A DNA stretch of 64,000 nt. It comes from Alteraurantiacibacter aquimixticola (GTDB taxonomy: Bacteria; Pseudomonadota; Alphaproteobacteria; Sphingomonadales; Sphingomonadaceae). Location: positions 62,001 through 126,000 of the forward strand of contig NZ_SSHH01000004.1 of NCBI RefSeq assembly GCF_004965515.1, written 5' to 3'. The notes below the pieces were generated by a model, which saw only the letters and a program-made list of their open reading frames with translations, did not search any database and was not told the origin of the DNA. Numbering within the stretch: position 1 is the stretch's first letter; every line of letters begins with the position of its first letter. Positions 1-64,000 of this stretch are shown here, in pieces. The position numbers were made by a program, and so were the translations under genes.

Positions 1-906
1 CTTGAGCGCATCGGGCATGAAGGCATTTTCGCGCCGGAGGGTCCAGGCATGGACCAGCAGCCCTTGCGCATGCGCTGCTTCGACCAGCCCGCTCGACCGG
101 CCGCCATCGCCCAGCACCAGCCGTATGTCCGCCCCGATCCCGTCGGCATAGCGGGCGATGTTTTCCAGTCCCTGCGGCAGCAGCATTTCGCCATAGGAGA
201 CATCGGGGGTATCGACAGGGCTGCCACTCGCCGACACCAGCTGCACCAGCCGCAATTGCGTGATCCGGTTGAGGCGCACCAGCGGCTCGACATCGAAGCT
301 CTGGATGAAAACCGGCGCATCCGCTCCCCCATAGCCTGCTGCATGGAGTTCGCGCACCAGCATGGCGCCGAGGTCATGGCCAATGCTGGCAAAATAGGTC
401 GGGTGCTTGATTTCGGGATAGAGGCCGATAGTGCGGCCCGTCTCCGCCTCCTTGGCGCGGACCAGCGCGATGATCTCCGCCAGCGTGGGCACCTGGTAGA
501 GCCCGTCATAGGCGGTGTTGTCGGGGCGCAGTTCGGGCAGCCGCTCGCGGGCGCGCAATGTGCGCAATTCGGCCAGCGTGAAATCCTCGGTGAACCAGCC
601 GGTCAGCTCCTCCCCGTCGATCACGCGGGTGGTCAGCCGCGCGGCGAATTCGGGATGCTCGCCGATATCGGTGGTGCCCGAAATCTCGTTCTCGTGCCGG
701 GCGACGAGCACGCCGTCCTTCGTGGCCACAAGGTCCGGCTCGATGAAATCCGCGCCCTGGTCGATGGCGAGCTCATAGGCGGCGAGCGTGTGTTCGGGCC
801 GGTCGCCGCTGGCGCCGCGATGGGCGATCACGATCATGGCGTTATCCTCCTGCGCCATCGCCGGCGCGCATAGACAAAGGGCAAGGAAGGCAAGGAGCCA
901 TTTCAC
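1..906 (-). CDS. glycerophosphodiester phosphodiesterase, secreted (3' end outside window)
   Basis: Hydrolyses glycerophosphodiesters to glycerol-3-phosphate plus an alcohol, probably in the periplasm. 302 residues are visible and the frame runs open off the window's left edge. A GTG start gives a signal peptide (MKWLLAFLALCLCAPAMA) followed by the GDPD core. The catalytic HRGASG motif is near residue 30, followed by PEHT and the metal-binding E-x-D in IEPDL, with EIKHP further on. Layout is that of GlpQ-type periplasmic enzymes of about 330-350 aa, so only a short C-terminal part is missing. The GTG overlaps the stop of the upstream DCC gene (GTGA), so the two are probably translated together. 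Confidence 0.88.
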   Translation of the reverse strand, partial: MKWLLAFLALCLCAPAMAQEDNAMIVIAHRGASGDRPEHTLAAYELAIDQGADFIEPDLVATKDGVLVARHENEISGTTDIGEHPEFAARLTTRVIDGEELTGWFTEDFTLAELRTLRARERLPELRPDNTAYDGLYQVPTLAEIIALVRAKEAETGRTIGLYPEIKHPTYFASIGHDLGAMLVRELHAAGYGGADAPVFIQSFDVEPLVRLNRITQLRLVQLVSASGSPVDTPDVSYGEMLLPQGLENIARYADGIGADIRLVLGDGGRSSGLVEAAHAQGLLVHAWTLRRENAFMPDALK

Positions 907-1349
907 AGGATTCGCTCCATATATTCAGGGCGCGGTACAAAGCAGGTCTCGCGCCTGCCGAAGATCCGATAGCGGTTGCGTGCGACAAAACGATAAAAGG
1001 GATCGCGGATCGCGCGCGGCACCAGCTTGAAGATCGAAAGGGCACGCCATGGCCAGCCGAGCGCGCCATAGATCGCCAGCACGCCATCGCTGTCGCGCAG
1101 CGCCTTGTTGCCATCGACCACGATCATCGTATCCGGGTCTGCGGGATCTATGCCGAAATGCCGGTAGAGCGCCGAACCAACCTCCCCCTGCATGGCGGCG
1201 AGGCGGAAATGGCCCTTGCGGTCATACTTCAACACGAATTGCGCATTGGCCGAGCACAGCACGCACATGCCGTCGAAGACGATGACCGGATGGCCAGCGG
1301 CATGTGCGGGAAGTGCCGGCGCCTCGCTCACGTAAGCGCGTTCTCCCAT
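903..1349 (-). CDS. DCC-family thiol-disulfide oxidoreductase-like protein (DUF393)
   Basis: 148-aa member of the DCC1-like family, named for its D-x-x-C-x-x-C motif, seen here as FDGMCVLC (D26, C29, C32). The family is predicted to have a thioredoxin-like redox fold, but its substrate is unknown. No signal peptide is seen. The start overlaps the end of the YffB-like gene by 22 bases, and the stop overlaps the glycerophosphodiesterase start, so it is the third gene of a four-gene minus-strand run (1989 to 1). Confidence 0.85.
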   Translation of the reverse strand: MGERAYVSEAPALPAHAAGHPVIVFDGMCVLCSANAQFVLKYDRKGHFRLAAMQGEVGSALYRHFGIDPADPDTMIVVDGNKALRDSDGVLAIYGALGWPWRALSIFKLVPRAIRDPFYRFVARNRYRIFGRRETCFVPRPEYMERIL

Positions 1350-1678
1350 TCGCTTTGCGCGAAGCCGACAAGGATGCGGGTGGAATCGGGCAATTCGACC
1401 ACCGGGCGCTTGATCATGCTGGGATGCTCCACCATCAGCGCGATGGCCTTGTCGCGGTCGATCCCTTCCTTGTCGGCATCGGGCAGCTTGCGGAAGGTGG
1501 TGCCGCGACGGTTGAGCAGGACTTCCCAGCCCGCCTCGTCCGACCAGCGAGCGAGCTTTTCCGCGTCGGCGCCTTCCTTCTTGTAGTCATGGAAGCTGTA
1601 GTCGAGACCCTGGCTTTCCAGCCACTTCCGCGCCTTCTTGACCGTGTCGCAATTGGGAATGCCATAGAATTGGATCAT
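1328..1678 (-). CDS. YffB/Spx-ArsC family protein
   Basis: 116-aa protein of the ArsC/Spx family, YffB branch, recognised by the N-terminal YGIPNCDTVKKARKWL pattern with a single Cys10, the LLNRRGTT segment and the KRPVVE motif near residue 90. YffB proteins have a glutaredoxin-like fold; their reaction in the cell is not settled, and arsenate reductase activity should not be assumed. The ATG at 1678 was chosen over a longer frame because homology begins there and it forms an ATGA overlap with the upstream monooxygenase gene. Confidence 0.87.
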   Translation of the reverse strand: MIQFYGIPNCDTVKKARKWLESQGLDYSFHDYKKEGADAEKLARWSDEAGWEVLLNRRGTTFRKLPDADKEGIDRDKAIALMVEHPSMIKRPVVELPDSTRILVGFAQSEWENALT

Positions 1679-1989
1679 GAAATGTCCTTGTGGTCGAAGC
1701 GGTGCACCCGCGGATCGGCACAGGCGAACAGCGTGTAGCTGTCGTAATAGTCGCGCCTTCCGCGGCCCTGCACCTGCAGGTGCTCCGCCTGCCTGCCCCA
1801 TGCGCGCGCCGCCTCCTCGCTGTCCCATTCGGAAAGGGCGATCACCTCGCCATCATCGGCGGTATAGGATTTGAAGGAGCGGTAGCCCGGTTGTGCCGCG
1901 GCCATCTGTGCCATCCGCGCGGCATCATCGGCATAGGCGGCCGCATCCATGTCGGCGCGCTTGCGGTTGCGGAAGACGACGAGGAACAT
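1675..1989 (-). CDS. antibiotic biosynthesis monooxygenase (ABM) domain protein
   Basis: 104-aa single-domain protein with the ABM ferredoxin-like fold signature: an N-terminal beta strand MFLVVFRNRKR, a helix with AARMAQMAAAQPGYRSF, and the IALSEWDSEEAARAW segment. Members include small cofactor-free oxygenases and HmoA-like haem-degrading enzymes; which activity applies here cannot be told. It is the first gene of the run ending in the glycerophosphodiesterase, with an ATGA overlap to the YffB-like gene. Confidence 0.8.
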   Translation of the reverse strand: MFLVVFRNRKRADMDAAAYADDAARMAQMAAAQPGYRSFKSYTADDGEVIALSEWDSEEAARAWGRQAEHLQVQGRGRRDYYDSYTLFACADPRVHRFDHKDIS

Positions 1990-2006
1990 GGCGCCCTTCT
2001 ACACGA

Positions 2007-2471
2007 TCAGCGCAAATGCGCATCGGCAATCGCGACCGCGAGCGCATCGGCGGCGTCGGCCCCTGCCGGTTTCGCACCGGGCAACAACACCTTGAGCATG
2101 GCCTGCACCTGCGCTTTTTCCGCCGCGCCAGTACCGACTACCGCCTTCTTGACGAGGCGCGCCGCATGTTCGCGCACTTCTAGCCCGCGCGCGCCGCAGG
2201 CGGCCAGCACCGCGCCCCGCGCCTGCGCCAGCTTAATCGTCGATTGCGGGTTCTTGTTGACGAAGATCTCTTCCGCCGCCGCCCGGTCCGGGCCGTGTTC
2301 GGCAATCACCGCCTCTATCGCAGTGACGAGGTGCGAGAGCCGCGCGGCGATCGGCGCCTTGGGATCGGTCTTCACCTGCCCGTTGGCGACATGCGCGATG
2401 CGCGATCCCTCGGCCCGCACCACGCCCCAACCGGTACAGCTGAGCGAAGGATCGAGGCCGAGGATCAGCAC
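2007..2471 (-). CDS. ruvC: crossover junction endodeoxyribonuclease RuvC
   Basis: Cleaves Holliday junctions by symmetric nicking, working with RuvAB in recombinational repair. 154 aa, close to the usual 160-175. The four acidic active-site residues of the RNase H-like fold are visible: D7 (LGLDPSL), E67/E68 (AAEEIF), D139 and D142 (GADAADALA). It lies directly downstream of yebC on the same strand, a common arrangement; no ruvA or ruvB is in the window. Confidence 0.96.
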   Translation of the reverse strand: MLILGLDPSLSCTGWGVVRAEGSRIAHVANGQVKTDPKAPIAARLSHLVTAIEAVIAEHGPDRAAAEEIFVNKNPQSTIKLAQARGAVLAACGARGLEVREHAARLVKKAVVGTGAAEKAQVQAMLKVLLPGAKPAGADAADALAVAIADAHLR

Positions 2472-2489
2472 TTGCTGTGCCCGCCTGCC

Positions 2490-3236
2490 TTAGGCGTCCA
2501 GCTTGTCCATGATCTCGTCGGAGATCTCGTAATTGCCCCACACGGTCTGCACGTCGTCGTCATCGTCGAGCGCATCAACGAGCTTGAGCAGCACGCCGGC
2601 ATCCTTCTCGTCGAGCTCGGTGGTGAGGTTGGGCTTCCAGGCGAGCTTCACTTCCTTCGCCTCGCCCAGCACCTTCTCCATCGCGGAGGAAACCGCGTGC
2701 AGCTCTTCCGCGCCGGTCCAGATTTCGTGGCCGTCATCGGAGGACTGGATGTCCTCGGCACCGGCTTCCAGCGCTGCTTCCAGCACCTTTTCCTCATCGC
2801 CCGCATCGGCATCGTAGAAGATATAGCCGAGCCGCTCGAACCCATGCGCCACCGAACCCGATGCGCCAAGGTTGCCGCCATTCTTCGAAAAGATCGTGCG
2901 GACATTGGAAGCGGTGCGGTTGCGGTTGTCGGTCAGCGCCTCGACAATGATCGCGCTGCCGCCGGGGCCGTAGCCTTCGTAGCGCACTTCCTCGTAACTC
3001 TCGTCATCGCCCGCCGTCGCCTTGTCGATCGCGCGCTGGATATTGTCCTTGGGCATGGACTGCGCCTTGGCCGTGTTGACCGCGAGGCGCAGGCGCGGGT
3101 TCATGTCCGGATCGGGCGTGCCCAGCTTCGCCGCGACGGTGATTTCGCGGGAAAGCTTGGAAAAGAGGTTGGAGCGCTTCTTGTCCTGCGCACCCTTGCG
3201 GTGCATGATGTTCTTGAATTTGGAATGGCCTGCCAT
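2490..3236 (-). CDS. yebC: YebC/PmpR family protein
   Basis: 248-aa member of the widely conserved YebC family, identified by the N-terminal [20 protein letters not shown] signature and the [23 protein letters not shown] segment. Family members have been described as DNA-binding transcription regulators (PmpR), and some are implicated in translation at difficult sequences. Full length. It precedes ruvC by 18 bases and both are probably cotranscribed. Confidence 0.95.
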
Positions 3237-3282
3237 TGGTTCCTACCGGTTGGGCTGCGTTTCGGGGACGGCTCTTACCCTC

Positions 3283-4026
3283 ATGGCAATCAGTGAAGCA
3301 AGGCTAGCGATTCTCGCTAGGCACGGACGCGGCTTGCTGGCCGACGTCTGGGCCTTCGCCAAAAACCCCTCTCCTGTGGCCGAGCCGCTGGCGCCGGGAC
3401 GCACATGGGCGGCCCTGCTCTTGCTGCTTCTCGCGCTCGACATGGCGGTGGCGCTGGGTGCGCAAACCGTGCTCTGGGGCGCGGAATTCGCCGGATATGA
3501 ACCGCCCGAACCATATGAGAGCGACCTGTCGGTGTGGGAGGACCTGCTGCAGCTCGTCATTCTCGCCCCGATCCTTGAGGAGGCGATCTTCCGCGGCTGG
3601 CTGTCAGGCAAAGGATCGGCGCTGAAGCTCGGACTACGCTGCATCGTGGGCGTGGCGATCATGCTGCTGGGCGATGTCGTGCTCGTCGGACGGGTGGACG
3701 AGACGATGGCCTTCGCGGTCTGGCTCGCGGGCCTCATCATCCTGTTCGCCTCGCTGGTGCTGTGGCTACTCAACCGCAAGCGCGAGAGCAGCGTGCCGGA
3801 CTGGTTCAGCCGCAATTACCGCCTGCTGGTGTGGGGAAGCGCGCTTGCCTTCGGCCTCAGCCACCTGGTCAATTACGAGGGGCAGATCGAGGTGATCGAC
3901 GCCATCCTCGTCCTCTCGCAGACCGTGGGCGGGCTGATCCTCGCCTATACGCGCACAAGGCTGGGACTGGCCGCGGCGATAGCCCAGCACGCCATGTTCA
4001 ACGCGCTGGTCTTCGCCTTCGAATAG
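3283..4026 (+). CDS. CPBP-family intramembrane metalloprotease
   Basis: 247-aa membrane protein of the CPBP (CAAX protease and bacteriocin-processing) family. The conserved metal-ligand motifs are EExxxR (ILEEAIFRGWL, about residue 100), FxxxH (FGLSHLVNY) and HxxxN (AQHAMFNA) near the C-terminus. Several hydrophobic segments are visible, including AALLLLLLALDMAVALG, the run starting LAGLIILFASLVLWLL, and the C-terminal helices. The start at 3283 was chosen because upstream codons in the frame overlap yebC and its promoter. Substrate unknown. Confidence 0.85.
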   Translation: MAISEARLAILARHGRGLLADVWAFAKNPSPVAEPLAPGRTWAALLLLLLALDMAVALGAQTVLWGAEFAGYEPPEPYESDLSVWEDLLQLVILAPILEEAIFRGWLSGKGSALKLGLRCIVGVAIMLLGDVVLVGRVDETMAFAVWLAGLIILFASLVLWLLNRKRESSVPDWFSRNYRLLVWGSALAFGLSHLVNYEGQIEVIDAILVLSQTVGGLILAYTRTRLGLAAAIAQHAMFNALVFAFE

Positions 4027-4027
4027 G

Positions 4028-4375
4028 TCAGATCTTCACCGCCGTGCCGCTGGCGGAGACCATCAGCATCGAGCCATTGGCGCCGATCACCTCGTAATCG
4101 AGGTCGATCCCCACCACCGCATTGCCGCCGCGCGAAGCGCATTCGGCCTGCAATTCGGCGATCGCCTGTTCGCGCGCTTCGCCGAGGATGCGCTCATAGC
4201 TGCCCGAGCGGCCGCCCACGATATCGCGAATGCCGGCGAAAATGTCGCGGAACACATTGGCGCCCACGATAACCTCACCGGTGATCACGCCCAGGTAATC
4301 CTGGATCGGCTTACCCTCGATAGTAGGGGTGGTGGTGACGATAATCCCGCGCGCATCCTTCCACGGACCGGCCAT
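4028..4375 (-). CDS. YbjQ-family (UPF0145, heavy-metal-binding-like domain) protein
   Basis: 115-aa cytoplasmic protein matching the YbjQ/UPF0145 family: [20 protein letters not shown] at the N-terminus, the [23 protein letters not shown] block, and [18 protein letters not shown]. The family forms homo-oligomers; its function is not established. The start at 4375 has a strong AGGAGA ribosome binding site, unlike the longer in-frame start upstream. A perfect inverted repeat at 4407-4428 lies just upstream and may control it. Confidence 0.88.
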
Positions 4376-4406
4376 GGCAATCTCCTTCCTCTCGTGTCTT
4401 CCAATA

Positions 4407-4428
4407 CTGTATTGTCGATATAATACAG
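4407..4428 (-). promoter_or_regulatory. candidate operator (inverted repeat) upstream of the YbjQ-family gene
   Basis: CTGTATT, an 8-base spacer, then AATACAG: perfect 7-bp arms, 32 bases upstream of the YbjQ-family start. The repeat is AT-rich in a GC-rich setting and overlaps where a -10 element would lie on the minus strand, which fits a repressor site. The regulator is unknown. Confidence 0.45.
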
Positions 4429-4491
4429 CAAGGTTGGAATTCAAGGAATACGAGCCTTGTTGTCTGCGCTGAAAAACGTCATCCCCAGCCA

Positions 4492-5130
4492 ATGACCGAG
4501 CTTACAGATCTCTCGCTAACACGAATTCTGGTCGAAGACGCGACCGCTGCGATCACCCGCAACAGGCAATCGGACACGCAGGTTACAAGGCGTGATCTCG
4601 TACGGACGAGCTTCGCATGCGTCGAGGGGCTGGTTCAGATGATGAAGCAAAGCGTCAACCACGCAGCAGACGTAATGGAGCTCTTCGAAGAAGGAGAGAA
4701 ACAAGCGCTTTCCGAACAAGCTTTCTCAGTGACGAGCAGGGGGAAAGTCTCGCTTCAACAGAAATTCGTCCCGTTGCCGTCCGCGTTTCGCCTGTGTGTC
4801 CGGATCGTGGGAAGGCTGAGTTCAGATTTCTCCGTAGTTTTCGACGATGGCAATTGGCAGAATTTCCTTCGTTTCGTCGAGCTTCGCAACGCCTTAACCC
4901 ATCCGAAATCCATGGATGATGTTGCCATCGACAATATGGACAAAGACCTTTGCATTGCCTCGTTCTTCTGGATCATGGAGGCGGTCCTGGAAGCCATCGA
5001 AACTGTGAATTCGAAACTCAAGATCCATCAAGCCGACATGCGCCAGATCCTTGAAGATCTGAAGGCCAGTGATGCCAAGGTGCTGGCGGAATACGAGGAA
5101 GCAAGGCTTCGCCTGCTGTCAGACAGCTAA
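4492..5130 (+). CDS. HEPN-like domain protein, unknown role
   Basis: 212-aa all-helical protein of unknown family. It carries an R-x4-H motif (R132-NALT-H137, within [12 protein letters not shown]), the pattern of the active site of HEPN RNases, followed by a helix-rich C-terminus ([18 protein letters not shown]). HEPN proteins are often toxins or antiphage effectors, but the motif can also occur in non-catalytic scaffolds. Base composition is less GC-rich than the flanking core genes, suggesting acquisition. It ends tail-to-tail with gapR (4-base overlap). No antitoxin-like partner is adjacent. Confidence 0.7.
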
Positions 5131-5366
5131 TCTATCCCAAGCGCCGCCCGATAGGTCTCCAGTATCATGTCCATTTCACGCCGATCATTTACGTCCATCT
5201 TCCGTAGGCGCACACACTGCCGCATCATCTTCGCGTCGTAGCCCACGGCTTTGCCTTCCGCATAGACGTCGCGGATATCGTCGGCGATGCCCTTCTTTTC
5301 TTCCTCGAGGCGTTCGATGCGCTCGATCAGCAGGCGCAGGCGGTCATCGGTGGCTTCAGCCATCAT
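5127..5366 (-). CDS. gapR: GapR-family DNA-binding protein (DUF2312)
   Basis: 79-aa helical protein matching DUF2312, the family of Caulobacter GapR, a nucleoid-associated protein that binds overtwisted DNA ahead of replication forks and RNA polymerase. Visible features are the N-terminal coiled coil RLRLLIERIERLEEEKKGI, then AEGKAVGYDAKMMRQCVRLR, the segment expected to contact DNA. Length is typical of the family (75-90 aa). Almost exclusively alphaproteobacterial, so it is useful for placing the organism. Confidence 0.9.
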   Translation of the reverse strand: MMAEATDDRLRLLIERIERLEEEKKGIADDIRDVYAEGKAVGYDAKMMRQCVRLRKMDVNDRREMDMILETYRAALGID

Positions 5367-5485
5367 CTACTCCGGTCAAAATATGCAAGAATCGGTTGGC
5401 CGCTGGTTAGCGGGGGAGTGGGCGCGGGTGAAGCGCAACTTATCCCCGCCTGCCTGTGGATATCACCCGTGGGTAACGGCGGGGG

Positions 5486-5797
5486 TCAGTGCGCGCGGTT
5501 CTTCTTCAGGCTCTCTTCCATGCGGGCCAGCTGCTCCGGCGTCGCCTCGCTCTGGTACTTAGCCTTCCACTCATCCATCGGCATGCCGTGGATCAGTGCG
5601 CGCGCCTCACCCTTGTCACCTTCATAGCCCGCATCGCGGATCCAGTCGGCGAGGCAATTGCGGCAAAATCCGGAGAGGCCCATCAGGTCGATATTCTGCG
5701 CATCGTGGCGGTGGCGCAGATGGCGCACCAGCCGGCGGAAGGCGGCGGCGGCGACATCGTCGGGCAACTGGTCAAGCGGATCGGTAGGTTGGGTCAT
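5486..5797 (-). CDS. DUF1244 family protein
   Basis: 103-aa protein of the alpha/gammaproteobacterial DUF1244 family, recognised by AAFRRLVRHLRHRHDAQNID, then GLSGFCRNCLADWI and MPMDEWKAKYQ. The paired cysteines in FCRNC suggest metal binding, but the function is unknown. Two adjacent ATGs exist (5800 and 5797); the second is given because the AAGGA upstream sits 6 bases from it and only 3 from the first. Confidence 0.87.
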   Translation of the reverse strand: MTQPTDPLDQLPDDVAAAAFRRLVRHLRHRHDAQNIDLMGLSGFCRNCLADWIRDAGYEGDKGEARALIHGMPMDEWKAKYQSEATPEQLARMEESLKKNRAH

Positions 5798-5843
5798 CAT
5801 GCGTCCTTGTTTTGTCGCGCCGCTCTGCCATAGGCTGCGCCAC

Positions 5844-7337
5844 ATGACAAAAGCCGATCTGCCGACGTTCGAACCGCGTGGCCGCAAGGTCAAGATCCTG
5901 GCCACTATCGGCCCGGCGAGCAGCGACCCGGACGTGCTGCGTGAACTGTTCCGCGCGGGTGCGGACGCCTTTCGCTTCAATATGAGCCATGGCGATCATG
6001 CGGTGCACGAAAAGAACTTCCGCACCGTGCGCGCGCTGGAAAAGGAGTTCGGCCGCCCGATCGCCATATTGTGCGACTTGCAGGGCCCCAAACTGCGCGT
6101 GGGCACCTTCAAGGATGGCAAGGCGACCATCACCCATGGCGCGCGCTTCACGCTCGATCGGAACGAGGAGCCGGGCGATGCCACGCGCGTCTGCCTGCCG
6201 CATCCCGAATTGTGGGAGACGCTGGAAGTCGGCCACCGCCTGCTGGTCAATGACGGCAAGATCCGCCTGCGCGTGAAGGAGCTGGCCGAGGACGCCGCCC
6301 ATTGCGTGGCCGAGGTCGGCGGAGTCATCTCCGACCGCAAGGGCGTGAACGTGCCCGATTCCGAAGTGCCGATCCCGGCGCTGACGGCCAAGGATAAGAA
6401 GGATCTCGCCTTCGCCATGGAGCATGGCGCGGACTGGATCGGACTATCCTTCGTGCAGCGGCCCGCAGATATCGAGGAGGCCAAGGCACTGATGGCCGGG
6501 CGCGGCTTCCTTTGCGCCAAGATCGAAAAGCCGCAGGCGGTCGAGCGTATCGACGAGATCATCGCCGCGGCGGACGGCATCATGGTCGCGCGCGGCGACC
6601 TTGGCGTCGAGCTCAACCCCGAAGAAGTGCCGCCGCTGCAAAAGAAGATCGTCAACGCCACGCGGCTGACCGGCAAGCCGGTGATCGTGGCGACGCAAAT
6701 GCTCGAAAGCATGATCGAAAGCCCCACGCCCACGCGCGCCGAGGTCTCGGACGTGGCGAACGCGGTCTATGACGGGGCCGATGCTGTGATGCTGAGCGCG
6801 GAAACGGCCGCGGGCGACTGGCCCGAGGAAGCGGTGATGATGATGGATTCTATCGCCCGTCAGGTAGAAGCGGACGATGGCTACAGGATGCGCGTGCGCA
6901 TGCTCGACACGCCGCCCGACCGCACCACGGCCGATGCGCTGGCGCATGCCTGCATGACCATCGGCGATACGATCGACATTGCCGCCATCGCCGTCTTCAC
7001 CTCCTCCGGCTCCTCCGCCCGCCGCGTCGCGCGCGAGCGGCCGGCCATGCCGCTGATGGTGCTCACGCCTTCCCTCGCCGTCGCCCGGCGCGTGGCTCTG
7101 CTGTGGGGCGCGCATGCGGTGGCGACCAAGGATATCGGCAGCTTCGAGGAGATGATCGCCAAGGGCAGGCGCATGGCGCTGCGCCACGGCTTCGGCAAGC
7201 CGGGCGCGAATGTGGCGATGCTGGCGGGCGTGCCCTTCGGCCGCTCGGGCGCGACCAATCTGCTCCACGTGGTGACGCTGAGCGGAGACGAGCTCGACGA
7301 TTACGAGGGCGATGCGGCGGACGAGCCGGACGCCTAG
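5844..7337 (+). CDS. pyk: pyruvate kinase
   Basis: Converts phosphoenolpyruvate and ADP to pyruvate and ATP, the last glycolytic step. 497 aa, full length. Visible landmarks are VKILATIGPASS at the N-terminus, DAFRFNMSHG, the active-site AKIEKPQA segment, MVARGDLGVE, and the long ATQMLESMIESPTPTRAEV block with DGADAVMLSAETAAG. The C-terminal allosteric domain is present (VFTSSGSSARRVARERP) and the acidic tail is short. The ATG at 5844 matches where homology begins. The 3' end overlaps the convergent SDR gene by 4 bases. Confidence 0.97.
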   Translation: MTKADLPTFEPRGRKVKILATIGPASSDPDVLRELFRAGADAFRFNMSHGDHAVHEKNFRTVRALEKEFGRPIAILCDLQGPKLRVGTFKDGKATITHGARFTLDRNEEPGDATRVCLPHPELWETLEVGHRLLVNDGKIRLRVKELAEDAAHCVAEVGGVISDRKGVNVPDSEVPIPALTAKDKKDLAFAMEHGADWIGLSFVQRPADIEEAKALMAGRGFLCAKIEKPQAVERIDEIIAAADGIMVARGDLGVELNPEEVPPLQKKIVNATRLTGKPVIVATQMLESMIESPTPTRAEVSDVANAVYDGADAVMLSAETAAGDWPEEAVMMMDSIARQVEADDGYRMRVRMLDTPPDRTTADALAHACMTIGDTIDIAAIAVFTSSGSSARRVARERPAMPLMVLTPSLAVARRVALLWGAHAVATKDIGSFEEMIAKGRRMALRHGFGKPGANVAMLAGVPFGRSGATNLLHVVTLSGDELDDYEGDAADEPDA

Positions 7338-8140
7338 GCGCTTTCGGCGCGCTTCTCAGCCAGCGCCTCATCCAGATCGTCGGGCAATTCGTAATAGCCG
7401 CCCGACAACTCGTCATATTTCCCCGAGGCAAGGTCCACGCAGCGCTGGGCGCAGCGGGCGAGGTCTCCCTGCGCCTCGGGATCGTCGACCCGCTCCTTCA
7501 GCCGCTCGACCATTCCGCCCAGATATTGCTGCGCGGCGGCATCCTCCATCGTCTCGCGCGCCAATTGCGTAGGGACGAAGCCGGGATCGATGGCGAAAGT
7601 ACAGACCGGCGTATCCGCAAGCTCGGCCGCGGCTTCCGCCACCAGCCGGTTCTGCGCGATCTTGCCGGTGCAATAGGCCGAAAGATGCGGGGCGACGATG
7701 CGTGCCGCTTTGGCCGAAACGCAGATCACCCGTCCCTGCCCGCGTTCCACCATCCCCGGCAGCACCGCCTGCATCAGCAGGAAAGGCGCGCGGATATGGA
7801 TTTCCTGCGCGCGCCACCATTCCTCCGGCGGCACTTTCCAGAGCGGCCCGAAGGGCCCCGGCACGCCGGCATTTGAAACGAGCAGGTCCACTGGCCACAG
7901 CCCGCGCTCAACCTGCCGCACCGCGCGCATGATCGAATCGGGCTCGGTCAAATCGCACTGGACGGCCAGCGCCGTTCCTCCGGCATCAGATATCGCGCGC
8001 TCGACATCCTCCAGTTGCGCGATCGAGCGGGCGAGCAGCGCCACTTGCGCGCCCTCTGCCGCGAACCGCTCTGCAATAGCGCGCCCGAATCCGCGCCCCG
8101 CGCCGGTTACCAGCGCCACCTGTCCTGCCAGAATGCCCAT
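7334..8140 (-). CDS. SDR-family NAD(P)-dependent oxidoreductase
   Basis: 268-aa classical short-chain dehydrogenase. The cofactor motif TGxxxGxG is TGAGRGFGRAI (residues 12-22), NAG is present in VSNAGVPG, and the catalytic S/Y/K set appears as CVSAKAAR followed by YCTGK. The tail extends about 30 residues beyond the usual SDR core (DELSGGYYELPDDLDEALAEK). Substrate cannot be predicted. It is the last core gene before the island's left end. Confidence 0.9.
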   Translation of the reverse strand: MGILAGQVALVTGAGRGFGRAIAERFAAEGAQVALLARSIAQLEDVERAISDAGGTALAVQCDLTEPDSIMRAVRQVERGLWPVDLLVSNAGVPGPFGPLWKVPPEEWWRAQEIHIRAPFLLMQAVLPGMVERGQGRVICVSAKAARIVAPHLSAYCTGKIAQNRLVAEAAAELADTPVCTFAIDPGFVPTQLARETMEDAAAQQYLGGMVERLKERVDDPEAQGDLARCAQRCVDLASGKYDELSGGYYELPDDLDEALAEKRAESA

Positions 8141-8208
8141 GAACGTCTCCCTCGCCGCGCATGGCTAATCGCCGCGCAAGGCGGTGTCGAGATAGGACCT
8201 GCAATGAA

Positions 8209-8259
8209 GGAAAATGGAGCGGGCGATGAGATTCGAACTCACGACCCCAACCTTGGCAA
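8209..8259. repeat. attL: 51-bp direct repeat with tRNA-Gly 3' fragment
   Basis: Identical by eye to 23387-23437. Bases 8215-8259 equal the 3' 45 nt of the tRNA-Gly gene including its encoded CCA (read on the minus strand); sequence identity stops at 8260, in the anticodon arm. No intact tRNA can be folded here. Confidence 0.93.
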
Positions 8260-8309
8260 CCTAAAAAACTCGATTGTCTCCGGTTGCATAGCCTTGCAGA
8301 ATCCCCGAT

Positions 8310-8407
8310 ATTGCAGTGACTTATCCAAGAGGATGCAATGCGTTGCAACCGCTTGTGACGGGTCACTCACTGCAATCTACCTGCAAAATCAGAGGAGACC
8401 TACAACG
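8310..8407 (+). promoter_or_regulatory. integrase upstream region with candidate arm-type or Xis sites
   Basis: A perfect inverted repeat, ATTGCAGTGA (8310-8319) and TCACTGCAAT (8367-8376), lies between attL and the integrase start, with further TTGCA-type motifs between. CTGCAAAAT (8381-8389) and CCTACAACG (8399-8407) recur close together at the other island end (23320-23338). This is the layout expected of integrase arm sites or excisionase sites; function is inferred. Confidence 0.5.
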
Positions 8408-9544
8408 ATGCCTAGCGTCGAACTATCCGCTCGCCAGCTTGACTCGCTGCCTCGGCCAGAAACTGGCCTCGTGCGCTATTGGGATACGGTAGTCCGCGGC
8501 CTTGTCGCCCATGTCCGCCCGACAGCGACCACGCTTTACTTTCAGATCGACCAGCGCGGCAAAACCAAGCGCGTCAATCTTGGCCGCTTTCCTACCGTCA
8601 GCGTCAACAAGGCCCGCGATGCCGCGCGCCAACTCGACTACGAGATGCGCTTTGGCAAAGCGAAGGGCTTGGAGCGGCGCGAGATCACGCTGCATGATGC
8701 GCTGAACACCTATCTCGAAACCACCCGCGCCTGCGACCAGCATGTGGCCTACGTGAAGCGCGCATTGGAGGTTCGGCTTGAGGAATGGCTATCGCACCCC
8801 CTCTCCGAGATCACGGGCGCAATGGTGCGCAAGCGTCACCGCGAATTGACAGACGATGGCCCGGTCATGGCGGACGAAACCATGCGCGCGATGCGTGCCG
8901 TATGGAACGCCGCCCGCGACGAGTTTGAGAAGTATGACATACCACCCTGCCCCACCGACATCTTGCGCAAGCGGTCAGGCAAGAAACAGGCGTGGAACAA
9001 TCCGCAGCCGACACGGAACAAACCAATCCACGATCTTGCTGAATGGAGCGAAGCGGTCGAACGGATCGTCAACCCGGTGCATCAAGAGTTCTATCGCTGG
9101 GCATTGCTGACAGGAATGCGCAAGGGCGAGATCGCACGGATGGAATGGGAGCATATCGACCGTGAACGCCGCTTTCTAACGATCCCCAAGACCAAAAGCG
9201 GGCGCGAGCACTACCTGCCGCTCAACGATCACCACTTTGCCATTCTCGACAGGCTGGAAGAACAGGGTCGCTACGTGTTCCCTGACCGCACTGGCCAGAA
9301 GCCTGTCGTCCACCCGCGCCATGACGAGGTGCCCGGCACACTGCATTCCCTGCGCCACACCTGGGCGAGCGTCGCAGCCGAGATTGGAATCCCGGAAGAT
9401 CAAATCGGTCGCATCCTGAACCACAGCAACGGGATGCGCTCTGTAACCAATCGCTACATCCACGTGCATGTCGATAGTATGCGCCCCGTCATGGACGCTG
9501 TAACGGACGAACTGGCCAACCGTTTAAATAATTCGGAGGCTTGA
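8408..9544 (+). CDS. int: tyrosine recombinase / island integrase
   Basis: 378-aa phage-type integrase that would catalyse recombination between the tRNA-Gly att site and the island. Catalytic residues of the C-terminal domain are visible: R238 (LLTGMRKGEI), a lysine near 263 (PKTKSG), H313 and R316 (HSLRHTWAS), H339 (LNHS) and the nucleophile Y350 (TNRYIH). The N-terminus resembles the arm-binding and core-binding domains (TLYFQIDQRGKTKRVNLGRF). ATG at 8408 is preceded by GGAGA at a good distance; the frame is open further upstream through attL, but that part is tRNA read-through. It sits 149 bases from attL, distal to the intact tRNA. Confidence 0.95.
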   Translation: MPSVELSARQLDSLPRPETGLVRYWDTVVRGLVAHVRPTATTLYFQIDQRGKTKRVNLGRFPTVSVNKARDAARQLDYEMRFGKAKGLERREITLHDALNTYLETTRACDQHVAYVKRALEVRLEEWLSHPLSEITGAMVRKRHRELTDDGPVMADETMRAMRAVWNAARDEFEKYDIPPCPTDILRKRSGKKQAWNNPQPTRNKPIHDLAEWSEAVERIVNPVHQEFYRWALLTGMRKGEIARMEWEHIDRERRFLTIPKTKSGREHYLPLNDHHFAILDRLEEQGRYVFPDRTGQKPVVHPRHDEVPGTLHSLRHTWASVAAEIGIPEDQIGRILNHSNGMRSVTNRYIHVHVDSMRPVMDAVTDELANRLNNSEA

Positions 9545-9712
9545 CCAAAGATCAAGTCCTTGAATACACGTTGTATTTGGGCGCAATTCGCCCTATATCG
9601 CGAGAACCACCTTGTCGGGATTTGCCTGCCCCGATGAGTCCGCAAGGAGCAGAGAGGCACACTCTTAACAACGGCTGCTGGAACGGAAACTGTTGTTGTC
9701 TAGGAGTGATCA

Positions 9713-9892
9713 ATGCTGCTCAATACGCGCGATGCCGCCGACTATCTCGGCCTTTCGAGTTCTACCTTAGAACACTGGCGCACCACTGAGCCGATGCGCG
9801 GGCCCGCTTTTGTCCGCCTCGGCCATCAGGTCCGTTACCGGCAATCCGATCTCGACGAGTACGTGAACTCGTCCGTCGTTGAAGCTGCGTAA
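9713..9892 (+). CDS. AlpA/excisionase-like helix-turn-helix protein
   Basis: 59-aa protein with the MerR/AlpA-type winged helix seen in excisionases and prophage activators: LLNTRDAADYLGLSSSTLEH (residues 2-21), then FVRLGHQVRYRQSDLDEYV. The pattern D-A-A-x-Y-L-G-x-S-x-x-T-L-x-x-W and the R-Y-x-x-S-D-L-D-x-Y ending are typical. The AGGAG at 9702-9706 is 6 bases from the ATG. The position between integrase and replication gene suggests control of excision or of the primase/helicase gene. Confidence 0.85.
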   Translation: MLLNTRDAADYLGLSSSTLEHWRTTEPMRGPAFVRLGHQVRYRQSDLDEYVNSSVVEAA

Positions 9893-9895
9893 AAA

Positions 9896-9923
9896 AGGAG
9901 GCGCGGCTCTCGCCACGCCTCCT
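9896..9923 (-). terminator. stem-loop with A/T tract after the AlpA-like gene
   Basis: AGGAGGCG (9896-9903) pairs with CGCCTCCT (9916-9923), 12-base loop. Six A's precede it on the plus strand, so a minus-strand transcript would end in a U tract. It may shield the alpA/int region from antisense transcription. Confidence 0.45.
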
Positions 9924-10014
9924 CGGTGATCGTCTGCTTCTCGCCCGTCGAATTTACGAATTCCACCGCAAGACGACAACCGGAGAGACAGGTGTGAGGC
10001 TGCGGTAAGCGCGC

Positions 10015-12966
10015 ATGTTCACCATAGCCTCTTCCTGGGACCAAAGGCCGATAGCCAAGCGGCTCAAGGTCGACGGCGACCGCATCGTTGCGGACCAGAC
10101 TGTCTGGCCGTCGCGGATGCTTTTTCAGTCTGTGCGCTCCCACGAACTCGACAGCGCGGCCAAAATCTATGCCTTCCTTTGCCACCACGCAGAGCGAGGC
10201 AATGCGCTTATTCCGACTAGCCGGAAAGACGATGCGCCGCTCAACGGCGAGCGGAGGGGCGATGACTTCGAGCGCGTCGCCACCAGCGTCTATGTGTGCG
10301 AGGTCGATGGTGCGCCGTTCCTCGATGGTTACACGCGCGAAAATCTGATCCGCGACCCCGAAGGTGTGCTCGACAAGCACATACGGCACTATCACAACCT
10401 GCCAGAGAAGTACTCTTACGTCGCTGTGCTGTCCTCGTCGGCTGGCTTCTCGAAGGATGGTGAGGCCATCGGCCTCCGCTATCACTTATACTTAGCCCTC
10501 TATCGGCCATACCAGCCGCACGAGATTGACTACATCGACGAGATTCACGGGCGGGTGCTTGGCGAGGCCTGCGACACGAGTATCCGCAACCTTGGTCAAT
10601 TCCTGCTTGTTGCGCCCCCGATCATCGACGGCGGTGATCCGTTTAAACAGCGCATCTTCTACAGCGCGCGGGAGAGTGAACACGTTGCATTCCGCTTCCC
10701 GCCAGAATTCGAGACGCTGGAAAAGGCAGCGACGATGCCAACGCGCGGCACATCTTTCGCGATGCCGCGATTGAATAAGGACGCGTTCGATTCCGAGTCC
10801 TACCGCTCCGAGGCCGTGCAATACTGGGTTGCTCGGACGCGCTGGCACGATCCCAAGATGACTTGGGCGGAAGCTTACCCGCTACTCGTCGCGGAGATGG
10901 AAAGGGTCGGTGCGTCGGCGGACGCATGGAAAAGGCTCGGCGGCGCAGACTTGTCGGAGGCCGCGCGCATGTGGCGGCAGTTCAAGTTCCGCGACAGCGA
11001 CAGGACAGGCTGGTGCTTGCCGCGCTACATCGAACCTGCGGGGTCCGTGGATGAGGCATACGCCGGCATGGAGCGCGAACTAGAGCGCGTCTTAGAGACC
11101 CCCGGCCACCATCTGTTCAAGCTGCCCCTCGGCGTCGGGAAATCGCATCAGATCGTTGAGAAGGCGACGCGAGAAAGCCGCAATACGGTGATCATGGCAC
11201 CGTCCATCGAGCGATGTGAAGAAATGCAAGAGCGACTGAATGCGGAGGAGGAAAAGCGGCGATACCTCGACCAGACTAGCTGGGAAGACTTCGATCCAGA
11301 AAGCGAGGTCGGCGTTCCATTTGAGGTCTGGCGGGGCCGAAGCCAACCCGGAATGTGCGCGCGTCGGGAAGCGGCGGAAGCCGTCTTTGCTGCGGGCGGC
11401 TCCGTTTACAAAGACCTGTGCGGTCACGGTCAGGACATCAAATGTCCCTTCTTCGCCAAGTGCCGCCACGTGCAGCAATATGAGATGATCGGGCATCGCC
11501 GCTGGATTGTCCCGTCGAATACGCTGACGCAGGAGCGGCGCATCGGGAACGAGGCCGAAGTCGTCTTCATCGACGAGGGCATCACCAACCACTTGGCTGG
11601 AGGCACATCGTTCAAGCTTTCCGCCCTTCTCAAACCGCGCCACCCGCGCCTCGATGAACTTAGCAGGCGCGCCCATGCGGCACTTGTCGATGGCGACACG
11701 GAAACGATGTCGCCGCGCGACTTCGGCTTGACCCGGGCCGAGATAGCAGAAGCCCTCGATCTCGAATTGAGTCTGAAACCTGTTGTGATGGTGTCGCCCG
11801 CGATGGATGACGATACTATCATACAGGAGGTCAGCCGCACTTCTGGCCGCTATCATCCCGCCCTATACAGGTTCTGGAAGCAGCTGCTCGCGGAATGCAA
11901 TCTCGACCGCGACTATGTGAACGCGATCCACAAATACTACGCCCGCGACCAAAAGGAATGGAAGGTGCGCGTCGGTTGGCAGGTCGAGGCTGACTTCCTC
12001 AACGATCAGCAGGTGGTCGTATTCTTCGACGCAACGCCGAACGAGATGGCCTTGCGCGCGCATTTCCCAGACCTTGAGACGATCGAGTTCAATGCGCCTA
12101 ACCGTAACGTGCATGTCGCCCAGGTGCTGAACATGAGCGGGCGCAAAAATCAGTTCCTCGCCCGCGAAGAGCGGCAGAAGGAACTCGAACGCGCCTATGC
12201 CAACCGTGAGGGACTGGCGAAATGGCTGAACGGCCAGCCGGGTTACACGGTGTGCATCTTACCGAAAGACGTGCGCGAACTGATCGAGGCCGAGCACGAG
12301 TTTCCGCATGTCGCCTTCGGCCACTACGGGGCCGTGCAGGGACAGGACGAGTGGACTTTCGGCAATGGTGTGACGATGAAAGGCGCGGAGGTCGATTGCT
12401 TGGCGCAATTCGGTCGCTCGGCTCCACCGACATGGGATGTCGAGGCGATTGCGATGGGTCACTTTTGGCGGGGCGAGAAGCTGGTCCGCGTTCCGGTGCC
12501 AGAGTCCGGCATTCCTTGGTACGATCAGCGCGAGAAGGCGATTGCGGAAGGGTATGCAGGTTATGAGCTGCGCCACCCTGACGAACGCGCGGATTCCGTC
12601 GCGCGCGACATCTGGCACGCATCGCAGTTACAGGCCTTCGGACGCGGGCGGGCGACGAGGCGCAGTAAACCGCTGCGCGTGTTCATCGGTCACTTCCTCG
12701 CGCTCGATGTAGAGGTGGCGGAGGCTCTAGAGGAGCGCGAATTGATGGCGCGCTGCGGTGATGTTCTGCTGCTGTCGCCGCCAGAGATCGAGCGGGTGTT
12801 CGGTTATAGCGGGCGGTTCGTCGAGCGTGTGAAGCGGGCAGCGAACGTCAAATACTGGGTGCGTGAGGGGCAGACACAGCCATATCGGGCGTGGGTCCGT
12901 GAGGACGGTGATCTCGATGCGGCTATGGTGGAGATAGGCGCGTTGCGGTGGGAGAAGAGGTGCTAA
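10015..12966 (+). CDS. putative primase-helicase with Fe-S cysteine cluster (island replication protein)
   Basis: 983-aa protein, probably two modules. Residues ~90-240 hold E96-x-D98 (VYVCEVDG), SSSAGF (140-145) and RYHLYL (155-160), which resembles the acidic and S/H motifs of archaeo-eukaryotic primases; this is tentative. Residues ~345-900 look like a superfamily 2 helicase of XPD/DinG type: Walker A PLGVGKSH (K376), cysteines C448, C469, C477 and C483 between Walker A and B as in Fe-S helicases, then VVFIDEGI (D520, E521) and VVFFDATPNE. The C-terminal QAFGRGRATR could be the arginine-rich motif VI. Position after alpA fits autonomous island replication. The start has no clear ribosome binding site and could lie downstream. 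Confidence 0.7.
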   Translation: MFTIASSWDQRPIAKRLKVDGDRIVADQTVWPSRMLFQSVRSHELDSAAKIYAFLCHHAERGNALIPTSRKDDAPLNGERRGDDFERVATSVYVCEVDGAPFLDGYTRENLIRDPEGVLDKHIRHYHNLPEKYSYVAVLSSSAGFSKDGEAIGLRYHLYLALYRPYQPHEIDYIDEIHGRVLGEACDTSIRNLGQFLLVAPPIIDGGDPFKQRIFYSARESEHVAFRFPPEFETLEKAATMPTRGTSFAMPRLNKDAFDSESYRSEAVQYWVARTRWHDPKMTWAEAYPLLVAEMERVGASADAWKRLGGADLSEAARMWRQFKFRDSDRTGWCLPRYIEPAGSVDEAYAGMERELERVLETPGHHLFKLPLGVGKSHQIVEKATRESRNTVIMAPSIERCEEMQERLNAEEEKRRYLDQTSWEDFDPESEVGVPFEVWRGRSQPGMCARREAAEAVFAAGGSVYKDLCGHGQDIKCPFFAKCRHVQQYEMIGHRRWIVPSNTLTQERRIGNEAEVVFIDEGITNHLAGGTSFKLSALLKPRHPRLDELSRRAHAALVDGDTETMSPRDFGLTRAEIAEALDLELSLKPVVMVSPAMDDDTIIQEVSRTSGRYHPALYRFWKQLLAECNLDRDYVNAIHKYYARDQKEWKVRVGWQVEADFLNDQQVVVFFDATPNEMALRAHFPDLETIEFNAPNRNVHVAQVLNMSGRKNQFLAREERQKELERAYANREGLAKWLNGQPGYTVCILPKDVRELIEAEHEFPHVAFGHYGAVQGQDEWTFGNGVTMKGAEVDCLAQFGRSAPPTWDVEAIAMGHFWRGEKLVRVPVPESGIPWYDQREKAIAEGYAGYELRHPDERADSVARDIWHASQLQAFGRGRATRRSKPLRVFIGHFLALDVEVAEALEERELMARCGDVLLLSPPEIERVFGYSGRFVERVKRAANVKYWVREGQTQPYRAWVREDGDLDAAMVEIGALRWEKRC

Positions 12967-13031
12967 CCAGATGGACCGGCAGTCAAGTGAGCCCAGGTGA
13001 TCAAATCGCGAATTTCGCCCCCTGGGAGACC

Positions 13032-13208
13032 TTACCAGCGATCAACTTCAATCCCCGCATCGCACCCCGGGCAGTATATGACGTCCTCAAGTTCACTGCC
13101 AACAACCCTACTCTGAATTTCAGAGTTTCTGAACGTGAATATTGCGCCGCAGAAGAAACAAGATTCTTTCCGCTCGACATCGTTCACGTTTCCAACGATT
13201 TTTGCCAT
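13032..13208 (-). CDS. zinc-ribbon microprotein
   Basis: 58-aa protein with two CxxC pairs, ESCFFCGAIF and IYCPGCDAGI, separated by about 25 residues, the layout of a zinc ribbon. The start at 13208 (MAKIVGNVND) has GGAGG four bases upstream; an earlier in-frame ATG has none. It is transcribed against the primase/helicase gene and away from the palindrome-rich region at 13264-13399. Function unknown; it could be a small regulator. Confidence 0.6.
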   Translation of the reverse strand: MAKIVGNVNDVERKESCFFCGAIFTFRNSEIQSRVVGSELEDVIYCPGCDAGIEVDRW

Positions 13209-13263
13209 GCGACCTCCATCCATTTGAATTCAAGACGCGGCGGGTCGCGAGCTGAGGTATCTC

Positions 13264-13399
13264 AGATGTCCCGCAGTTCGTATATATAACGTATAATATA
13301 CAAAGTGCGGAACATCTCGACCACACCGCCACCGTTCCATCCGCGCGAGCAAACTCCCGTGCGCGGATCGTCAGCAGGTGCATTAGTGTAACCATACAC
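13264..13399. promoter_or_regulatory. nested palindromes upstream of the serine recombinase (possible res site or operator)
   Basis: AGATGTcCCGCA (13264-13275) mirrors TGCGGaACATCT (13306-13317) with one mismatch. Inside it GTATAT (13280-13285) mirrors ATATAC (13296-13301) around an AT-rich centre. A second perfect palindrome, GTGTA-acca-TACAC, lies at 13386-13399. The 299 bases between the zinc-ribbon and recombinase genes hold nothing else recognisable. Multi-subsite palindromes beside a serine recombinase fit a resolution site; a divergent promoter with operators is the alternative. Confidence 0.5.
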
Positions 13400-13522
13400 C
13401 TTGTATGCCCCTGATTACCGTATACCGCTGACGAGCGCGCGGAACTTCCTCGAATCTGCGGTTGAGCAGCCCCGCAGCGCCGTCCACGTTCAGCATCAAC
13501 GAACGATGTTGCAGGACATGCC

Positions 13523-14188
13523 ATGAGTTATGCTGTCGGATACCTCCGCGTTTCCACCGGTCGCCAAACGCTCGGGATCGAAGCCCAGCGGCGCGCCGTG
13601 GACCACTTCGCACACCAGCACGGCTACAACCTGATCGGTGACAGATATTACGAGGAGGTCGAGTCAGGGTCGCGCGACGACCGCCCGGAGCTTGCCCGCG
13701 CTCTCGATCTCTGCCGCGTTTATGGTGCCACCCTCATCGTTGCCCGCCTCGACCGCCTTTCGCGCGACGCTGCCTTTCTGCTCGCCTTGCGCAAGGAGAA
13801 CATTGCCATCCGGTTTGTCGATCTGCCCAGTGCGGACGAGTTCATCATCGGCATCCTTGCCGTTGTCGCGGAGCATGAGCGTCGCCTGATCAGCCAGCGC
13901 ACCAAGGAAGCCTTGGCCGTGAAGAAGGCGCAGGGGATCAAGCTTGGTGGTCATCGCGGTGGCACGATCAGTCCAAAGGCCAGCGAACGATCAGCAGCGG
14001 TCAGGACAGCAAAGGCAGTGAAGCGCGCCCGTGTAACTCTTGGCCAAGTGAAAGGCTGGCAGACCATGCCGACAGCGCAGATCGCCCACCGCCTGAACGC
14101 AATGGGCATCCCGACTGCATCAGGCCGCGGCGAGTGGACTTATGAAAAGGTCCGTGCCGCCATCAACCATTTGGAGAAAGCAGCATGA
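13523..14188 (+). CDS. serine recombinase (resolvase/invertase family)
   Basis: 221-aa small serine recombinase. The catalytic serine is in VGYLRVSTGRQ (about S12), followed by the resolvase landmarks EEVESGSRDDRPEL, LIVARLDRLSRDAAFLL and VVAEHERRLISQRTKEAL; the E-helix dimer region and a C-terminal helix-turn-helix (TMPTAQIAHRLNAMGIPT) follow. It probably acts on the palindromic DNA about 200 bases upstream, resolving multimers or inverting a segment. Because the island already has a tyrosine integrase, a role in resolution is more likely than in integration. Confidence 0.93.
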   Translation: MSYAVGYLRVSTGRQTLGIEAQRRAVDHFAHQHGYNLIGDRYYEEVESGSRDDRPELARALDLCRVYGATLIVARLDRLSRDAAFLLALRKENIAIRFVDLPSADEFIIGILAVVAEHERRLISQRTKEALAVKKAQGIKLGGHRGGTISPKASERSAAVRTAKAVKRARVTLGQVKGWQTMPTAQIAHRLNAMGIPTASGRGEWTYEKVRAAINHLEKAA

Positions 14189-14209
14189 GCATCGGTGGGA
14201 ATCCTGAAT

Positions 14210-14581
14210 CTATTCGATCTGGTCGTTCGTGGTGTCGCTGCCGTTGCCATCTGACAAAAGATTGGGCTTCTGAGTGCCTATTCGGCCCGTAGCATGCTCG
14301 ATATCTCTTACTTTGAGGGAAATGTCTTGAAGTCGCTCGTTAAAACTACTCTGCACCGCGAAGACAGTAGCTTGTGTTTCTTTCATCGCTTCATATTTCA
14401 CATCGGACTTGAGCGCGGTCATCCCTATTTCTAGACGCCGAACGTCTTCTCCCAATTTGGCAACTGCTGTGGCAATTTCCTTTTGGGCCGTTTGGAGTGC
14501 TTTGACATTTTCAATCAACTTCAGGTGGTCAGTTATCTCCTCGGCAAGTTCAGCTGCCTGCTTTCGGCTAAAAAATGCCAT
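14210..14581 (-). CDS. coiled-coil protein coupled to the L7/L12-like gene
   Basis: 123-aa hydrophilic protein of no recognised family. Residues ~5-100 are predicted helical with heptad-like spacing (AELAEEITDHLKLIENVKAL, IATAVAKLGEDVRRLEIGM, FNERLQDISLKVRDIEHAT); the tail is polar (LLSDGNGSDTTNDQIE). There are no cysteines or membrane segments. Its ATG shares one base with the stop of the L7/L12-like gene (TGATG), so translation is almost certainly coupled and the products may bind each other. Composition is less GC-rich than the core genome. Confidence 0.72.
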   Translation of the reverse strand: MAFFSRKQAAELAEEITDHLKLIENVKALQTAQKEIATAVAKLGEDVRRLEIGMTALKSDVKYEAMKETQATVFAVQSSFNERLQDISLKVRDIEHATGRIGTQKPNLLSDGNGSDTTNDQIE

Positions 14582-15108
14582 CAGCTGGCCTCCATAACAG
14601 GCGCAAGCGTATTTCGGACGAAAGCGATATGATGGTCTGGTTGATCTAAGAGTGCCTCTTGAAGTTTTTGCGCAACAATCTTCGCAAACTCCTTTAGCTC
14701 GATGTCAGCGCTAGCTGCGCTACTCTCAAGCTCAACCGTAGCACCACTACCTTCCAGCTTTTTCTTTATCTTCTCGGCTCCAGCCTTATCCACGCCCTCC
14801 ATCAGCGTCTTCGGTGCGCCTTCGACAAGCGCCATGGCTTCTCTCAAGGAGAGACCGGTGATGGCACGAACCTCCTTTATGACCTGTATTCGCTTCCCGC
14901 CGTCGCCGGTTAAAATGACGTCAAACTCGTCTTTTTCCTCTATCGCGTAACCACCCCCGGCAGCGGGGCCAGCGCCAGCAACAACTGCCACAGCGCTTGC
15001 ACCCCACTCTTCTTCAAGTGCTTTTGCCAATTCAGCCGCTTCCATCACAGTCAACTTCCTCAAGTCAGACTCTTCTTCGAGGGACTTTGTCGATTTCGGG
15101 TCAGCCAT
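14581..15108 (-). CDS. ribosomal protein L7/L12-like protein with extended C-terminus
   Basis: 175-aa protein clearly related to the ribosomal stalk protein bL12. Residues ~15-40 ([20 protein letters not shown]) match the dimerising N-terminal domain; residues 40-57 form an Ala/Gly hinge; residues 58-128 match the C-terminal factor-binding domain ([30 protein letters not shown], then [20 protein letters not shown]). A further ~45 residues beyond normal bL12 are unique ([20 protein letters not shown]). The usual EAKDLVE is EAMALVE, so one conserved lysine is lost. It is in a mobile island without rplJ or rpoB, so it is not the housekeeping gene. A role in modifying host translation, or an L12-like domain recruited for something else, is inferred. 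Confidence 0.85.
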
Positions 15109-15221
15109 AAGCTCCGCTCTTCCTTCTGCTTCTGACCCTACATATCAGTGATCTACGACTTCTAAAATAGCGGTAACACCCACCCCGTAGCAGGCACCAT
15201 GACATGGCGAAAGGACACGCC

Positions 15222-15455
15222 ATGTTTCGACCATTCCGCCATGCCCCGCCCGAAAAGGCGACATTCAACGCCCGCATATCTGATCCGCAGGTAGCGTCCC
15301 GGTTACAGGCCCACGGCCTGCCCGTCCGTCGCGCCAGCTACGCCGAAGGCACGCCGCAGTGTGTCCTGATCGAGTGGCGGCGCGCGCCGACCGATCACGA
15401 GCGCAACTTTGCCGAACGGATGGTGCCAGAGCGTTCGCTGTCACATGCCGTCTGA
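15222..15455 (+). CDS. small protein with one 'AGLPV-type' module
   Basis: 77-aa protein of unknown family. Residues ~15-65 form one copy of a module that occurs twice in the next gene: a helix (DPQVASRLQAHGLPVRRAS), a short strand (CVLIEWRRAP) and the end motif TDHERNFAERM. Start chosen at 15222 because GAAAGGA lies 6 bases upstream; an ATG at 15204 has no such site. It overlaps the next gene by 11 bases. Confidence 0.6.
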   Translation: MFRPFRHAPPEKATFNARISDPQVASRLQAHGLPVRRASYAEGTPQCVLIEWRRAPTDHERNFAERMVPERSLSHAV

Positions 15456-16233
15456 ACGCTGGGGCGATACCGAACCCGCACCCGACTTCGAGGAAGCACT
15501 GCGCAAGGCCGGCCTTCCCGTCACCTCATGCGTTCGGCAGCGGCACGAGCCTTATTGGGTCCGCACCGTTTACACGCGCAGGTTGAACCTCGATGAGCGC
15601 AACCTTGCGGACAAGGTGAAAGCGGCGGTCAAGGACGGCACGTTCGACAAGCTGCTTGCGAAGCTGACCCGCCCACCCAAGCCGAAGCCACTGCACGATG
15701 CCCCAGCCAAGATGCAGGCTGACTTGAAGCGGCTCGCATTGATCAACTCGCCCGCGCAGCCCAGCAAGTGGGATAACTCGGAAAGCGTTCCCGAGCTGGC
15801 GGAGGAAATGCGCAAGGCAGGCCTGCCTGTGGACTGGTGCGAGCGCATGACAAGGCCGCCGCACTGGATACGGACGCACTTCACGCGGGAGCCAACGGCT
15901 AGCGAGCGGAACAAATCCTATGCGATCCGCCACAAGGCGAGGAACGGGAACCTACCGCCAGACAAGCCTGCTCCGATCAAGAAGACGAAACCACCCGTAG
16001 CCCTGCCACCAGTCACGCTCACCGAGAACTACTCCGGGACCAATGTCGAAATGCTCGCAGCCGCCGTGATCGAAACGGCGGTGAAGGATGCTAAATTAGG
16101 CGACGAAGAAGCGATCCGCTTCCTCTGCGCCCCTGATGGCCCATGGGCGACCTCACGCGATACATGGGCCATCGTCGCGGGCATCGACACAGACCTTCTG
16201 CACGAATGGTCGCTCAGTTCGTTCGCCGCGTAG
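15445..16233 (+). CDS. protein with two 'AGLPV' modules, unknown function
   Basis: 262-aa protein. Two copies of a ~50-residue module are visible: residues ~13-60 (EALRKAGLPVTSCVRQ, then PYWVRTVYTRRLNLDERNLA) and ~115-165 (EEMRKAGLPVDWCERM, then PHWIRTHFTREPTASERNKS). Each contains a Cys, a P-x-W-x-R-T segment and a final ERN. A Pro/Lys-rich linker (PAPIKKTKPPVALPPV) leads to a helical C-terminal domain ending with CAPDGPWATSRDTW. No known family recognised. Conserved Trp/Arg residues suggest a nucleic-acid or protein binding repeat. Cotranscribed with the single-module gene before it. Confidence 0.65.
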   Translation: MPSERWGDTEPAPDFEEALRKAGLPVTSCVRQRHEPYWVRTVYTRRLNLDERNLADKVKAAVKDGTFDKLLAKLTRPPKPKPLHDAPAKMQADLKRLALINSPAQPSKWDNSESVPELAEEMRKAGLPVDWCERMTRPPHWIRTHFTREPTASERNKSYAIRHKARNGNLPPDKPAPIKKTKPPVALPPVTLTENYSGTNVEMLAAAVIETAVKDAKLGDEEAIRFLCAPDGPWATSRDTWAIVAGIDTDLLHEWSLSSFAA

Positions 16234-16378
16234 AACGCCGCGCTCTTTCTTTCATATCGGTTGGGAAGCACCCCCGCGCCGTCCACGATCAGGTCTGAAG
16301 CGAGGCCGACCCTCGCATAACCCAGGCCGGGGTTCACGAGACATCTACTTCCTCGGCCAGTGAATTGGAGACGTCCAA

Positions 16379-16927
16379 ATGGCCGAGGAAACCAAGCCCA
16401 GCCTGACCCAAATACTCGACGAGTTCGATGCGGAAACCGAGCGCATCAAGCTCCAGACCGAGAACGATGAACTCCGGCGCAAGCTGGAGAAGATCGAACG
16501 CAACCGCGACGATATCCTGATGGAAAAGCGCGTGCTTGAAGGCAAGCACGGCAAGGCCCTGCGCGGGACCGAAACCGAACTCCATATCAGCAAGACCGAC
16601 ATGCTCGACCCGATGAAATATCGGGCGATGAAGGAATTGGCGGCACGGCAAGGGCGGCAGCTTCGCGTGGTCGATGAAGAAGGCGAGGAGAAGAAGGTTT
16701 CGCCGGTCAAGTTCGTGGACGATCCCGACCGCGGCCTACTCTACGCCAACCGCCGCCTGATGCGGGAACTCGGTATCGCCCGGCTCAACCAGATCGCCGC
16801 CGAACGAAACCGCCAGCTTCAATTCTACGGCTCTGTCGATGACCTGCCGGAATACCTTCACCAGAAGCACTTCGAGCTGGCCACTGGCAAGGACCGCGAC
16901 GCGCGGTTGGAGGTCCCCAATGGCTGA
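16379..16927 (+). CDS. hypothetical protein with N-terminal coiled coil
   Basis: 182-aa hydrophilic protein. Residues ~8-60 are a strong coiled coil (FDAETERIKLQTENDELRRK); the rest includes MLDPMKYRAMKELAARQGRQ and DRGLLYANRRLMRELG. No family recognised. GGAG lies 8 bases before the ATG. It is the first of a closely overlapping set running through the terminase genes (8-base overlap with the next), so a role in DNA packaging or phage interference is plausible from context only. Confidence 0.65.
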   Translation: MAEETKPSLTQILDEFDAETERIKLQTENDELRRKLEKIERNRDDILMEKRVLEGKHGKALRGTETELHISKTDMLDPMKYRAMKELAARQGRQLRVVDEEGEEKKVSPVKFVDDPDRGLLYANRRLMRELGIARLNQIAAERNRQLQFYGSVDDLPEYLHQKHFELATGKDRDARLEVPNG

Positions 16928-17321
16928 CCTCCACCCTGTCTATGCCGCGCATGTCGAGTATGCGCTGACCTTCTACGGGGCTATCGCACCCGAAGTGCTG
17001 CCCGATGGCACGATGATCGCGCAGCACTTCAAGGAAGGGTCTTCGGAGTTTGAGGACGAGAAGCGCCCGGTCATCGACAACCCGATCAAGTACCGGATGG
17101 TGTTGCAGGCGCTAGCCGCCGCCGACGCGTCAAGCGGCAGCAGCTTCGGGCGAGAGTTCCAACAGCACCTTGCGGATCGCTTCCGCGTCGAAGTCGTCGA
17201 GGGTTTCTATGAGGCGTTCTACGATGAGCATCTTGCGTCTCCTGTCTATCTTGCTGATGCCGCCGAATATGTCGCCCGCCGCCTTTCTGCTCAAGCGAGT
17301 GGCGAGGAGTTCGGGTGGTGA
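16920..17321 (+). CDS. hypothetical protein upstream of the small-terminase-like gene
   Basis: 133-aa acidic protein without a recognised domain; YAAHVEYALTFYGAIAPEVL at the N-terminus and a helical C-terminal half (FGREFQQHLADRFRVEVVEG). Both ends overlap neighbours (8 and 7 bases), so it is part of the packaging-gene operon 16379-19288. The start at 16920 follows from that overlap and from the coding pattern. Confidence 0.62.
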   Translation: MADLHPVYAAHVEYALTFYGAIAPEVLPDGTMIAQHFKEGSSEFEDEKRPVIDNPIKYRMVLQALAAADASSGSSFGREFQQHLADRFRVEVVEGFYEAFYDEHLASPVYLADAAEYVARRLSAQASGEEFGW

Positions 17322-17860
17322 ACGGTCGCCGCTGCACGGTGTGCTCGCACCCTCGCGTGGACGAGATCAACCGCGCCATCGTCGCGGGCACATCGCGCAC
17401 GGCTATCGAGCGGAAATTCGGTATCACCCCCGACAGCCAGCGCCGGCACGAGGAAAACCACATCACGGAAGAGATGCGCCGCGAGATCGTGGTCGATCTC
17501 AAGCGGGAGCGCGCGCAGGAGACGGCGAACGAACTGAATGACGAAAGGCTGGATATCGCGGCGACCTATGATGGTCTAGCGCGGCGCGTTGGGAAGCTGA
17601 TCGACAGGGCAGAGGAGAATGGGGACGACAGCCTTGCCTTGGCGAGCATGGAAGGCCTGCGCCGCGTCCTCTCCGACATCGCGAAGATGCAGGGCAAGCT
17701 GGCCCAGCAGCTAACCGTGCAAGTGAGCCTGATGGACAGCAAGGAGTGGATTGTCGTCCGCGACCTGCTCGAACGGGTCTTCAACGCCCATCCCGAAGCG
17801 AAGGCGATGTTCCTCCAACTTGCCAAGCGCGAGCGGCTTTCGATCACCGATGCTCGATGA
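17315..17860 (+). CDS. small-terminase-like protein (TerS-type)
   Basis: 181-aa protein with an N-terminal CxxC (RRCTVCSHPRVDEIN) and a helix-turn-helix-like segment (GTSRTAIERKFGI, then RRHEENHI), followed by a long helix/coiled coil (RRVGKLIDRAEENGDDS). This layout is common in phage proteins encoded directly before the large terminase, where they recognise packaging DNA. A GTG start is used; two GTGs are adjacent (17315 and 17318), both served by GAGGAG at 17304-17309. The gene overlaps the ATPase gene by 11 bases. Assignment rests on layout and position. Confidence 0.65.
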   Translation: MVNGRRCTVCSHPRVDEINRAIVAGTSRTAIERKFGITPDSQRRHEENHITEEMRREIVVDLKRERAQETANELNDERLDIAATYDGLARRVGKLIDRAEENGDDSLALASMEGLRRVLSDIAKMQGKLAQQLTVQVSLMDSKEWIVVRDLLERVFNAHPEAKAMFLQLAKRERLSITDAR

Positions 17861-18593
17861 TTGGCTCCTATCCCTTGAAGAACGGCTCGATCCCGTCCTC
17901 CTGTTCGAGAGGTTCGTCGGCAATTCGGCCGACGGATGGCAGGCCCGCATCCTTCGCTCTAGCGCGGCGACGATGGCTCTGCGGGTCTGTCGACAAGCGG
18001 GCAAGTCGTGCTGCCTTGCAACGCTCGCCATCGTTGAGATGCGGAAGGGTGGAACAGTCCTCGTGATCTGCCCAGCGGAGCGGCAGGCGAAGGAGTTGGC
18101 GCGCAAGGTCCGCGAATACCTCCCCATGACCGACTTGGTAGTGGAGCGATCCACGCAGACAGAGATCGAGGTTGCCAATGGCGCGCGGCTGATCTGCGTT
18201 CCGTCCACGGGAGCGACGATCCGTGGCTACACGGTCGACCTGCTGCTGATCGACGAGGCCGCTTTCTGCGATGATGACAGTCTGATCGCCGTGCTGCCGA
18301 TGGTGAAGGACTGCGGGCGCACCGTGTTCGCATCCACCCCTGCGGGCCGCACAGGCATGTTCGCTAGCCTGTTCCTCGAACCTAAGCCCGAAGTCGAACG
18401 GATCGTGGTCAAAGGAACTGAAATTCCCCGCCTCGCTGCGCGCGTCGAACGCCTGCGTGTCGCCTTGCCTCCGACGAAGTTTCGCCAAGAGGTCGAGGTC
18501 GAAATGCTCGGCGGCGGGGAGAACTACTTCGACATTGCAGCGATCGAGCGGGCGGTATGTGACCGAAAGGCACTCGAACTATGTCTTACCTGA
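17850..18593 (+). CDS. large terminase, ATPase part (separate gene)
   Basis: 247-aa protein holding only the ATPase half of a large terminase. Walker A is RQAGKS (48-53), Walker B is LLLIDEA with D135 and E136, and motif III is ASTPAG (161-166). Typical large terminases are 450-600 aa with a nuclease domain in the same chain; here the frame stops at 18593 and the nuclease continues in a second frame starting 13 bases earlier. It could be a natural two-gene terminase, a site of programmed frameshifting, or a decayed gene. Confidence 0.85.
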   Translation: MLDDWLLSLEERLDPVLLFERFVGNSADGWQARILRSSAATMALRVCRQAGKSCCLATLAIVEMRKGGTVLVICPAERQAKELARKVREYLPMTDLVVERSTQTEIEVANGARLICVPSTGATIRGYTVDLLLIDEAAFCDDDSLIAVLPMVKDCGRTVFASTPAGRTGMFASLFLEPKPEVERIVVKGTEIPRLAARVERLRVALPPTKFRQEVEVEMLGGGENYFDIAAIERAVCDRKALELCLT

Positions 18594-19288
18594 TCCAACC
18601 CGATGGTACGGCCATTCTCAAGGCAGGCGCTGACCCTGCCATCGAGCGGGTGCAGGGCTACTCCCGCTATTGGCTTGGGGTCGATCTTGCCCAGGCGCAG
18701 GATAACACCGCCCTTGTCGTCATCCATGACGAGCAACTGCCCGTTTGGGCTGGCCCAAATCGTCAGATGCTTGGGCCGAGAACGCGTACAGTCATCTACG
18801 CCGATAAGTTCAAGGGCGTATCCTATCCCGATGTCGTCTCGCACGTTATTCGCGTCATGACGCGCGAGCCATTGCGCGGGCGGACGCGCCTTGTTGTCGA
18901 TGGCTCGGGGCTAGGCCGTGTGGTGTCGGATTTGCTCCACGATGCAGGAGTGCAGCATACGGCAATCCAGATGACCGCAGGGCAGAATTGGAAGCGGTCA
19001 GGCCGATACACCAATGTCGGCAAAACCCTCATGCTTGAGTGCCTGTCCGTCCTGTTCGCAACGCATGAATTACAATTCGCGCAGGGCTTGGCGCTGCGCG
19101 AGGACATCCTTGCCGAACTTGAGACTTTCCAGTTGGAAACCACCGCTGCTGGCAATCAGGTGATCGTGCAGGGCAAGAGCGGGGCGCACCATGGCGACCT
19201 TGCCATTGCGCTCGCAGGCGCTGCGTTCGCGTCCGAATATCTCAAGCCAGGAGTGGTTGGCGTGGGGCAGTTGGAGGGGTGGATTTAG
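18581..19288 (+). CDS. large terminase, nuclease part (separate gene)
   Basis: 235-aa protein matching the RNase H-fold nuclease domain of large terminases. Three acidic residues that would bind metal are D35 (LGVDLAQAQDNTALVV), D107 (LVVDGSGLG) and D206 (HHGDLAIALAG). Its own ATG lies inside the end of the ATPase gene, 10 bases after an AAAGG that could serve as a ribosome binding site. The frame is intact through the whole domain, which argues against simple decay. No portal or capsid gene follows; the next genes are the oppositely oriented ImmA/ImmR pair. Confidence 0.85.
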   Translation: MSYLIQPDGTAILKAGADPAIERVQGYSRYWLGVDLAQAQDNTALVVIHDEQLPVWAGPNRQMLGPRTRTVIYADKFKGVSYPDVVSHVIRVMTREPLRGRTRLVVDGSGLGRVVSDLLHDAGVQHTAIQMTAGQNWKRSGRYTNVGKTLMLECLSVLFATHELQFAQGLALREDILAELETFQLETTAAGNQVIVQGKSGAHHGDLAIALAGAAFASEYLKPGVVGVGQLEGWI

Positions 19289-19294
19289 CTGACC

Positions 19295-20176
19295 TTACCG
19301 CCCGTATGCAAAGCGCGGTTTCCAACTCTCTTCGAGCTGCGCATCTTCATCATCTGCTTCGGTCGGATCCTCGGGCAGTTCTTCGCTGCTAAGAACGGTC
19401 AGGGTGTAGCCATATCCGCCGAGGCCAAGGACTTCTTCGTCGAGTTCGATATCGCGGGGGCCATCAAACCATATGGACAAATCGGTCTGTTCTGTTGATC
19501 GACGACCAAGACGCACGTTTTCTGGCGTCGCATTGAAGCGGCTTGTCGCGCTGGTCGGGAGGGGATCGCCTTTTCGCAAGAATGATAGGCGCCCCAGGCT
19601 CTTAAAGGCTTCGGACAGGAAAGCGTAGGCAATCTTCTGGCCCTTGCTGACGATTACAGCGACTGGATATGGGCAGCATTCTGCCGAGCGAATTGCAGCC
19701 GCCGTGATCGAGGTCTTCGCTACGCCAGCAAGTTGGACAATTCCGTCAAGGCCGATTTGGCTCTCGCCAAGTAGATTCCGAGTAAGGCGCGAGGGCATAA
19801 GCAACCCGCTCGCGAAATGATCTGCCTCCAACTCTATGGACGTGTTCTCCGTAAAGGAAGCCCGCGAGAGGTGCATACCACCAGCCTTGGCAATTTCTTC
19901 CGGATGGCCCGGCAAGAACCAATGCCCAAGTTCGTGTGCGATGGAAAAATTCTCGAAGCCCTCGTTTTGAAGCTCTGTCGAATAGATGATCATCGCAGAA
20001 TCACCCGCTAAGATGATCGCACCCGACACGCCAGTGACTTCCGGCGGTTTGGCTTCGACGGAAATATCCCTGCTCTCGGCAATTTTTCTCGGGCAGACCG
20101 GAAAGCTTTCGAAGCCAAAGTCCAAAGCTATCTTCTCGCCGAGGCGGGTTGCCACCTTGAGCCGAAAACCCGCCAC
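19295..20176 (-). CDS. immA: ImmA/IrrE-family metallopeptidase
   Basis: 293-aa COG2856 zinc peptidase. The HEXXH motif is IAHELGHW (H81, E82, H85), and the downstream ELEADHFASGLLMP supplies the third ligand region. In ICEBs1 and related elements ImmA cleaves the repressor ImmR to switch the element on. It is encoded just after an XRE repressor (10-base gap), the classical pair. The C-terminal ~120 residues (after about 170) are outside the peptidase core and could sense the inducing signal. Confidence 0.9.
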   Translation of the reverse strand: MAGFRLKVATRLGEKIALDFGFESFPVCPRKIAESRDISVEAKPPEVTGVSGAIILAGDSAMIIYSTELQNEGFENFSIAHELGHWFLPGHPEEIAKAGGMHLSRASFTENTSIELEADHFASGLLMPSRLTRNLLGESQIGLDGIVQLAGVAKTSITAAAIRSAECCPYPVAVIVSKGQKIAYAFLSEAFKSLGRLSFLRKGDPLPTSATSRFNATPENVRLGRRSTEQTDLSIWFDGPRDIELDEEVLGLGGYGYTLTVLSSEELPEDPTEADDEDAQLEESWKPRFAYGR

Positions 20177-20186
20177 GCCAACTGAC

Positions 20187-20501
20187 CTACTGCTTCTTAC
20201 TGGTCATCGAGTCGATCATGCCTTGGATGATATCCCGATCCCGTGCGGACAACTTGTCTTCATGCCGAAACGCGGTTGTCGGCCCGGACGAACCGAGCAG
20301 GTAATCCGCTGATATGCTGAGCGCCTTTGCAAGGGAGCGGACGTTGTCGAAGGACGGTTTGCGCCTCCCTGCCTCGAAGTGCGCTATTGCACTAGGCTGA
20401 AGGCCAGCGAGCCGCGCAAGGTCCGACTGGGTTAGCTCACGGTTTTCACGTTGCTTTTTCAGCCGAGCAGCGAACGTTGGTGGCAAGCTTGACTCGCTCA
20501 T
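20187..20501 (-). CDS. immR: XRE-family repressor (ImmR-like)
   Basis: 104-aa protein with a lambda-repressor-type helix-turn-helix: FAARLKKQRENRELTQSDLA, then GLQPSAIAHFEAGRRKPSFD and LAKALSISADYLLG (residues 10-70). The C-terminal ~35 residues would be the cleavage or dimerisation part. Likely keeps the island, or the divergent CBASS promoter, silent until ImmA cleaves it. The start overlaps an ATGACG half-site that recurs in the intergenic region. Confidence 0.9.
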   Translation of the reverse strand: MSESSLPPTFAARLKKQRENRELTQSDLARLAGLQPSAIAHFEAGRRKPSFDNVRSLAKALSISADYLLGSSGPTTAFRHEDKLSARDRDIIQGMIDSMTSKKQ

Positions 20502-20597
20502 GACGGAAGCGTATAGTTAATCATATGTTAAACGTCATGCCCTCCGGGGCCTTTTTTTGGCAAAGGCCTGTTACAGAACGTCATGCCCTATATGACG
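20500..20597. promoter_or_regulatory. divergent immR/CBASS control region with repeated CGTCAT sites
   Basis: AACGTCATGCCCT occurs twice (20531-20543 and 20577-20589). The second forms CGTCAT-N7-ATGACG (20579-20597), and ATGACG at 20500-20505 mirrors CGTCAT at 20533-20538. These are good candidate operators for the ImmR-like repressor, placed to control both its own gene and the CBASS operon. A 7-bp stem-loop (GGCCTTT/AAAGGCC, 20548-20568) lies between them. Confidence 0.62.
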
Positions 20598-20634
20598 GGT
20601 CGAATCACGGGTCAAGCGTGCCGGAGGCGGGCTG

Positions 20635-21648
20635 ATGGAAACTAGCGACAAGCCACCAGATGCACCAACCTACCGTATCCTGAGCATCGACGGGGGCGGC
20701 ATAAAGGGCGTGCTCCCTGCCTCATTCCTTGCCACGCTGGAAGAACAACTAGATGGTCCAATTGGACAGTATTTCGATTTAATTGCAGGCACCTCCACCG
20801 GCGGAATTATCGCCATCGGCCTCGCCATGGGGATCCCAGCGAAAGACCTGCTCACGCTCTACACCGAACGCGGCCCCAGGATTTTTGGTCAGGCAGAAAG
20901 CGGCATTAAGGGCCGATTGGCCGACTGCTGGCGCGGCTTCAAGCACACATTCACGGCCAAGCACGACGCGGACCTACTTCGGGAAGAACTTGAAGCAGTG
21001 CTTGGGGATCGACGGATTAGTGATGCCCAAACCCGGCTGCTTATTCCCGCGTGGGACGCCGATCACCGGAGCGTGTATATCTACAAGACCGCCCACCATG
21101 AGCGCCTAAAGCACGATTACCGACTACTAGCAGTTGACGCGGCGATGGCGACGGCGGCAGCCCCAACATACTACAGGAGGCACCGGACCGCCGAACATGT
21201 CGGTCTACTAGATGGCGGCATCTGGGCCAACAACCCAATTGCGCTGGCAGTGGTTGAAGCAATCACCTTGCTGGGCTGGCCTTCGGATCGTCTGCAGGTG
21301 CTGAGCCTCGGCTGTGGAAGTGAAACATATATGCTCGGTGAAGCACCCGGTTGGGGATCACTCGCGTGGGACGCCGCTAGGCTGTTTTTCGACGGGCAAT
21401 CTCACGGCGCTAATGGCATGGCCAAGTTGCTTACCGGCCATGAACACACGCGGGATGCGATCTACCGGTACTGCCCAGCCGTTCCGAAGGACTTCTTCAA
21501 GCTCGATGACACTCGTCGAGCGAGTCAGCTGTCTGGAATGGGGGCCTCGGCGGCGAGGAAAGCCCGCCCGAAGCTGGATCCTGTCTTTTTCGCCCAGCCT
21601 ATCGAACCATTTGAACCGATCTATTCTCTGGAAGGCGATCACCGATGA
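20635..21648 (+). CDS. capV: CBASS effector, patatin-like phospholipase (CapV type)
   Basis: 337-aa patatin-family lipase. The oxyanion motif is SIDGGGIKG (D19-G22), the nucleophile elbow GTSTGG (S54), and the catalytic Asp LLDGGIWANN (D193). In CBASS, cyclic nucleotides from the adjacent CD-NTase activate CapV to degrade the inner membrane and kill the infected cell. It is the first gene of a three-gene operon; its ATGA stop overlap with the CD-NTase gene shows coupling. Less GC-rich than the core genome. Function follows from motif plus gene context. Confidence 0.93.
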   Translation: METSDKPPDAPTYRILSIDGGGIKGVLPASFLATLEEQLDGPIGQYFDLIAGTSTGGIIAIGLAMGIPAKDLLTLYTERGPRIFGQAESGIKGRLADCWRGFKHTFTAKHDADLLREELEAVLGDRRISDAQTRLLIPAWDADHRSVYIYKTAHHERLKHDYRLLAVDAAMATAAAPTYYRRHRTAEHVGLLDGGIWANNPIALAVVEAITLLGWPSDRLQVLSLGCGSETYMLGEAPGWGSLAWDAARLFFDGQSHGANGMAKLLTGHEHTRDAIYRYCPAVPKDFFKLDDTRRASQLSGMGASAARKARPKLDPVFFAQPIEPFEPIYSLEGDHR

Positions 21649-22850
21649 ACACGATGTCAAACCAGTTCACGCTCCCTTTTGAAGCTGCCAAGAAGGCCGA
21701 AGTCTTCGGGATATTGGAGGCGATATGCCAAGAGCTGGAACCCACGAAGACCCAGCTGGAAGCTGTCACCACAAGCTACAATGCTGTTGGGAAATGGCTG
21801 GCGGAATCGTCCAATCCAATGCTCGCCGGTTCATCAATTTACGCCCACGGTTCTACCGCGGTAGGGACCACAGTGCGGCCAATTGGGCAGAACGAGTTCG
21901 ATGCCGATCTAATTCAGCACGTGCTCAACTTCACCGCCGACCAATCCCCAGCCGAACTCAAGCGCATTGTCGGTGATCGGCTCCGGGAGCACACTGCATA
22001 CGCCGCGATCCTTGTCGAAAAGAAGCGTTGCTGGCGGCTTGATTATGCGGGCGACTATCATCTCGATATATCGCCAACGATAGCGAACCCCGCCTGCGAG
22101 AACGGCGGTGAATTGGTGCCAGACAAGAAGCTCCGTCAGTTCAAGCCGACCAACCCGAAGGGCTTCAAATCTCTTTTCGAGCGACGGGCCGAACTGATGC
22201 CGAGGTTCCGTTTAGCGAAGACAATCACCGATGGTGTATCCCCGCAGGCTTCCGTTGAGCCGTTCCCTACCCACAGTGGAAACAAGGGTGTTTTGCGTCG
22301 GACCGTGCAGCTCCTTAAGAGACACCGAGACCTTCACTTTCTGCCCGTTACCGACGACATTGCCCCTATTTCAATCATCATAACGACGCTGGCTGCAAGG
22401 TCGTATGAATTCTGTGTCGATCACTTTACCTTCGAATCAGAGCTAGATGTCCTCGTAGCGACGATCCGCTTGATGCCGCACTTCATAGACAGGCCAATTG
22501 TGTCGGGGCAGCGCATCTATGTTGTCGAGAACGAAACGACCAGCGGCGAAAATTTTGCTGATCGGTGGAACTCCGAGCCCCAGCGCGCCGCCGCCTTCTA
22601 CGAATGGCATGCGAAGGCCCTGAGTGACTTCGAAGGACTGGCCGGGCTGGAAGGCATGGATAAGCTCACCAAAAGCCTGAATGATAGTCTTGGGCCGTCG
22701 CTGGTGCGGGGCGTTATCGACAAACGCACCGAAGAGATTTCCGCAGCGCGCACCGACAAGAAGCTGTTCGTCGCGCCTATGGTTGGGCTGACCACTTCTG
22801 CCATGGCTAGCGCGACGCCAGTGAAGCCCAACACCTTCTTCGGCGACTAG
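21645..22850 (+). CDS. CBASS CD-NTase (cGAS/DncV-like nucleotidyltransferase)
   Basis: 401-aa CD-NTase that should make a cyclic oligonucleotide on phage infection. Active-site motifs are HGSTAVGTTVRP (G69, S70), E-F-D-A-D with D86 and D88, and a third Asp in YHLDISPT (D141). The helical C-terminal domain is present. The encoded C-terminus is NTFFGD; in type II CBASS the CD-NTase C-terminus is joined to other molecules through the E2-like enzyme, so this tail is the likely conjugation end, with one residue after the glycine. The clade and product cannot be assigned by eye. Confidence 0.93.
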   Translation: MNTMSNQFTLPFEAAKKAEVFGILEAICQELEPTKTQLEAVTTSYNAVGKWLAESSNPMLAGSSIYAHGSTAVGTTVRPIGQNEFDADLIQHVLNFTADQSPAELKRIVGDRLREHTAYAAILVEKKRCWRLDYAGDYHLDISPTIANPACENGGELVPDKKLRQFKPTNPKGFKSLFERRAELMPRFRLAKTITDGVSPQASVEPFPTHSGNKGVLRRTVQLLKRHRDLHFLPVTDDIAPISIIITTLAARSYEFCVDHFTFESELDVLVATIRLMPHFIDRPIVSGQRIYVVENETTSGENFADRWNSEPQRAAAFYEWHAKALSDFEGLAGLEGMDKLTKSLNDSLGPSLVRGVIDKRTEEISAARTDKKLFVAPMVGLTTSAMASATPVKPNTFFGD

Positions 22851-22851
22851 A

Positions 22852-23319
22852 TTGTTCACTTCTCGCCAGCCTCGCCTAACCGCAGCGGCGCAGTATCTGT
22901 TCCTGCGCAAGAACCCTATTTGTAGTGGCAGCGGCAGCCTTCGTGCCGGGGCCCTCACTTGGGAATACAAGGTCAGACCGAGTCTGATTGGTCGGGAGTA
23001 TACCGTCCGCATCGAATACCGGCAGGGTTCCACTCCGCGTGTCTTTGTGATTGACCCTAGTCTTTCAGAACTGGCTGGCGACAGAGACCTGCCGCACGTT
23101 TATCGCGACCCATTGCGGCTTTGTCTCATGCTTCCCAAGGCCTTCGAATGGGACTCTTCGATGCGGATAGATCAAACGTTCGTCCCCTGGGCAGCTACGT
23201 GGCTCTACTATTTCGAAGAGTGGTTGGCCTCAGGCGAATGGAAGGGCGGAGGAACACACCCAGACCCATCAGACACGGAACAATTGAATCGCCGGGACCG
23301 TCGAGCGCGCGGGCGCTAA
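22852..23319 (+). CDS. CBASS E2-like protein (type II-short)
   Basis: 155-aa protein resembling the E2-like subunits of short type II CBASS, which prime the CD-NTase by a thioester link to its C-terminus without a separate E1. The candidate catalytic cysteine is C91 in PLRLCLMLP, preceded by LPHVYRD (H82); the typical end block is WLYYFEEWLASGEWKGG. It starts one base after the CD-NTase stop and appears to use TTG; no strong ribosome binding site is seen, so coupling to the upstream gene is likely. No Cap3-like peptidase or E1 domain is present. Confidence 0.82.
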   Translation: MFTSRQPRLTAAAQYLFLRKNPICSGSGSLRAGALTWEYKVRPSLIGREYTVRIEYRQGSTPRVFVIDPSLSELAGDRDLPHVYRDPLRLCLMLPKAFEWDSSMRIDQTFVPWAATWLYYFEEWLASGEWKGGGTHPDPSDTEQLNRRDRRARGR

Positions 23320-23342
23320 CTGCAAAATGCCTACAACGCAAA

Positions 23343-23367
23343 ACGGCCCGCGCATCAGCCGGGCCGT
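23343..23367 (+). terminator. terminator-like hairpin after the CBASS operon
   Basis: ACGGCCCG (23343-23350) pairs perfectly with CGGGCCGT (23360-23367) around a 9-base loop, followed by CTTCGCTT. It lies between the E2-like gene and attR, so it would end CBASS transcription and could also act on the convergent tRNA transcript. Confidence 0.6.
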
Positions 23368-23386
23368 CTTCGCTTGATATCCAAGT

Positions 23387-23437
23387 GGAAAATGGAGCGG
23401 GCGATGAGATTCGAACTCACGACCCCAACCTTGGCAA
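23387..23437. repeat. attR: 51-bp direct repeat, within intact tRNA-Gly
   Basis: Identical copy of 8209-8259. It contains the 3' 45 nt of the tRNA gene plus 6 flanking bases, so integration regenerates a complete tRNA at this end. Confidence 0.93.
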
Positions 23438-23467
23438 GGTTGTGCTCTACCCCTGAGCTACGCCCGC
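23393..23467 (-). tRNA. tRNA-Gly (anticodon GCC), island integration site
   Basis: A 75-base cloverleaf on the minus strand: acceptor GCGGGCG pairs with CGCCCGC, the D-arm contains GCTCAGGGGTAGAGC, the anticodon arm is CAACC-TTGCCAA-GGTTG with anticodon GCC, and the T-arm contains GTTCGAATC. Discriminator U and an encoded CCA end the gene. Glycine identity fits anticodon and discriminator. The island's repeat begins inside the anticodon arm. Confidence 0.96.
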
Positions 23468-23668
23468 TCACTGACGCTCTACCAGATGGGCCGAAAAGGG
23501 CCTTTCCCGGTGGGGAGGCGCGCCACTAACACCGGCATTGCATGTGTGCAAGAGGCAAATTTGCGCTGCCGCCACGCCGCGCCCAATTCCCCCTACACCC
23601 TTCACAAATGCGCATAATGCGCCACATAGGGGGCTTAGCGCAGATACACCGCCAGCAGGAGCAGCCAA

Positions 23669-24595
23669 TTGGCAAGCATGGGCCTCAGCATTGACGAGCA
23701 GAAAGCCGTCGAACGATTCCAGAAACAGGTCGTCGAACCGAGCCAGACCAAGCTGGTGGTGGTCGATTTCTGGGCCGAATGGTGCGGGCCCTGCAAGGCG
23801 CTGGCCCCGGTGATCGAGAAGGTCTGCGCCGAATATGCCGACAAGGGCGTGGTGCTGGCCAAGGTGAATGTGGACGAGGAAAAGTTCATCGCCAGCCAGT
23901 TCCAGGTGCAGTCCATCCCCACCGTCTATGCCATGTTCCAGGGCCAGCCGGTGGCCGACCTGTCGCCCGCACGCAGCGAATCGCAGCTGAAGGGCGCGCT
24001 CGACCAGATCCTGGCGCAATTGCCGATCAAGCCGGGTGGCGAGGACGGCACAGGCGGCGAGCAGCTGCCCGATCTCGACCAGCTGGTGGCCATGGCCGAA
24101 CAGATGCTGGGCGAAGGCGATGCCGAACGCGCGGCGCAGATGTTCATGCAGATCGCGCAGATGGACAATTCCCGGCCCGAGGTTTTCGCCGGCCTGATCC
24201 GCGCGCTGCTCGCCGCCGGGCACAAGGAACATGCCGAGCAGGCCTATGAAGGCCTGCCCCAGGAGATGAAGGACGAGGCAGTGGTCCAGCAGGCCTATAG
24301 CGCGCTGGAACTTGCCGGACCCGATGTCGATGACAGCGAGCTGCAGGCCAAGCGCGCCATGGCCGCCGAACAGCCTGCCGCCATGGACGTGCAGATGGAA
24401 TTCGCCGAGGCCGCCTTCGCCGCGGGTTCACGCGACGAGGCGGCCGAAGTGCTGCTGCGCATGATCGAGGCCGATCCGGCATGGAACGAAGGCGCGGCCA
24501 AGGCCAAGCTGCTGCAGATCTTCGAGGCTGTCGGGCTGGAAGACCCGTGGGTCGCCGGCCAGCGCCGGAAGCTGTCCCTGCTGCTGTTCGGATGA
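23669..24595 (+). CDS. cnoX: CnoX-type thioredoxin-TPR protein
   Basis: 308-aa chaperedoxin-like protein. Residues ~25-110 form a thioredoxin domain with an active CGPC site (VDFWAEWCGPCKALAP) and the cis-proline loop QSIPTVYAMF. Residues ~140-308 are helical TPR-like repeats (QLVAMAEQMLGEGDAERAAQ, ADPAWNEGAAKAKLLQIF). CnoX proteins protect substrates from oxidation and hand them to GroEL; in alphaproteobacteria the CxxC is usually kept. The TTG start is given because AGGAG lies 7 bases before it, while the ATG at 23678 is 16 bases away; either is possible. Confidence 0.9.
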   Translation: MASMGLSIDEQKAVERFQKQVVEPSQTKLVVVDFWAEWCGPCKALAPVIEKVCAEYADKGVVLAKVNVDEEKFIASQFQVQSIPTVYAMFQGQPVADLSPARSESQLKGALDQILAQLPIKPGGEDGTGGEQLPDLDQLVAMAEQMLGEGDAERAAQMFMQIAQMDNSRPEVFAGLIRALLAAGHKEHAEQAYEGLPQEMKDEAVVQQAYSALELAGPDVDDSELQAKRAMAAEQPAAMDVQMEFAEAAFAAGSRDEAAEVLLRMIEADPAWNEGAAKAKLLQIFEAVGLEDPWVAGQRRKLSLLLFG

Positions 24596-25206
24596 GTTCA
24601 AAGCGCCTCTCGATCTTCCCCCTGACCGGGGCGATCCTGTTCCCCGGCCTGCAATTGCCGCTGCATATCTTCGAGCCGCGATACCGCGCAATGGTGGGCG
24701 ATGCGCTCGCCCGTGACCGGCGGATCGCGATGATCCAGCCGCAGGACAGCACCGAAGGCGCGCCGCTATTCGAGATCGGTTGCGTCGGCAAGATCGAGGA
24801 TGTCGAGACCAGCGAGGACGGGCGCTACAACATCGTGCTGGGCGGAGAGGCGCGCTTTCGCGTGCTGCGCGAGCTCGACGTCACAACCCCCTTCCGCCAG
24901 GTCGAGGCCGAGCTGATCGAGGAGCCGGAGGAGGAATATCTCTCCAGCGCCGAACGCGCCAGTTTCGAAACCGAAGCGCGCCGTTTCGCCGATGCGCAGG
25001 GCTATTCTGTGGACTGGGAATCGGTTGCGAGGCTGGACGACGTGGCGCTGGTCAACGGCCTCTCCCAAATCGCCCCCTTCGATGCGGCGAGCAAGCAGGC
25101 GCTGCTCGAAGCACCAGACCTTCCGACGCGCTGCGAATTGCTCGTCCAGCTGATGGAGTTTTTCGGCAAGGGCGATCCTGACGATGATCGAGTGACTCTT
25201 CAGTAG
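24592..25206 (+). CDS. LON peptidase substrate-binding domain protein
   Basis: 204-aa protein consisting of the Lon N-terminal (PUA-like) domain without the AAA or protease parts: RLSIFPLTGAILFPGLQLPL, HIFEPRYRAMVGDAL, and the strand-rich middle, ending with the helical LLEAPDLPTRCELLVQLMEF. Such stand-alone proteins are common beside cnoX-like genes in alphaproteobacteria; the role is probably protein binding. ATGA overlap with cnoX. Confidence 0.9.
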   Translation: MSSKRLSIFPLTGAILFPGLQLPLHIFEPRYRAMVGDALARDRRIAMIQPQDSTEGAPLFEIGCVGKIEDVETSEDGRYNIVLGGEARFRVLRELDVTTPFRQVEAELIEEPEEEYLSSAERASFETEARRFADAQGYSVDWESVARLDDVALVNGLSQIAPFDAASKQALLEAPDLPTRCELLVQLMEFFGKGDPDDDRVTLQ

Positions 25207-25465
25207 GCCTCAAGCGCCGGCGGCCGCATCCGCGGCCTTGGCTATCCTCGCCTGAATCCCTCCGTCCTTCGGACTGCGGGGCGGCTGCGGGCGCGCATTC
25301 GCGCTTGCGGGCCTGCGGCCCGGTTTGGAGCTTTGATGGAAGGCGGCGGCAGCACGGTCGCACTGCGACCGCAAGGCCGAACGGCCGCCCGCAGGTGCCC
25401 CGCAGCGAAGCGGAGGGAACAGCACCGAGGACGCTCGCCCGGATGGGCGAGCGAAACGCAAACAA
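25207..25465. repeat. GC-rich intergenic segment dense in stem-loops (REP-like)
   Basis: No convincing gene. At least five inverted repeats are packed here: GGCCGC-atcc-GCGGCC, CGGGCC-tgc-GGCCCG, CGGTCGCA-c-TGCGACCG (8-bp arms, one-base loop), GGCC-gaac-GGCC, and CTCGCCC-ggat-GGGCGAG. It lies between convergent genes. Such elements act as bidirectional terminators, mRNA stabilisers or gyrase/IHF sites in other genomes; here only the structure is seen. Confidence 0.6.
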
Positions 25466-26086
25466 TCAGGAAAACGAGTTTCTCAACCCATCGATCACAT
25501 ATTGCGAGGCCAGCGCTGCCAGCAGCACGCCCAGCAGCCGTGTGATCACCGCTTCGACCTTGGCGCCGAAGACCTTCATCAGCGGGCTCGCAGCCATCAG
25601 GGCGAGCATGGTCAGCAGCAGGACCGCCGCCAGCGCGCCCAGCACCACCAGCGTGCCTTCCATCCCCGTCGCCTCGCCGGTCAGCAGCATGATAGAAGCG
25701 ATCGCGCCGGGACCCGCCAGCATGGGCATGGCCATGGGGAATACCGAGACGTCCTCATATTCGGGATCGCCCTTCAGCTTCTCGGCCCGGTCCTCGCGCC
25801 GCTCGGTGCGCTTCTCGAACACCATTTCCAGCGCGATGAGGAACAGCATGATGCCGCCCGCGATGCGGAAGGCGTCGAGCTCGATATGCATGGCATTGAG
25901 CAAGTCCTCGCCGAACAGGGCGAAGCCGACGAGGATGATCCCAGCGATCAGGCAGGCGCGCAGCGCCATGCTCCGGCGCGCGGCAGGCGTGGCATTGGCC
26001 GTCAGCCCGGCATAGATCGGCGCGCAGCCGGGCGGATCGATCACCACGAACAGGGTGACGAAGGCGGAGAGGAAGAGTTCGGTCAT
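25466..26086 (-). CDS. MarC-family integral membrane protein
   Basis: 206-aa protein with six predicted membrane segments, matching the MarC/NAAT family: FLSAFVTLFVVIDPPGCAPI at the N-terminus, FRIAGGIMLFLIALEMVF, then SVFPMAMPMLAGPGAIAS, a typical block. Most MarC members have no proven substrate; an archaeal one transports small neutral amino acids. The ATG at 26086 forms an ATGA overlap with the preceding secreted-protein gene. Confidence 0.9.
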   Translation of the reverse strand: MTELFLSAFVTLFVVIDPPGCAPIYAGLTANATPAARRSMALRACLIAGIILVGFALFGEDLLNAMHIELDAFRIAGGIMLFLIALEMVFEKRTERREDRAEKLKGDPEYEDVSVFPMAMPMLAGPGAIASIMLLTGEATGMEGTLVVLGALAAVLLLTMLALMAASPLMKVFGAKVEAVITRLLGVLLAALASQYVIDGLRNSFS

Positions 26087-26868
26087 TCGCTGGCTTCGCT
26101 GCGTCCGGGGATGGTCATGCGATAGGCTTCCACCCATTCGCCATCCTGCAGCCAGTCGACCCGCGCCACGCGTGCGCCGTCGGCCTCATCGCCCCACGAT
26201 ACGCGCAGGCTGTCGTCGGTGGCGCGCACGCTTGATGCATCCATGGCGAGCTGCAACGACTCTCCCGGCCTTCCGCGACGCGGGGCACCTGCCGGACAGT
26301 CCGCAACATGGCCGTTAATGGTCACCAGCTCCTCGATCACGATAGTGTCGGGGCCGGGTTCGGGCTCTGGCGCGGGAGGTGGCGGCTGCGGATCGTCGGT
26401 CGCGCCCATGTCATAGGCCCAGCGATAGGAGCGGCGGTCCTCCTGCAGGGCCCAGACGGTGATATAGCTGCCCACCGTGCCATCGGGATTGGTGAAACGG
26501 CCGATCGTGGCGGCAAGCGTGCCGTCGCAGCTCGACCACACTTCGGACGGTGCCCAGACGAGGCTCTCCGCAGGATCGGCGCGCCCTTCGAGGAATTGCG
26601 CGGCATCGCTGGGGCCACCGGGCGTATGGATCACAGCGCCAGTATGCATGGTGGCGCGAAAGGCGGTCCACAGCCCTTCTTCACGCGCCTGCTTGGCGAA
26701 GGCAAAGTCTGCGGCGGCAACGCGGCCCGGCTCTGCACTGGCGGGAAGCGGCGGAGGTTCTTCCCCGCGCGGGCGGCGGAATTGCGCCTCTGCCGGGGCG
26801 GCTATGCCTGCCAGCAAGGCAAGCGTGGCGGCGAACAGTGCGCCGCGAACGGAAAACCGGTTGGTCAT
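26083..26868 (-). CDS. secreted protein, possible NTF2-like N-terminal domain
   Basis: 261 aa with a clear signal peptide (ALFAATLALLAGIAAPAEAQ, cleavage near residue 28). Residues ~45-155 (AFAKQAREEGLWTAFRATM, GRADPAESLVWAP, and SYRWAYDMGA) resemble the SnoaL/DUF4440 fold used in small periplasmic proteins; this is tentative. A Pro-rich linker (DPQPPPPAPEPEPGPD) separates a second domain with one cysteine pair partner (VADCPAGAP). Translationally coupled to marC. Confidence 0.7.
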   Translation of the reverse strand: MTNRFSVRGALFAATLALLAGIAAPAEAQFRRPRGEEPPPLPASAEPGRVAAADFAFAKQAREEGLWTAFRATMHTGAVIHTPGGPSDAAQFLEGRADPAESLVWAPSEVWSSCDGTLAATIGRFTNPDGTVGSYITVWALQEDRRSYRWAYDMGATDDPQPPPPAPEPEPGPDTIVIEELVTINGHVADCPAGAPRRGRPGESLQLAMDASSVRATDDSLRVSWGDEADGARVARVDWLQDGEWVEAYRMTIPGRSEASE

Positions 26869-26924
26869 GAAACCGAACTGCGCGTGCGCGTGCGGAAAGT
26901 CAAAGGCTGACTAATCGGGTCTGA

Positions 26925-27221
26925 CTAGTAGGCGTAGCTGATCGCCATATTCGTCACGATGACCTCGAGGATCCGCAATCCGATAATCAGCACCAGCGGC
27001 GAGAAGTCGATCGCGCCGGTATTGGGCATGATCTTGCGGATCGGGTTGAGCAGCGGGTCGAGTAGCGCATTGATCGCGCGCCAGATCGCGGCGACGAAAT
27101 CATTGTGCATGTTCACGACATTGAACGAGATCAGCAGGCTGAGCACGAATTGCGCGATCACCAGGAAGATCAGCACCGAAGCGAGCATGCTGATGATCTG
27201 TGCAATGGTCATAAGCACCAT
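26925..27221 (-). CDS. YggT-family membrane protein
   Basis: 98 aa, two hydrophobic segments (ISMLASVLIFLVIAQFVLSL and FSPLVLIIGLRILEVIVTNM) flanking the family signature FVAAIWRAINALLDPLLNPI, then RKIMP. YggT proteins are small inner-membrane proteins linked to osmotic stress and, in other species, to cell division or photosystem assembly. Full length for the family. Confidence 0.92.
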   Translation of the reverse strand: MVLMTIAQIISMLASVLIFLVIAQFVLSLLISFNVVNMHNDFVAAIWRAINALLDPLLNPIRKIMPNTGAIDFSPLVLIIGLRILEVIVTNMAISYAY

Positions 27222-27309
27222 GGGTGAAAGCCTTTCCTTATGCGTCCCTTGGAGGTGGTCTAGCCTATCGGCGGCAGGTGTATCAACTGCCTAATACGCA
27301 GCAGCGTAC

Positions 27310-28206
27310 TCAAGCGGAAACCAGCGTACCTGCACCGCGGCTGGTGAAGAATTCGAGCAGCATGGCATGCGGCACGCGCCCGTCGAGCACCACGGCCGCC
27401 TCGCACCCGCCTTCGACCGCGTGGACGCAGGTCTCCAGCTTGGGGATCATCCCGCCGCTGATCGTGCCGTTCTCCTTGAGCTTCGCGATATCGGCGGGCT
27501 TGAGGTCGGTGAGCAGCTTGCCTTCCTTGTCGAGCACGCCGGTCACGTCGGTCAGCAGGAACAGCCGCGCCGCGCCCAGGGCGGATGCGATCGCGCCCGC
27601 CATGGTATCGGCATTGATATTGTAGGTATGGCCGTGCCCATCAGTGGCGATGGGGGCGATGATCGGGATCATGCCGGCATCGCTGACGGTCTTGAGCACG
27701 GTGATGTCGACATCCTTCGGCTCGCCCACAAAGCCCAAGTCCACCGCCTGTTCGATCTGGCTGTCCGGATCCTTCACCGTGCGGGTGACCTTTTCGGCGC
27801 GGACCATCTTGCCGTCCTTGCCCGACAGGCCGATCGCCTTGCCGCCCGCCTGGTTGATCCAGCCGACCAGTTCCTTGTTGATCGCGCCCGACAGGACCAT
27901 TTCGGCAACGCTCGCCGTCTCCTTGTCGGTGACGCGCAGCCCGTCGACGAATTGCGATTCGACGCCCAGCTTTTTCAGCATGGCGCCGATCTGCGGGCCG
28001 CCGCCATGCACCACCACCGGGTTGATGCCGACCGCCTTCAGCAGCACGATATCCTCGGCGAAATCCTGCGCCGCCTCGGGATCGCCCATGGCATGGCCGC
28101 CATATTTCACCACGAAACTGCGCCCGGCATAGCGCTGGAAATAGGGCAGGGCCTCGATCAGCGTTTCGGCCTTGGCCAGCATCTGTTTGTCGCGTGTGTC
28201 GGTCAT
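27310..28206 (-). CDS. argB: acetylglutamate kinase
   Basis: Phosphorylates N-acetylglutamate in arginine biosynthesis. 298 aa, typical length. Landmarks: [13 protein letters not shown] at the N-terminus (ATP/phosphate-binding Lys), [18 protein letters not shown], then [13 protein letters not shown] and [14 protein letters not shown]. The start MTDTRDK at 28206 fits the family; an upstream in-frame ATG does not. No other arginine genes are adjacent. Confidence 0.97.
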
Positions 28207-28351
28207 AGTGGGCCGCGCAATAGAGGCTTTGGTGCGCACTGCATAGAGCGAGCTGTATTGCTCCGATGCGGAGGGAATGCGGATGCATCCCTGCCCCGAT
28301 TAGGTGTTCGCCCGGATGATGCCGCGCATCGCCCGCCAATAGTCTTGGGGC

Positions 28352-28774
28352 ATGTTCCGTACAGCCCTGCTCCTGATCCTGTTTGCATGCGTGCCCCAAC
28401 ATGTTTCCGCACGGGATCTGGAGCGGGGCAACTTCGCCTTGTGCCACGGAAGCAACCGCGTGACCTGCGTGGTCGATGGCGACACCATCTGGTATCGCGG
28501 CGACAAGATCCGCCTGATTGACATCAACACCCCCGAAACCTCGCGCCCCTCCTGCGATCGCGAGGCGGCTTTGGGCCGCCGGGCGACCGAGCGGCTGATC
28601 GTGCTGCTCAATGAAGGCCCCTTCACGCTGGAGAGCGAGGGCCGCGATACCGACCGCTATGGCCGGCTGCTGCGCCGCGTCACCCGCGAGGGCGCGAGCC
28701 TGGGCGCGGCGCTGGTGGCCGAGGGGCTGGCAGAAGAATGGCAGGGGCGGCGCGGAGACTGGTGCGCAGCCTGA
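28352..28774 (+). CDS. secreted thermonuclease-family (SNase-like) protein
   Basis: 140 aa with a signal peptide (MFRTALLLILFACVPQHVSA). The SNase core is visible: CVVDGDTIWYRGDKIRLIDI, NTPE, then the arginine segment ESEGRDTDRYGRLLRRV. The key Asp/Arg/Glu pattern is retained. Small versions such as this are common in alphaproteobacteria; DNA or RNA hydrolysis is expected but untested. A membrane-anchored paralog is at 32915. Confidence 0.87.
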   Translation: MFRTALLLILFACVPQHVSARDLERGNFALCHGSNRVTCVVDGDTIWYRGDKIRLIDINTPETSRPSCDREAALGRRATERLIVLLNEGPFTLESEGRDTDRYGRLLRRVTREGASLGAALVAEGLAEEWQGRRGDWCAA

Positions 28775-28814
28775 GGCTTGCCAAATCCCTCGCGCGCGGG
28801 AATGCTCGCGCCCC

Positions 28815-29591
28815 ATGAAACGCAAGGCATATGAAGCAGCGCTCGAACCGCTGGAACATGAACTGGTCGCAATGGCCCATTGGGCGCGGGCGACGGGAGA
28901 GCGGATCTGCGTGCTCCTCGAAGGGCGCGACACGGCGGGCAAGGGCGGCACCATCAAGGCGATCAGCCAGCGCATCAATCCGCGCCAGTTGCGCGTCGTC
29001 GCCCTGCCCAAGCCGACGGAAACCGAGCGCACGCAGTGGTATTTCCAGCGCTATGTCCCGCACCTTCCAGCCGCTGGCGAAATCGTGCTGTTCGACCGCA
29101 GCTGGTACAATCGCGGCGGGGTGGAAAAGGTCATGGGCTTTGCCACCAACGAACAGGTCGAAGCCTTCCTGCGCGATGTGCCGACTTTCGAGAAGCTGCT
29201 GGTCGATGACGGCATCCGCCTGTTCAAATACTGGCTGAGCTGCGACCAGGAACATCAGGAGGAGCGCTTTGCCGAAAGGCTGGATGACCCGCTCAAGCGC
29301 TGGAAGCTCTCCCCCATCGATATCAAGGCGCGCACCCGCTTCGCCGAATATTCCGCCGCGCGAGAGGCGATGTTCAAGGCCACCCATACCGATCACGCAC
29401 CCTGGACCGTGGTAGATTACAACGACCAGAAGCAGGGCCGCCTGACCCTGATCCGCAACCTCCTGGACCGTCTGCCCGATACGAGTATTGCGCAAGAGGA
29501 GATTGACTGGCCGGATTTGGGGCACGAACCGCTGGACGAGGAATTCGGCCTGCTCAAGCCGATCCCCGATTATGGGCCGGGCAAGGACTGA
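28815..29591 (+). CDS. ppk2: polyphosphate kinase 2 (PPK2)
   Basis: 258-aa class I-like PPK2, which phosphorylates nucleoside diphosphates using polyphosphate. Walker A is [10 protein letters not shown] (36-45), the lid/Walker B region [19 protein letters not shown] (91 onward), and the conserved end RRWKLSPID-like motif appears as [13 protein letters not shown]. Start chosen at 28815, where homology begins. The DUF2200 gene follows after 5 bases. Confidence 0.94.
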
Positions 29592-29596
29592 CCGCC

Positions 29597-29947
29597 ATGG
29601 CCGGACACCGCATCTATGCGATGAGCTTCGCCAGCGTCTATCCGCACTATGTCGCCAAGGCGGAGAAGAAGGGCCGCACGAAGGAAGAGCTCGACGCGAT
29701 CATCGCCTGGCTCACCGGCTATGATGCAGCGGGTCTGGCCAAAGTGCTGGAGGACAAGCGCGACTTCACCGCCTTCTTCGCCGAAGCCCCCGCGCTCAAT
29801 CCCGATCGCGACAAGGTGACCGGCGTCGTCTGCGGCGTGCGGGTGGAGGAGGTGGAGGAAGACCTCATGCGCGAGATCCGCATCCTCGACAAAATGGTCG
29901 ACGAGCTGGCGCGCGGCAAGGCGATGGAGAAGATCCTGCGCAGCTGA
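29597..29947 (+). CDS. DUF2200 family protein
   Basis: 116-aa protein matching DUF2200: [39 protein letters not shown], then [20 protein letters not shown] and [19 protein letters not shown]. The family is widespread but uncharacterised. Probably cotranscribed with ppk2. Confidence 0.9.
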
Positions 29948-30018
29948 GCGCAGCGCTTTTGCCGCACTGCAACATGGTGTATCATGCGCGCTCCCGCTCC
30001 ATGACTCGGAGGGCCGTG

Positions 30019-30369
30019 ATGACCGATGCATCACCCGACAGAACGGCGCTGACCGTGCGCTATGGCGATGTCGCGCTGGCGCCCGAGAAGCTGTGGCAGA
30101 TGATCAACCCGCTATTCTTCACCGGCAATTCGATCTCGCTGTTCAATATCGACCTCGGCCATAGCGGGGACGAGGAGCTAGAGCGCGAAATCCTCGAACA
30201 GGTCGGCTCCTATGGCCGCCAGCTGGGCCATCTGGGCGACGTGGTCGAAGTGCTGATGAACATGGTGGACGAAAGCGGCCTCTCACCCGATGACCGCGAC
30301 AAGTTCGCAGTGTTGCGCGGCGAGTTCGCCCAGATCCGCCAGCTGAAGGATGGGAGCGGCGGCGACTGA
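30019..30369 (+). CDS. hypothetical protein
   Basis: 116-aa soluble protein without a recognised domain. It contains KLWQMINPLFFTGNSISLFN and an acidic helical second half (GEEL-type segment DEELEREILEQVGSYGRQLG, then LGDVVEVLMNMVDESGLSPD). The ATG at 30019 is chosen because GGAGG lies 6 bases upstream; an ATG at 30001 has none. Confidence 0.72.
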   Translation: MTDASPDRTALTVRYGDVALAPEKLWQMINPLFFTGNSISLFNIDLGHSGDEELEREILEQVGSYGRQLGHLGDVVEVLMNMVDESGLSPDDRDKFAVLRGEFAQIRQLKDGSGGD

Positions 30370-30393
30370 CCGCCCCCATCCACCAATTTCCCG

Positions 30394-31131
30394 TTATTCC
30401 GGCGCCACCAGCAGGCGTCCGTTGAGCAGCTGCACCGGGCGGGCGTTCATGCCCATGATGGCTTCCATCGCATCGAGCTGCGTCTGGCTGACCTCGACCG
30501 GCTGCGCCACCACGTGCCAGTTCACGCCCTCGCTGCAAGGCGGCGTGGTGAGCGATCCCATGTAGCGATAGATCGCCATGTCCTCGGGCAACAGCATGTT
30601 GGGGTCAAGCGTCACGCCTTCCACCGCCGTCGCCTCTTGCGTTTCGGCAGGGGCGGCATCGACCAGCTTCTGCATCTCCGCATGAGCGTCACCGGCTTCA
30701 TACATCACACCGACCACCGCCAGTTCGCCCGCATCGCTGGCATGGACGAAATGCGCCACCATCGGGAAGTGCTCACCGTTGAGTGTGTGCTCGGACGGCG
30801 TGTGGAAGTGCACCTGCACCAGGTTGAAGACCGTGCCGCCGCTGGTGATCGAGGAACCGGGCGCGAAATTCGCCTGCACCGTGTGGCCATTGTTGAGCAT
30901 GGTCAGCGGACCGGCGCTCCAGTTCACATCCAGCTCGATATCGCCGGTGGCATTGCCTTGGCCGAGCTCGATCGGCGATTGCATGATCCCGCGTTCGCAC
31001 ATCTCGAAATCGGGGTGCAGCTGGCCCCAGCGATCGGCGCCGCGCGGGCCTTCATATTCCCACTCCTCGGCAGCGATTGCGGGAGAGGCCGCAAGCGCCA
31101 GGGCAGACACAGTCAGGAAAACAGTCTTCAT
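30394..31131 (-). CDS. alpha-class carbonic anhydrase, periplasmic
   Basis: Interconverts CO2 and bicarbonate. 245 aa with a signal peptide (MKTVFLTVSALALAASPAIA). The three zinc-binding histidines are in VQVHFHTPSEH and MVAHFVHASD; QSPIEL near residue 55 and the end block YRYMGSLTTPPCSEGVNWHV are family signatures. Strong GAGGAG ribosome binding site. It lies 58 bases after nhaA on the same strand, suggesting joint control of pH and bicarbonate. Confidence 0.95.
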   Translation of the reverse strand: MKTVFLTVSALALAASPAIAAEEWEYEGPRGADRWGQLHPDFEMCERGIMQSPIELGQGNATGDIELDVNWSAGPLTMLNNGHTVQANFAPGSSITSGGTVFNLVQVHFHTPSEHTLNGEHFPMVAHFVHASDAGELAVVGVMYEAGDAHAEMQKLVDAAPAETQEATAVEGVTLDPNMLLPEDMAIYRYMGSLTTPPCSEGVNWHVVAQPVEVSQTQLDAMEAIMGMNARPVQLLNGRLLVAPE

Positions 31132-31189
31132 TACATACTCCTCAATTGCGGATGCTCGATGACTTGCTCGACCGCCAGAGCGGGCGAGC

Positions 31190-32422
31190 CTATGGAATTT
31201 CGCCGGTCGCCGAAAGGGTGCGCGTCGGACCTTCGACAGCATCGCTCTCGCCGTGCGAAGGCTCCGGCGGCAATGTGCGTGCAAGCAGCAGGTAACCCGC
31301 CAGCGCCGCGACCAGCGATCCGCTGAGAACGCCGATCTTGACCGCATCGATCATCGCGGGGTCGAAGGCAAGGTTGCCGATGAACAGGCTCATGGTGAAA
31401 CCGATGGCGGCGAGCAGGGAGAGGGCGTGGAGCTCGCGCCAGCCGATACCTTCGGGCAACTGCGCCAGCCCCAGCTTCACCGCCGCCCAGGCAAAGCCGA
31501 AAATGCCCAACTGCTTGCCTACAATCAGGCCGAGCGCGATGCCCAGCGGCAGCGGCGCGACGAGGTCGCCCAGCTCCACACCGGAAAGCGACACGCCGGC
31601 ATTGGCAAAGCCGAAAATCGGGATGACGAGAAAGGCCACCCAGGGCAGCAGCGCATGCTCTATCCGTTCCAGCGGGCTCTCCTCCTTCGCCTGCAGCGGC
31701 ACGCACATAGCGGCGGCAACTCCTGCCAGCGTCGCATGGACGCCGCTCTTCAACACGAAGACCCAGAGTACGATGGCGAGCAGGACATAGGGGATGGAGG
31801 AAACGACGCGCGCCCGGCCGACCGCCGCCAGCACCGCCAGCGTCACCGCCGCGCCTGCCAGCATCGCAAGGTCGGTCTCGGCGGTATAGAACAGCGCGAT
31901 GATCGCGATCGCGCCGATATCGTCGATCACCGCGATCGCCAGCAGCAGCGCCTTCAGCGCCACCGGCACGCGCGGGCCGAGCAGCGAAAGGATACCGAGG
32001 GCGAAGGCGATGTCGGTCGCCGCCGGGATCGCCCAGCCGGAAAGGTTTTCGGGACTACCGCTATTGATGGCGAGGAACACCAGCGCGGGCAGCGCCATGC
32101 CGCCGATCGCCGCATAGAGCGGGAGCGCGGCCTTGTCCCAGCTGTCGAGCTGGCCAGCCAGCGCCTCTCGCTTCACCTCCAGCCCGACGAGGAAGAAGAA
32201 CACCGCCATTAGCCCGTCATTGATCCACAGCAGCAGCGGCTTTTCGATCACCAGCGCGCCGATCCCGGCGATGGCGGGGACTTGCAGGACGTCGAAATAG
32301 GCGGTGGCGAAGGGGCTGTTGGCGATGGCGAGCGCGACCGCCGCGGCGACCATCAGCACGATGCCGCCCGCGCTTTCCTGGCGCAGGAAGTCGCGCAGCA
32401 TGGGAGCGATCTGGGCAATCAT
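31190..32422 (-). CDS. nhaA: Na+/H+ antiporter NhaA
   Basis: 410-aa inner-membrane antiporter exchanging two protons for one sodium. About twelve hydrophobic segments are visible. Signature motifs: FFFLVGLEVKREALAGQL, IPAATDIAFALGIL, and the ion-binding AVIDDIGAIAIIALFY with its paired aspartates. Last segment GFTMSLFIGNLAF is typical. A short hydrophilic tail follows. Likely cotranscribed with the downstream carbonic anhydrase. Confidence 0.95.
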   Translation of the reverse strand: MIAQIAPMLRDFLRQESAGGIVLMVAAAVALAIANSPFATAYFDVLQVPAIAGIGALVIEKPLLLWINDGLMAVFFFLVGLEVKREALAGQLDSWDKAALPLYAAIGGMALPALVFLAINSGSPENLSGWAIPAATDIAFALGILSLLGPRVPVALKALLLAIAVIDDIGAIAIIALFYTAETDLAMLAGAAVTLAVLAAVGRARVVSSIPYVLLAIVLWVFVLKSGVHATLAGVAAAMCVPLQAKEESPLERIEHALLPWVAFLVIPIFGFANAGVSLSGVELGDLVAPLPLGIALGLIVGKQLGIFGFAWAAVKLGLAQLPEGIGWRELHALSLLAAIGFTMSLFIGNLAFDPAMIDAVKIGVLSGSLVAALAGYLLLARTLPPEPSHGESDAVEGPTRTLSATGEIP

Positions 32423-32484
32423 GGAGGGATCCTCGTCAGCCGTGCCGGGCGGGGAATGAAGGCGCGAAAAGCGGCTTGGCCGGC

Positions 32485-32658
32485 TCAGCCCGCTACGGGC
32501 CGTGGCGACAGCTTGTGGATCAGCTCTTTCACCCTCCGCTTCATCGCGGTCAGCCGGGTGAGTTCCAGCGGGTCCGCATTTGCGCGCTGCAGCGCCGCGC
32601 GCAGGCGGGAATCGATGCGCTGGTGCATCTCGTTCAAACGATACAAACGGGCCGTCAT
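32485..32658 (-). CDS. YdcH/DUF465 family small protein
   Basis: 57-aa helical hairpin protein matching DUF465: RLYRLNEMHQRIDSRLRAAL, then DPLELTRLTAMKRRVKELIH. The ATG at 32658 has AAGGAG upstream at proper spacing; longer upstream frames are not supported. Function unknown; the family is widespread in proteobacteria. Confidence 0.85.
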   Translation of the reverse strand: MTARLYRLNEMHQRIDSRLRAALQRANADPLELTRLTAMKRRVKELIHKLSPRPVAG

Positions 32659-32914
32659 CCTTGGTCTCCTTGCGAGAGTCTTGAGGGTGATCGGGCAGGT
32701 TTTGCGCCGCGCTGTTCCGGAGAATGGGGAACCCGGGGTCAGGAGCGCATCGGCTGTCCGATGCGGTCCGACATCACGAGCGTCGTCAAACAACGCCCGC
32801 CAGAGGGGCCCGGTCCGCAATTACAAAGCTAGGCACCAGCAAATCGCTTTCAAGGGTCGGGGCGATTTTTTGCGCGCGCTTGCCGCACAGGCCCGCGTCA
32901 GGCAGGGACAGGAC

Positions 32915-33463
32915 ATGGCCCGCACCCCCCGTTTCGACCGAGGTCCGGCATATCGCCGCCGGCGCAGGCAGCGCTGGCTGCGGCCCTTGCGCTACCTCGT
33001 CCCGCTCGCGCTGATCCTGATCGCGTGGCAGGCGTGGAACGATCCCGCCACCCGCGTGGCGATCGGCTTGCCGATGGAGGCGGGCGAGGAGGTCTCCGCG
33101 CCTTTCCCGCTATGCGACGCGCCCGGATACAGCCGCAATTGCGTGGTCGATGGCGACACGTTGCGCATCGGAAATCGCCGCATACGGATCGAGGGGATCG
33201 ACGCCCCCGAACGCGAAGGGCGATGCGCGGCAGAGACCGCCAAGGCGCGCATCTCCACCCAGGCGCTGGCCGACTGGCTCAATGAGGGGCCCTTCTTCAT
33301 GCTCCCGATGAACAGCGTCCCGCGCGACCAGTATGGGCGCGAACTGCAGACCTTGTGGCGCGAGGATGCGGACGGCAATCGCGAGGATCTTGCCCGCACC
33401 CTCATGCAAAAGGGCCACGCAGAGCGCTATAGCAGCTCCGCGCGGCCCGATTGGTGCGGTTGA
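32915..33463 (+). CDS. membrane-anchored thermonuclease-family protein
   Basis: 182 aa. A basic N-terminus (RRRRRQRWLRPLR) precedes one membrane helix (YLVPLALILIAWQAW, ~28-42), then an SNase-like domain: CVVDGDTLRIGNRRIRIEGI, DAPEREG, and SVPRDQYGRELQTLWRE. The arginine in the usual RxDRYGR is replaced by R-D-Q-Y-G-R, so catalysis may be changed. Cysteines at CDAPGYSRNC suggest a disulfide outside the cytoplasm. Paralog of the secreted protein at 28352. Confidence 0.85.
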   Translation: MARTPRFDRGPAYRRRRRQRWLRPLRYLVPLALILIAWQAWNDPATRVAIGLPMEAGEEVSAPFPLCDAPGYSRNCVVDGDTLRIGNRRIRIEGIDAPEREGRCAAETAKARISTQALADWLNEGPFFMLPMNSVPRDQYGRELQTLWREDADGNREDLARTLMQKGHAERYSSSARPDWCG

Positions 33464-33475
33464 CCCGCGAGTAGC

Positions 33476-33721
33476 TTATTCGGCCGGAGCTTCCTCGGCC
33501 ATCGCGTCTTCGGCCGCAGCGCCTTCAACAACCGGCGTCATTTCGGTTTCGGGCAGGTCCACCTGCACGCCCTCGCCTTCGGGCACCGCGATCAGTTCGC
33601 CGCCGCTTTCGTCGGTCGCGTCGACTTCGAATTCCGGCTCCTCCGCCTGGCAGGCGGCGAGGGTAAGCGCGGCGGAGCCCAGCAGGGCGGCGCGCAGCAG
33701 CGGCTTGGTGATGGTGTTCAT
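33476..33721 (-). CDS. small acidic lipoprotein
   Basis: 81 aa. Signal peptide with lipobox (ALTLAAC, Cys24) and a mature part that is almost entirely acidic and alanine/valine-rich (EEPEFEVDATDESGGELIAV). No fold recognised. Likely an envelope lipoprotein; ribosome binding site GGAGG is about 11 bases from the ATG. Confidence 0.75.
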   Translation of the reverse strand: MNTITKPLLRAALLGSAALTLAACQAEEPEFEVDATDESGGELIAVPEGEGVQVDLPETEMTPVVEGAAAEDAMAEEAPAE

Positions 33722-33824
33722 GATCGAAATGTCCTCCAGCTGGTGAATCGGCGATGATTCGCCTCTCGCCGCGCAGCTTATCGCCTTGCGACCAAGCGGC
33801 AACACGGGTTTGCGCGGGTGCCCC

Positions 33825-33977
33825 CTAACCCTGCGCCTTCTCATGCGCGGCGAGCATGTTCTGCAATACTGCGACGCGCTTGCGCTCCTCGGTAAAGGCT
33901 TTCTCCGGATGCGCCTCGATCTGGTCGAGAAGGCTGCGCAGCTCCTTCTTGCGATCTTCAATAGTGGTTTCCTGCAT
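33825..33977 (-). CDS. 50-aa helical protein downstream of an FNR-like box
   Basis: 50-aa charged protein (DRKKELRSLLDQIEAHPEKA, then RKRVAVLQNMLAAHEKAQG), predicted as two helices. Start at 33977 has AAGGAG at good spacing. The FNR/FixK-like site centred at 34038.5 would be near -41.5 of a transcript starting about 20 bases before the ATG. No family recognised. Confidence 0.65.
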   Translation of the reverse strand: MQETTIEDRKKELRSLLDQIEAHPEKAFTEERKRVAVLQNMLAAHEKAQG

Positions 33978-34031
33978 CGTCCGTCTCCTTTCCTCATCTG
34001 CATCAATGCCCCCGATGAAGGTTAGCGCGCA

Positions 34032-34045
34032 TTGACCCGTATCAA
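34032..34045 (-). promoter_or_regulatory. FNR/FixK-like binding site
   Basis: TTGAC-CCGT-ATCAA differs from the TTGAT-N4-ATCAA consensus by one base. Its centre is 61.5 bases from the start of the 50-aa gene at 33977, the spacing expected for class II activation. Confidence 0.5.
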
Positions 34046-34229
34046 GCCTGAGTCGCGGCGAAACGAGGCGTTTCAACGGTTCGCCGCAGCTGGCAGATGA
34101 ACGCCAGATAAACGAAGCGCTTTGGTCGCGCGGAAAAACCGCATGGTCGCTTTGGGGGGTGCCAAGCTGCCGGTTTGCATGGCCCTATCATGGTTAACGG
34201 GGGGATCGAACCGGACGAAGGAAGATCCC

Positions 34230-34526
34230 GTGAAGACAATTGCTGCCACTCTTGCCATTTCAATCGCCGTGCTGGGCATGAGCGCCAGCGCCGCCATGGC
34301 GCAGGACATACCGCCGCCGCCCGAACCGCCGGAGGCCCCGGCGCCGGACGAGCCGCTGCCCCCGCCGCCCCCCGAAGCACCGCCCACCGCGGAACCCGAC
34401 ATGCCCGCCCCGCCCGACGGGGAACCTGCGCCCGAGCCGCTTGACCCGGCGGATGAAGACTGGGAAGAGGAGGATACACAGGCCACGATCCTCGACCCGC
34501 TCGATCCCGCAGGGCTCGATGGGTGA
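34230..34526 (+). CDS. secreted proline-rich acidic protein
   Basis: 98 aa with a GTG start and signal peptide (MKTIAATLAISIAVLGMSAS, then AAMAQ). The mature part is dominated by proline and glutamate (PPPPEPPEAPAPDEPLPPPP), ending with an acidic tail (ADEDWEEEDTQ). Low complexity, probably unfolded in the periplasm or on the surface. A second proline-rich gene lies 250 bases downstream. Confidence 0.7.
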   Translation: MKTIAATLAISIAVLGMSASAAMAQDIPPPPEPPEAPAPDEPLPPPPPEAPPTAEPDMPAPPDGEPAPEPLDPADEDWEEEDTQATILDPLDPAGLDG

Positions 34527-34592
34527 GGTGACGGAATAAGAGAGCCTGAGCGCGCGGACTCCTCAAACACTTGCGCGCGAAAGGTCGCATGG

Positions 34593-34630
34593 ACGGCGGA
34601 TCCCCCCAAGGGATCCGCCGTTTCCTTTTG
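34593..34630 (+). terminator. rho-independent terminator
   Basis: ACGGCGGATCC pairs with GGATCCGCCGT (11-bp perfect stem, 7-base loop), followed by TTTCCTTTT. It ends the transcript of the proline-rich secreted protein gene. Confidence 0.85.
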
Positions 34631-34774
34631 TGGCGGTGCGCAGGCGCCAGTGTATTTGCGGAACGTCAATGCCGCGATGCAGGTTCAGGCTAAGGTGAGT
34701 GCAGCGTGGATGGCCGCGCAAGCGAGTCCATCGCCGCAAGCCATCGCCAAGGGAGCCCCAAAAGGAGCAGAGCC

Positions 34775-34969
34775 ATGAGCCAGGACGAGCCGACCCCGAC
34801 ACCCCCGCCGAGCCCTCCGGAGACGCCGGCGCCCGACCTGCCGCCCGAAACGCCCGTCCCGCCGGAACCGCTCACCCCCGACCCGGGGCCGCCCGAAACG
34901 CCGCCCTTTATCGAGCCCGACCCGTCAGGGCCTCCGAGCGAGACGCCGCCGCCGGATCCGTTTGATTGA
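34775..34969 (+). CDS. small proline-rich protein without signal peptide
   Basis: 64 aa, more than one third proline, with E-T-P and P-P-E repeats (PETPAPDLPPETPVPPEP). The AAAGGAG ribosome binding site before the ATG at 34775 supports real translation. No signal peptide or membrane segment. Shares its bias with the secreted protein at 34230; function unknown. Confidence 0.6.
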   Translation: MSQDEPTPTPPPSPPETPAPDLPPETPVPPEPLTPDPGPPETPPFIEPDPSGPPSETPPPDPFD

Positions 34970-35032
34970 GGGGTCGAGCGCAATCGAGGTGTAGCGCAGA
35001 TATTACCACCCAAGCGCTCAATATCTTAATAG

Positions 35033-36010
35033 CTATGCGCCCCGCTCTTGCACGAGGGAATTGTAAATATCGATTTCCTCTTCACCAATATCGCTAGGCG
35101 AATGCTGCGCAGGGAATACTAAGTGAATCCGGTAACCTTTTAATATCTCATTGGTCCGCGTTTCATAGGATTCCGATTTCTTGCGACCACCAACGAACAT
35201 TACAACGTCTCGAACATTACGTTCGGGCATTTTTTCCCGAAGCCATGCTAGAGAAGTTGACAGACTTGCTAAGGGTAAAATGCGTACCTCTACAGGAACG
35301 CATTTCCCGCCGTGCAAGGCGGCATTTGACCAAGGCAGGTCATCCTCGTCGAAATGCTCGTCAAAAGGAAAGCGAGGCTTTGTAGCGAATCCATTTGAAT
35401 TTAACACACCATCAATAAATAAATCAAAATCAATAACCCCATCAAGATAAGAAGGTGCCTGGAGCATTGACCGAGAAATGAGAGATGCGACCTCTTCCGC
35501 CATGTCTTCTTCGCTTTTAAATGATTTTAGCAGCCCTTCAGAAAGTATTGCAGCGCCAGCGTTGTAGGCTAGTTTACCAGAGATTTGATTTATCAAAGTG
35601 CGGGCGAACGCGCAAACGGCTACGATGGCCAAAATCGCTTCGTCTTCGTCGAAATCCAAGCGGTAGTCGTGGGTACTCGGATTCCGATAATCCTCTCTGT
35701 ATCTAGTGAGCTGCTTGAGCACTCGAGGTCGCAAGAGCTTCTTTTCTTCCAAATAGCTCTCAATCTGGTGAGGCGTGAGGCGAGCGGGATCCTCATCCGC
35801 CAATACGCGATACGCCTCTTTTAGCCCGCCTTCATACGCTTGATTGCAGCGATAGATGGCGTCAGTGAAGCTATCCTGTTCGCCGTCGTCTTCGCGCTCG
35901 AAGTGGCGAATTGCTGCGACGATATGACGGCGAATAGCTTTCAACCCCGGAGTGAAAGGTCCTTCCGGAAGCGGCGCAACTGCGGAGTCGAAGATCGCAA
36001 GAAGATCCAT
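35033..36010 (-). CDS. HEPN-motif protein, possible abortive-infection or stress gene
   Basis: 325-aa soluble protein of unrecognised family. Residues ~50-140 form a helical domain with R109-NPST-H114 (DYRNPSTHDYRLDFDEDEA), a HEPN-type R-x4-H that recurs in Abi-like proteins, followed by a hydrophobic helix (ILAIVAVCAFARTLINQ). The C-terminal half looks alpha/beta (RDVVMFVGGRKKSES, YRIHLVFPAQHSPSDIG), possibly a Rossmann-like domain. It is markedly less GC-rich than its neighbours nrdB and the proline-rich genes, pointing to recent acquisition. No partner gene is adjacent. Confidence 0.7.
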   Translation of the reverse strand: MDLLAIFDSAVAPLPEGPFTPGLKAIRRHIVAAIRHFEREDDGEQDSFTDAIYRCNQAYEGGLKEAYRVLADEDPARLTPHQIESYLEEKKLLRPRVLKQLTRYREDYRNPSTHDYRLDFDEDEAILAIVAVCAFARTLINQISGKLAYNAGAAILSEGLLKSFKSEEDMAEEVASLISRSMLQAPSYLDGVIDFDLFIDGVLNSNGFATKPRFPFDEHFDEDDLPWSNAALHGGKCVPVEVRILPLASLSTSLAWLREKMPERNVRDVVMFVGGRKKSESYETRTNEILKGYRIHLVFPAQHSPSDIGEEEIDIYNSLVQERGA

Positions 36011-36030
36011 CGCGTCAGACGAGCGACCGG

Positions 36031-37089
36031 CTACTCCGCCGCTTCGGTAGCTCCACCCTCGCCGAACATGTCCGGGCCCTCGTCCACCACTTCTTCCTCG
36101 TTCGCGGCCTTGGCCTTCTGGCGGCTGTCAAAGCTCGACCAGACGTCCTGCCAGTTACCCTTGGTGGCGCCCTTGGAATATTCGGTGGCGCGGGTTTCGA
36201 AGAAGTTGGCGTGCTCCACGCCGTTCAGCAGCGGGGCGAGCCAGGGCAGCGGGTGGTCGTCGATCATGTAGATCGCCGGCAGGCCCAGCTGCGACAGGCG
36301 CCAGTCGGCGATATAGCGGATGTAGCGCTTGATTTCCTTCGCCGTCATGCCGGGCACGGGGCCCTGTTCGAAGGCGAGATCGATGAAGGCATCTTCCAGG
36401 CGCACCGTCTTCTGGCACATATCCATGATGTCTTCCTTCACCGCCTTGGTGAGGCAGTCCCTCTCAGCACAGAAGGCGTGGAACAGGCGGGTGATGCCTT
36501 CGCAATGCAGGCTTTCATCGCGCACGGACCATGACACGATCTGCCCCATGCCCTTCATCTTGTTGAAGCGCGGGAAGTTCATCAGCATGGCGAAGCTGGC
36601 GAAGAGCTGCAGCCCTTCGGTAAAGCCGCCGAACATGGCCAGCGTGCGGGCAATGTCCTCGTCATTGTCGACGCCGAATTCCTGCAGGTAGTCGTGCTTG
36701 TCCTTCATTTCCTCATATTCGAGGAACATGCCGTATTCGCTTTCGGGCATGCCGATCGTGTCGAGCAGGTGCGAGTATGCGGCAATATGGATCGTCTCCA
36801 TATTGCTGAACGCCGCCAGCATCATCTTCACCTCGGTCGGCTTGAAGACGCGGCCGTATTTCTCATGATAGCAATCCTGCACCTCGACATCGGCTTGCGT
36901 GAAGAAGCGGAAGATCTGGGTGAGCAAATTGCGCTCATGATCGGTGAGGTTCTGCGCCCAGTCGCGGCAATCCTCGCCCAAAGGCACTTCCTCGGGCATC
37001 CAGTGGACCTGCTGCTGCCGCTTCCAGAACTCATAGGCCCAGGGATATTCAAAGGGCTTGTAGGTCTTGCGGGCTTCGAGCAACGACAT
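36031..37089 (-). CDS. nrdB: ribonucleoside-diphosphate reductase, beta subunit (class Ia)
   Basis: 352 aa. Carries the diiron centre and tyrosyl radical of class Ia RNR. Metal-ligand regions: WDLxxD-like DCRDWAQNLTDHER, then TQADVEVQDCYHEKYGR-type helix, NMETIHIAAYSHLLD (E, H) and SVRDESLHCEGITRLFH (E, H). The NrdA-binding C-terminal tail ends PDMFGEGGATEAAE. No N-terminal ATP-cone. nrdA is on the same strand about 4 kb upstream, an unusually wide separation. Confidence 0.95.
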   Translation of the reverse strand: MSLLEARKTYKPFEYPWAYEFWKRQQQVHWMPEEVPLGEDCRDWAQNLTDHERNLLTQIFRFFTQADVEVQDCYHEKYGRVFKPTEVKMMLAAFSNMETIHIAAYSHLLDTIGMPESEYGMFLEYEEMKDKHDYLQEFGVDNDEDIARTLAMFGGFTEGLQLFASFAMLMNFPRFNKMKGMGQIVSWSVRDESLHCEGITRLFHAFCAERDCLTKAVKEDIMDMCQKTVRLEDAFIDLAFEQGPVPGMTAKEIKRYIRYIADWRLSQLGLPAIYMIDDHPLPWLAPLLNGVEHANFFETRATEYSKGATKGNWQDVWSSFDSRQKAKAANEEEVVDEGPDMFGEGGATEAAE

Positions 37090-37255
37090 CTGGTACCTCC
37101 GGCATGAATCGCGAATGACCTATATAGGGAACCATCATGCGAATTCGAAGGCAAGCGGGCCGATTCAAGCGGGGATAAATCACCCGGTGAAGCGTGGCTG
37201 GCGTGAGTCGAACGGAGGGCGCGGGCGGGCTGCCCCGGCCGAAGGTCCGTAGCCC

Positions 37256-37555
37256 TTAGTCGTCACCCTTGGAGAAGCGGCGCGAGATTTCCAGCAGGAT
37301 CAGGATGGGCGTGGCCCACAGCCAGGTCAGCAGGCTCGCCTCGCGCCAGCCGCCGCTTTCGGGCAGCATCATCGAGCAGCCATAGACCTCCAGCACGTTT
37401 TCCGGCGTGCAGGTGGAGGGCCAGAAGGCGCCGAAATAGAGATACAGGCCGAGGCCGAGCCATCCCGCCTGTGCCATATACAGCGCGAAATAGCGCGACA
37501 CGCGAACATCGCCATACCCGTGATGGGTGGGAAACCTCTTTGCACCCCTGCTCAT
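37256..37555 (-). CDS. small two-helix membrane protein
   Basis: 99 aa. Two hydrophobic segments (ALYMAQAGWLGLGLYLYFGA and LLTWLWATPILILLEISRR) with two cysteines between them (STCTPENVLEVYGCSMML). No family recognised. The start at 37555 (MSRGAKRF) is likely but not fixed by a clear ribosome binding site. Confidence 0.6.
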   Translation of the reverse strand: MSRGAKRFPTHHGYGDVRVSRYFALYMAQAGWLGLGLYLYFGAFWPSTCTPENVLEVYGCSMMLPESGGWREASLLTWLWATPILILLEISRRFSKGDD

Positions 37556-37739
37556 AAGGCAGAGCCATACGCCGGGTGTAGTTAATGATTCGCTACTGGA
37601 AACTGGTTTCTCAGGCGTCAATTTTTACCGGTGCCATCAACGAAAACGGAACCCTTCTGGCGGAAAATCTTGCCCAATCCCGCGCCATTGCCTCAAGCTG
37701 GCGGGACCGGAGGAAAAGGGGATCACGCGCTTGGACAAG

Positions 37740-38351
37740 ATGGAAAACCGCCGCCCGCTGAAGACGCGGCAGGCCGGGTGGGCACAAGCGCTGGCGCGCG
37801 GGCTGGGGCGCAGCGGGCTGACGCCCAATGCGATCTCGACGATCGGCATCCTGTTTGCCGCGGCGGGCGCATGGGCCTTCGTGCAGGCGGAGAGCGCGCC
37901 GCTGTTATGGCTTGGCGGCGCGGTGGCGATCCAGCTGCGCCTGCTCGCCAATATGCTGGACGGGCTGGTCGCGGTCGAGGGCGGGAAGAAGAGCGCCACC
38001 GGCCCCTTGTTCAACGAACTGCCCGACCGCGCGGAGGACGCGCTGCTGCTGATCGGCGCGGGCTATGGCTGCGGCATGGCGGAGCTTGGCTATGGCGCCA
38101 CGATCCTGGCCTTCGGCACCGCCTATATCCGCGCCACTGGCGGCGCGCTGGGTTTCGCGCAGGATTTCGTCGGGCCGATGGCGAAGCAGCACCGCATGTT
38201 CGTGCTGACCGTGGGCGCGCTCGGCGCGCTGGCGATGGGTGACGGGTTTGCGGTGGAGATCGCGCTGTGGATCATCGCCGTGGGTGCGGCTGTGACCTGC
38301 GCGGTGCGGAGCTTGCGGATCGCGGGCCTGCTGAAAGACGCCGGGCAATGA
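37740..38351 (+). CDS. CDP-alcohol phosphatidyltransferase-like protein (YnbA-like)
   Basis: 203-aa membrane protein. It has the CDP-alcohol transferase motif in altered form: NMLDGLVAVE replaces DxxDGxxAR and GPLFNELPDRAED replaces Gx3Dx3D, leaving D-G and D-x3-D. Hydrophobic helices flank it (AISTIGILFAAAGAWAF, LALWIIAVGAAVTCAV-type). With the acyltransferase and CdsA-like genes that follow it resembles the E. coli ynbABC arrangement. It probably transfers a headgroup to CDP-diacylglycerol; substrate unknown. ATGA overlap with the next gene. Confidence 0.82.
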   Translation: MENRRPLKTRQAGWAQALARGLGRSGLTPNAISTIGILFAAAGAWAFVQAESAPLLWLGGAVAIQLRLLANMLDGLVAVEGGKKSATGPLFNELPDRAEDALLLIGAGYGCGMAELGYGATILAFGTAYIRATGGALGFAQDFVGPMAKQHRMFVLTVGALGALAMGDGFAVEIALWIIAVGAAVTCAVRSLRIAGLLKDAGQ

Positions 38352-38962
38352 TCGCAAGCCTCGTGCGCGAAATCATCTTCGCGCTCACCCGCTTCCTTGT
38401 TGGCGGCAATGCCCGCTGGATCGGCTGCGGGCCGGACCAGGAGCAGCGGATCTATTTCGCCAATCATGCGAGCCATCTCGACACGATCATATTGTGGGCC
38501 TGCCTGCCGCCGACGCTGCGGCGCAAGACCCACCCGGTCGCGGCGGCCGATTACTGGGGGCGCAATGCCTTCACCCGCTTTATCGCCTTGGACGTGCTCA
38601 ATGCCGTGCTGGTGGAGCGTGCCGGCAGCCGCGATCCGCTCGCGCCCTTGCGCGATGTGCTGGACAAGGGGGAGAGCCTGATCATCTTTCCCGAAGGCAC
38701 ACGCGGCAAGGAAGTGCTGCCCGGAACGTTCAAGTCCGGCCTCCACCACCTCGCCCGCGATTACCCGCAAGCGCAACTGGTGCCGGTCTATCTCGCCAAC
38801 CTTGCGCGCGCCTATCCCAAGGGAGCGGTGGTGCCCGCGCCGATCAACTGTGTCGCCAATTTCGGCACGCCGCTCGCGCTGGCGGAGGATGAGGACAAGG
38901 GCGCGTTCCTCGAACGGGCGCGCAAGGCGGTGGCCGGACTTTCAGGGGAGATGCAAGCATGA
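38348..38962 (+). CDS. 1-acyl-sn-glycerol-3-phosphate acyltransferase-like (PlsC family)
   Basis: 204 aa. Catalytic H-x4-D is NHASHLD (H40, D45) and the phosphate-binding motif is FPEGTRG (114-120). One N-terminal hydrophobic segment. Would acylate lysophosphatidate to phosphatidate, feeding the CdsA-like enzyme encoded next. Four-base overlaps on both sides make a tight operon 37740-39894. Confidence 0.9.
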   Translation: MIASLVREIIFALTRFLVGGNARWIGCGPDQEQRIYFANHASHLDTIILWACLPPTLRRKTHPVAAADYWGRNAFTRFIALDVLNAVLVERAGSRDPLAPLRDVLDKGESLIIFPEGTRGKEVLPGTFKSGLHHLARDYPQAQLVPVYLANLARAYPKGAVVPAPINCVANFGTPLALAEDEDKGAFLERARKAVAGLSGEMQA

Positions 38963-39894
38963 GCGACACGATGATCCTGCTGTTCGGCGGCGTGGTGGCG
39001 ATCCTGCTGTTCGCCTCCACCGTCGGCTTCATCCTCTCCCGCCGGGTGACGAGCGAAAGCGGCCGCGCGACGGTCGACAATCTCAATGCCCGGATCAAGG
39101 CATGGTGGCTGATGATCGCGATCTTCGCGGTCGCCTTCGCCTTCGGCAAGATCGTGACCGTCGTGCTGTTCGCATTGGTCAGTTTCTATTGCCTGCGCGA
39201 ATTCCTCTCGATCTCGCCGGGGCGGGCGGAGGACCATGCGGCGATCGTCTGGGCCTTCTACATCTTCATCCCGCTGCAATACTGGCTGATCGCGGTGGAA
39301 TGGCGCACGCTTTTCGCCATCGCGATCCCGGTCTGGGCCTTCCTCTGGCTGCCGGTCATGTCCGTACTGAAGGGGGAGACCGAGGACTTCCTCCAGCGCA
39401 ACGCACGCATCCAGTGGGCGCTGATGCTGACCGTGTTCTGCATCAGCCATGCGCCCGCTCTGCTGATCCTCGACATTCCGGGTTTCGAGGAGAACTTCCT
39501 GCTGCTGTTCTTCCTCATCACCGTGGTCCAGCTGTCCGACGTGTTGCAATATGTGTTCGGCAAGATCTTCGGCCGCCGCAAGGTCGCGCCGCGCGTCAGC
39601 CCAGCCAAGACCTGGGAAGGGCTTGTCGGCGGAGGCCTTACCGCCTCGGCCGTCGGCGCTGGCCTGTGGTGGATCACGCCTTTCGCACCCTGGCAGGCGG
39701 CTTTGATGGCGCTTGCCATCGTGGTGGCGGGCTTTGTCGGCGGGCTGGTGCTTTCGGCAGTCAAGCGCTCGCTGGGCGCAAAGGACTGGGGCACGATGAT
39801 CGAGGGGCATGGCGGGGCGATGGACCGGATGGACTCAGTCAGCTTCGCGGCGCCCGTTTTCTTCCACCTCACCAACTACTTCTTCGGCGCCTAA
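38959..39894 (+). CDS. phosphatidate cytidylyltransferase (CdsA family)
   Basis: 311 aa, about eight hydrophobic segments. The CdsA signature is complete at residues ~260-285: SAVKRSLGAKDWGTMIEGHG, then GAMDRMDS. Makes CDP-diacylglycerol from phosphatidate and CTP. Because it sits with a PlsC-like and a CDP-alcohol transferase gene, it is likely a pathway-specific copy and not the housekeeping cdsA; this is inferred. Confidence 0.92.
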   Translation: MSDTMILLFGGVVAILLFASTVGFILSRRVTSESGRATVDNLNARIKAWWLMIAIFAVAFAFGKIVTVVLFALVSFYCLREFLSISPGRAEDHAAIVWAFYIFIPLQYWLIAVEWRTLFAIAIPVWAFLWLPVMSVLKGETEDFLQRNARIQWALMLTVFCISHAPALLILDIPGFEENFLLLFFLITVVQLSDVLQYVFGKIFGRRKVAPRVSPAKTWEGLVGGGLTASAVGAGLWWITPFAPWQAALMALAIVVAGFVGGLVLSAVKRSLGAKDWGTMIEGHGGAMDRMDSVSFAAPVFFHLTNYFFGA

Positions 39895-39895
39895 C

Positions 39896-40441
39896 ATGGG
39901 CGCGCTGTTCGCGCTCGTCGCCATATGGGCGCTGGCGGAGGCAGTGCTGTTCTTCGTGGTGGCCGATGTGCCGATCATGATACTGGGCGCACGCTTCGGC
40001 CGTTACCGCGCGCTGCAGGCGGCGGCACTCGCTACCGTCTTCGCGGGTATCGGCGGGGTCGTTACCTATCTGTGGGCGGAGAGCGATCCGCAGGGGAGCC
40101 TTGCAGCCATGCTCGCCCTGCCGGGGATCGACCGCGAGCTGTATGAGGCCGCCGCCGAACAATGGCGCAGCGAAGGCGTGATGGGCATGACCAAAGGCTC
40201 CTTCTCCGGCGTGCCCTACAAGCTCTATGCCCATGCCGCAGCTGTGAAGGGCAGCAGCCTCGCCTTCTTCGCCGCCGCGTCGATCTCCGCGCGGTTGCCG
40301 CGTTTCCTTGCCGTGGCCATGGTGGCGGGCGCAGCGGGTCCGCTGCTACGCGCAAAGCTGGGCGAGCGGATTTTCTGGGCGGTATTCGCCCTTTGCTGGA
40401 CGGTGTTCTACGTCTGGTACTGGAACGCGATGGGCGCTTGA
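39896..40441 (+). CDS. membrane protein of the phospholipid operon
   Basis: 181-aa protein with four or more hydrophobic segments (LFALVAIWALAEAVLFFVVA, ALATVFAGIGGVVTYLW, FWAVFALCWTVFYVWYW). It begins one base after the CdsA-like stop. Layout and the DVPIMILGARFGR loop resemble small DedA-like or YqaA-like proteins, but no confident family assignment is possible. Likely involved in lipid handling from context. Confidence 0.72.
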   Translation: MGALFALVAIWALAEAVLFFVVADVPIMILGARFGRYRALQAAALATVFAGIGGVVTYLWAESDPQGSLAAMLALPGIDRELYEAAAEQWRSEGVMGMTKGSFSGVPYKLYAHAAAVKGSSLAFFAAASISARLPRFLAVAMVAGAAGPLLRAKLGERIFWAVFALCWTVFYVWYWNAMGA

Positions 40442-40444
40442 GCC

Positions 40445-40759
40445 CTAGTCCTTCGCCTTTTTAGACCCGAAGAAGCTGCCGCCACCGAGCACGGTGATGC
40501 CGAGGAAGAAGCCGAAATCGTACCAGCCGCCTTCATTGGGCACGGCATAAACGGCGATGTCGCTATCGAACAGTGATCCGATCCAGGCCCAGGGGAAGAT
40601 GAAGCCGTGCCACAGGCCCCACCAGAAGCCGGGCACGTCCTCTCCATGCGCCACGCCCGCATCGATCTGGCTGGCGCAGGCGGAGAGCAGCAGGACGAGA
40701 GCACCGGCCAGCGCTGCACGTGCAAACTTCGAACCTTGGTGGGACGCTTCCTGGCTCAT
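40445..40759 (-). CDS. putative lipoprotein
   Basis: 104 aa with a hydrophobic N-terminus ending in a lipobox (LVLLLSAC, Cys28) and a mature part rich in Trp, Phe and Gly (GFWWGLWHGFIFPWAWIGSL, then FGFFLGITVLGGGSFFG), ending in KKAKD. The mature part has two possible membrane segments. No family recognised. Confidence 0.75.
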   Translation of the reverse strand: MSQEASHQGSKFARAALAGALVLLLSACASQIDAGVAHGEDVPGFWWGLWHGFIFPWAWIGSLFDSDIAVYAVPNEGGWYDFGFFLGITVLGGGSFFGSKKAKD

Positions 40760-40812
40760 GATTGGAAGGTAGCGGAGGTGTATTATTGGGTCAATACGGC
40801 TAGCGCGAGACC

Positions 40813-41031
40813 TCAGTACTGATCCTGCAGGCGGCGATTTTCAGAGCGCTGGCCCTCGACGAAGACGCCTTGGAATTCGCCGTCATCCTCGCTGGCATAG
40901 AAGTCTTCGAGATCTGCGGCAGTGGTCGCGGGGGCGCTGGGCGCCGGCACCATTGTCGATTGCGGGCGCGGCGCATTGGCGTTGGCGGCATCCTGCTGCC
41001 CCTCCGTTACGGCGGGATCGGCGCTGAACAT
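40813..41031 (-). CDS. small acidic protein, doubtful
   Basis: 72 aa from the ATG at 41031. Ala/Pro-rich start (QQDAANANAPRPQSTMVPAP) and an acidic middle (ADLEDFYASEDDGEFQGVF). No ribosome binding site is clear and no family is recognised. Listed because it fills the gap between a lipoprotein gene and the nrdA terminator and has regular codon use. Confidence 0.35.
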   Translation of the reverse strand: MFSADPAVTEGQQDAANANAPRPQSTMVPAPSAPATTAADLEDFYASEDDGEFQGVFVEGQRSENRRLQDQY

Positions 41032-41101
41032 GTCATGGTCCGCATAACATCGCAACGAACCTCGACACAGGTTTACGAAAATCTGATCTCACAGACGAAA
41101 A

Positions 41102-41130
41102 ACGGGCAAGGTTTTTATCACCTTGCCCGT
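41102..41130 (-). terminator. rho-independent terminator of nrdA
   Basis: ACGGGCAAGG (41102-41111) pairs perfectly with CCTTGCCCGT (41121-41130), 9-base loop; on the minus strand a T-rich stretch follows. It lies 42 bases after the nrdA stop. Confidence 0.85.
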
Positions 41131-41171
41131 CTTCGATCTGCGGCGTGTTTACGTTATGGCGCAGGGTCCTA

Positions 41172-43211
41172 CTACTGGCAGGCCAGGCACTCGTCGTAAT
41201 CGGTGCTTTCGCCTGCGCTCAGTTCGAACTTCTGCGCATCGGACGTATTGTCCGCTTCCACGCCGCCGGCGAAACCGGCGCGCTGCACGGACTTGGAGCG
41301 CAGGTAGTAGAGCGACTTGATACCCTTCTCCCATGCCTGGAAGTGCAGCATCATCAGGTCCCACTTGTCGACATCCGCCGGGATGAACAGGTTCAGCGAC
41401 TGCGCCTGGTCGATGAAAGGCGCGCGATCGGCCGCGAATTCGAGCAGCCAGCGCTGGTCGATCTCGAAGCTAGTCTTGAAGGTCGCCTTCTCCTCATCCG
41501 TCAGGAAGTCGAGATGCTGGACCGAGCCGCCCTTTTCGAGGATCGAGTTCCACACATTGGTGGAATTCTTGCTCTTCTTGTCGAGCAGCTTTTCCAGATA
41601 CGGGTTCTTGACGATGAAGGAGCCCGACAGCGTCTTGTGCGTATAGATATTGGCCGGGATCGGCTCGATACAGGCCGACGTGCCGCCGCAGATGATGCTG
41701 ATCGACGCGGTCGGCGCGATCGCCATCTTGCAGGAAAAGCGCTCCATCGCGCCCATTTCCTCGGCGTCCGGACACGGCCCGCGTTCCTTGGCGAGCATCA
41801 TCGATGCCTCGTTCGCCTTGGCGTTGATGTGCTTGAACATCTTCAGGTTCCACACCTTCGCCATCGGGCTTTCGAAGCCGATATTCTTCGACTGCAGGAA
41901 GGAGTGGAAGCCCATCACGCCCATGCCGACCGAACGCTCGCGCGCGGCGGAATATTTGGCGCGGGCCATCTCGTCCGGCGCGCGGTCGATATAATCCTGC
42001 AGGACGTTGTCGAGGAAGCGCATCACATCCTCGATGAACTGCTTGTCCGTATTCCACTCATCCCACTTTTCGAGGTTGAGCGAGGAGAGACAGCACACCG
42101 CCGTGCGATCGTTGCCGAGGTGGTCGATGCCGGTCGGCAGGGTGATTTCCGAGCACAGGTTCGAGGTCGAGACCTTGAGGCCCAGGTCGCGGTGATGCTT
42201 GGGCATCATCCGGTTCACCGTGTCGGAGAAGACGATATAGGGCTCACCCGTGGCAAGACGGGTTTCGACCAGCTTCTGGAACAGCGAACGGGCATTGACC
42301 TTGCCGCGCACACTACCGTCCTTGGGCGACTTGAGCTCGAACTCCCCGCCCGCGCGCACCGCTTCCATGAACTCGTCGGTCACCAGCACGCCGTGATGCA
42401 GGTTCAGCGCCTTGCGGTTGAAGTCGCCGCTGGGCTTGCGGATCTCGAGGAATTCCTCGATCTCCGGATGGTGGATGTCGATGTAGCAGGCGGCCGAGCC
42501 GCGGCGCAGCGAGCCTTGCGAAATCGCCAGCGTCAGGCTGTCCATCACGCGCACGAAGGGAATGATGCCGCTGGTCTTGCCGTTGAGGCCCACCGGCTCG
42601 CCAATGCCGCGCACATTGCCCCAATAGGTGCCGATGCCGCCGCCCTTGGAAGCGAGCCACACATTCTCGTTCCAGGTGCCGACAATGCCGTCGAGGCTGT
42701 CGGACACCGAGTTCAGGTAGCAACTGATCGGCAGGCCGCGCCCGGTGCCGCCATTCGAGAGGACGGGCGTTGCCGGCATGAACCACAGGTTGGAGATATA
42801 GTCGTACAGGCGCTGCGCATGCTCCTGATCGTCCGCATAGGCATCGGCCACGCGGGCGAAGAGGTCCTGGTAGCTCTCATTCGGCAGCAAATAGCGATCG
42901 GTCAGCGTTTCCTTGCCGAAAGCGGTCAGGTTCGCATCGCGCGCCGGATCGGTTGTAATGTCGAATCGGCGCGGGTTGACCTTCTTGGAATCGCTTTGCG
43001 GCGCAGCGGCAGCCTTGGCCGCTTCCGCCAGCGCTTCGGCGGCGGCTTCACTCACCAGGTCCTCACTGCCTGCGTCCTTCTTTTCCATACCCACTGCCTT
43101 TTCGGTCCCTGGCTTTTCGGTCCGGGCCTTCGCCGCCTTCTTTTCGGGAGCGTCCGCAACCATGTTTTCTTCCAGACCCATTGCCGCTTCGTCCGTATTC
43201 CTGAATTCCAT
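41172..43211 (-). CDS. nrdA: ribonucleoside-diphosphate reductase, alpha subunit (class Ia)
   Basis: 679 aa. Reduces ribonucleoside diphosphates with NrdB. Active-site segments: LPISCYLNSV (first redox Cys), SNLCSEITLPT (N, C and E of the catalytic triad), AVCCLSSLNL (second redox Cys) and the C-terminal relay pair DECLACQ. The first ~80 residues are a charged Ala/Lys/Glu-rich stretch (EKKAAKARTEKPGTEKAVGM) where many NrdA proteins carry an ATP-cone, so overall activity control by ATP/dATP may be absent. A 600-base region with candidate regulatory sites precedes it. Confidence 0.95.
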   Translation of the reverse strand: MEFRNTDEAAMGLEENMVADAPEKKAAKARTEKPGTEKAVGMEKKDAGSEDLVSEAAAEALAEAAKAAAAPQSDSKKVNPRRFDITTDPARDANLTAFGKETLTDRYLLPNESYQDLFARVADAYADDQEHAQRLYDYISNLWFMPATPVLSNGGTGRGLPISCYLNSVSDSLDGIVGTWNENVWLASKGGGIGTYWGNVRGIGEPVGLNGKTSGIIPFVRVMDSLTLAISQGSLRRGSAACYIDIHHPEIEEFLEIRKPSGDFNRKALNLHHGVLVTDEFMEAVRAGGEFELKSPKDGSVRGKVNARSLFQKLVETRLATGEPYIVFSDTVNRMMPKHHRDLGLKVSTSNLCSEITLPTGIDHLGNDRTAVCCLSSLNLEKWDEWNTDKQFIEDVMRFLDNVLQDYIDRAPDEMARAKYSAARERSVGMGVMGFHSFLQSKNIGFESPMAKVWNLKMFKHINAKANEASMMLAKERGPCPDAEEMGAMERFSCKMAIAPTASISIICGGTSACIEPIPANIYTHKTLSGSFIVKNPYLEKLLDKKSKNSTNVWNSILEKGGSVQHLDFLTDEEKATFKTSFEIDQRWLLEFAADRAPFIDQAQSLNLFIPADVDKWDLMMLHFQAWEKGIKSLYYLRSKSVQRAGFAGGVEADNTSDAQKFELSAGESTDYDECLACQ

Positions 43212-43812
43212 TTCGCGCCCGTCCCCGATCTAGCGTCCAACTGTCCGGCCCCTTGGCCGAACGATCCCGATGTTCCGCATGTGTTCGAATCGGCAGGCGA
43301 TGCGCCAACCTACTCAATTCCATGCGTCGGCAGGGAAAAACTTATCCCCCACCAGCACACAGCCACGGCAAAAAAGGCCCGCCCGATCGGAGTAAAAGCG
43401 CCCGCATCCAGTGCCCTGCGCCATACTACTCAAATCTAGGTCTTGTGTGTGCCCCCTGCAACCGTGCCACAACCCATAGTGAATCGGACCAATTCCGGAC
43501 GCAAGAGGGTTAAGACCTATTTACTGATTGCATTGGGTGGATTTTATCGGTGTGTCAGCCATGCAATACGCCGCGACGCGTGGTCAAAGCTTGGGTTTTG
43601 CCGAGCGCAAGCCCCAAGTTGATTCTGCGGAAAAAAATCTGTGTGTTCCACAGCCGTGAATCATTCGAATCCGTGATCGCAACAATGCTGCGCTGCGGCA
43701 CGCGTGCGGGCGCATAATGGGGGGCAAGTAGCTGCCGGGACTGGACCGGCCGGCATGCTTTCGACACTATGTAAGACGTAAAGGATCACAAGGTTCAGCG
43801 AGGAGGCAAAGC
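43212..43812. other. 600-bp intergenic region, nrdA promoter side
   Basis: No convincing gene on either strand. It must contain the nrdA promoter (minus) and the promoter of the small membrane protein (plus). An imperfect palindrome near 43428-43450 (ACTCAAATCTAGG, then TCTTGTGTG) is reminiscent of NrdR boxes, but the match is weak. Nothing else is recognisable. Confidence 0.5.
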
Positions 43813-44034
43813 ATGGTTTTTGCGTTTCTGAAGGCGATCCCCTTCGGGATCTTCCTGACCATCATTGTCTGCATGTTCATCGGCTCCGCCGGATCCACTG
43901 GCGGCTTCCTTAACATTCGCAGCTTCGACATCGCGATTCGCGAGTTCGGTCTCTATTTCGACCTTTACTGGTCCTGGATACTGTTCCTCATCGGCACCGG
44001 CCTGAGCTTCGCGATCCTGTGGATGATGGATTGA
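43813..44034 (+). CDS. small two-helix membrane protein
   Basis: 73 aa, two hydrophobic segments (IPFGIFLTIIVCMFIGSAGS and WSWILFLIGTGLSFAILWMM). Strong GAGGAGG ribosome binding site. No family recognised. DUF1801 gene follows after 10 bases. Confidence 0.75.
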   Translation: MVFAFLKAIPFGIFLTIIVCMFIGSAGSTGGFLNIRSFDIAIREFGLYFDLYWSWILFLIGTGLSFAILWMMD

Positions 44035-44044
44035 TCGCCGCACC

Positions 44045-44392
44045 ATGGCGGCCGATCCGCATGCGGCCTATTTCGCCACGCTTTCTCCGGAACTGCGCGA
44101 ACGGCTGACAGCCATCCGTTCCGAGCTGGAGGCGCGCATTCCGGGTACCGAGCGCGTCGTCGCCTACAAGATGCCGGCGCTGCGCAAGGGCCGGGTGATC
44201 GCCTATTTCGCCGCCTTCAAGCAGCATATCGGCATCTACCCGCCGGTTACCGCCCCGCCCGCGCTGGTCGCGGAACTGGCGCAGTGGCGCGGCCCCAAGG
44301 GCAACCTCTCCTTCCCTCATGCAGAACCCCTGCCGCTGGAGCTGATCGGCCGCGTGGGCGAGGCGCTGGCAGCACAATATGGACAAGGCTGA
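44045..44392 (+). CDS. DUF1801 (YdhG-like) family protein
   Basis: 115 aa matching DUF1801: HAAYFATLSPELRERLTAIR at the N-terminus, GTERVVAYKMPALRKGRVIA, then FAAFKQHIGIYPP and GPKGNLSFPHAEPLPLELI. Members have a SufE/iron-chaperone-like fold related to frataxin-like YdhG; function not established. Probably cotranscribed with the upstream membrane protein gene; ends 10 bases before the convergent nadB. Confidence 0.87.
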   Translation: MAADPHAAYFATLSPELRERLTAIRSELEARIPGTERVVAYKMPALRKGRVIAYFAAFKQHIGIYPPVTAPPALVAELAQWRGPKGNLSFPHAEPLPLELIGRVGEALAAQYGQG

Positions 44393-44402
44393 GCGCCCGC
44401 TT

Positions 44403-45989
44403 TTAAGGCACCAGCACAGTATCCGCCGGCTCCTCCGCCAGCCCCGGATAATCGAGCGTATAATGCAGCCCGCGGCTCTCATGCCGCTTGAGCGCGCTGC
44501 CGACGATCAGTTCGGCGCATTGGTGGAGGTTGCGCAGTTCGATCAGGTCGGTGGTCACGCGGAAGTGGCCGTAATAATCGTCAATCTCGCTGCCCAGCAG
44601 CTTGATCCGGTGCGCCGCGCGCTCAAGCCGCTTGGTGGTGCGCACAATGCCGACATAGTTCCACATGAAGCGGCGAATCTCGGTCCAGTTCTGCTTGATG
44701 ACCACTTCCTCGTCGGAATCGGTCACGCGGCTTTCATCCCATTCGCGCACTGAAGGCACCTCGGGCAAGCTGTCCCAGGCGGCAAGGATGTCCTGCGCCG
44801 CCGCTTCGCCGAACACGAAACATTCGAGCAGGGAGTTGGAAGCGAGGCGGTTGGCGCCGTGCAACCCGCTTTCGGTGCATTCGCCCGCCGCCCATAGCCC
44901 CGGCAGGTCGCTGCGCGCATCGAGCCCGATAACGATCCCGCCGCACGTATAATGCTGCGCGGGCACGACCGGGATCGGCTGTTTCGTCATGTCGATGCCG
45001 AGGCCCATCAGCTTTTCATGGATGGTCGGAAAGTGCCCGGTCACGAAATCTGGCTTCTGGTGGCTGATATCGAGATGGACGTAGTCGAGGCCGAAGCGCT
45101 TGATCTGATCGTCGATCGCACGGGCAACCACGTCGCGCGGGGCGAGTTCCATCCGCTCCGGGTCGTAATCGACCATGAAACGATGGCCGGTTTCGGGGTG
45201 GAGCAGATGCCCGCCCTCGCCACGCACCGCCTCGGTAATGAGGAAGTTCTTGACCTCCAGATTGTAGAGGCAGGTCGGGTGGAACTGCATCATCTCCATG
45301 TTTGAGACGCGCGCGCCTGCGCGCCAGGCCATGGCGATCCCGTCACCCGTCGCGCCGCGCGGCGCGGTGGAGAAGAGGTAGCAGCGCCCCGCACCGCCCG
45401 CCGCCATCACCGTGGCGCGCGCGACATGGGCTTCGACCTTGCCGGTCTCCTCATCCAGCGCATAGGCGCCCCACACTCGGCCGCTGCCCGAATATTTCGC
45501 CTCATGCCTGCCGGTGATGAGGTCGATGCAGCTGCGATGCGGCAGCAGGGTGATGTTGGGATTTTCCTCTGCCGCCTTCAGCAGCGCAGCCTGCACCGCC
45601 CAGCCGGTGGCATCGTGGACATGCACGATGCGGCGATGCGAATGCCCGCCCTCGCGCGTGAGGTGAAGCCCCTCGCCCTCATCGCGGTTGAAAGGCACGC
45701 CCAGCTCGCACAGCCGGTCGATCGCGGCGGGCGCACGCTCGATCACGAATTCCACCGTCTCGAGATCGTTGAGGCCGGCGCCGGCCACCATCGTGTCGCG
45801 GATATGGTCTTCGAACGTGTCGCCCGCATCGAGCACGGCGGCGATCCCGCCCTGCGCCCATGCGGTGGAGCCGCTGGTGAGCTTGCCCTTGGCCAGCACC
45901 AGCACCTTATGCTTCGTCGCCAGCGAAAGCGCGGCGGTGAGCCCGGCCGCGCCGGAACCGATAACAAGGACGTCGTGCTGCTGTGTCAT
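44403..45989 (-). CDS. nadB: L-aspartate oxidase
   Basis: FAD enzyme oxidising L-aspartate to iminoaspartate, first step of NAD synthesis. 528 aa. FAD-binding VLVIGSGAAGLTAALSLA at the N-terminus, HSHRRIVHVHDATGWAV, the active-site TEAVRGEGGHLLHPETG, QHYTCGGIVIGLDAR, and the helical C-terminus. The start at 45989 fits the family. nadA and nadC are not adjacent. Confidence 0.96.
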   Translation of the reverse strand: MTQQHDVLVIGSGAAGLTAALSLATKHKVLVLAKGKLTSGSTAWAQGGIAAVLDAGDTFEDHIRDTMVAGAGLNDLETVEFVIERAPAAIDRLCELGVPFNRDEGEGLHLTREGGHSHRRIVHVHDATGWAVQAALLKAAEENPNITLLPHRSCIDLITGRHEAKYSGSGRVWGAYALDEETGKVEAHVARATVMAAGGAGRCYLFSTAPRGATGDGIAMAWRAGARVSNMEMMQFHPTCLYNLEVKNFLITEAVRGEGGHLLHPETGHRFMVDYDPERMELAPRDVVARAIDDQIKRFGLDYVHLDISHQKPDFVTGHFPTIHEKLMGLGIDMTKQPIPVVPAQHYTCGGIVIGLDARSDLPGLWAAGECTESGLHGANRLASNSLLECFVFGEAAAQDILAAWDSLPEVPSVREWDESRVTDSDEEVVIKQNWTEIRRFMWNYVGIVRTTKRLERAAHRIKLLGSEIDDYYGHFRVTTDLIELRNLHQCAELIVGSALKRHESRGLHYTLDYPGLAEEPADTVLVP

Positions 45990-46042
45990 GCCCGCGTCAT
46001 GGCGAAGCAGGCGGCTGGCGGCAAGGTTTTCGCGTTGCGGCC

Positions 46043-46126
46043 CTAGCAAGCCGGGGCATAGGGCCACAGGGCCACTGGGGCCAGAAGCAGGAAGGCGCCC
46101 GCAAAGATCGCCAGCAATTTCGCCAT
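46043..46126 (-). CDS. 27-aa hydrophobic microprotein
   Basis: MAKLLAIFAGAFLLLAPVAL followed by WPYAPAC, one membrane helix with a C-terminal cysteine. The ATG at 46126 has GAAAGGAGC at good spacing, which is the main support. It lies between nadB and the ABC ATPase gene. Unknown function; could be a small membrane regulator. Confidence 0.45.
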   Translation of the reverse strand: MAKLLAIFAGAFLLLAPVALWPYAPAC

Positions 46127-46210
46127 GGGGCCGCTCCTTTCAGGCGGAGCGGTCTAGCCCGGTGGCGCGAGCGATTCTTCCCGGTTCTTGCGATTGCCGC
46201 AGCTAGTGCG

Positions 46211-47158
46211 TCAGGCCGCCTCGACTGCGCTGGTCAGCTGCACGAAAACGTCTTCCAGGTCCGCCTCACGGGTGGAGACATCCTCGATGGTAAAGCCCTG
46301 TTCCTGCAGGCGGGCAAGCACCTGTCCGGCGGTCATTTCCGCCTTGTCATAGGTCACCTCGATCACCCGCTCACCCACCGCCTCGCATTTGCGGAAGCGC
46401 GGGTCGGAGGGCATTTCGGCGATGTCCTTGTCCACCGTGACGGCGACGATCTTCTCACCCATCATGCCCACCAGTTCGCGCGTGGGCTTGTTGGTGATCA
46501 GCTCGCCATGATTGATGATGGCGATGCGGTCGCAAAGCTGCTCCGCCTCTTCGAGATAGTGGGTGGTGAGCACCACGGTCACGCCTTCGGCATTCAATTC
46601 GCCGACCAGCTCCCACAGCTGCTTGCGCAGTTCGACATCGACGCCCGCGGTCGGCTCGTCCAGCACGAGGATGGGCGGCGAATGGACCATGGCCTTGGCG
46701 ATCAGCAGGCGGCGCTTCATCCCGCCCGACAGCGTGCGCGCATATGCGTTGCGCTTGTCCTCCAGCCGCACTGCGCGCAGCAATTCGTCCGAGCGCCTGA
46801 GCGCCTTGGCAATGCCATACATGCCGCCCTGGTTCTCCAGCACCTCGAAAGGTGTGAAAAAGGGATCGAAGATGATCTCCTGCGGCACGATGCCGATGGA
46901 CAGCTTCGCATTGCGGCTGTCCTCGTCGATATCGTGGCCCCAGATCCGGATCGTGCCGCCGGTCTTGTTCACCGTGCCCGCCATGATGTTGATCAGCGTG
47001 GACTTGCCAGCGCCATTGGGGCCGAGCAGGCCGAACACGCCGCCTTGCGGAATGTCGAGCGAGAGGCCCTTCAGCGCCAGCTTGGGCTCTGCTCCCTTGG
47101 AGCCGGCATAGCGCTTGACGACGTCGCGGATTTCGATGGCGGGGGGTGTGTCGGACAT
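46211..47158 (-). CDS. ABC transporter ATP-binding protein
   Basis: 315-aa ATPase of the drug/Nod-type (DRA) export family. Walker A GLLGPNGAGKSTLINIM, Q-loop IVPQE, signature LSGGMKRRLLIAKAMVH, Walker B ILVLDEPTAGVD and H-loop TTHYLEEAE. A ~85-residue C-terminal domain follows. No permease gene is adjacent, so its membrane partner is elsewhere. Start uncertain by two codons (47164 or 47158). Confidence 0.92.
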   Translation of the reverse strand: MSDTPPAIEIRDVVKRYAGSKGAEPKLALKGLSLDIPQGGVFGLLGPNGAGKSTLINIMAGTVNKTGGTIRIWGHDIDEDSRNAKLSIGIVPQEIIFDPFFTPFEVLENQGGMYGIAKALRRSDELLRAVRLEDKRNAYARTLSGGMKRRLLIAKAMVHSPPILVLDEPTAGVDVELRKQLWELVGELNAEGVTVVLTTHYLEEAEQLCDRIAIINHGELITNKPTRELVGMMGEKIVAVTVDKDIAEMPSDPRFRKCEAVGERVIEVTYDKAEMTAGQVLARLQEQGFTIEDVSTREADLEDVFVQLTSAVEAA

Positions 47159-47264
47159 GGCCATGCTCTCTGGCGTGTCGCGAGGGCCGCGTAAAGCCCT
47201 CCCGACAGCCTGTGGCCCACGCGCGATATTGCCTGAATCGCACGCGCGCGATAGGGCACGCGGC

Positions 47265-47477
47265 ATGAGCGACACTCCCGAGACCACACTAGTCGAAACC
47301 GCCCGCGCCTGGTGCGATGGCGCAGGCGATATCCGCAATGGCGAAAACTTCCGCTCCGCATCGCTGGGCCATCCGCGCGTGTGGATGGAGATCGACGAGA
47401 AGGGGTATGTCGATTGCGGCTATTGCGACCGGCGTTTCGTGCTGAAGGGCGGTCCGGCGGACAGCAAGGCTGCCTGA
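47265..47477 (+). CDS. zinc-finger domain protein (NDUFS6-like)
   Basis: 70 aa with the zf-CHCC pattern: HPRVWMEIDEKGYVDCGYCD, then RRFVL. His plus three Cys-type ligands (H, C, C) match the family related to mitochondrial complex I subunit NDUFS6, common in alphaproteobacteria. Probably assists complex I assembly; inferred from family only. Confidence 0.9.
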   Translation: MSDTPETTLVETARAWCDGAGDIRNGENFRSASLGHPRVWMEIDEKGYVDCGYCDRRFVLKGGPADSKAA

Positions 47478-47525
47478 TCGCTGCGGGACGGACCGGTCAG
47501 CTTCCGTTCAGGGGTCGCATGTGAC

Positions 47526-47547
47526 ATTCTCCCATCAATGGGAGAAT
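47526..47547 (+). promoter_or_regulatory. perfect hairpin covering the ribosome binding site of the gene at 47553
   Basis: ATTCTCCCAT (47526-47535) and ATGGGAGAAT (47538-47547) are perfect 10-bp arms around a CA dinucleotide. The right arm contains GGGAGA, the ribosome binding site of the secreted protein starting at 47553, so a fold in mRNA would block translation. A dimeric regulator binding the DNA is the alternative. Confidence 0.5.
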
Positions 47548-47552
47548 ACGAG

Positions 47553-47963
47553 ATGAAGAAATTTCTGACCATTGCCGCCGCGACGACAGCCCTTGCGCTT
47601 GGCGCCACTGCGGCCCAGGCCGAAACCCGCCAGGAACGCAACGAAGCTCGCCTTGCCGAAATGATCGAAGGCCGCGTTGCGGGCGACCCGCAGAGCTGCA
47701 TCACCGCCATTCGCTCCAACCGGATCCAGGTCATTCCCTATGTCGGCGTGGTCTATGATGCGGGCGACACGATCTATGTCGCACGGGCCACCCGGCCCGA
47801 ACGCCTGCGCGATTGGGATGTGCCGATCATCGAACGCTTCGGCAGCCAGCTGTGCCGTCAGGACGTGATCCGTACCGTGGATCGCTATTCGGGCTTCACC
47901 ACCGGCGCGCTGTTCCTTGAGGACTTCGTGCCCTACACCAAGGCAGACGCAGCCAACGGCTGA
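47553..47963 (+). CDS. secreted hypothetical protein
   Basis: 136 aa with signal peptide (KKFLTIAAATTALALGATAA, cleavage after QA). The mature protein has two cysteines (DPQSCITAIR and SQLCRQDVI) and the run QVIPYVGVVYDAGDTIYVAR, a layout repeated in small secreted proteins of sphingomonads. Start at 47553 chosen for signal peptide and spacing; an ATG at 47538 lies inside the hairpin. Confidence 0.78.
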   Translation: MKKFLTIAAATTALALGATAAQAETRQERNEARLAEMIEGRVAGDPQSCITAIRSNRIQVIPYVGVVYDAGDTIYVARATRPERLRDWDVPIIERFGSQLCRQDVIRTVDRYSGFTTGALFLEDFVPYTKADAANG

Positions 47964-48064
47964 CCCGGCCACAGGCGGATTGCCAGCGTGACCAGGCGCG
48001 CCTAGTCTCCCCCCTCCAGCGGAGCCGCCAACAGAGCGGCCCGCCACGGAGCGGAGGGGATGCG

Positions 48065-48526
48065 ATGGTCCTGCGATATGCCGTTTGGTTCGTGCGCCTT
48101 GTCTATGCCGGGTGGATGATCCCGGCGGGCCTCAACCATTTCTACCAGCTTTACCCCCAGCCGCTGGGGAACGAGCCGCTGTCCATCGCGGTCTTCACCG
48201 CATTGCTCAACAGCGGGTTGTTCACGCTGGTGAAGGCGGTGGAACTGCTTGCGGGCGTGATGCTGCTGGTTGGCTGGCGCGTGCCGCTGGCGTTGATCAT
48301 GGTGCTGCCGGTCAGCTTCACCGTCTGGTACTGGGATACCGAATTGCAGGGCTGGTGGACGGCCTCCGCCGTCTATGGCTGGGCAGTGGTCGGCTGCAAC
48401 CTGGTGCTGCTCGCCGCCTATTGGGGCAGCTATCGCGACTTCTTCGCCCGTGAGGCGCAGCCGCAATGGCCCTGGCAGGCAAGCTCAAGCGAAGTTGAGG
48501 GTTCGCCGATGGAGGTGCAGGCATGA
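48065..48526 (+). CDS. DoxX-like membrane protein
   Basis: 153 aa with four hydrophobic segments (YAVWFVRLVYAGWMIPAGLN, ELLAGVMLLVGW, LALIMVLPVSFTVWYW, VVGCNLVLLAAYWGS). Resembles DoxX-family small membrane proteins by layout; no catalytic motif is evident. ATGA overlap with the next gene, which appears to be a related four-helix protein. Confidence 0.72.
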   Translation: MVLRYAVWFVRLVYAGWMIPAGLNHFYQLYPQPLGNEPLSIAVFTALLNSGLFTLVKAVELLAGVMLLVGWRVPLALIMVLPVSFTVWYWDTELQGWWTASAVYGWAVVGCNLVLLAAYWGSYRDFFAREAQPQWPWQASSSEVEGSPMEVQA

Positions 48527-49170
48527 GCATCTTTGCCTCCCTGCGCATCCTCCTGGGCGTCGTGCTGGTCGTCACCGCGCTCGACTGGTTCCTGCCCAAC
48601 CTCATGCCCTTCATGCCCGATCGCGAATGGAGCGATCCGATGGCTATACGGCTGGTCGAGGTCTTCACCGCCAGCGGCCTCCTCGCCGTTGCCAAGTTCA
48701 TCCAGCTGGCGGGCGGGGTGCTGCTGATCGTCAACCGTATGACGCCCTTTGCACTGGCGGCGGTGATGCCGGTGCATGTCTGCGCCGCCTATATCGCACT
48801 TGTACTCGAGGGCGCTCCGCTGATCGCATTCCTCGCACTCGCCGTCCTGGCCTTGAACGCGTTGCTCATGCTGGCGCATCTTCCCTATTACGCGGGCGTG
48901 CTGAAAAGCGGCGCCGATGGCGGCGGGCTTGCCGATGGCGAGGGTGCTGCTGCGGGCGAGCATTACAACAGCCTCTTCGCCAATCCCTTCGCAGGCGCTC
49001 CGGTGAAGGCCTATGCCGCCGGGATCGCGGTCTGGGCGGCGGCCATGTGGTTCTTCTGGTATATCGTGCCCTTCGCCAATGGCACGATGGGGATGATCAC
49101 GCTCGCCTATCCGGGCATCATCCTGCTGATCGGCCTCGTCATGGCCTTGCGGGGCAAGCCAGCGGCCTGA
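48523..49170 (+). CDS. DoxX-like membrane protein (paralog)
   Basis: 215 aa, about five hydrophobic segments. The N-terminal four-helix unit (LRILLGVVLVVTALDWFLPN, VAKFIQLAGGVLLIVNRM) parallels the upstream protein; a Gly/Ala-rich cytoplasmic loop (GADGGGLADGEGAAAGEH) and one or two more helices (WAAAMWFFWYIVPF, PGIILLIGLVMALRG) follow. Encoded in the same operon. Confidence 0.72.
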   Translation: MSIFASLRILLGVVLVVTALDWFLPNLMPFMPDREWSDPMAIRLVEVFTASGLLAVAKFIQLAGGVLLIVNRMTPFALAAVMPVHVCAAYIALVLEGAPLIAFLALAVLALNALLMLAHLPYYAGVLKSGADGGGLADGEGAAAGEHYNSLFANPFAGAPVKAYAAGIAVWAAAMWFFWYIVPFANGTMGMITLAYPGIILLIGLVMALRGKPAA

Positions 49171-49197
49171 GCGCTTTACCTCCCGCCTGAGCGGAGT

Positions 49198-49704
49198 ATG
49201 GGCGAAGGCATGAGCGCAGACCCCATCCTCGTCCTCACCACCGGCGGCACGATCGACAAGAACTATTTCGACGCGCTGAGTGAATACCAGATCACCGACA
49301 GCGGCATTCCCGACCTGCTGAAGGAGGCGCGCGTGGCACTGCCCTTCCGCGTGGTCGAGCTGATGCGCAAGGACAGCCTGGAACTGACCGATGCCGACCG
49401 CACCCTGATCGCCGCCGCCGTGCGCGAGGCGCCGGAGAGCCGCATCGTCATCACGCATGGAACCGACACGATGACCGAGACAGCCAAGGCGCTGGCCGAC
49501 GTGCCGGACAAGGTGATCGTGCTGACAGGCGCGCTTTCGCCTGCGCGCTTTGCCGAAACCGATGCGCCCTTCAATCTCGGCATGGCCTTCGCCGCCGCAC
49601 AGACGGCAAGCCCCGGCGTGTGGATTGCCATGAGCGGGCAGGTATTCAACGGAGTGAAGGTGAAAAAGGACCGCGCGGCGGGCCGCTTCATCCCGCTCGA
49701 CTGA
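49198..49704 (+). CDS. short asparaginase-like protein (N-terminal domain only)
   Basis: 168 aa matching the N-terminal domain of L-asparaginases: ILVLTTGGTIDKNYF carries the first catalytic threonine and ITHGTDTMTETAKAL the second, with the lysine of the triad expected near VIVLTGALSPARF. Standard enzymes are ~320-350 aa with a second domain that completes the active site of the neighbour; that domain is absent. The frame is intact, so this is likely a natural short form. A start at 49210 (MSADPI) is equally possible. Confidence 0.82.
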   Translation: MGEGMSADPILVLTTGGTIDKNYFDALSEYQITDSGIPDLLKEARVALPFRVVELMRKDSLELTDADRTLIAAAVREAPESRIVITHGTDTMTETAKALADVPDKVIVLTGALSPARFAETDAPFNLGMAFAAAQTASPGVWIAMSGQVFNGVKVKKDRAAGRFIPLD

Positions 49705-50407
49705 CGCGCTCTGCCCCCGTGCGGCACTCGGCCAGCACCGGGCAATTCGGGCAATCGAGGAAGCGCGGGCGGCAGTGGTTCTGCCCCAGCTTCTTCAGCA
49801 GCAAATGATGCTCGTCCATGTCGGCGGAGGTCCATTCGGGCGGGAAGACCGGCATCAGGATCTGATAGCAGCGCAAAGTATCTGCCTTTTCCGGCACCAG
49901 CCCGAGGCGGGCCATGGTGCGGCGGTGGTGCCCCTCGATCACCATGACCGGGCGATTGAACGTGCTGGTATTCATCACCTGCGCGCTGATCTTGCGCGCC
50001 ACGCCCGGCAGCGCCTCCAGCCACGCCATCGCCTCCTCGGTCGGCTGGTTGGAGAGATGGGTGAGCGTCACGCTGCCGCGCTGTTCGCGGATGGCATTGA
50101 AGCAAGCCAGCAGGCGTTCGGCGGAGACGCGCGGAAAGGTCTGCTCGACCAGCATCGCCTCCAGCTCCTCCACCGGCACATCGGCGACCGCGTCCCACGA
50201 TCCGTAGCGCTCCAGCAGCGCATCGGTGGAGCGGTTGGAAATCGCCGTCCGCGTCTGCGCGCCGACCACGCCCTGCACCAGCGTCCATTCGGGAGAGCGC
50301 CGCTTGTCCGGCGGCCTGACAATCCGCCCGAACCGCTCGATCAGCGCGGCATGGATGCGGCGCAGCTGGTCGGTACGGGGATCATCGAGGGGGAGCAGGC
50401 CAGACAT
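49688..50407 (-). CDS. endonuclease III-like DNA glycosylase
   Basis: 239 aa of the HhH-GPD superfamily. The helix-hairpin-helix is ALPGVARKISAQVMN with the catalytic-type lysine, and the Fe-S cluster motif C-x6-C-x2-C-x5-C is intact (CRPRFLDCPNCPVLAEC). Where Nth has VDTH with the catalytic Asp, this protein has VIEGHHRR, so Asp is replaced by Glu. It may be a specialised or altered glycosylase. Overlaps the asparaginase-like gene tail-to-tail by 17 bases. Confidence 0.87.
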   Translation of the reverse strand: MSGLLPLDDPRTDQLRRIHAALIERFGRIVRPPDKRRSPEWTLVQGVVGAQTRTAISNRSTDALLERYGSWDAVADVPVEELEAMLVEQTFPRVSAERLLACFNAIREQRGSVTLTHLSNQPTEEAMAWLEALPGVARKISAQVMNTSTFNRPVMVIEGHHRRTMARLGLVPEKADTLRCYQILMPVFPPEWTSADMDEHHLLLKKLGQNHCRPRFLDCPNCPVLAECRTGAERVSRAG

Positions 50408-50456
50408 GTGCTGTTGTGCCGCGGCTCCTACCGTCGCGGAGTAAACCAGTCGCGGT

Positions 50457-52031
50457 TCACTCCCACTCGATCGTCCCCGGCGGTTTGGACGTATAGTCGT
50501 AGACCACGCGGTTGATGCCCTGCACTTCATTGACGATGCGCGTGGCGCAACCGGTCAGGAAGTGCGGGTCGAAGGGATAGACGTCTGCCGTCATGCCGTC
50601 GGTGCTGGTCACGGCGCGCAGGCCGCAGACCGAATCATAGGTGCGCCCGTCGCCCATCACGCCCACGGTCTTGACCGGCAGCAGCACGGCGAATGCCTGC
50701 CAGATCGCGTCATAGAGGCCTGCCTTGCGGATCTCGTCGAGATAGATCGCATCGGCCTTGCGCAATATGTCGCAGCGCTCCTTGCTCACCTCGCCCGGGA
50801 TGCGGATGGCGAGGCCGGGGCCGGGGAAGGGGTGGCGGCCGACGAACAGCTCGTTGAGGCCCAGCTCGCGGCCCAGTTCGCGCACCTCGTCCTTGAACAG
50901 CTCGCGAAGCGGCTCGACCAGCTTCATGTTCATCCGCTCGGGCAGGCCGCCAACATTGTGGTGGCTCTTGATCGTCACCGAAGGTCCGCCGGTGAAGGAG
51001 ACGCTCTCGATCACGTCGGGATAGAGCGTGCCTTGCGCAAGGAAGTCCGCCCCGCCGATCTTTTCCGCCTCTTCCTCGAACACATTGATGAATTCTGCGC
51101 CAATGAACTTGCGCTTCTTTTCCGGGTCGGTGACGCCGGCGAGGCCCGCCATGAAGCGTTCCTCCGCATCCACCACGACGAGCGGGATATTGTAATGGTC
51201 GCGGAACAGGCTCTCCACCTGCTCGCGTTCATTGAGGCGCAGCAGGCCGTGGTCGACGAAGACGCAGGTCAGCTGATCGCCGATCGCCTCATGGATCAGG
51301 ATGGCAGCGACGGAGGAATCGACGCCGCCGGACAGGCCGCAAATCACCTTGCCGTCACCCACTTGCGCGCGGATTTCGGCAACCTTCGTTTCGCGATAGG
51401 CGGCCATGGTCCAGTCGCCCGCAAGGCCGCAAACCTTGTGCACGAAATTGGCCAGCAGCTTGCCGCCATCGGGTGTGTGGACGACTTCGGGGTGGAACTG
51501 CGTGCCGTAGAACTGGCGGCTCTCATCCGCGATCACCGCGAAGGGCGCGCCGTCGCTGGTGGCGACGATCTCGAAGCCGGGAGCGAATTTGGTGACCTTG
51601 TCGCCATGGCTCATCCACACCTGGTGACGCTCGCCTTCGGCCCAGAGGCCATCGAACAGCGCGCAGGACTTGGTGACGGTGAGGAAGGCACGGCCGAACT
51701 CGCCACCTTCGCCGGTCTCGTGGCCGGGGCGCACTTCGCCGCCGAGCTGGTGGCTCATCACCTGCTGGCCATAACAGATACCGAGGATCGGCACGCCCGC
51801 TTCGAACAACACGTCCGGAGCGCGGGGGCTGCCCTCTTCGGGAACGCTGGCGGGAGAGCCCGACAGGATGATGCCCTTGGGCTTCATCCGGTGGAATGCC
51901 TCTTCGGCCAGGCTGAAGGGCGCGATCTCGGAATAGACGCCCGCTTCGCGCACGCGGCGCGCGATCAGCTGGGTCACCTGGCTGCCGAAATCGACGATAA
52001 GGATGGAATCGGGGAGATGTTCTGCGTCCAT
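50457..52031 (-). CDS. guaA: GMP synthase (glutamine-hydrolysing)
   Basis: Converts XMP to GMP using glutamine. 524 aa. N-terminal class I amidotransferase with GICYGQQ (nucleophile Cys) and FHPEVVHT (His, Glu); ATP-pyrophosphatase domain with [12 protein letters not shown]; dimerisation domain with the end block [13 protein letters not shown]. Full length, single gene. Confidence 0.97.
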
Positions 52032-52132
52032 GCGCAGAGCGCTTGCCCGCTATGGGCCGCGCTGTCCAGCCGATGCGCCACTGCGATACACTGCAACGCG
52101 CGAATCCTTACATTTCGGTAAAAACCGCAGGT

Positions 52133-52258
52133 GCAATTACCGCAACACTCGTGGCGACCTTCGCAATTGCAGCAACCCCTTCGCTTGTGCACAATCGCCG
52201 ACGATAAGTTCAAACGGGGATGAACTGACTAGGCGGTACAATTACCGCAACCAAGGGA
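52133..52258 (+). promoter_or_regulatory. repeated GCAATT motifs upstream of the UrcA-family gene
   Basis: GCAATTaCCGCAAC occurs at 52133-52146 and again near 52240-52253; the palindrome GCAATTGC is at 52163-52170. Similar motifs recur before the next two genes, which suggests a shared regulator. Confidence 0.5.
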
Positions 52259-52265
52259 TCATATC

Positions 52266-52589
52266 ATGCGTAAGACAGCACTTACTCTTCTCGCCGCCAT
52301 CGCGACTGCAGGCCTGGCAGCTCCGGCTGCGGCAGCGGGCGATGTGACCATCGAAATCGACATCACCGGCCTCGACGTCAATAACGAGCAGGATCTGGCC
52401 GAGATCCAGGCCCGCATCGAACGCGCCGCGCGTTCGGCTTGCCGTCGCAACAGCTCTGCGAGCGACGTGTTTGGCCGGGCAAGGACCATCTGCCGCGAAG
52501 AACTGATCGCACTCGCCACCGAGGAAGTCGAGGAACTTCGCCAGCTCGAGCTGGCACGGGCACAGGAAGATACGATCGCCATGCGCTAA
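52266..52589 (+). CDS. UrcA-family secreted protein
   Basis: 107 aa with signal peptide (ALTLLAAIATAGLAAPAAAA). The mature part shows the UrcA pattern: DLAEIQARIERAARSACRRN, a second cysteine in ARTICREELI, and an arginine/glutamate-rich C-terminal helix. Two cysteines probably form a disulfide. Function of the family is unknown; it is typical of Sphingomonadales and Caulobacterales. Confidence 0.85.
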   Translation: MRKTALTLLAAIATAGLAAPAAAAGDVTIEIDITGLDVNNEQDLAEIQARIERAARSACRRNSSASDVFGRARTICREELIALATEEVEELRQLELARAQEDTIAMR

Positions 52590-52622
52590 ACGCTTCGGCG
52601 CACCAGCACATCAACACAGCGA

Positions 52623-52649
52623 ACGGCCGCCTTCGGGCGGCCGTTTTTG
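52623..52649 (+). terminator. rho-independent terminator after the UrcA-family gene
   Basis: ACGGCCGCC-TTCG-GGCGGCCGT, a 9-bp perfect stem with a stable TTCG tetraloop, followed by TTTTTG. Confidence 0.93.
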
Positions 52650-52752
52650 TTTGTCGGACACAGGCTGGCAAGGGCTTGCGGAGAAAGGCTGCAACTCCGG
52701 CACCTTAAGCAAGAATGGCGCCGGGATTGTGAAAGCCGGATTAAGAACTCTC

Positions 52753-52807
52753 TTGCAATTTCCGCAACATATGTCGCTGTTTTCGCATTTGCACAATTCA
52801 ATTGTGC
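52753..52807 (+). promoter_or_regulatory. TTGCAATT motif and perfect palindrome upstream of the second UrcA-like gene
   Basis: TTGCAATTTCCGCAACA begins at 52753, and GCACAATT-c-AATTGTGC (52791-52807) is a perfect 17-base palindrome. Order and type match the region before the first UrcA-family gene. Confidence 0.55.
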
Positions 52808-52905
52808 AGTGCACAACAATACACGAAAGAACAGCGCCGGAAGCCATCCGGTCGGGATGAACCGAAAGGCGTCTGACCCTTTTTGAAAGAAATGGAACAA
52901 ACGCC

Positions 52906-53199
52906 ATGAAGACCGCAATTTTCACCACTCTCGCCCTTCTCGCTGCGGCGCCCGCCGCTGCGCAGACCATGCCGCTGATCATCGAGAACGGCGACGGCGG
53001 CCGCATCACCATCACCGCCCCGATGACGGAAGAACGGATGATCCAGCTTGCCGCGGAAAACGCCTGCGAAAAGCCCTTCATCCGCGACCTGAAGGGCTGG
53101 TCGCTCTACGCTGTATGCATCACCGATGCGCGCGCCGAAGCCGAAGCCATCCTGGCCGCACGCAAGGCAGCGGGCATGGAGCTGGCGCTGCTGCGCTAA
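52906..53199 (+). CDS. UrcA-like secreted protein
   Basis: 97 aa with signal peptide (KTAIFTTLALLAAAPAAAQ). Mature part has two cysteines (AAENACEKPFIRDLKGW and LYAVCITDARAEAEAIL) and a C-terminal amphipathic helix, a shortened version of the UrcA layout. Upstream motifs are shared with the preceding UrcA gene. Function unknown. Confidence 0.78.
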   Translation: MKTAIFTTLALLAAAPAAAQTMPLIIENGDGGRITITAPMTEERMIQLAAENACEKPFIRDLKGWSLYAVCITDARAEAEAILAARKAAGMELALLR

Positions 53200-53220
53200 G
53201 CCAGCGCTGACAGGTTCGTC

Positions 53221-53265
53221 GGCGGACCGGCTGGGCTCTCTCCTCTCCCACCCAGCCGATCCGCC
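53221..53265 (+). terminator. long hairpin after the second UrcA-like gene
   Basis: GGCGGAcCGGCTGGG pairs with CCCAGCCGaTCCGCC (14 of 15 paired, 15-base loop). No T tract follows, so it may stabilise or process the mRNA. Confidence 0.5.
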
Positions 53266-53284
53266 GGCAACACCTTGAAACAGC

Positions 53285-53338
53285 TTGCAAAAGTTTAATT
53301 GCAAAACTTGCAACAGTTGTCGAATTCTTCGCAATTGC
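53285..53338 (+). promoter_or_regulatory. clustered TTGCAA sites upstream of two microproteins
   Basis: TTGCAA occurs at 53285, 53299 and 53308, and GCAATTGC at 53331-53338. This is the third copy of the motif set that precedes the UrcA-family genes. Confidence 0.55.
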
Positions 53339-53419
53339 ACAATTTTCTTGCGCGCATATGTAGCCTTCGAACCCGGGGAACCCCTCTCTCCCAACCCTCC
53401 CCGGACTGGAGCACATACC

Positions 53420-53503
53420 ATGCGCAATCTCGCAACCACCCTCATCGCCTCGATCGCCGCAATGACCGTCAGCGCCACCATGCTGAACGCGATCATCGTC
53501 TGA
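53420..53503 (+). CDS. 27-aa hydrophobic microprotein
   Basis: MRNLATTLIASIAAMTVSAT followed by MLNAIIV, resembling a signal peptide or one membrane helix without a mature domain. GGAG is 8 bases before the ATG. It follows the TTGCAA cluster, so it may be the remnant of an UrcA-like gene reduced to its signal peptide, or a real microprotein. Confidence 0.5.
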   Translation: MRNLATTLIASIAAMTVSATMLNAIIV

Positions 53504-53532
53504 TCGACCTCCTTCCTAACGGAGCAACTACA

Positions 53533-53616
53533 ATGAAGACCTTCGCAGCGCGCCTCTTCAAGGCCTATCTCGATAGCGTCGCCCGCCTGCCCTATCCGAC
53601 GATCTGGATCGCCTGA
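53533..53616 (+). CDS. 27-aa amphipathic microprotein
   Basis: MKTFAARLFKAYLDSVARLP followed by YPTIWIA, a basic amphipathic helix like DUF1127-type or other small RNA-binding peptides, without a clear family match. GGAG is 9 bases upstream. Equal in length to the microprotein just before it and followed by a strong terminator, so the two probably form a short transcript. Confidence 0.5.
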   Translation: MKTFAARLFKAYLDSVARLPYPTIWIA

Positions 53617-53644
53617 GACAGAACGGACAAAGCGACACAGCACA

Positions 53645-53674
53645 ACGGCCGCCCGAGCGATCGGGCGGCCGTTT
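53645..53674 (+). terminator. rho-independent terminator
   Basis: ACGGCCGCCCGA pairs perfectly with TCGGGCGGCCGT (12-bp stem, 4-base loop), then TTTGCG. It ends the microprotein transcript. Confidence 0.88.
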
Positions 53675-53800
53675 GCGTTCGGGCGTTTCGCCGACCTCCT
53701 TCAAATCGCAAAATTTCTCAACACGGCGTTAACCAAACCGGCTGTATATAATGCATCTTGGCCCCGCATGGTCGCGCTGGGCAAGACAATAGGAACATAA

Positions 53801-54181
53801 ATGGCCCGCATCATCATTGCCGACGATGACGAGTTCTTTGTCGATCTCGTCCGCGCGGTGCTCGAACCCCTGGGTCACGTGGTTGGCGCCCTGCCCGACG
53901 GGGTCGATGTAAAAGCCGTGGTGAAGAACAAGCAGCCCGACTTGCTGATCCTCGATTGCTCAATGCCCGGAAAGGCGGGCATCATCGCATTGCGCGAAGT
54001 CCGCTCGACGCCGGGAATCGACGTCCCCGTCATGATGCTGACCGGCAGGGCCGCGCGCGAAGACGAGATGATCGCCTACCAGGCGGGCGCGGATGATTAC
54101 CTGTACAAACCGGTCGATCCGGAAAAGCTGATCGTGCATGTCGAAGCGCTGTTGCCGCCAGGCCTTCGCCGGGCCGGCTGA
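53801..54181 (+). CDS. single-domain response regulator (REC)
   Basis: 126 aa, receiver domain only. Acidic pocket ADDDEFF, phospho-acceptor Asp in LILDCSMPGKAG (about D51), the switch Thr in MMLTGRA and the conserved Lys in YKPVDPEK. No output domain. It lies 33 bases before the hybrid histidine kinase gene and likely receives or competes for its phosphate. Confidence 0.93.
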   Translation: MARIIIADDDEFFVDLVRAVLEPLGHVVGALPDGVDVKAVVKNKQPDLLILDCSMPGKAGIIALREVRSTPGIDVPVMMLTGRAAREDEMIAYQAGADDYLYKPVDPEKLIVHVEALLPPGLRRAG

Positions 54182-54214
54182 CAGCGGGTGGACCATGCCC
54201 AGGAGTCGGCGCAC

Positions 54215-56365
54215 ATGACCGACGCTTCCACACCTTCCTTCCCGAAATCGGCCATGGCGCTCGTCCTGGCCGCTATCCTGCTGGTCGGGACCGCCGGCCT
54301 TGCGCTGAACCTGATGATGAGCGAGCGGATACGCACGATCACCAGCTCCCAGCTCGATGTCCTCAGCGCGACGCAGGAAGTGGTCTTCTTCAGCGCGCAG
54401 AAGGAAAGCGCGCTCGATCTCGCCATTGCGACGGGTGATCCCGCCTATCTGGAGCAGGGCCTGTCCCTGCAGCAGCACCTCCAGGACAGCCTCCTGAAGC
54501 TGGAGCGTGCCATCGAACTGCCGGAAAACCGCATCGCCTTTCGCAACGCCTACAGCGCCGAGGGCGCTTTGCGGGCGGTGGAGGACAGGCAGGCGGCGCT
54601 GGTGGCCGAGGGCCGGATCGACGAGGCGAGGGCAGTGGACAGCAGCCGCGAGTTGCAGCTGGCCCGCGAGGCCTTCCTGCGGCGGATCGACGAGATCGAG
54701 ATGCGGTCCTACAATTTCGTTACCTCCAGCCAGTCCAAGGCCGATCTTTGGCTGAAAGGCAACCTCGCCGCCAATGCCTTCGCTATCCTCCTCCTAGCCG
54801 GATCGCTGTTCCTGCTCATTCGCCGGACACGCGCCTGGGCCCGGCAGATGACCCGGATGGAAAGGAAAGCGCGCGCCGCAGCACAGGCGAAGGCGGACTT
54901 CGTCGCCGCAATGAGCCATGAAATCCGCACGCCGCTCAACAGCGTGATCGGTTTTGCCGACATCCTGCTCGACAACAGGACGCTCGACCCCTCGCAGCAC
55001 CGCCAGGTCAGCCTGATCCAGACCGCCGGATCGATGCTGCTGACACTGGTGGACGATATCCTCGACTATTCGCGGCTCGAGGCGGGCAGACTGGAACTCC
55101 ACTGCGAGCCTTTCGCGCTGGAGCCGATGCTCGACCAGTGCATGTCGATCCTCAGGCCGATGATCGACGAGAAACACCTCCACGCCGAACTCACCATCGA
55201 TCCGGAACTCGCGGCCTATTATTCGGGCGATGGCGACAGGCTGCGGCAAGTCCTGCTGAACCTGCTCAACAATGCGGTGAAATTCACCCATTCGGGCAGC
55301 ATCCAACTCGCCGCAAAGCGCATCGGCACGTTAGAAGGACGGGACCGCATTGCCATTTCGGTGCGCGACACCGGCATCGGTATTCCGGCCGAATTCAGGG
55401 ATCGGCTGTTCGATCCCTTCGTCCAGGCCGACAGCGGGATCGCAAAGAAGTTCGGCGGAAGCGGCCTCGGCCTGGCGATCTGCAGCCGTCTCATGCGCGC
55501 CATGGAGGGCACGATCGAGGTCGAGAGCGAGGAAGGCGTCGGCACCATCTTCACCGTGACAGTCGAGCTTCCCGTATCCGCCAGCCTTAGCCTGGAGGCG
55601 CCGCCCGAAAGCGAACCTGCCCGCAAGGCGCAGATCCTGCTGGTGGAGGACCTGCCGATGAACCAGGAGATCGCCTGCGCCATGCTGGCGAAGGCGGGCC
55701 ACCGGGTAATTGCCGCCGCGAGCGGCCTTGCCGCGCTCGAGCTTGCATCGGCGCGCGATTTCGACCTCATCCTGATGGATATCCAGATGCCCGGCATGGA
55801 CGGCCTGGAAGTCACGCGCCGCATCCGTTCCTTCGCGGGACCGCGCGGAGCGGTTCCGATCCTGGCGATGACGGCCAATATCCTGCCCGAACAGGTGCGC
55901 AGCTATCTCGATGCCGGAATGGACGGGCATGTCGCCAAGCCGATCCGGCAGGCGCCGCTGGAAAAGGCGATCCAGCTTGCCCTTGGAGCTGACGAGCGCC
56001 CAAGCGCCGCATCCGGCTTGCAGGAGGAGAGCGAGCAGCCCTTCGATGCCGAGGTCTTCACCCGCATCGCCGCGATCCTTCCGCCGGAGAAGCTGCATCA
56101 CCATCTGCAAGTGCTCGACGCCATGGTGCGCGAGGTGGCGGCCGCCTCGCCCGGCGACCCGCAGCTGGAGGCGACGGCGCACAAGATCGTGTCGCAGGCC
56201 GGAGCGCTCGGATTGTACCGGGTGGCCATTGCGGCCAAGGACCTCGAAACCGCGCTGCGCAACGGCCAGCCCGGCACCGGGGAACAGGCGGCAATGTCCC
56301 GCTATTCGGGCGATATTGCCGCCTTCGCCCTCCCCCGGCTGAACGAGCGGAAGCGGGCAAGCTAA
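54215..56365 (+). CDS. hybrid sensor histidine kinase (HisKA-HATPase-REC-Hpt)
   Basis: 716 aa. Two membrane helices (~12-34 and ~183-202) enclose a ~150-residue helical sensor region. HisKA contains [19 protein letters not shown] (H235); the ATPase N, G1 and G2 boxes follow ([36 protein letters not shown]). A receiver domain has [11 protein letters not shown] and [15 protein letters not shown]; the C-terminal ~100 residues look like an Hpt domain with the acceptor His in [15 protein letters not shown] complete phosphorelay in one chain. ATG at 54215 has AGGAG at good spacing; a GTG at 54188 does not. Signal unknown. Confidence 0.93.
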
Positions 56366-56454
56366 CCCGCAGCAACGAAGTCAGGCAGCGTCGGCAGGAT
56401 CGCATCGATCGCCGTGACAAAGCCCGCCCGGCGCCGGTCGTCGCGAACATGTGA

Positions 56455-59088
<2,634 letters not shown>

Positions 59089-59109
59089 CGATATCGAGAA
59101 CCGCTTGGG

Positions 59110-59139
59110 GCGCTGAACGTGGCGAACCTCGATATCTGA
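59110..59139 (+). pseudogene. remnant of a second gyrB 3' end
   Basis: Encodes ALNVANLDI plus stop, exactly as the real gyrB end at 59059-59088, 51 bases upstream. Six of the nine codons differ synonymously (GCC/GCG, CTC/CTG, AAT/AAC, GTC/GTG, GCT/GCG, AAT/AAC). A possible out-of-frame IEN precedes it. This is best read as the end of a former or donor gyrB left after recombination. Confidence 0.7.
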
Positions 59140-59159
59140 TCGCATCCAAGGGGGAGGAC

Positions 59160-60230
59160 ATGGCAGAGGCAGGACAGACCAAGGCGATAGAGCGCGGCGG
59201 CTTCCTGCTTTTCCTCGCCCTTGTCAGCGCCGCCATGCTGGCGGTGGTCTGGCCCTTCGTCGCGCCGCTCCTGTGGGCGACGCTGGCTGCGATCATGTTC
59301 CAGCCGCTCTACCAGCGCATGCTGGCCTGGCGGAAGGGACGGGAGAACCAGGCGGCGATCCTGTCCCTCCTGGTGATCACCGTCGCGGTCATCATCCCCT
59401 CGATCATTATCGGCAGCATGGTGGTGGATGAGGCGGTGGGCGTGTTCACCGCCTTTCGCGAGGGGCGGATCGACGTGGCCGGATGGCTCGACCAGGTGAT
59501 CGCCGCGCTTCCTGCAAGCGTGCAATCCTCGCTCACCGAATCCGGCTTTGGCAATCTCGCCGCCGTCACCGAACGCGCGCAGGAATTCGCCGAACAGAGC
59601 GTGGGGCTGATCGCGCGCCATGCTCTCGCCATTGGCGGCGGCGTGTTCGGCTGGGTGCTGGCTTTCGGCGTCGGCCTCTACGTCACCTTCTTCCTGCTGC
59701 GAGACGGCAAGGCGCTTGCGCCGCGCGTGCTCGCCGCCATGCCGATGGATGCGGACATCACGGCGCGCATGGCCGAACGTTTCCTCACCATCGTGCGCGC
59801 CACGATCAAGGGATCGGTGGTGGTCGGGCTGGTGCAAGGCGCGCTGGGCGGGATCACCTTCTGGATCGCGGGCGTGCCATCGGCGATCCTGTTCGCCGTG
59901 ATCATGGCGATCTGCTCGCTGCTGCCCGCGCTTGGCCCCGCACTCGTCTGGGTGCCGGCGGCGATCTACCTGCTGGCGATTGGCGAGATCTGGCAGGGCG
60001 TGCTGGTGATCGTATCGGGCGTCGCGGTGATCGGTATGGCCGACAATGTGCTGCGCCCGATCCTGGTGGGCCGCGACACGGGCATTCCCGACTGGATGAT
60101 TCTGGTGACGACTTTGGGCGGCATTGCCGCGCTGGGCCTTTCGGGCATCGTGCTCGGCCCGCTGGTGGCGGGCCTGTTCATCGCCGCATGGAAGGAACTG
60201 GCCGCGCAGCGCGAAGCCGAGATCGCCTGA
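59160..60230 (+). CDS. AI-2E family transporter
   Basis: 356-aa integral membrane protein of the AI-2E/PerM family. About eight hydrophobic segments; the family region includes LPALGPALVWVPAAIYLLAI and GVAVIGMADNVLRPILVGRD, then the C-terminal helices. Members export varied small molecules or act as antiporters; autoinducer-2 export is proven only for a few. GGGGAGGAC precedes the ATG. Confidence 0.9.
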   Translation: MAEAGQTKAIERGGFLLFLALVSAAMLAVVWPFVAPLLWATLAAIMFQPLYQRMLAWRKGRENQAAILSLLVITVAVIIPSIIIGSMVVDEAVGVFTAFREGRIDVAGWLDQVIAALPASVQSSLTESGFGNLAAVTERAQEFAEQSVGLIARHALAIGGGVFGWVLAFGVGLYVTFFLLRDGKALAPRVLAAMPMDADITARMAERFLTIVRATIKGSVVVGLVQGALGGITFWIAGVPSAILFAVIMAICSLLPALGPALVWVPAAIYLLAIGEIWQGVLVIVSGVAVIGMADNVLRPILVGRDTGIPDWMILVTTLGGIAALGLSGIVLGPLVAGLFIAAWKELAAQREAEIA

Positions 60231-60239
60231 GACGCGGCC

Positions 60240-60851
60240 TCAGCCCTGCATCCGCTCCTGACCCGCCGTGGCGGCGGCGATCATGGCCTTGGCATCGATC
60301 GCAGTCTCCTCATCAAGGAAGGCAAAGAGCTTCGCCATGTCGGCATGGTAATCGCCCGTCGGCATCACCGCCGGCCCCAGCCCAGCCACCTTGCGCGCAT
60401 TGTCGGAAAAGCCGCAGACGAGCGGCACGCCCGCCTCCATCGCAATGCGGTAGAAACCGGTCTTCCAGCGAGAGGTGGTGCTGCGTGTCCCTTCGGGCGC
60501 GATGACCAGCATGAACTCCTCGCGCTTGCCGAATTCCTCGACCATCTGGCCGGCAATGCCGCCCGGCGCGCTGCGATCCACCGGCACGCCGCCCATCTCG
60601 CGCATGAAACCGCCCATCGGCCATTTGAACAAAGTATGCTTGCCCATGAAGGCAGGCGTCATCCCGACACCATTGGCAATGCCCATGAAGACGATGAAGT
60701 CCCAGTTGGAGGTATGCGGCACCGCCACGAAGACGCAGCGCCGCCCCTCCGGAACCGGATGCCCCTCCACCCGCCAGCCGCGGACCTTGAACAGCCACAC
60801 CAGCAAACGGCGCGTGATGCGGGAGAGCAGCGAGAGGCGGGGCCCGGTCAC
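60240..60851 (-). CDS. lysophospholipid acyltransferase family protein
   Basis: 203 aa. H-x4-D motif VPHTSNWDFIVF and the APEGTRSTTSRWKTGFYRIA block match the PlsC-like superfamily, in the branch with a single catalytic domain. N-terminal hydrophobic segment is short. Acyl acceptor unknown. Ends convergently with the AI-2E transporter gene. Confidence 0.88.
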   Translation of the reverse strand: MTGPRLSLLSRITRRLLVWLFKVRGWRVEGHPVPEGRRCVFVAVPHTSNWDFIVFMGIANGVGMTPAFMGKHTLFKWPMGGFMREMGGVPVDRSAPGGIAGQMVEEFGKREEFMLVIAPEGTRSTTSRWKTGFYRIAMEAGVPLVCGFSDNARKVAGLGPAVMPTGDYHADMAKLFAFLDEETAIDAKAMIAAATAGQERMQG

Positions 60852-60873
60852 AGAACGTCAGTCCTGCCTGCCA

Positions 60874-61914
60874 TCACTCGCCCATATCCAGGTGCTCGGC
60901 CATCCATGGCAGGACGAGGTCCTTGAAGCGCGGCCCGATCTTGTCGGTATGCGTGCCTTCGTAGGTTTCCCAAAAGTGGTCGATGCCGAACTTCTCCAAC
61001 TCCTGATGGATCAGAGTGTCGTCACGGATGAGGCCGTCCTGTTCGCCCACGTCGAGCGCGATGCCGTCGAAGCTTTCGAGGGCGGAGACGTGGCTGGAGA
61101 CCATGGCGAGCGGTGAGTTGTTGGCCCAGCGCGCCAGCACCGCTTCGTCCAGCTCGCCATCTGCGGTCACCGCCCAGTCGACATAGAAGGGCGGCTTGTT
61201 GGGATTGGGCGACCAGGCGACGGCCGAGGCGAGCCCCGCGCGCATGCCGAAGCCGGACTGGTCGACGCCATCGCGCGGCACGCTGGCCATGGCGGTGGCG
61301 CTCTCCACCGTCTCGCGGCGGGCGGAGACGCAGCAGGCGCTCTGCGCCCAGATGCTATCGAACACTTCCGGATGCGTCATGGCGACGACCCAGGTACCGT
61401 ATCCGCCCATCGAATGGCCGACGAGGCCGCGCCCCTCGCGCGTCGGGATCGTGCGGTAGTTCGCATCGATATAGGCGACGAGATCGGTGGCGACGAAATC
61501 GCGGAAATTGCCCGTGGTGACGCTGTTCGAATACATCGAACCGCCCATGGCGGTCAGCGTATCGGGCACAACGACGATGAACTCGCGCCCCGCAGCGGCA
61601 TTCTCCGCCACGGCCGTCGGCACCTGCATATAGTCGTAGAAATCGCGACCCGAGATGGCGAAGCCGTGGAGGTAATAGACAACCGGATAACGCCGCGTCG
61701 GATCCTCATCATAGCTGGGCGGGAGCACCACCATCACCTCGCGCGCAAGCGCATTGCCTTCGAGGTTTCCTTCAAGCGAGGCGCCATGGACCATCGGCGC
61801 TTCAACGGTAATGCCAGCCGGCACCACCGCATCGGGCGCGGTGATATTCTGCGCGGCGGCGGGAAGGGCGAGCGAAGCCAGCGCCGCAGCGGCGAGCCAT
61901 TTCGTGCTGTTCAT
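60874..61914 (-). CDS. secreted esterase (PF00756-like alpha/beta hydrolase)
   Basis: 346 aa with signal peptide (KWLAAAALASLALPAAAQ). Nucleophile elbow GHSMGGYGTW and the family block RRYPVVYYLHGF show the esterase-D/antigen 85-like fold; the last part DHFWETYEGTHTD contains the likely catalytic His. The ATG at 61914 has GGGGAG at 8 bases; the GTG at 61923 has none. Four-base distance from a paralog upstream. Substrate unknown. Confidence 0.88.
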   Translation of the reverse strand: MNSTKWLAAAALASLALPAAAQNITAPDAVVPAGITVEAPMVHGASLEGNLEGNALAREVMVVLPPSYDEDPTRRYPVVYYLHGFAISGRDFYDYMQVPTAVAENAAAGREFIVVVPDTLTAMGGSMYSNSVTTGNFRDFVATDLVAYIDANYRTIPTREGRGLVGHSMGGYGTWVVAMTHPEVFDSIWAQSACCVSARRETVESATAMASVPRDGVDQSGFGMRAGLASAVAWSPNPNKPPFYVDWAVTADGELDEAVLARWANNSPLAMVSSHVSALESFDGIALDVGEQDGLIRDDTLIHQELEKFGIDHFWETYEGTHTDKIGPRFKDLVLPWMAEHLDMGE

Positions 61915-61919
61915 GCTGC

Positions 61920-62954
61920 TCACTCCCCGGTCAGCGGCCGCGCCATCACGTCGAGGTGCTGCGCGAAGAAGGGCATCACATGGGTGCGGATACGTTCGCG
62001 AATGCGGTTGCCGTGATCGCCTTCGTAAAGCTCGAACTCATAGTCGACGCCAAAGCGGTCGAGCTCCGCCATGAAGGCGCGATTGCCTTCGAGCAGGAAG
62101 TCCGCATCGCCGATATCGATCGCGAAGCCTTCCAGCGATTCCAGTGCGGGGAGGTATTGCGGAAGCAGCACCATCGGCGAATTGGCGGCCATGCGATAAA
62201 CCACCAGCGGGTCCATCGTGCCGTCCTCGCGAAGGCCGGTGTCGACCTTCAGAAAGTTGTCGGCGGTGGGATCGGGCGACCAGGTCGCCAGCGTGGAGAC
62301 ATTTGCCAGCGTGCCGAAATCGGCATTGGCAACATCCTCCTCGCTCATTTGCTCGATCGCGGCGGCCTGCCCTGCCGTGACCGGCTGCGGCGGCAGGCAG
62401 CAGGCGCTCATCATGTAGATGCTGGAGAAGACATCCGGATGCTTCATCGCCACGCGAATGGTGCCGTAACCGCCCATGGAATGGCCGGCCAGGCCACGGC
62501 TCTCGCGCGCCGCGATAGTGCGGAAATTGGCATCGACCCAGCCCACCAGGTCGCGCGCCACCATATTCTCGTAATCGCCCACGGTCGGACCGCTGGAGTA
62601 GAAACCGCCGCGCTGCTTCGAAAAGCCATCGGGCATGACCATGATGAAATCGTCGCCCACCTCGGAGGCCGCCTGCACCGCTTCCTGGATCTGGAAGCCT
62701 TCCTGCTGCGCTTCGACCGGCGCCCAGTAGCCGTGCAGGTAATAGACCACCGGATAGCGGTGATCGGTATTCTCGTCATAGCCTGGCGGGGTCACGACAT
62801 AGACCTTGCGATTGGCATCATTGCCTTCGAGGTTCCCCTCGACCGACGGCGAATGGAACGTCATCAGTTCGATCCGCGCCTCTTCCTGCGCGAAGGCGGG
62901 TGCGGCGACCAGCAGGCTGGCCGCGCCCAGCGCGGCGGTGAGCGATTTCAGCAT
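61920..62954 (-). CDS. secreted esterase (tandem paralog)
   Basis: 344 aa with signal peptide (MLKSLTAALGAASLLVAAPA, then FAQEE). Same layout as the downstream gene: EGNLEGNDANRKVYVVTPP, HRYPVVYYLHGY, elbow GHSMGGYGTIRVA, and ELYEGDHGNRI at the C-terminus. The pair arose by tandem duplication, and both carry two adjacent cysteines after the nucleophile (SACC). Confidence 0.88.
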   Translation of the reverse strand: MLKSLTAALGAASLLVAAPAFAQEEARIELMTFHSPSVEGNLEGNDANRKVYVVTPPGYDENTDHRYPVVYYLHGYWAPVEAQQEGFQIQEAVQAASEVGDDFIMVMPDGFSKQRGGFYSSGPTVGDYENMVARDLVGWVDANFRTIAARESRGLAGHSMGGYGTIRVAMKHPDVFSSIYMMSACCLPPQPVTAGQAAAIEQMSEEDVANADFGTLANVSTLATWSPDPTADNFLKVDTGLREDGTMDPLVVYRMAANSPMVLLPQYLPALESLEGFAIDIGDADFLLEGNRAFMAELDRFGVDYEFELYEGDHGNRIRERIRTHVMPFFAQHLDVMARPLTGE

Positions 62955-63163
62955 AGTTCTCCCCTCTTGCAGCCATGGGCCGGAATCGCCTGAGCGGCCG
63001 GCCGATCGGCATGGGCGCGACTGTCATGGCTTGCCGTGCCAATGTCCAGCATCTTTGCGTGTCGCGCGAGCACCAAAGCGCAGGCTTCACCCGCCCAAGC
63101 CGTTGTATACTGGCATCTCTGCCCCGCCTGCCCTAAGATCGCGGCAGGACGGTCCCCCAGACG

Positions 63164-64000
63164 ATGCTCGATTCCCACCCCCAAGCGGCCATGCGCGAAC
63201 CGGCGCCCGAGTACACGGGTGACGAGGCACGCCTGCGCGTGTTGCGGGAATTCGAGGCCGAGGCGCTGGAGGACGATCCCGAACTGCAGGCGATCGTCAA
63301 TTTCGCCGCGCAGCTGTGCAATGCGCCGGTTTCGGTAGTCTCGCTGGTCGAAGGGGAGCGGCAGTTCTTCATCGCCCGCACGGGCCTGGAGGAGCGTGAG
63401 ACACCGCGCGAGATCTCCTTCTGCACCCATGCGCTGGGCCAGGCCGACATGCTGGAAGTGCCCGACGCCACCAGCGATTCGCGCTTTGCGGACAATCCGC
63501 TGGTCACCGGCGACCCGGGCATACGCTATTATGCCGGCCAGCCGCTCGTCTCCGATGAAGGCGCCCCGCTCGGCACGCTGTGCGTGATCGACACCAAGGC
63601 GCATGCGCAGCCGCTCACCGCATTCCAGCGCGAGGGGCTGGCCGTACTGGCGCAGGCCGCCATGCGCCGCATGTCCGCCCGGCGCGAGGAACGCGCCGCC
63701 AGCCGCGAGATCGCCCGCAGCGAGGAACGCTTCCGGGCACTGGCCGATTCCATGCCCGACATGGCCTTTTCCGCGAACCACGAAGGCAAGTTCGATTACT
63801 TCAATGAGCGGTGGAAGGAGTTCACCGGCTTCGGCACCTTCGACGAAGAGGCGGGAAAGCGGGTCCTCCATCCCGATGAATACGATGCCATCATGGAACG
63901 CTGGGGCAAGGCGGTCGCCAATGGCGAGCCATACGAACAGGAAAACCGCCTGCGCCGCGCCGATGGCGAATGGCGCTGGATGCTGATCCGCGCCCTGCCT
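63164..64000 (+). CDS. GAF-PAS sensor protein (3' end outside window)
   Basis: 279 residues visible; the frame is open to the window's right edge. Residues ~20-165 form a GAF domain (NFAAQLCNAPVSVVSLVEGE, REISFCTHALGQADMLEVPD, GTLCVIDTKAHAQPLT). Residues ~180-279 begin a PAS domain (FRALADSMPDMAFSANHEGK, FTGFGTFDEEAGKRVLHPDE, RRADGEWRWMLIRALP). The missing part is probably a histidine kinase or diguanylate cyclase output; this cannot be decided here. An ATG at 63194 is an alternative start. Confidence 0.85.
   Translation, partial: MLDSHPQAAMREPAPEYTGDEARLRVLREFEAEALEDDPELQAIVNFAAQLCNAPVSVVSLVEGERQFFIARTGLEERETPREISFCTHALGQADMLEVPDATSDSRFADNPLVTGDPGIRYYAGQPLVSDEGAPLGTLCVIDTKAHAQPLTAFQREGLAVLAQAAMRRMSARREERAASREIARSEERFRALADSMPDMAFSANHEGKFDYFNERWKEFTGFGTFDEEAGKRVLHPDEYDAIMERWGKAVANGEPYEQENRLRRADGEWRWMLIRALP

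What the first reader, a model, noticed from the sequence alone, without database searches (positions are those of the whole stretch)
14210..15108. Ribosomal L7/L12-like protein on a mobile island, coupled to a coiled-coil partner
The 175-aa protein has the L7/L12 N-terminal, hinge and factor-binding domains plus a unique 45-residue C-terminal extension. Its stop overlaps the start of a 123-aa coiled-coil protein. L7/L12 copies are not normal mobile-element cargo. Possible roles: an altered stalk that redirects translation factors during infection or stress, or a decoy for phage or host factors. Loss of one conserved lysine (EAK to EAM) suggests altered factor binding. This is the best candidate for an undescribed system here.
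Basis: partly seen in the sequence, partly recalled or inferred. Interest (0 to 1): 0.82.

Follow-up and report, generated by a model that had tools for sequence, protein, structure and literature searches.

The report
Phage-borne ribosome stalk protein with partner
A mobile DNA island carries a spare, lengthened copy of a ribosome stalk protein together with a rod-shaped partner protein, and the same two-gene unit sits in a phage, which hints that mobile elements use it to act on the host's protein-making machine.

Summary
On a 15.2-kb island between 51-nt repeats at a tRNA-Gly gene, a 175-aa full-length bL12 (L7/L12) with a 48-residue C-terminal extension is followed by a 123-aa coiled-coil protein, sharing one base (TGATG). 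One viral contig (L068, 35.7 kb, with phage terminase and head-protease genes) has the same pair in the same order, also overlapping. Partners are 38% identical over 111 aa and the extensions share LDxPxHHxxxVRxxLAxV; 0 of 10,000 shuffles reach either score. Each bL12 body is closer to cellular bL12 (75% and 72%) than to the other (57%). The pair is rare: no other convincing copy among 385 class genomes, and 1 of 9 viral-contig bL12s has it. Virus-encoded bL12 is published, so 'not normal cargo' is too strong; an extended full-length bL12 with a dedicated partner did not appear in my paper searches. EAK-to-EAM is real but absent from the phage copy. Best reading (0.4): it enters the host stalk and its tail tethers the partner to ribosomes. 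Function is untested.

The parts
14581..15108 (-). Extended bL12 (175 aa): NTD about 14-36, hinge about 37-57, CTD about 58-127, extension 128-175
   Evidence: recurs in L068:2974-3567
14584..14727 (-). C-terminal extension (48 codons) with LDxPxHHxxxVRxxLAxV
   Evidence: alignment with L068; score 60, maximum 44 in 10,000 shuffles
14210..14581 (-). Partner (123 aa): one long helix 6-97 and a tail predicted unstructured
   Evidence: 38% identical over 111 aa to L068:3564-3935, 2e-20
14579..14583 (-). TGATG stop/start overlap
   Evidence: ATGA in L068
8209..8259 (.). Left 51-nt repeat of the island
23387..23437 (.). Right 51-nt repeat, over the 3' part of tRNA-Gly
8015..9544 (+). Tyrosine-recombinase-like integrase of the island (ORF as listed; true start likely later)
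13523..14188 (+). Serine resolvase next to the pair
   Evidence: PF00239, 110.4 bits

Best explanation
A two-gene accessory module of a phage and a phage-related island. The first gene is a bL12 that has stayed close enough to cellular bL12 to dimerise and sit on uL10 in the host ribosome stalk, by exchange with host bL12 or as a heterodimer with it. Its extra C-terminal segment is a docking tail for the long-helix partner, which is made from the same message by coupled translation. The module thereby places the partner on a fraction of ribosomes, next to where translation factors are recruited, and so biases or blocks translation to the element's benefit (during induction, or against a competing phage). 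SHOWN here: the module, its domain make-up, its recurrence as a pair in a phage, protein-level selection on both genes, and bodies that each resemble cellular bL12 more than each other. INFERRED: stalk incorporation, partner docking, and any effect on translation.
For: NTD nearly intact (19 of 22 residues as in host rplL; CTD 55 of 71). CTD pN 0.14 against pS 0.69 relative to host rplL. Bodies: island 75% to its best cellular bL12, L068 72%, each other 57%, as expected if the body must fit each host's stalk. Extension and partner recur together beyond composition and heptad controls (0 of 10,000 each); partner differences 51/23/71 by codon position over 96 codons. Overlapping genes in both copies. 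A Salmonella phage bL12 was found in E. coli ribosomes by mass spectrometry (PMC6375957, passages).
Against: Only two copies are known. Incorporation and docking are untested; the model of the extended bL12 is poor (mean pLDDT 48.6) and no complex could be predicted. In the same paper a tagged viral bL12 could not be purified with ribosomes. The AU test does not reject a sister relation of the two bodies (p = 0.25), so body-tracks-host is not proven. The island copy has five changes at CTD positions invariant in 46 others. Overlap with a downstream ORF is not special: 2 of 8 other viral bL12s also overlap one, unrelated to the partner.
Confidence: 0.4

Rival explanations
1. Off-ribosome decoy or adaptor: the bL12 CTD binds a translation factor (host or phage) in solution and the extension delivers it to the partner, so factors are sequestered rather than ribosomes tagged.
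For: CTD fold kept; extension and partner conserved together. Codon usage of the island bL12 is unlike host rplL (GC3 0.53 against 0.71), which would fit low expression.
Against: The uL10-binding/dimerisation NTD is the best kept part, which a soluble decoy would not need. A low-copy decoy competes poorly with abundant host bL12. Island copy lacks K84 and K95.
Confidence: 0.2
2. Toxin-antitoxin or abortive-infection pair: one protein blocks translation through the stalk, the other keeps it in check until infection.
For: Two small overlapping genes of low GC on an island that also carries a CBASS operon.
Against: No PADLOC match for bL12 and only 13-15-bit coiled-coil matches for the partner. 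Nothing shows toxicity; the phage neighbours that I searched are not known defence genes by PHROGs or Pfam (PADLOC not run on them).
Confidence: 0.16
3. Plain viral bL12 that helps translation of the element's own genes; extension and partner only adjust assembly or stability.
For: Virus-encoded bL12 is a published kind; 8 other viral-contig bL12s lack the extension.
Against: Does not explain a conserved extension and a conserved, always-adjacent partner in the two copies.
Confidence: 0.14
4. A captured rplL copy without a function, drifting on the island.
For: Long branch (0.416 against a median of 0.085) and changes at near-invariant sites.
Against: Open frames with pN well below pS, and the same extension and partner in a phage.
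Confidence: 0.07

Closest known systems
Cellular bL12 (rplL; TIGR00855, PF16320 + PF00542)
   Same: Both domains and the full 15-127 stretch match above curated cut-offs; sequence falls in the host-family clade
   Different: 48-residue extension, coupled partner, located on a mobile island apart from rplJ-rplL, five changes at CTD positions invariant in 46 others
Virus-encoded bL12 (Mizuno et al. 2019, PMC6375957; abstract and passages read)
   Same: bL12 gene carried by a mobile element; one example incorporated into E. coli ribosomes
   Different: The cultivated-phage examples there have 28-47% identity over part of the protein, often a domain inside a larger polypeptide (Table 1 passage); here the body is full length, 72-75% identical to cellular bL12, with a conserved tail and partner. 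I did not see that paper's supplementary alignments
Other viral-contig bL12s found here (L089-L096)
   Same: bL12 in IMG/VR contigs
   Different: 8 of 8 end at the normal C-terminus and none has a downstream ORF related to the partner (5 downstream ORFs compared)
YmcA and RicA (PDB 2pih, 6prh)
   Same: Best PDB sequence matches of the partner profile apart from SepF; helical proteins by recall
   Different: E = 0.027 and 0.17, not significant

Membership tests
bL12 (TIGR00855) | Match over the curated cut-off across the body | tested here: met
   125.8 bits, cut-off 84.4
bL12 (TIGR00855) | N-terminal dimerisation/uL10-binding domain | tested here: met
   PF16320 43.5 bits, cut-off 25; 19 of 22 residues as in host
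bL12 (TIGR00855) | Conserved factor-binding lysines of the CTD (K65, K70, K84) | tested here: inconclusive
   Island: K65R, K70 kept, K84M; phage copy keeps all three. K65R active in PMC6110070, impaired in PMC10602876
bL12 (TIGR00855) | Assembly into the ribosome stalk | not testable with these tools
   Needs biochemistry or complex prediction
Virus-encoded ribosomal protein | Gene inside a viral genome | tested here: met
   L068 pair lies between terminase and head-protease genes of a viral contig. The window copy is on an integrative island, not a complete phage
Virus-encoded ribosomal protein | Purifying selection | tested here: met
   CTD pN 0.14, pS 0.69, synonymous sites near saturation
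Known anti-phage defence protein | Match to a PADLOC model | tested here: not met
   bL12: none; partner: three matches of 13-15 bits to parts of long proteins
Toxin-antitoxin pair | Toxicity of one gene, neutralised by the other | not testable with these tools
   No expression data

The most novel reading that the evidence does not exclude
A module of phages and their island relatives that re-programmes host ribosomes through the stalk: an extended bL12 whose body matches its host's own bL12 docks on uL10 and carries a dedicated rod-like partner to the factor-recruitment site. A cellular protein would serve as exchangeable anchor, with a virus-specific tail and cargo.
Probability: 0.33. Interest if true: 0.85.

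Novelty: new variant of a known kind. Interest (0 to 1): 0.66.

Why it matters
Why viruses carry ribosomal proteins is open, and for bL12 even firm incorporation was uncertain. This pair gives a handle: a tail and a partner found so far only in mobile copies. If the tail tethers the partner to the stalk, it shows how an element could act on ribosomes without modifying rRNA, and it offers a tag for pulling out marked ribosomes.

Tried and rejected
Partner against family libraries: Pfam, NCBIfam, PHROGs and PADLOC gave only sub-cut-off or low-scoring matches; tblastn of the window partner and of the phage partner found nothing in plasmids or phages; Foldseek viral library, best E 6.0; PDB profile search, best E 0.027.

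Searches that found no second copy before L068: L12 in viral contigs by single-sequence patterns, partner in viral contigs, extension plus partner in genome contigs, partner in 298 family genomes, own included. Searches used exact 8-residue patterns; searches missed L068, which is in that collection. So absence from the bacterial collection is weak evidence.

Extension alone in 385 class genomes: six weak matches besides the window (E 0.017-0.095); none of the six loci holds an L12 body by tblastn. Partner profile in 385 class genomes: eight weak matches besides the window, E 2.7e-4 to 0.01, in frames of 340-578 aa; none of the eight loci holds an L12 body. I take both sets as chance. Partner profile in 36 genomes of another order: none (no positive control in that set). 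One search shows that the profile finds the two copies it was built from. The second genome-contig scan gave six loci; their L12s end at the normal C-terminus.

Second L12 copies: 5 of 385 class genomes have two TIGR00855 matches, the window's included. In the other four the second open frames are 105, 131, 52 and 224 aa; the 105- and 131-aa ones end normally, the 224-aa one is another protein with repeated CTD-like stretches, the 52-aa one is a fragment that I did not read. In the 59 family genomes only the window's genome has two matches.

Related islands: the 983-aa neighbour has no match in 396 other family genomes or viral contigs, only 23-28% matches in 8 plasmid records; the second terminase-like gene found nothing in viral contigs or phages. 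The extended-bL12 model is too poor to search. Promoter and terminator scan showed nothing beyond chance at the pair.

Rows dropped: of 30 host-family L12 loci the script recovered 26 coding sequences (L014, L017, L025, L036 not picked up). Of 19 loci taken, L063 was not an L12 region, and L055 and L057 gave no usable frame in the script, so 16 entered the trees, with L042-L044.

Full report
What is there. Two overlapping minus-strand genes. The first (14581-15108, 175 aa) is a complete bL12: PF16320 and PF00542 above cut-off and TIGR00855 at 125.8 bits against 84.4, followed by 48 extra residues. The second (14210-14581, 123 aa) starts on the last base of the first gene's stop codon (TGATG), with GGAGG seven bases upstream. 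Its single-sequence model is one helix, residues 6-97, mean pLDDT 84.9 in the best of five models (others 63.0-77.2), with a low-confidence tail. The same genome has an ordinary rplL on another contig, 75% identical over residues 15-129 (that it follows rplJ is my reading, not a search).

Context. The pair lies on an island with perfect 51-nt repeats 15,178 bp apart, the right one over the 3' part of a tRNA-Gly gene. The island has a tyrosine-recombinase-like gene, a serine resolvase beside the pair, two genes that match terminase large-subunit families, and a CBASS operon: phospholipase, cyclase and E2-like proteins with CapP and an adjacent HTH gene. The pair is the lowest in GC (0.53 and 0.48) of the 15 island genes measured; the other 13 are 0.55-0.63.

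Origin of the bL12 body. Among 46 other bL12s (26 of the host family, 19 from elsewhere in the class, one E. coli) the island body falls with the 26 host-family sequences (support 99) on a branch of 0.416 against a median of 0.085. The family looks like Sphingomonadaceae to me, but that name is recalled; no call gives it. Against host rplL the CTD has pS 0.69 and pN 0.14. The NTD keeps 19 of 22 residues, the CTD 55 of 71. Changed where 46 of 46 others agree: V32A, A35V, K65R, G79S, K84M, K95M, K120E; and S12R where 45 of 46 agree. V32A is shared by the phage copy, and its K120 position is also not lysine; it keeps K65, G79, K84 and K95.

The pair elsewhere. A scan of IMG/VR (2.9 million contigs by the tool's description) with an L12 alignment gave three loci. 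L068 (IMGVR_UViG_3300048586_000896, 35,686 bp) has a 197-aa bL12 at 2974-3567 and a 123-aa protein at 3564-3935, overlapping by ATGA. The second proteins are homologous: BLASTP 2e-20, 38% over 111 aa; score 198 against at most 83 in 10,000 shuffles and 85 in 10,000 heptad-register-preserving shuffles. The extensions score 60 against at most 44 in 10,000 shuffles, centred on LDxPxHHxxxVRxxLAxV. Partner differences fall 51/23/71 on codon positions 1/2/3 over 96 codons, the pattern of a selected protein. The contig is phage: a terminase large subunit and a head-maturation protease lie on either side of the pair, with an integrase-like gene, these three on the strand opposite to the pair.

Different histories of the parts. 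The two bodies are 57% identical, while the best cellular match is 75% for the island and 72% for L068; the ML tree puts the island body with the host family (support 100) and the phage body outside it, with weak support for its exact place. Extension and partner have no cellular relative that I found. A simple reading is that a virus-specific tail and partner are combined with a body taken from, or kept similar to, the host's bL12. It is not proven: forcing the bodies together costs 22 log-likelihood units, but the AU test does not reject it (p = 0.25). GC3 falls from body to extension to neither side uniformly: island 0.56, 0.48, partner 0.50; L068 0.69, 0.61, partner 0.57.

How rare. The partner profile is strong only in the window's genome among 385 class genomes; eight weak matches there have no L12 beside them. 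Phage and plasmid records give none. Of nine viral-contig bL12s in the last scan, one (L068's contig again) has extension and partner and eight end normally. Two of those eight also overlap a downstream ORF, unrelated to the partner, so coupling alone is not distinctive. Exact-pattern scans of the bacterial collection found no second pair, but the same kind of scan missed L068 in the viral one.

Mechanism. Best kept is what is needed to enter the stalk, the dimerisation and uL10-binding domain. A viral bL12 was seen in E. coli ribosomes by mass spectrometry, though a tagged one could not be purified with them (PMC6375957; abstract and passages). The extension is shared specifically with the other element and travels with the partner; docking of one on the other is the natural inference. 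I therefore favour a stalk-borne tether that brings the partner to ribosomes. As the phage copy keeps K65 and K84, these changes are a trait of this island's copy only.

Known or new. Virus-encoded bL12 is known. A full-length, C-terminally extended bL12 with a dedicated partner did not appear in seven answered paper searches (listings only; passages of four papers read, a jumbo cyanophage with several ribosomal proteins, has no occurrence of bL12). The library holds open-licence papers only. I rate it a new variant of a known kind, with a mechanism that would be new if the tether is right.

Noticed in passing
window 19295-23319: CBASS operon with phospholipase effector, cyclase and short E2-like protein, with CapP (PADLOC 209 bits) and an adjacent HTH gene.
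   Followed up: partly
window 17751-19288: Two overlapping ORFs that match terminase large-subunit PHROGs in their first half and phrog_27743 plus weak terminase matches in the second: possibly a terminase split in two genes.
   Followed up: partly
window 13459-13493 and 16258-16292: 35-nt direct repeat, 83% identical, on either side of the resolvase-pair stretch, each a short way before an ORF. Meaning unknown.
   Followed up: no
window 10015-12966: 983-aa protein without Pfam or NCBIfam match; 23-28% identical to helicase/primase-like plasmid proteins; not found in 396 other family genomes.
   Followed up: partly
L048 (second match in G580): 224-aa protein with an N-terminal hydrophobic stretch and repeated L12-CTD-like segments in another class genome.
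   Followed up: no
L090:1878-2210 and L092:1851-2072: Two other viral-contig bL12 genes overlap a different downstream ORF by 4 nt (110 aa and 73 aa); unrelated to the partner here.
   Followed up: partly
L046 (second match in G474): Divergent full-length L12 (131-aa frame, about 30% identical to the island body) in a genome with 5% contamination; may be foreign DNA.
   Followed up: no
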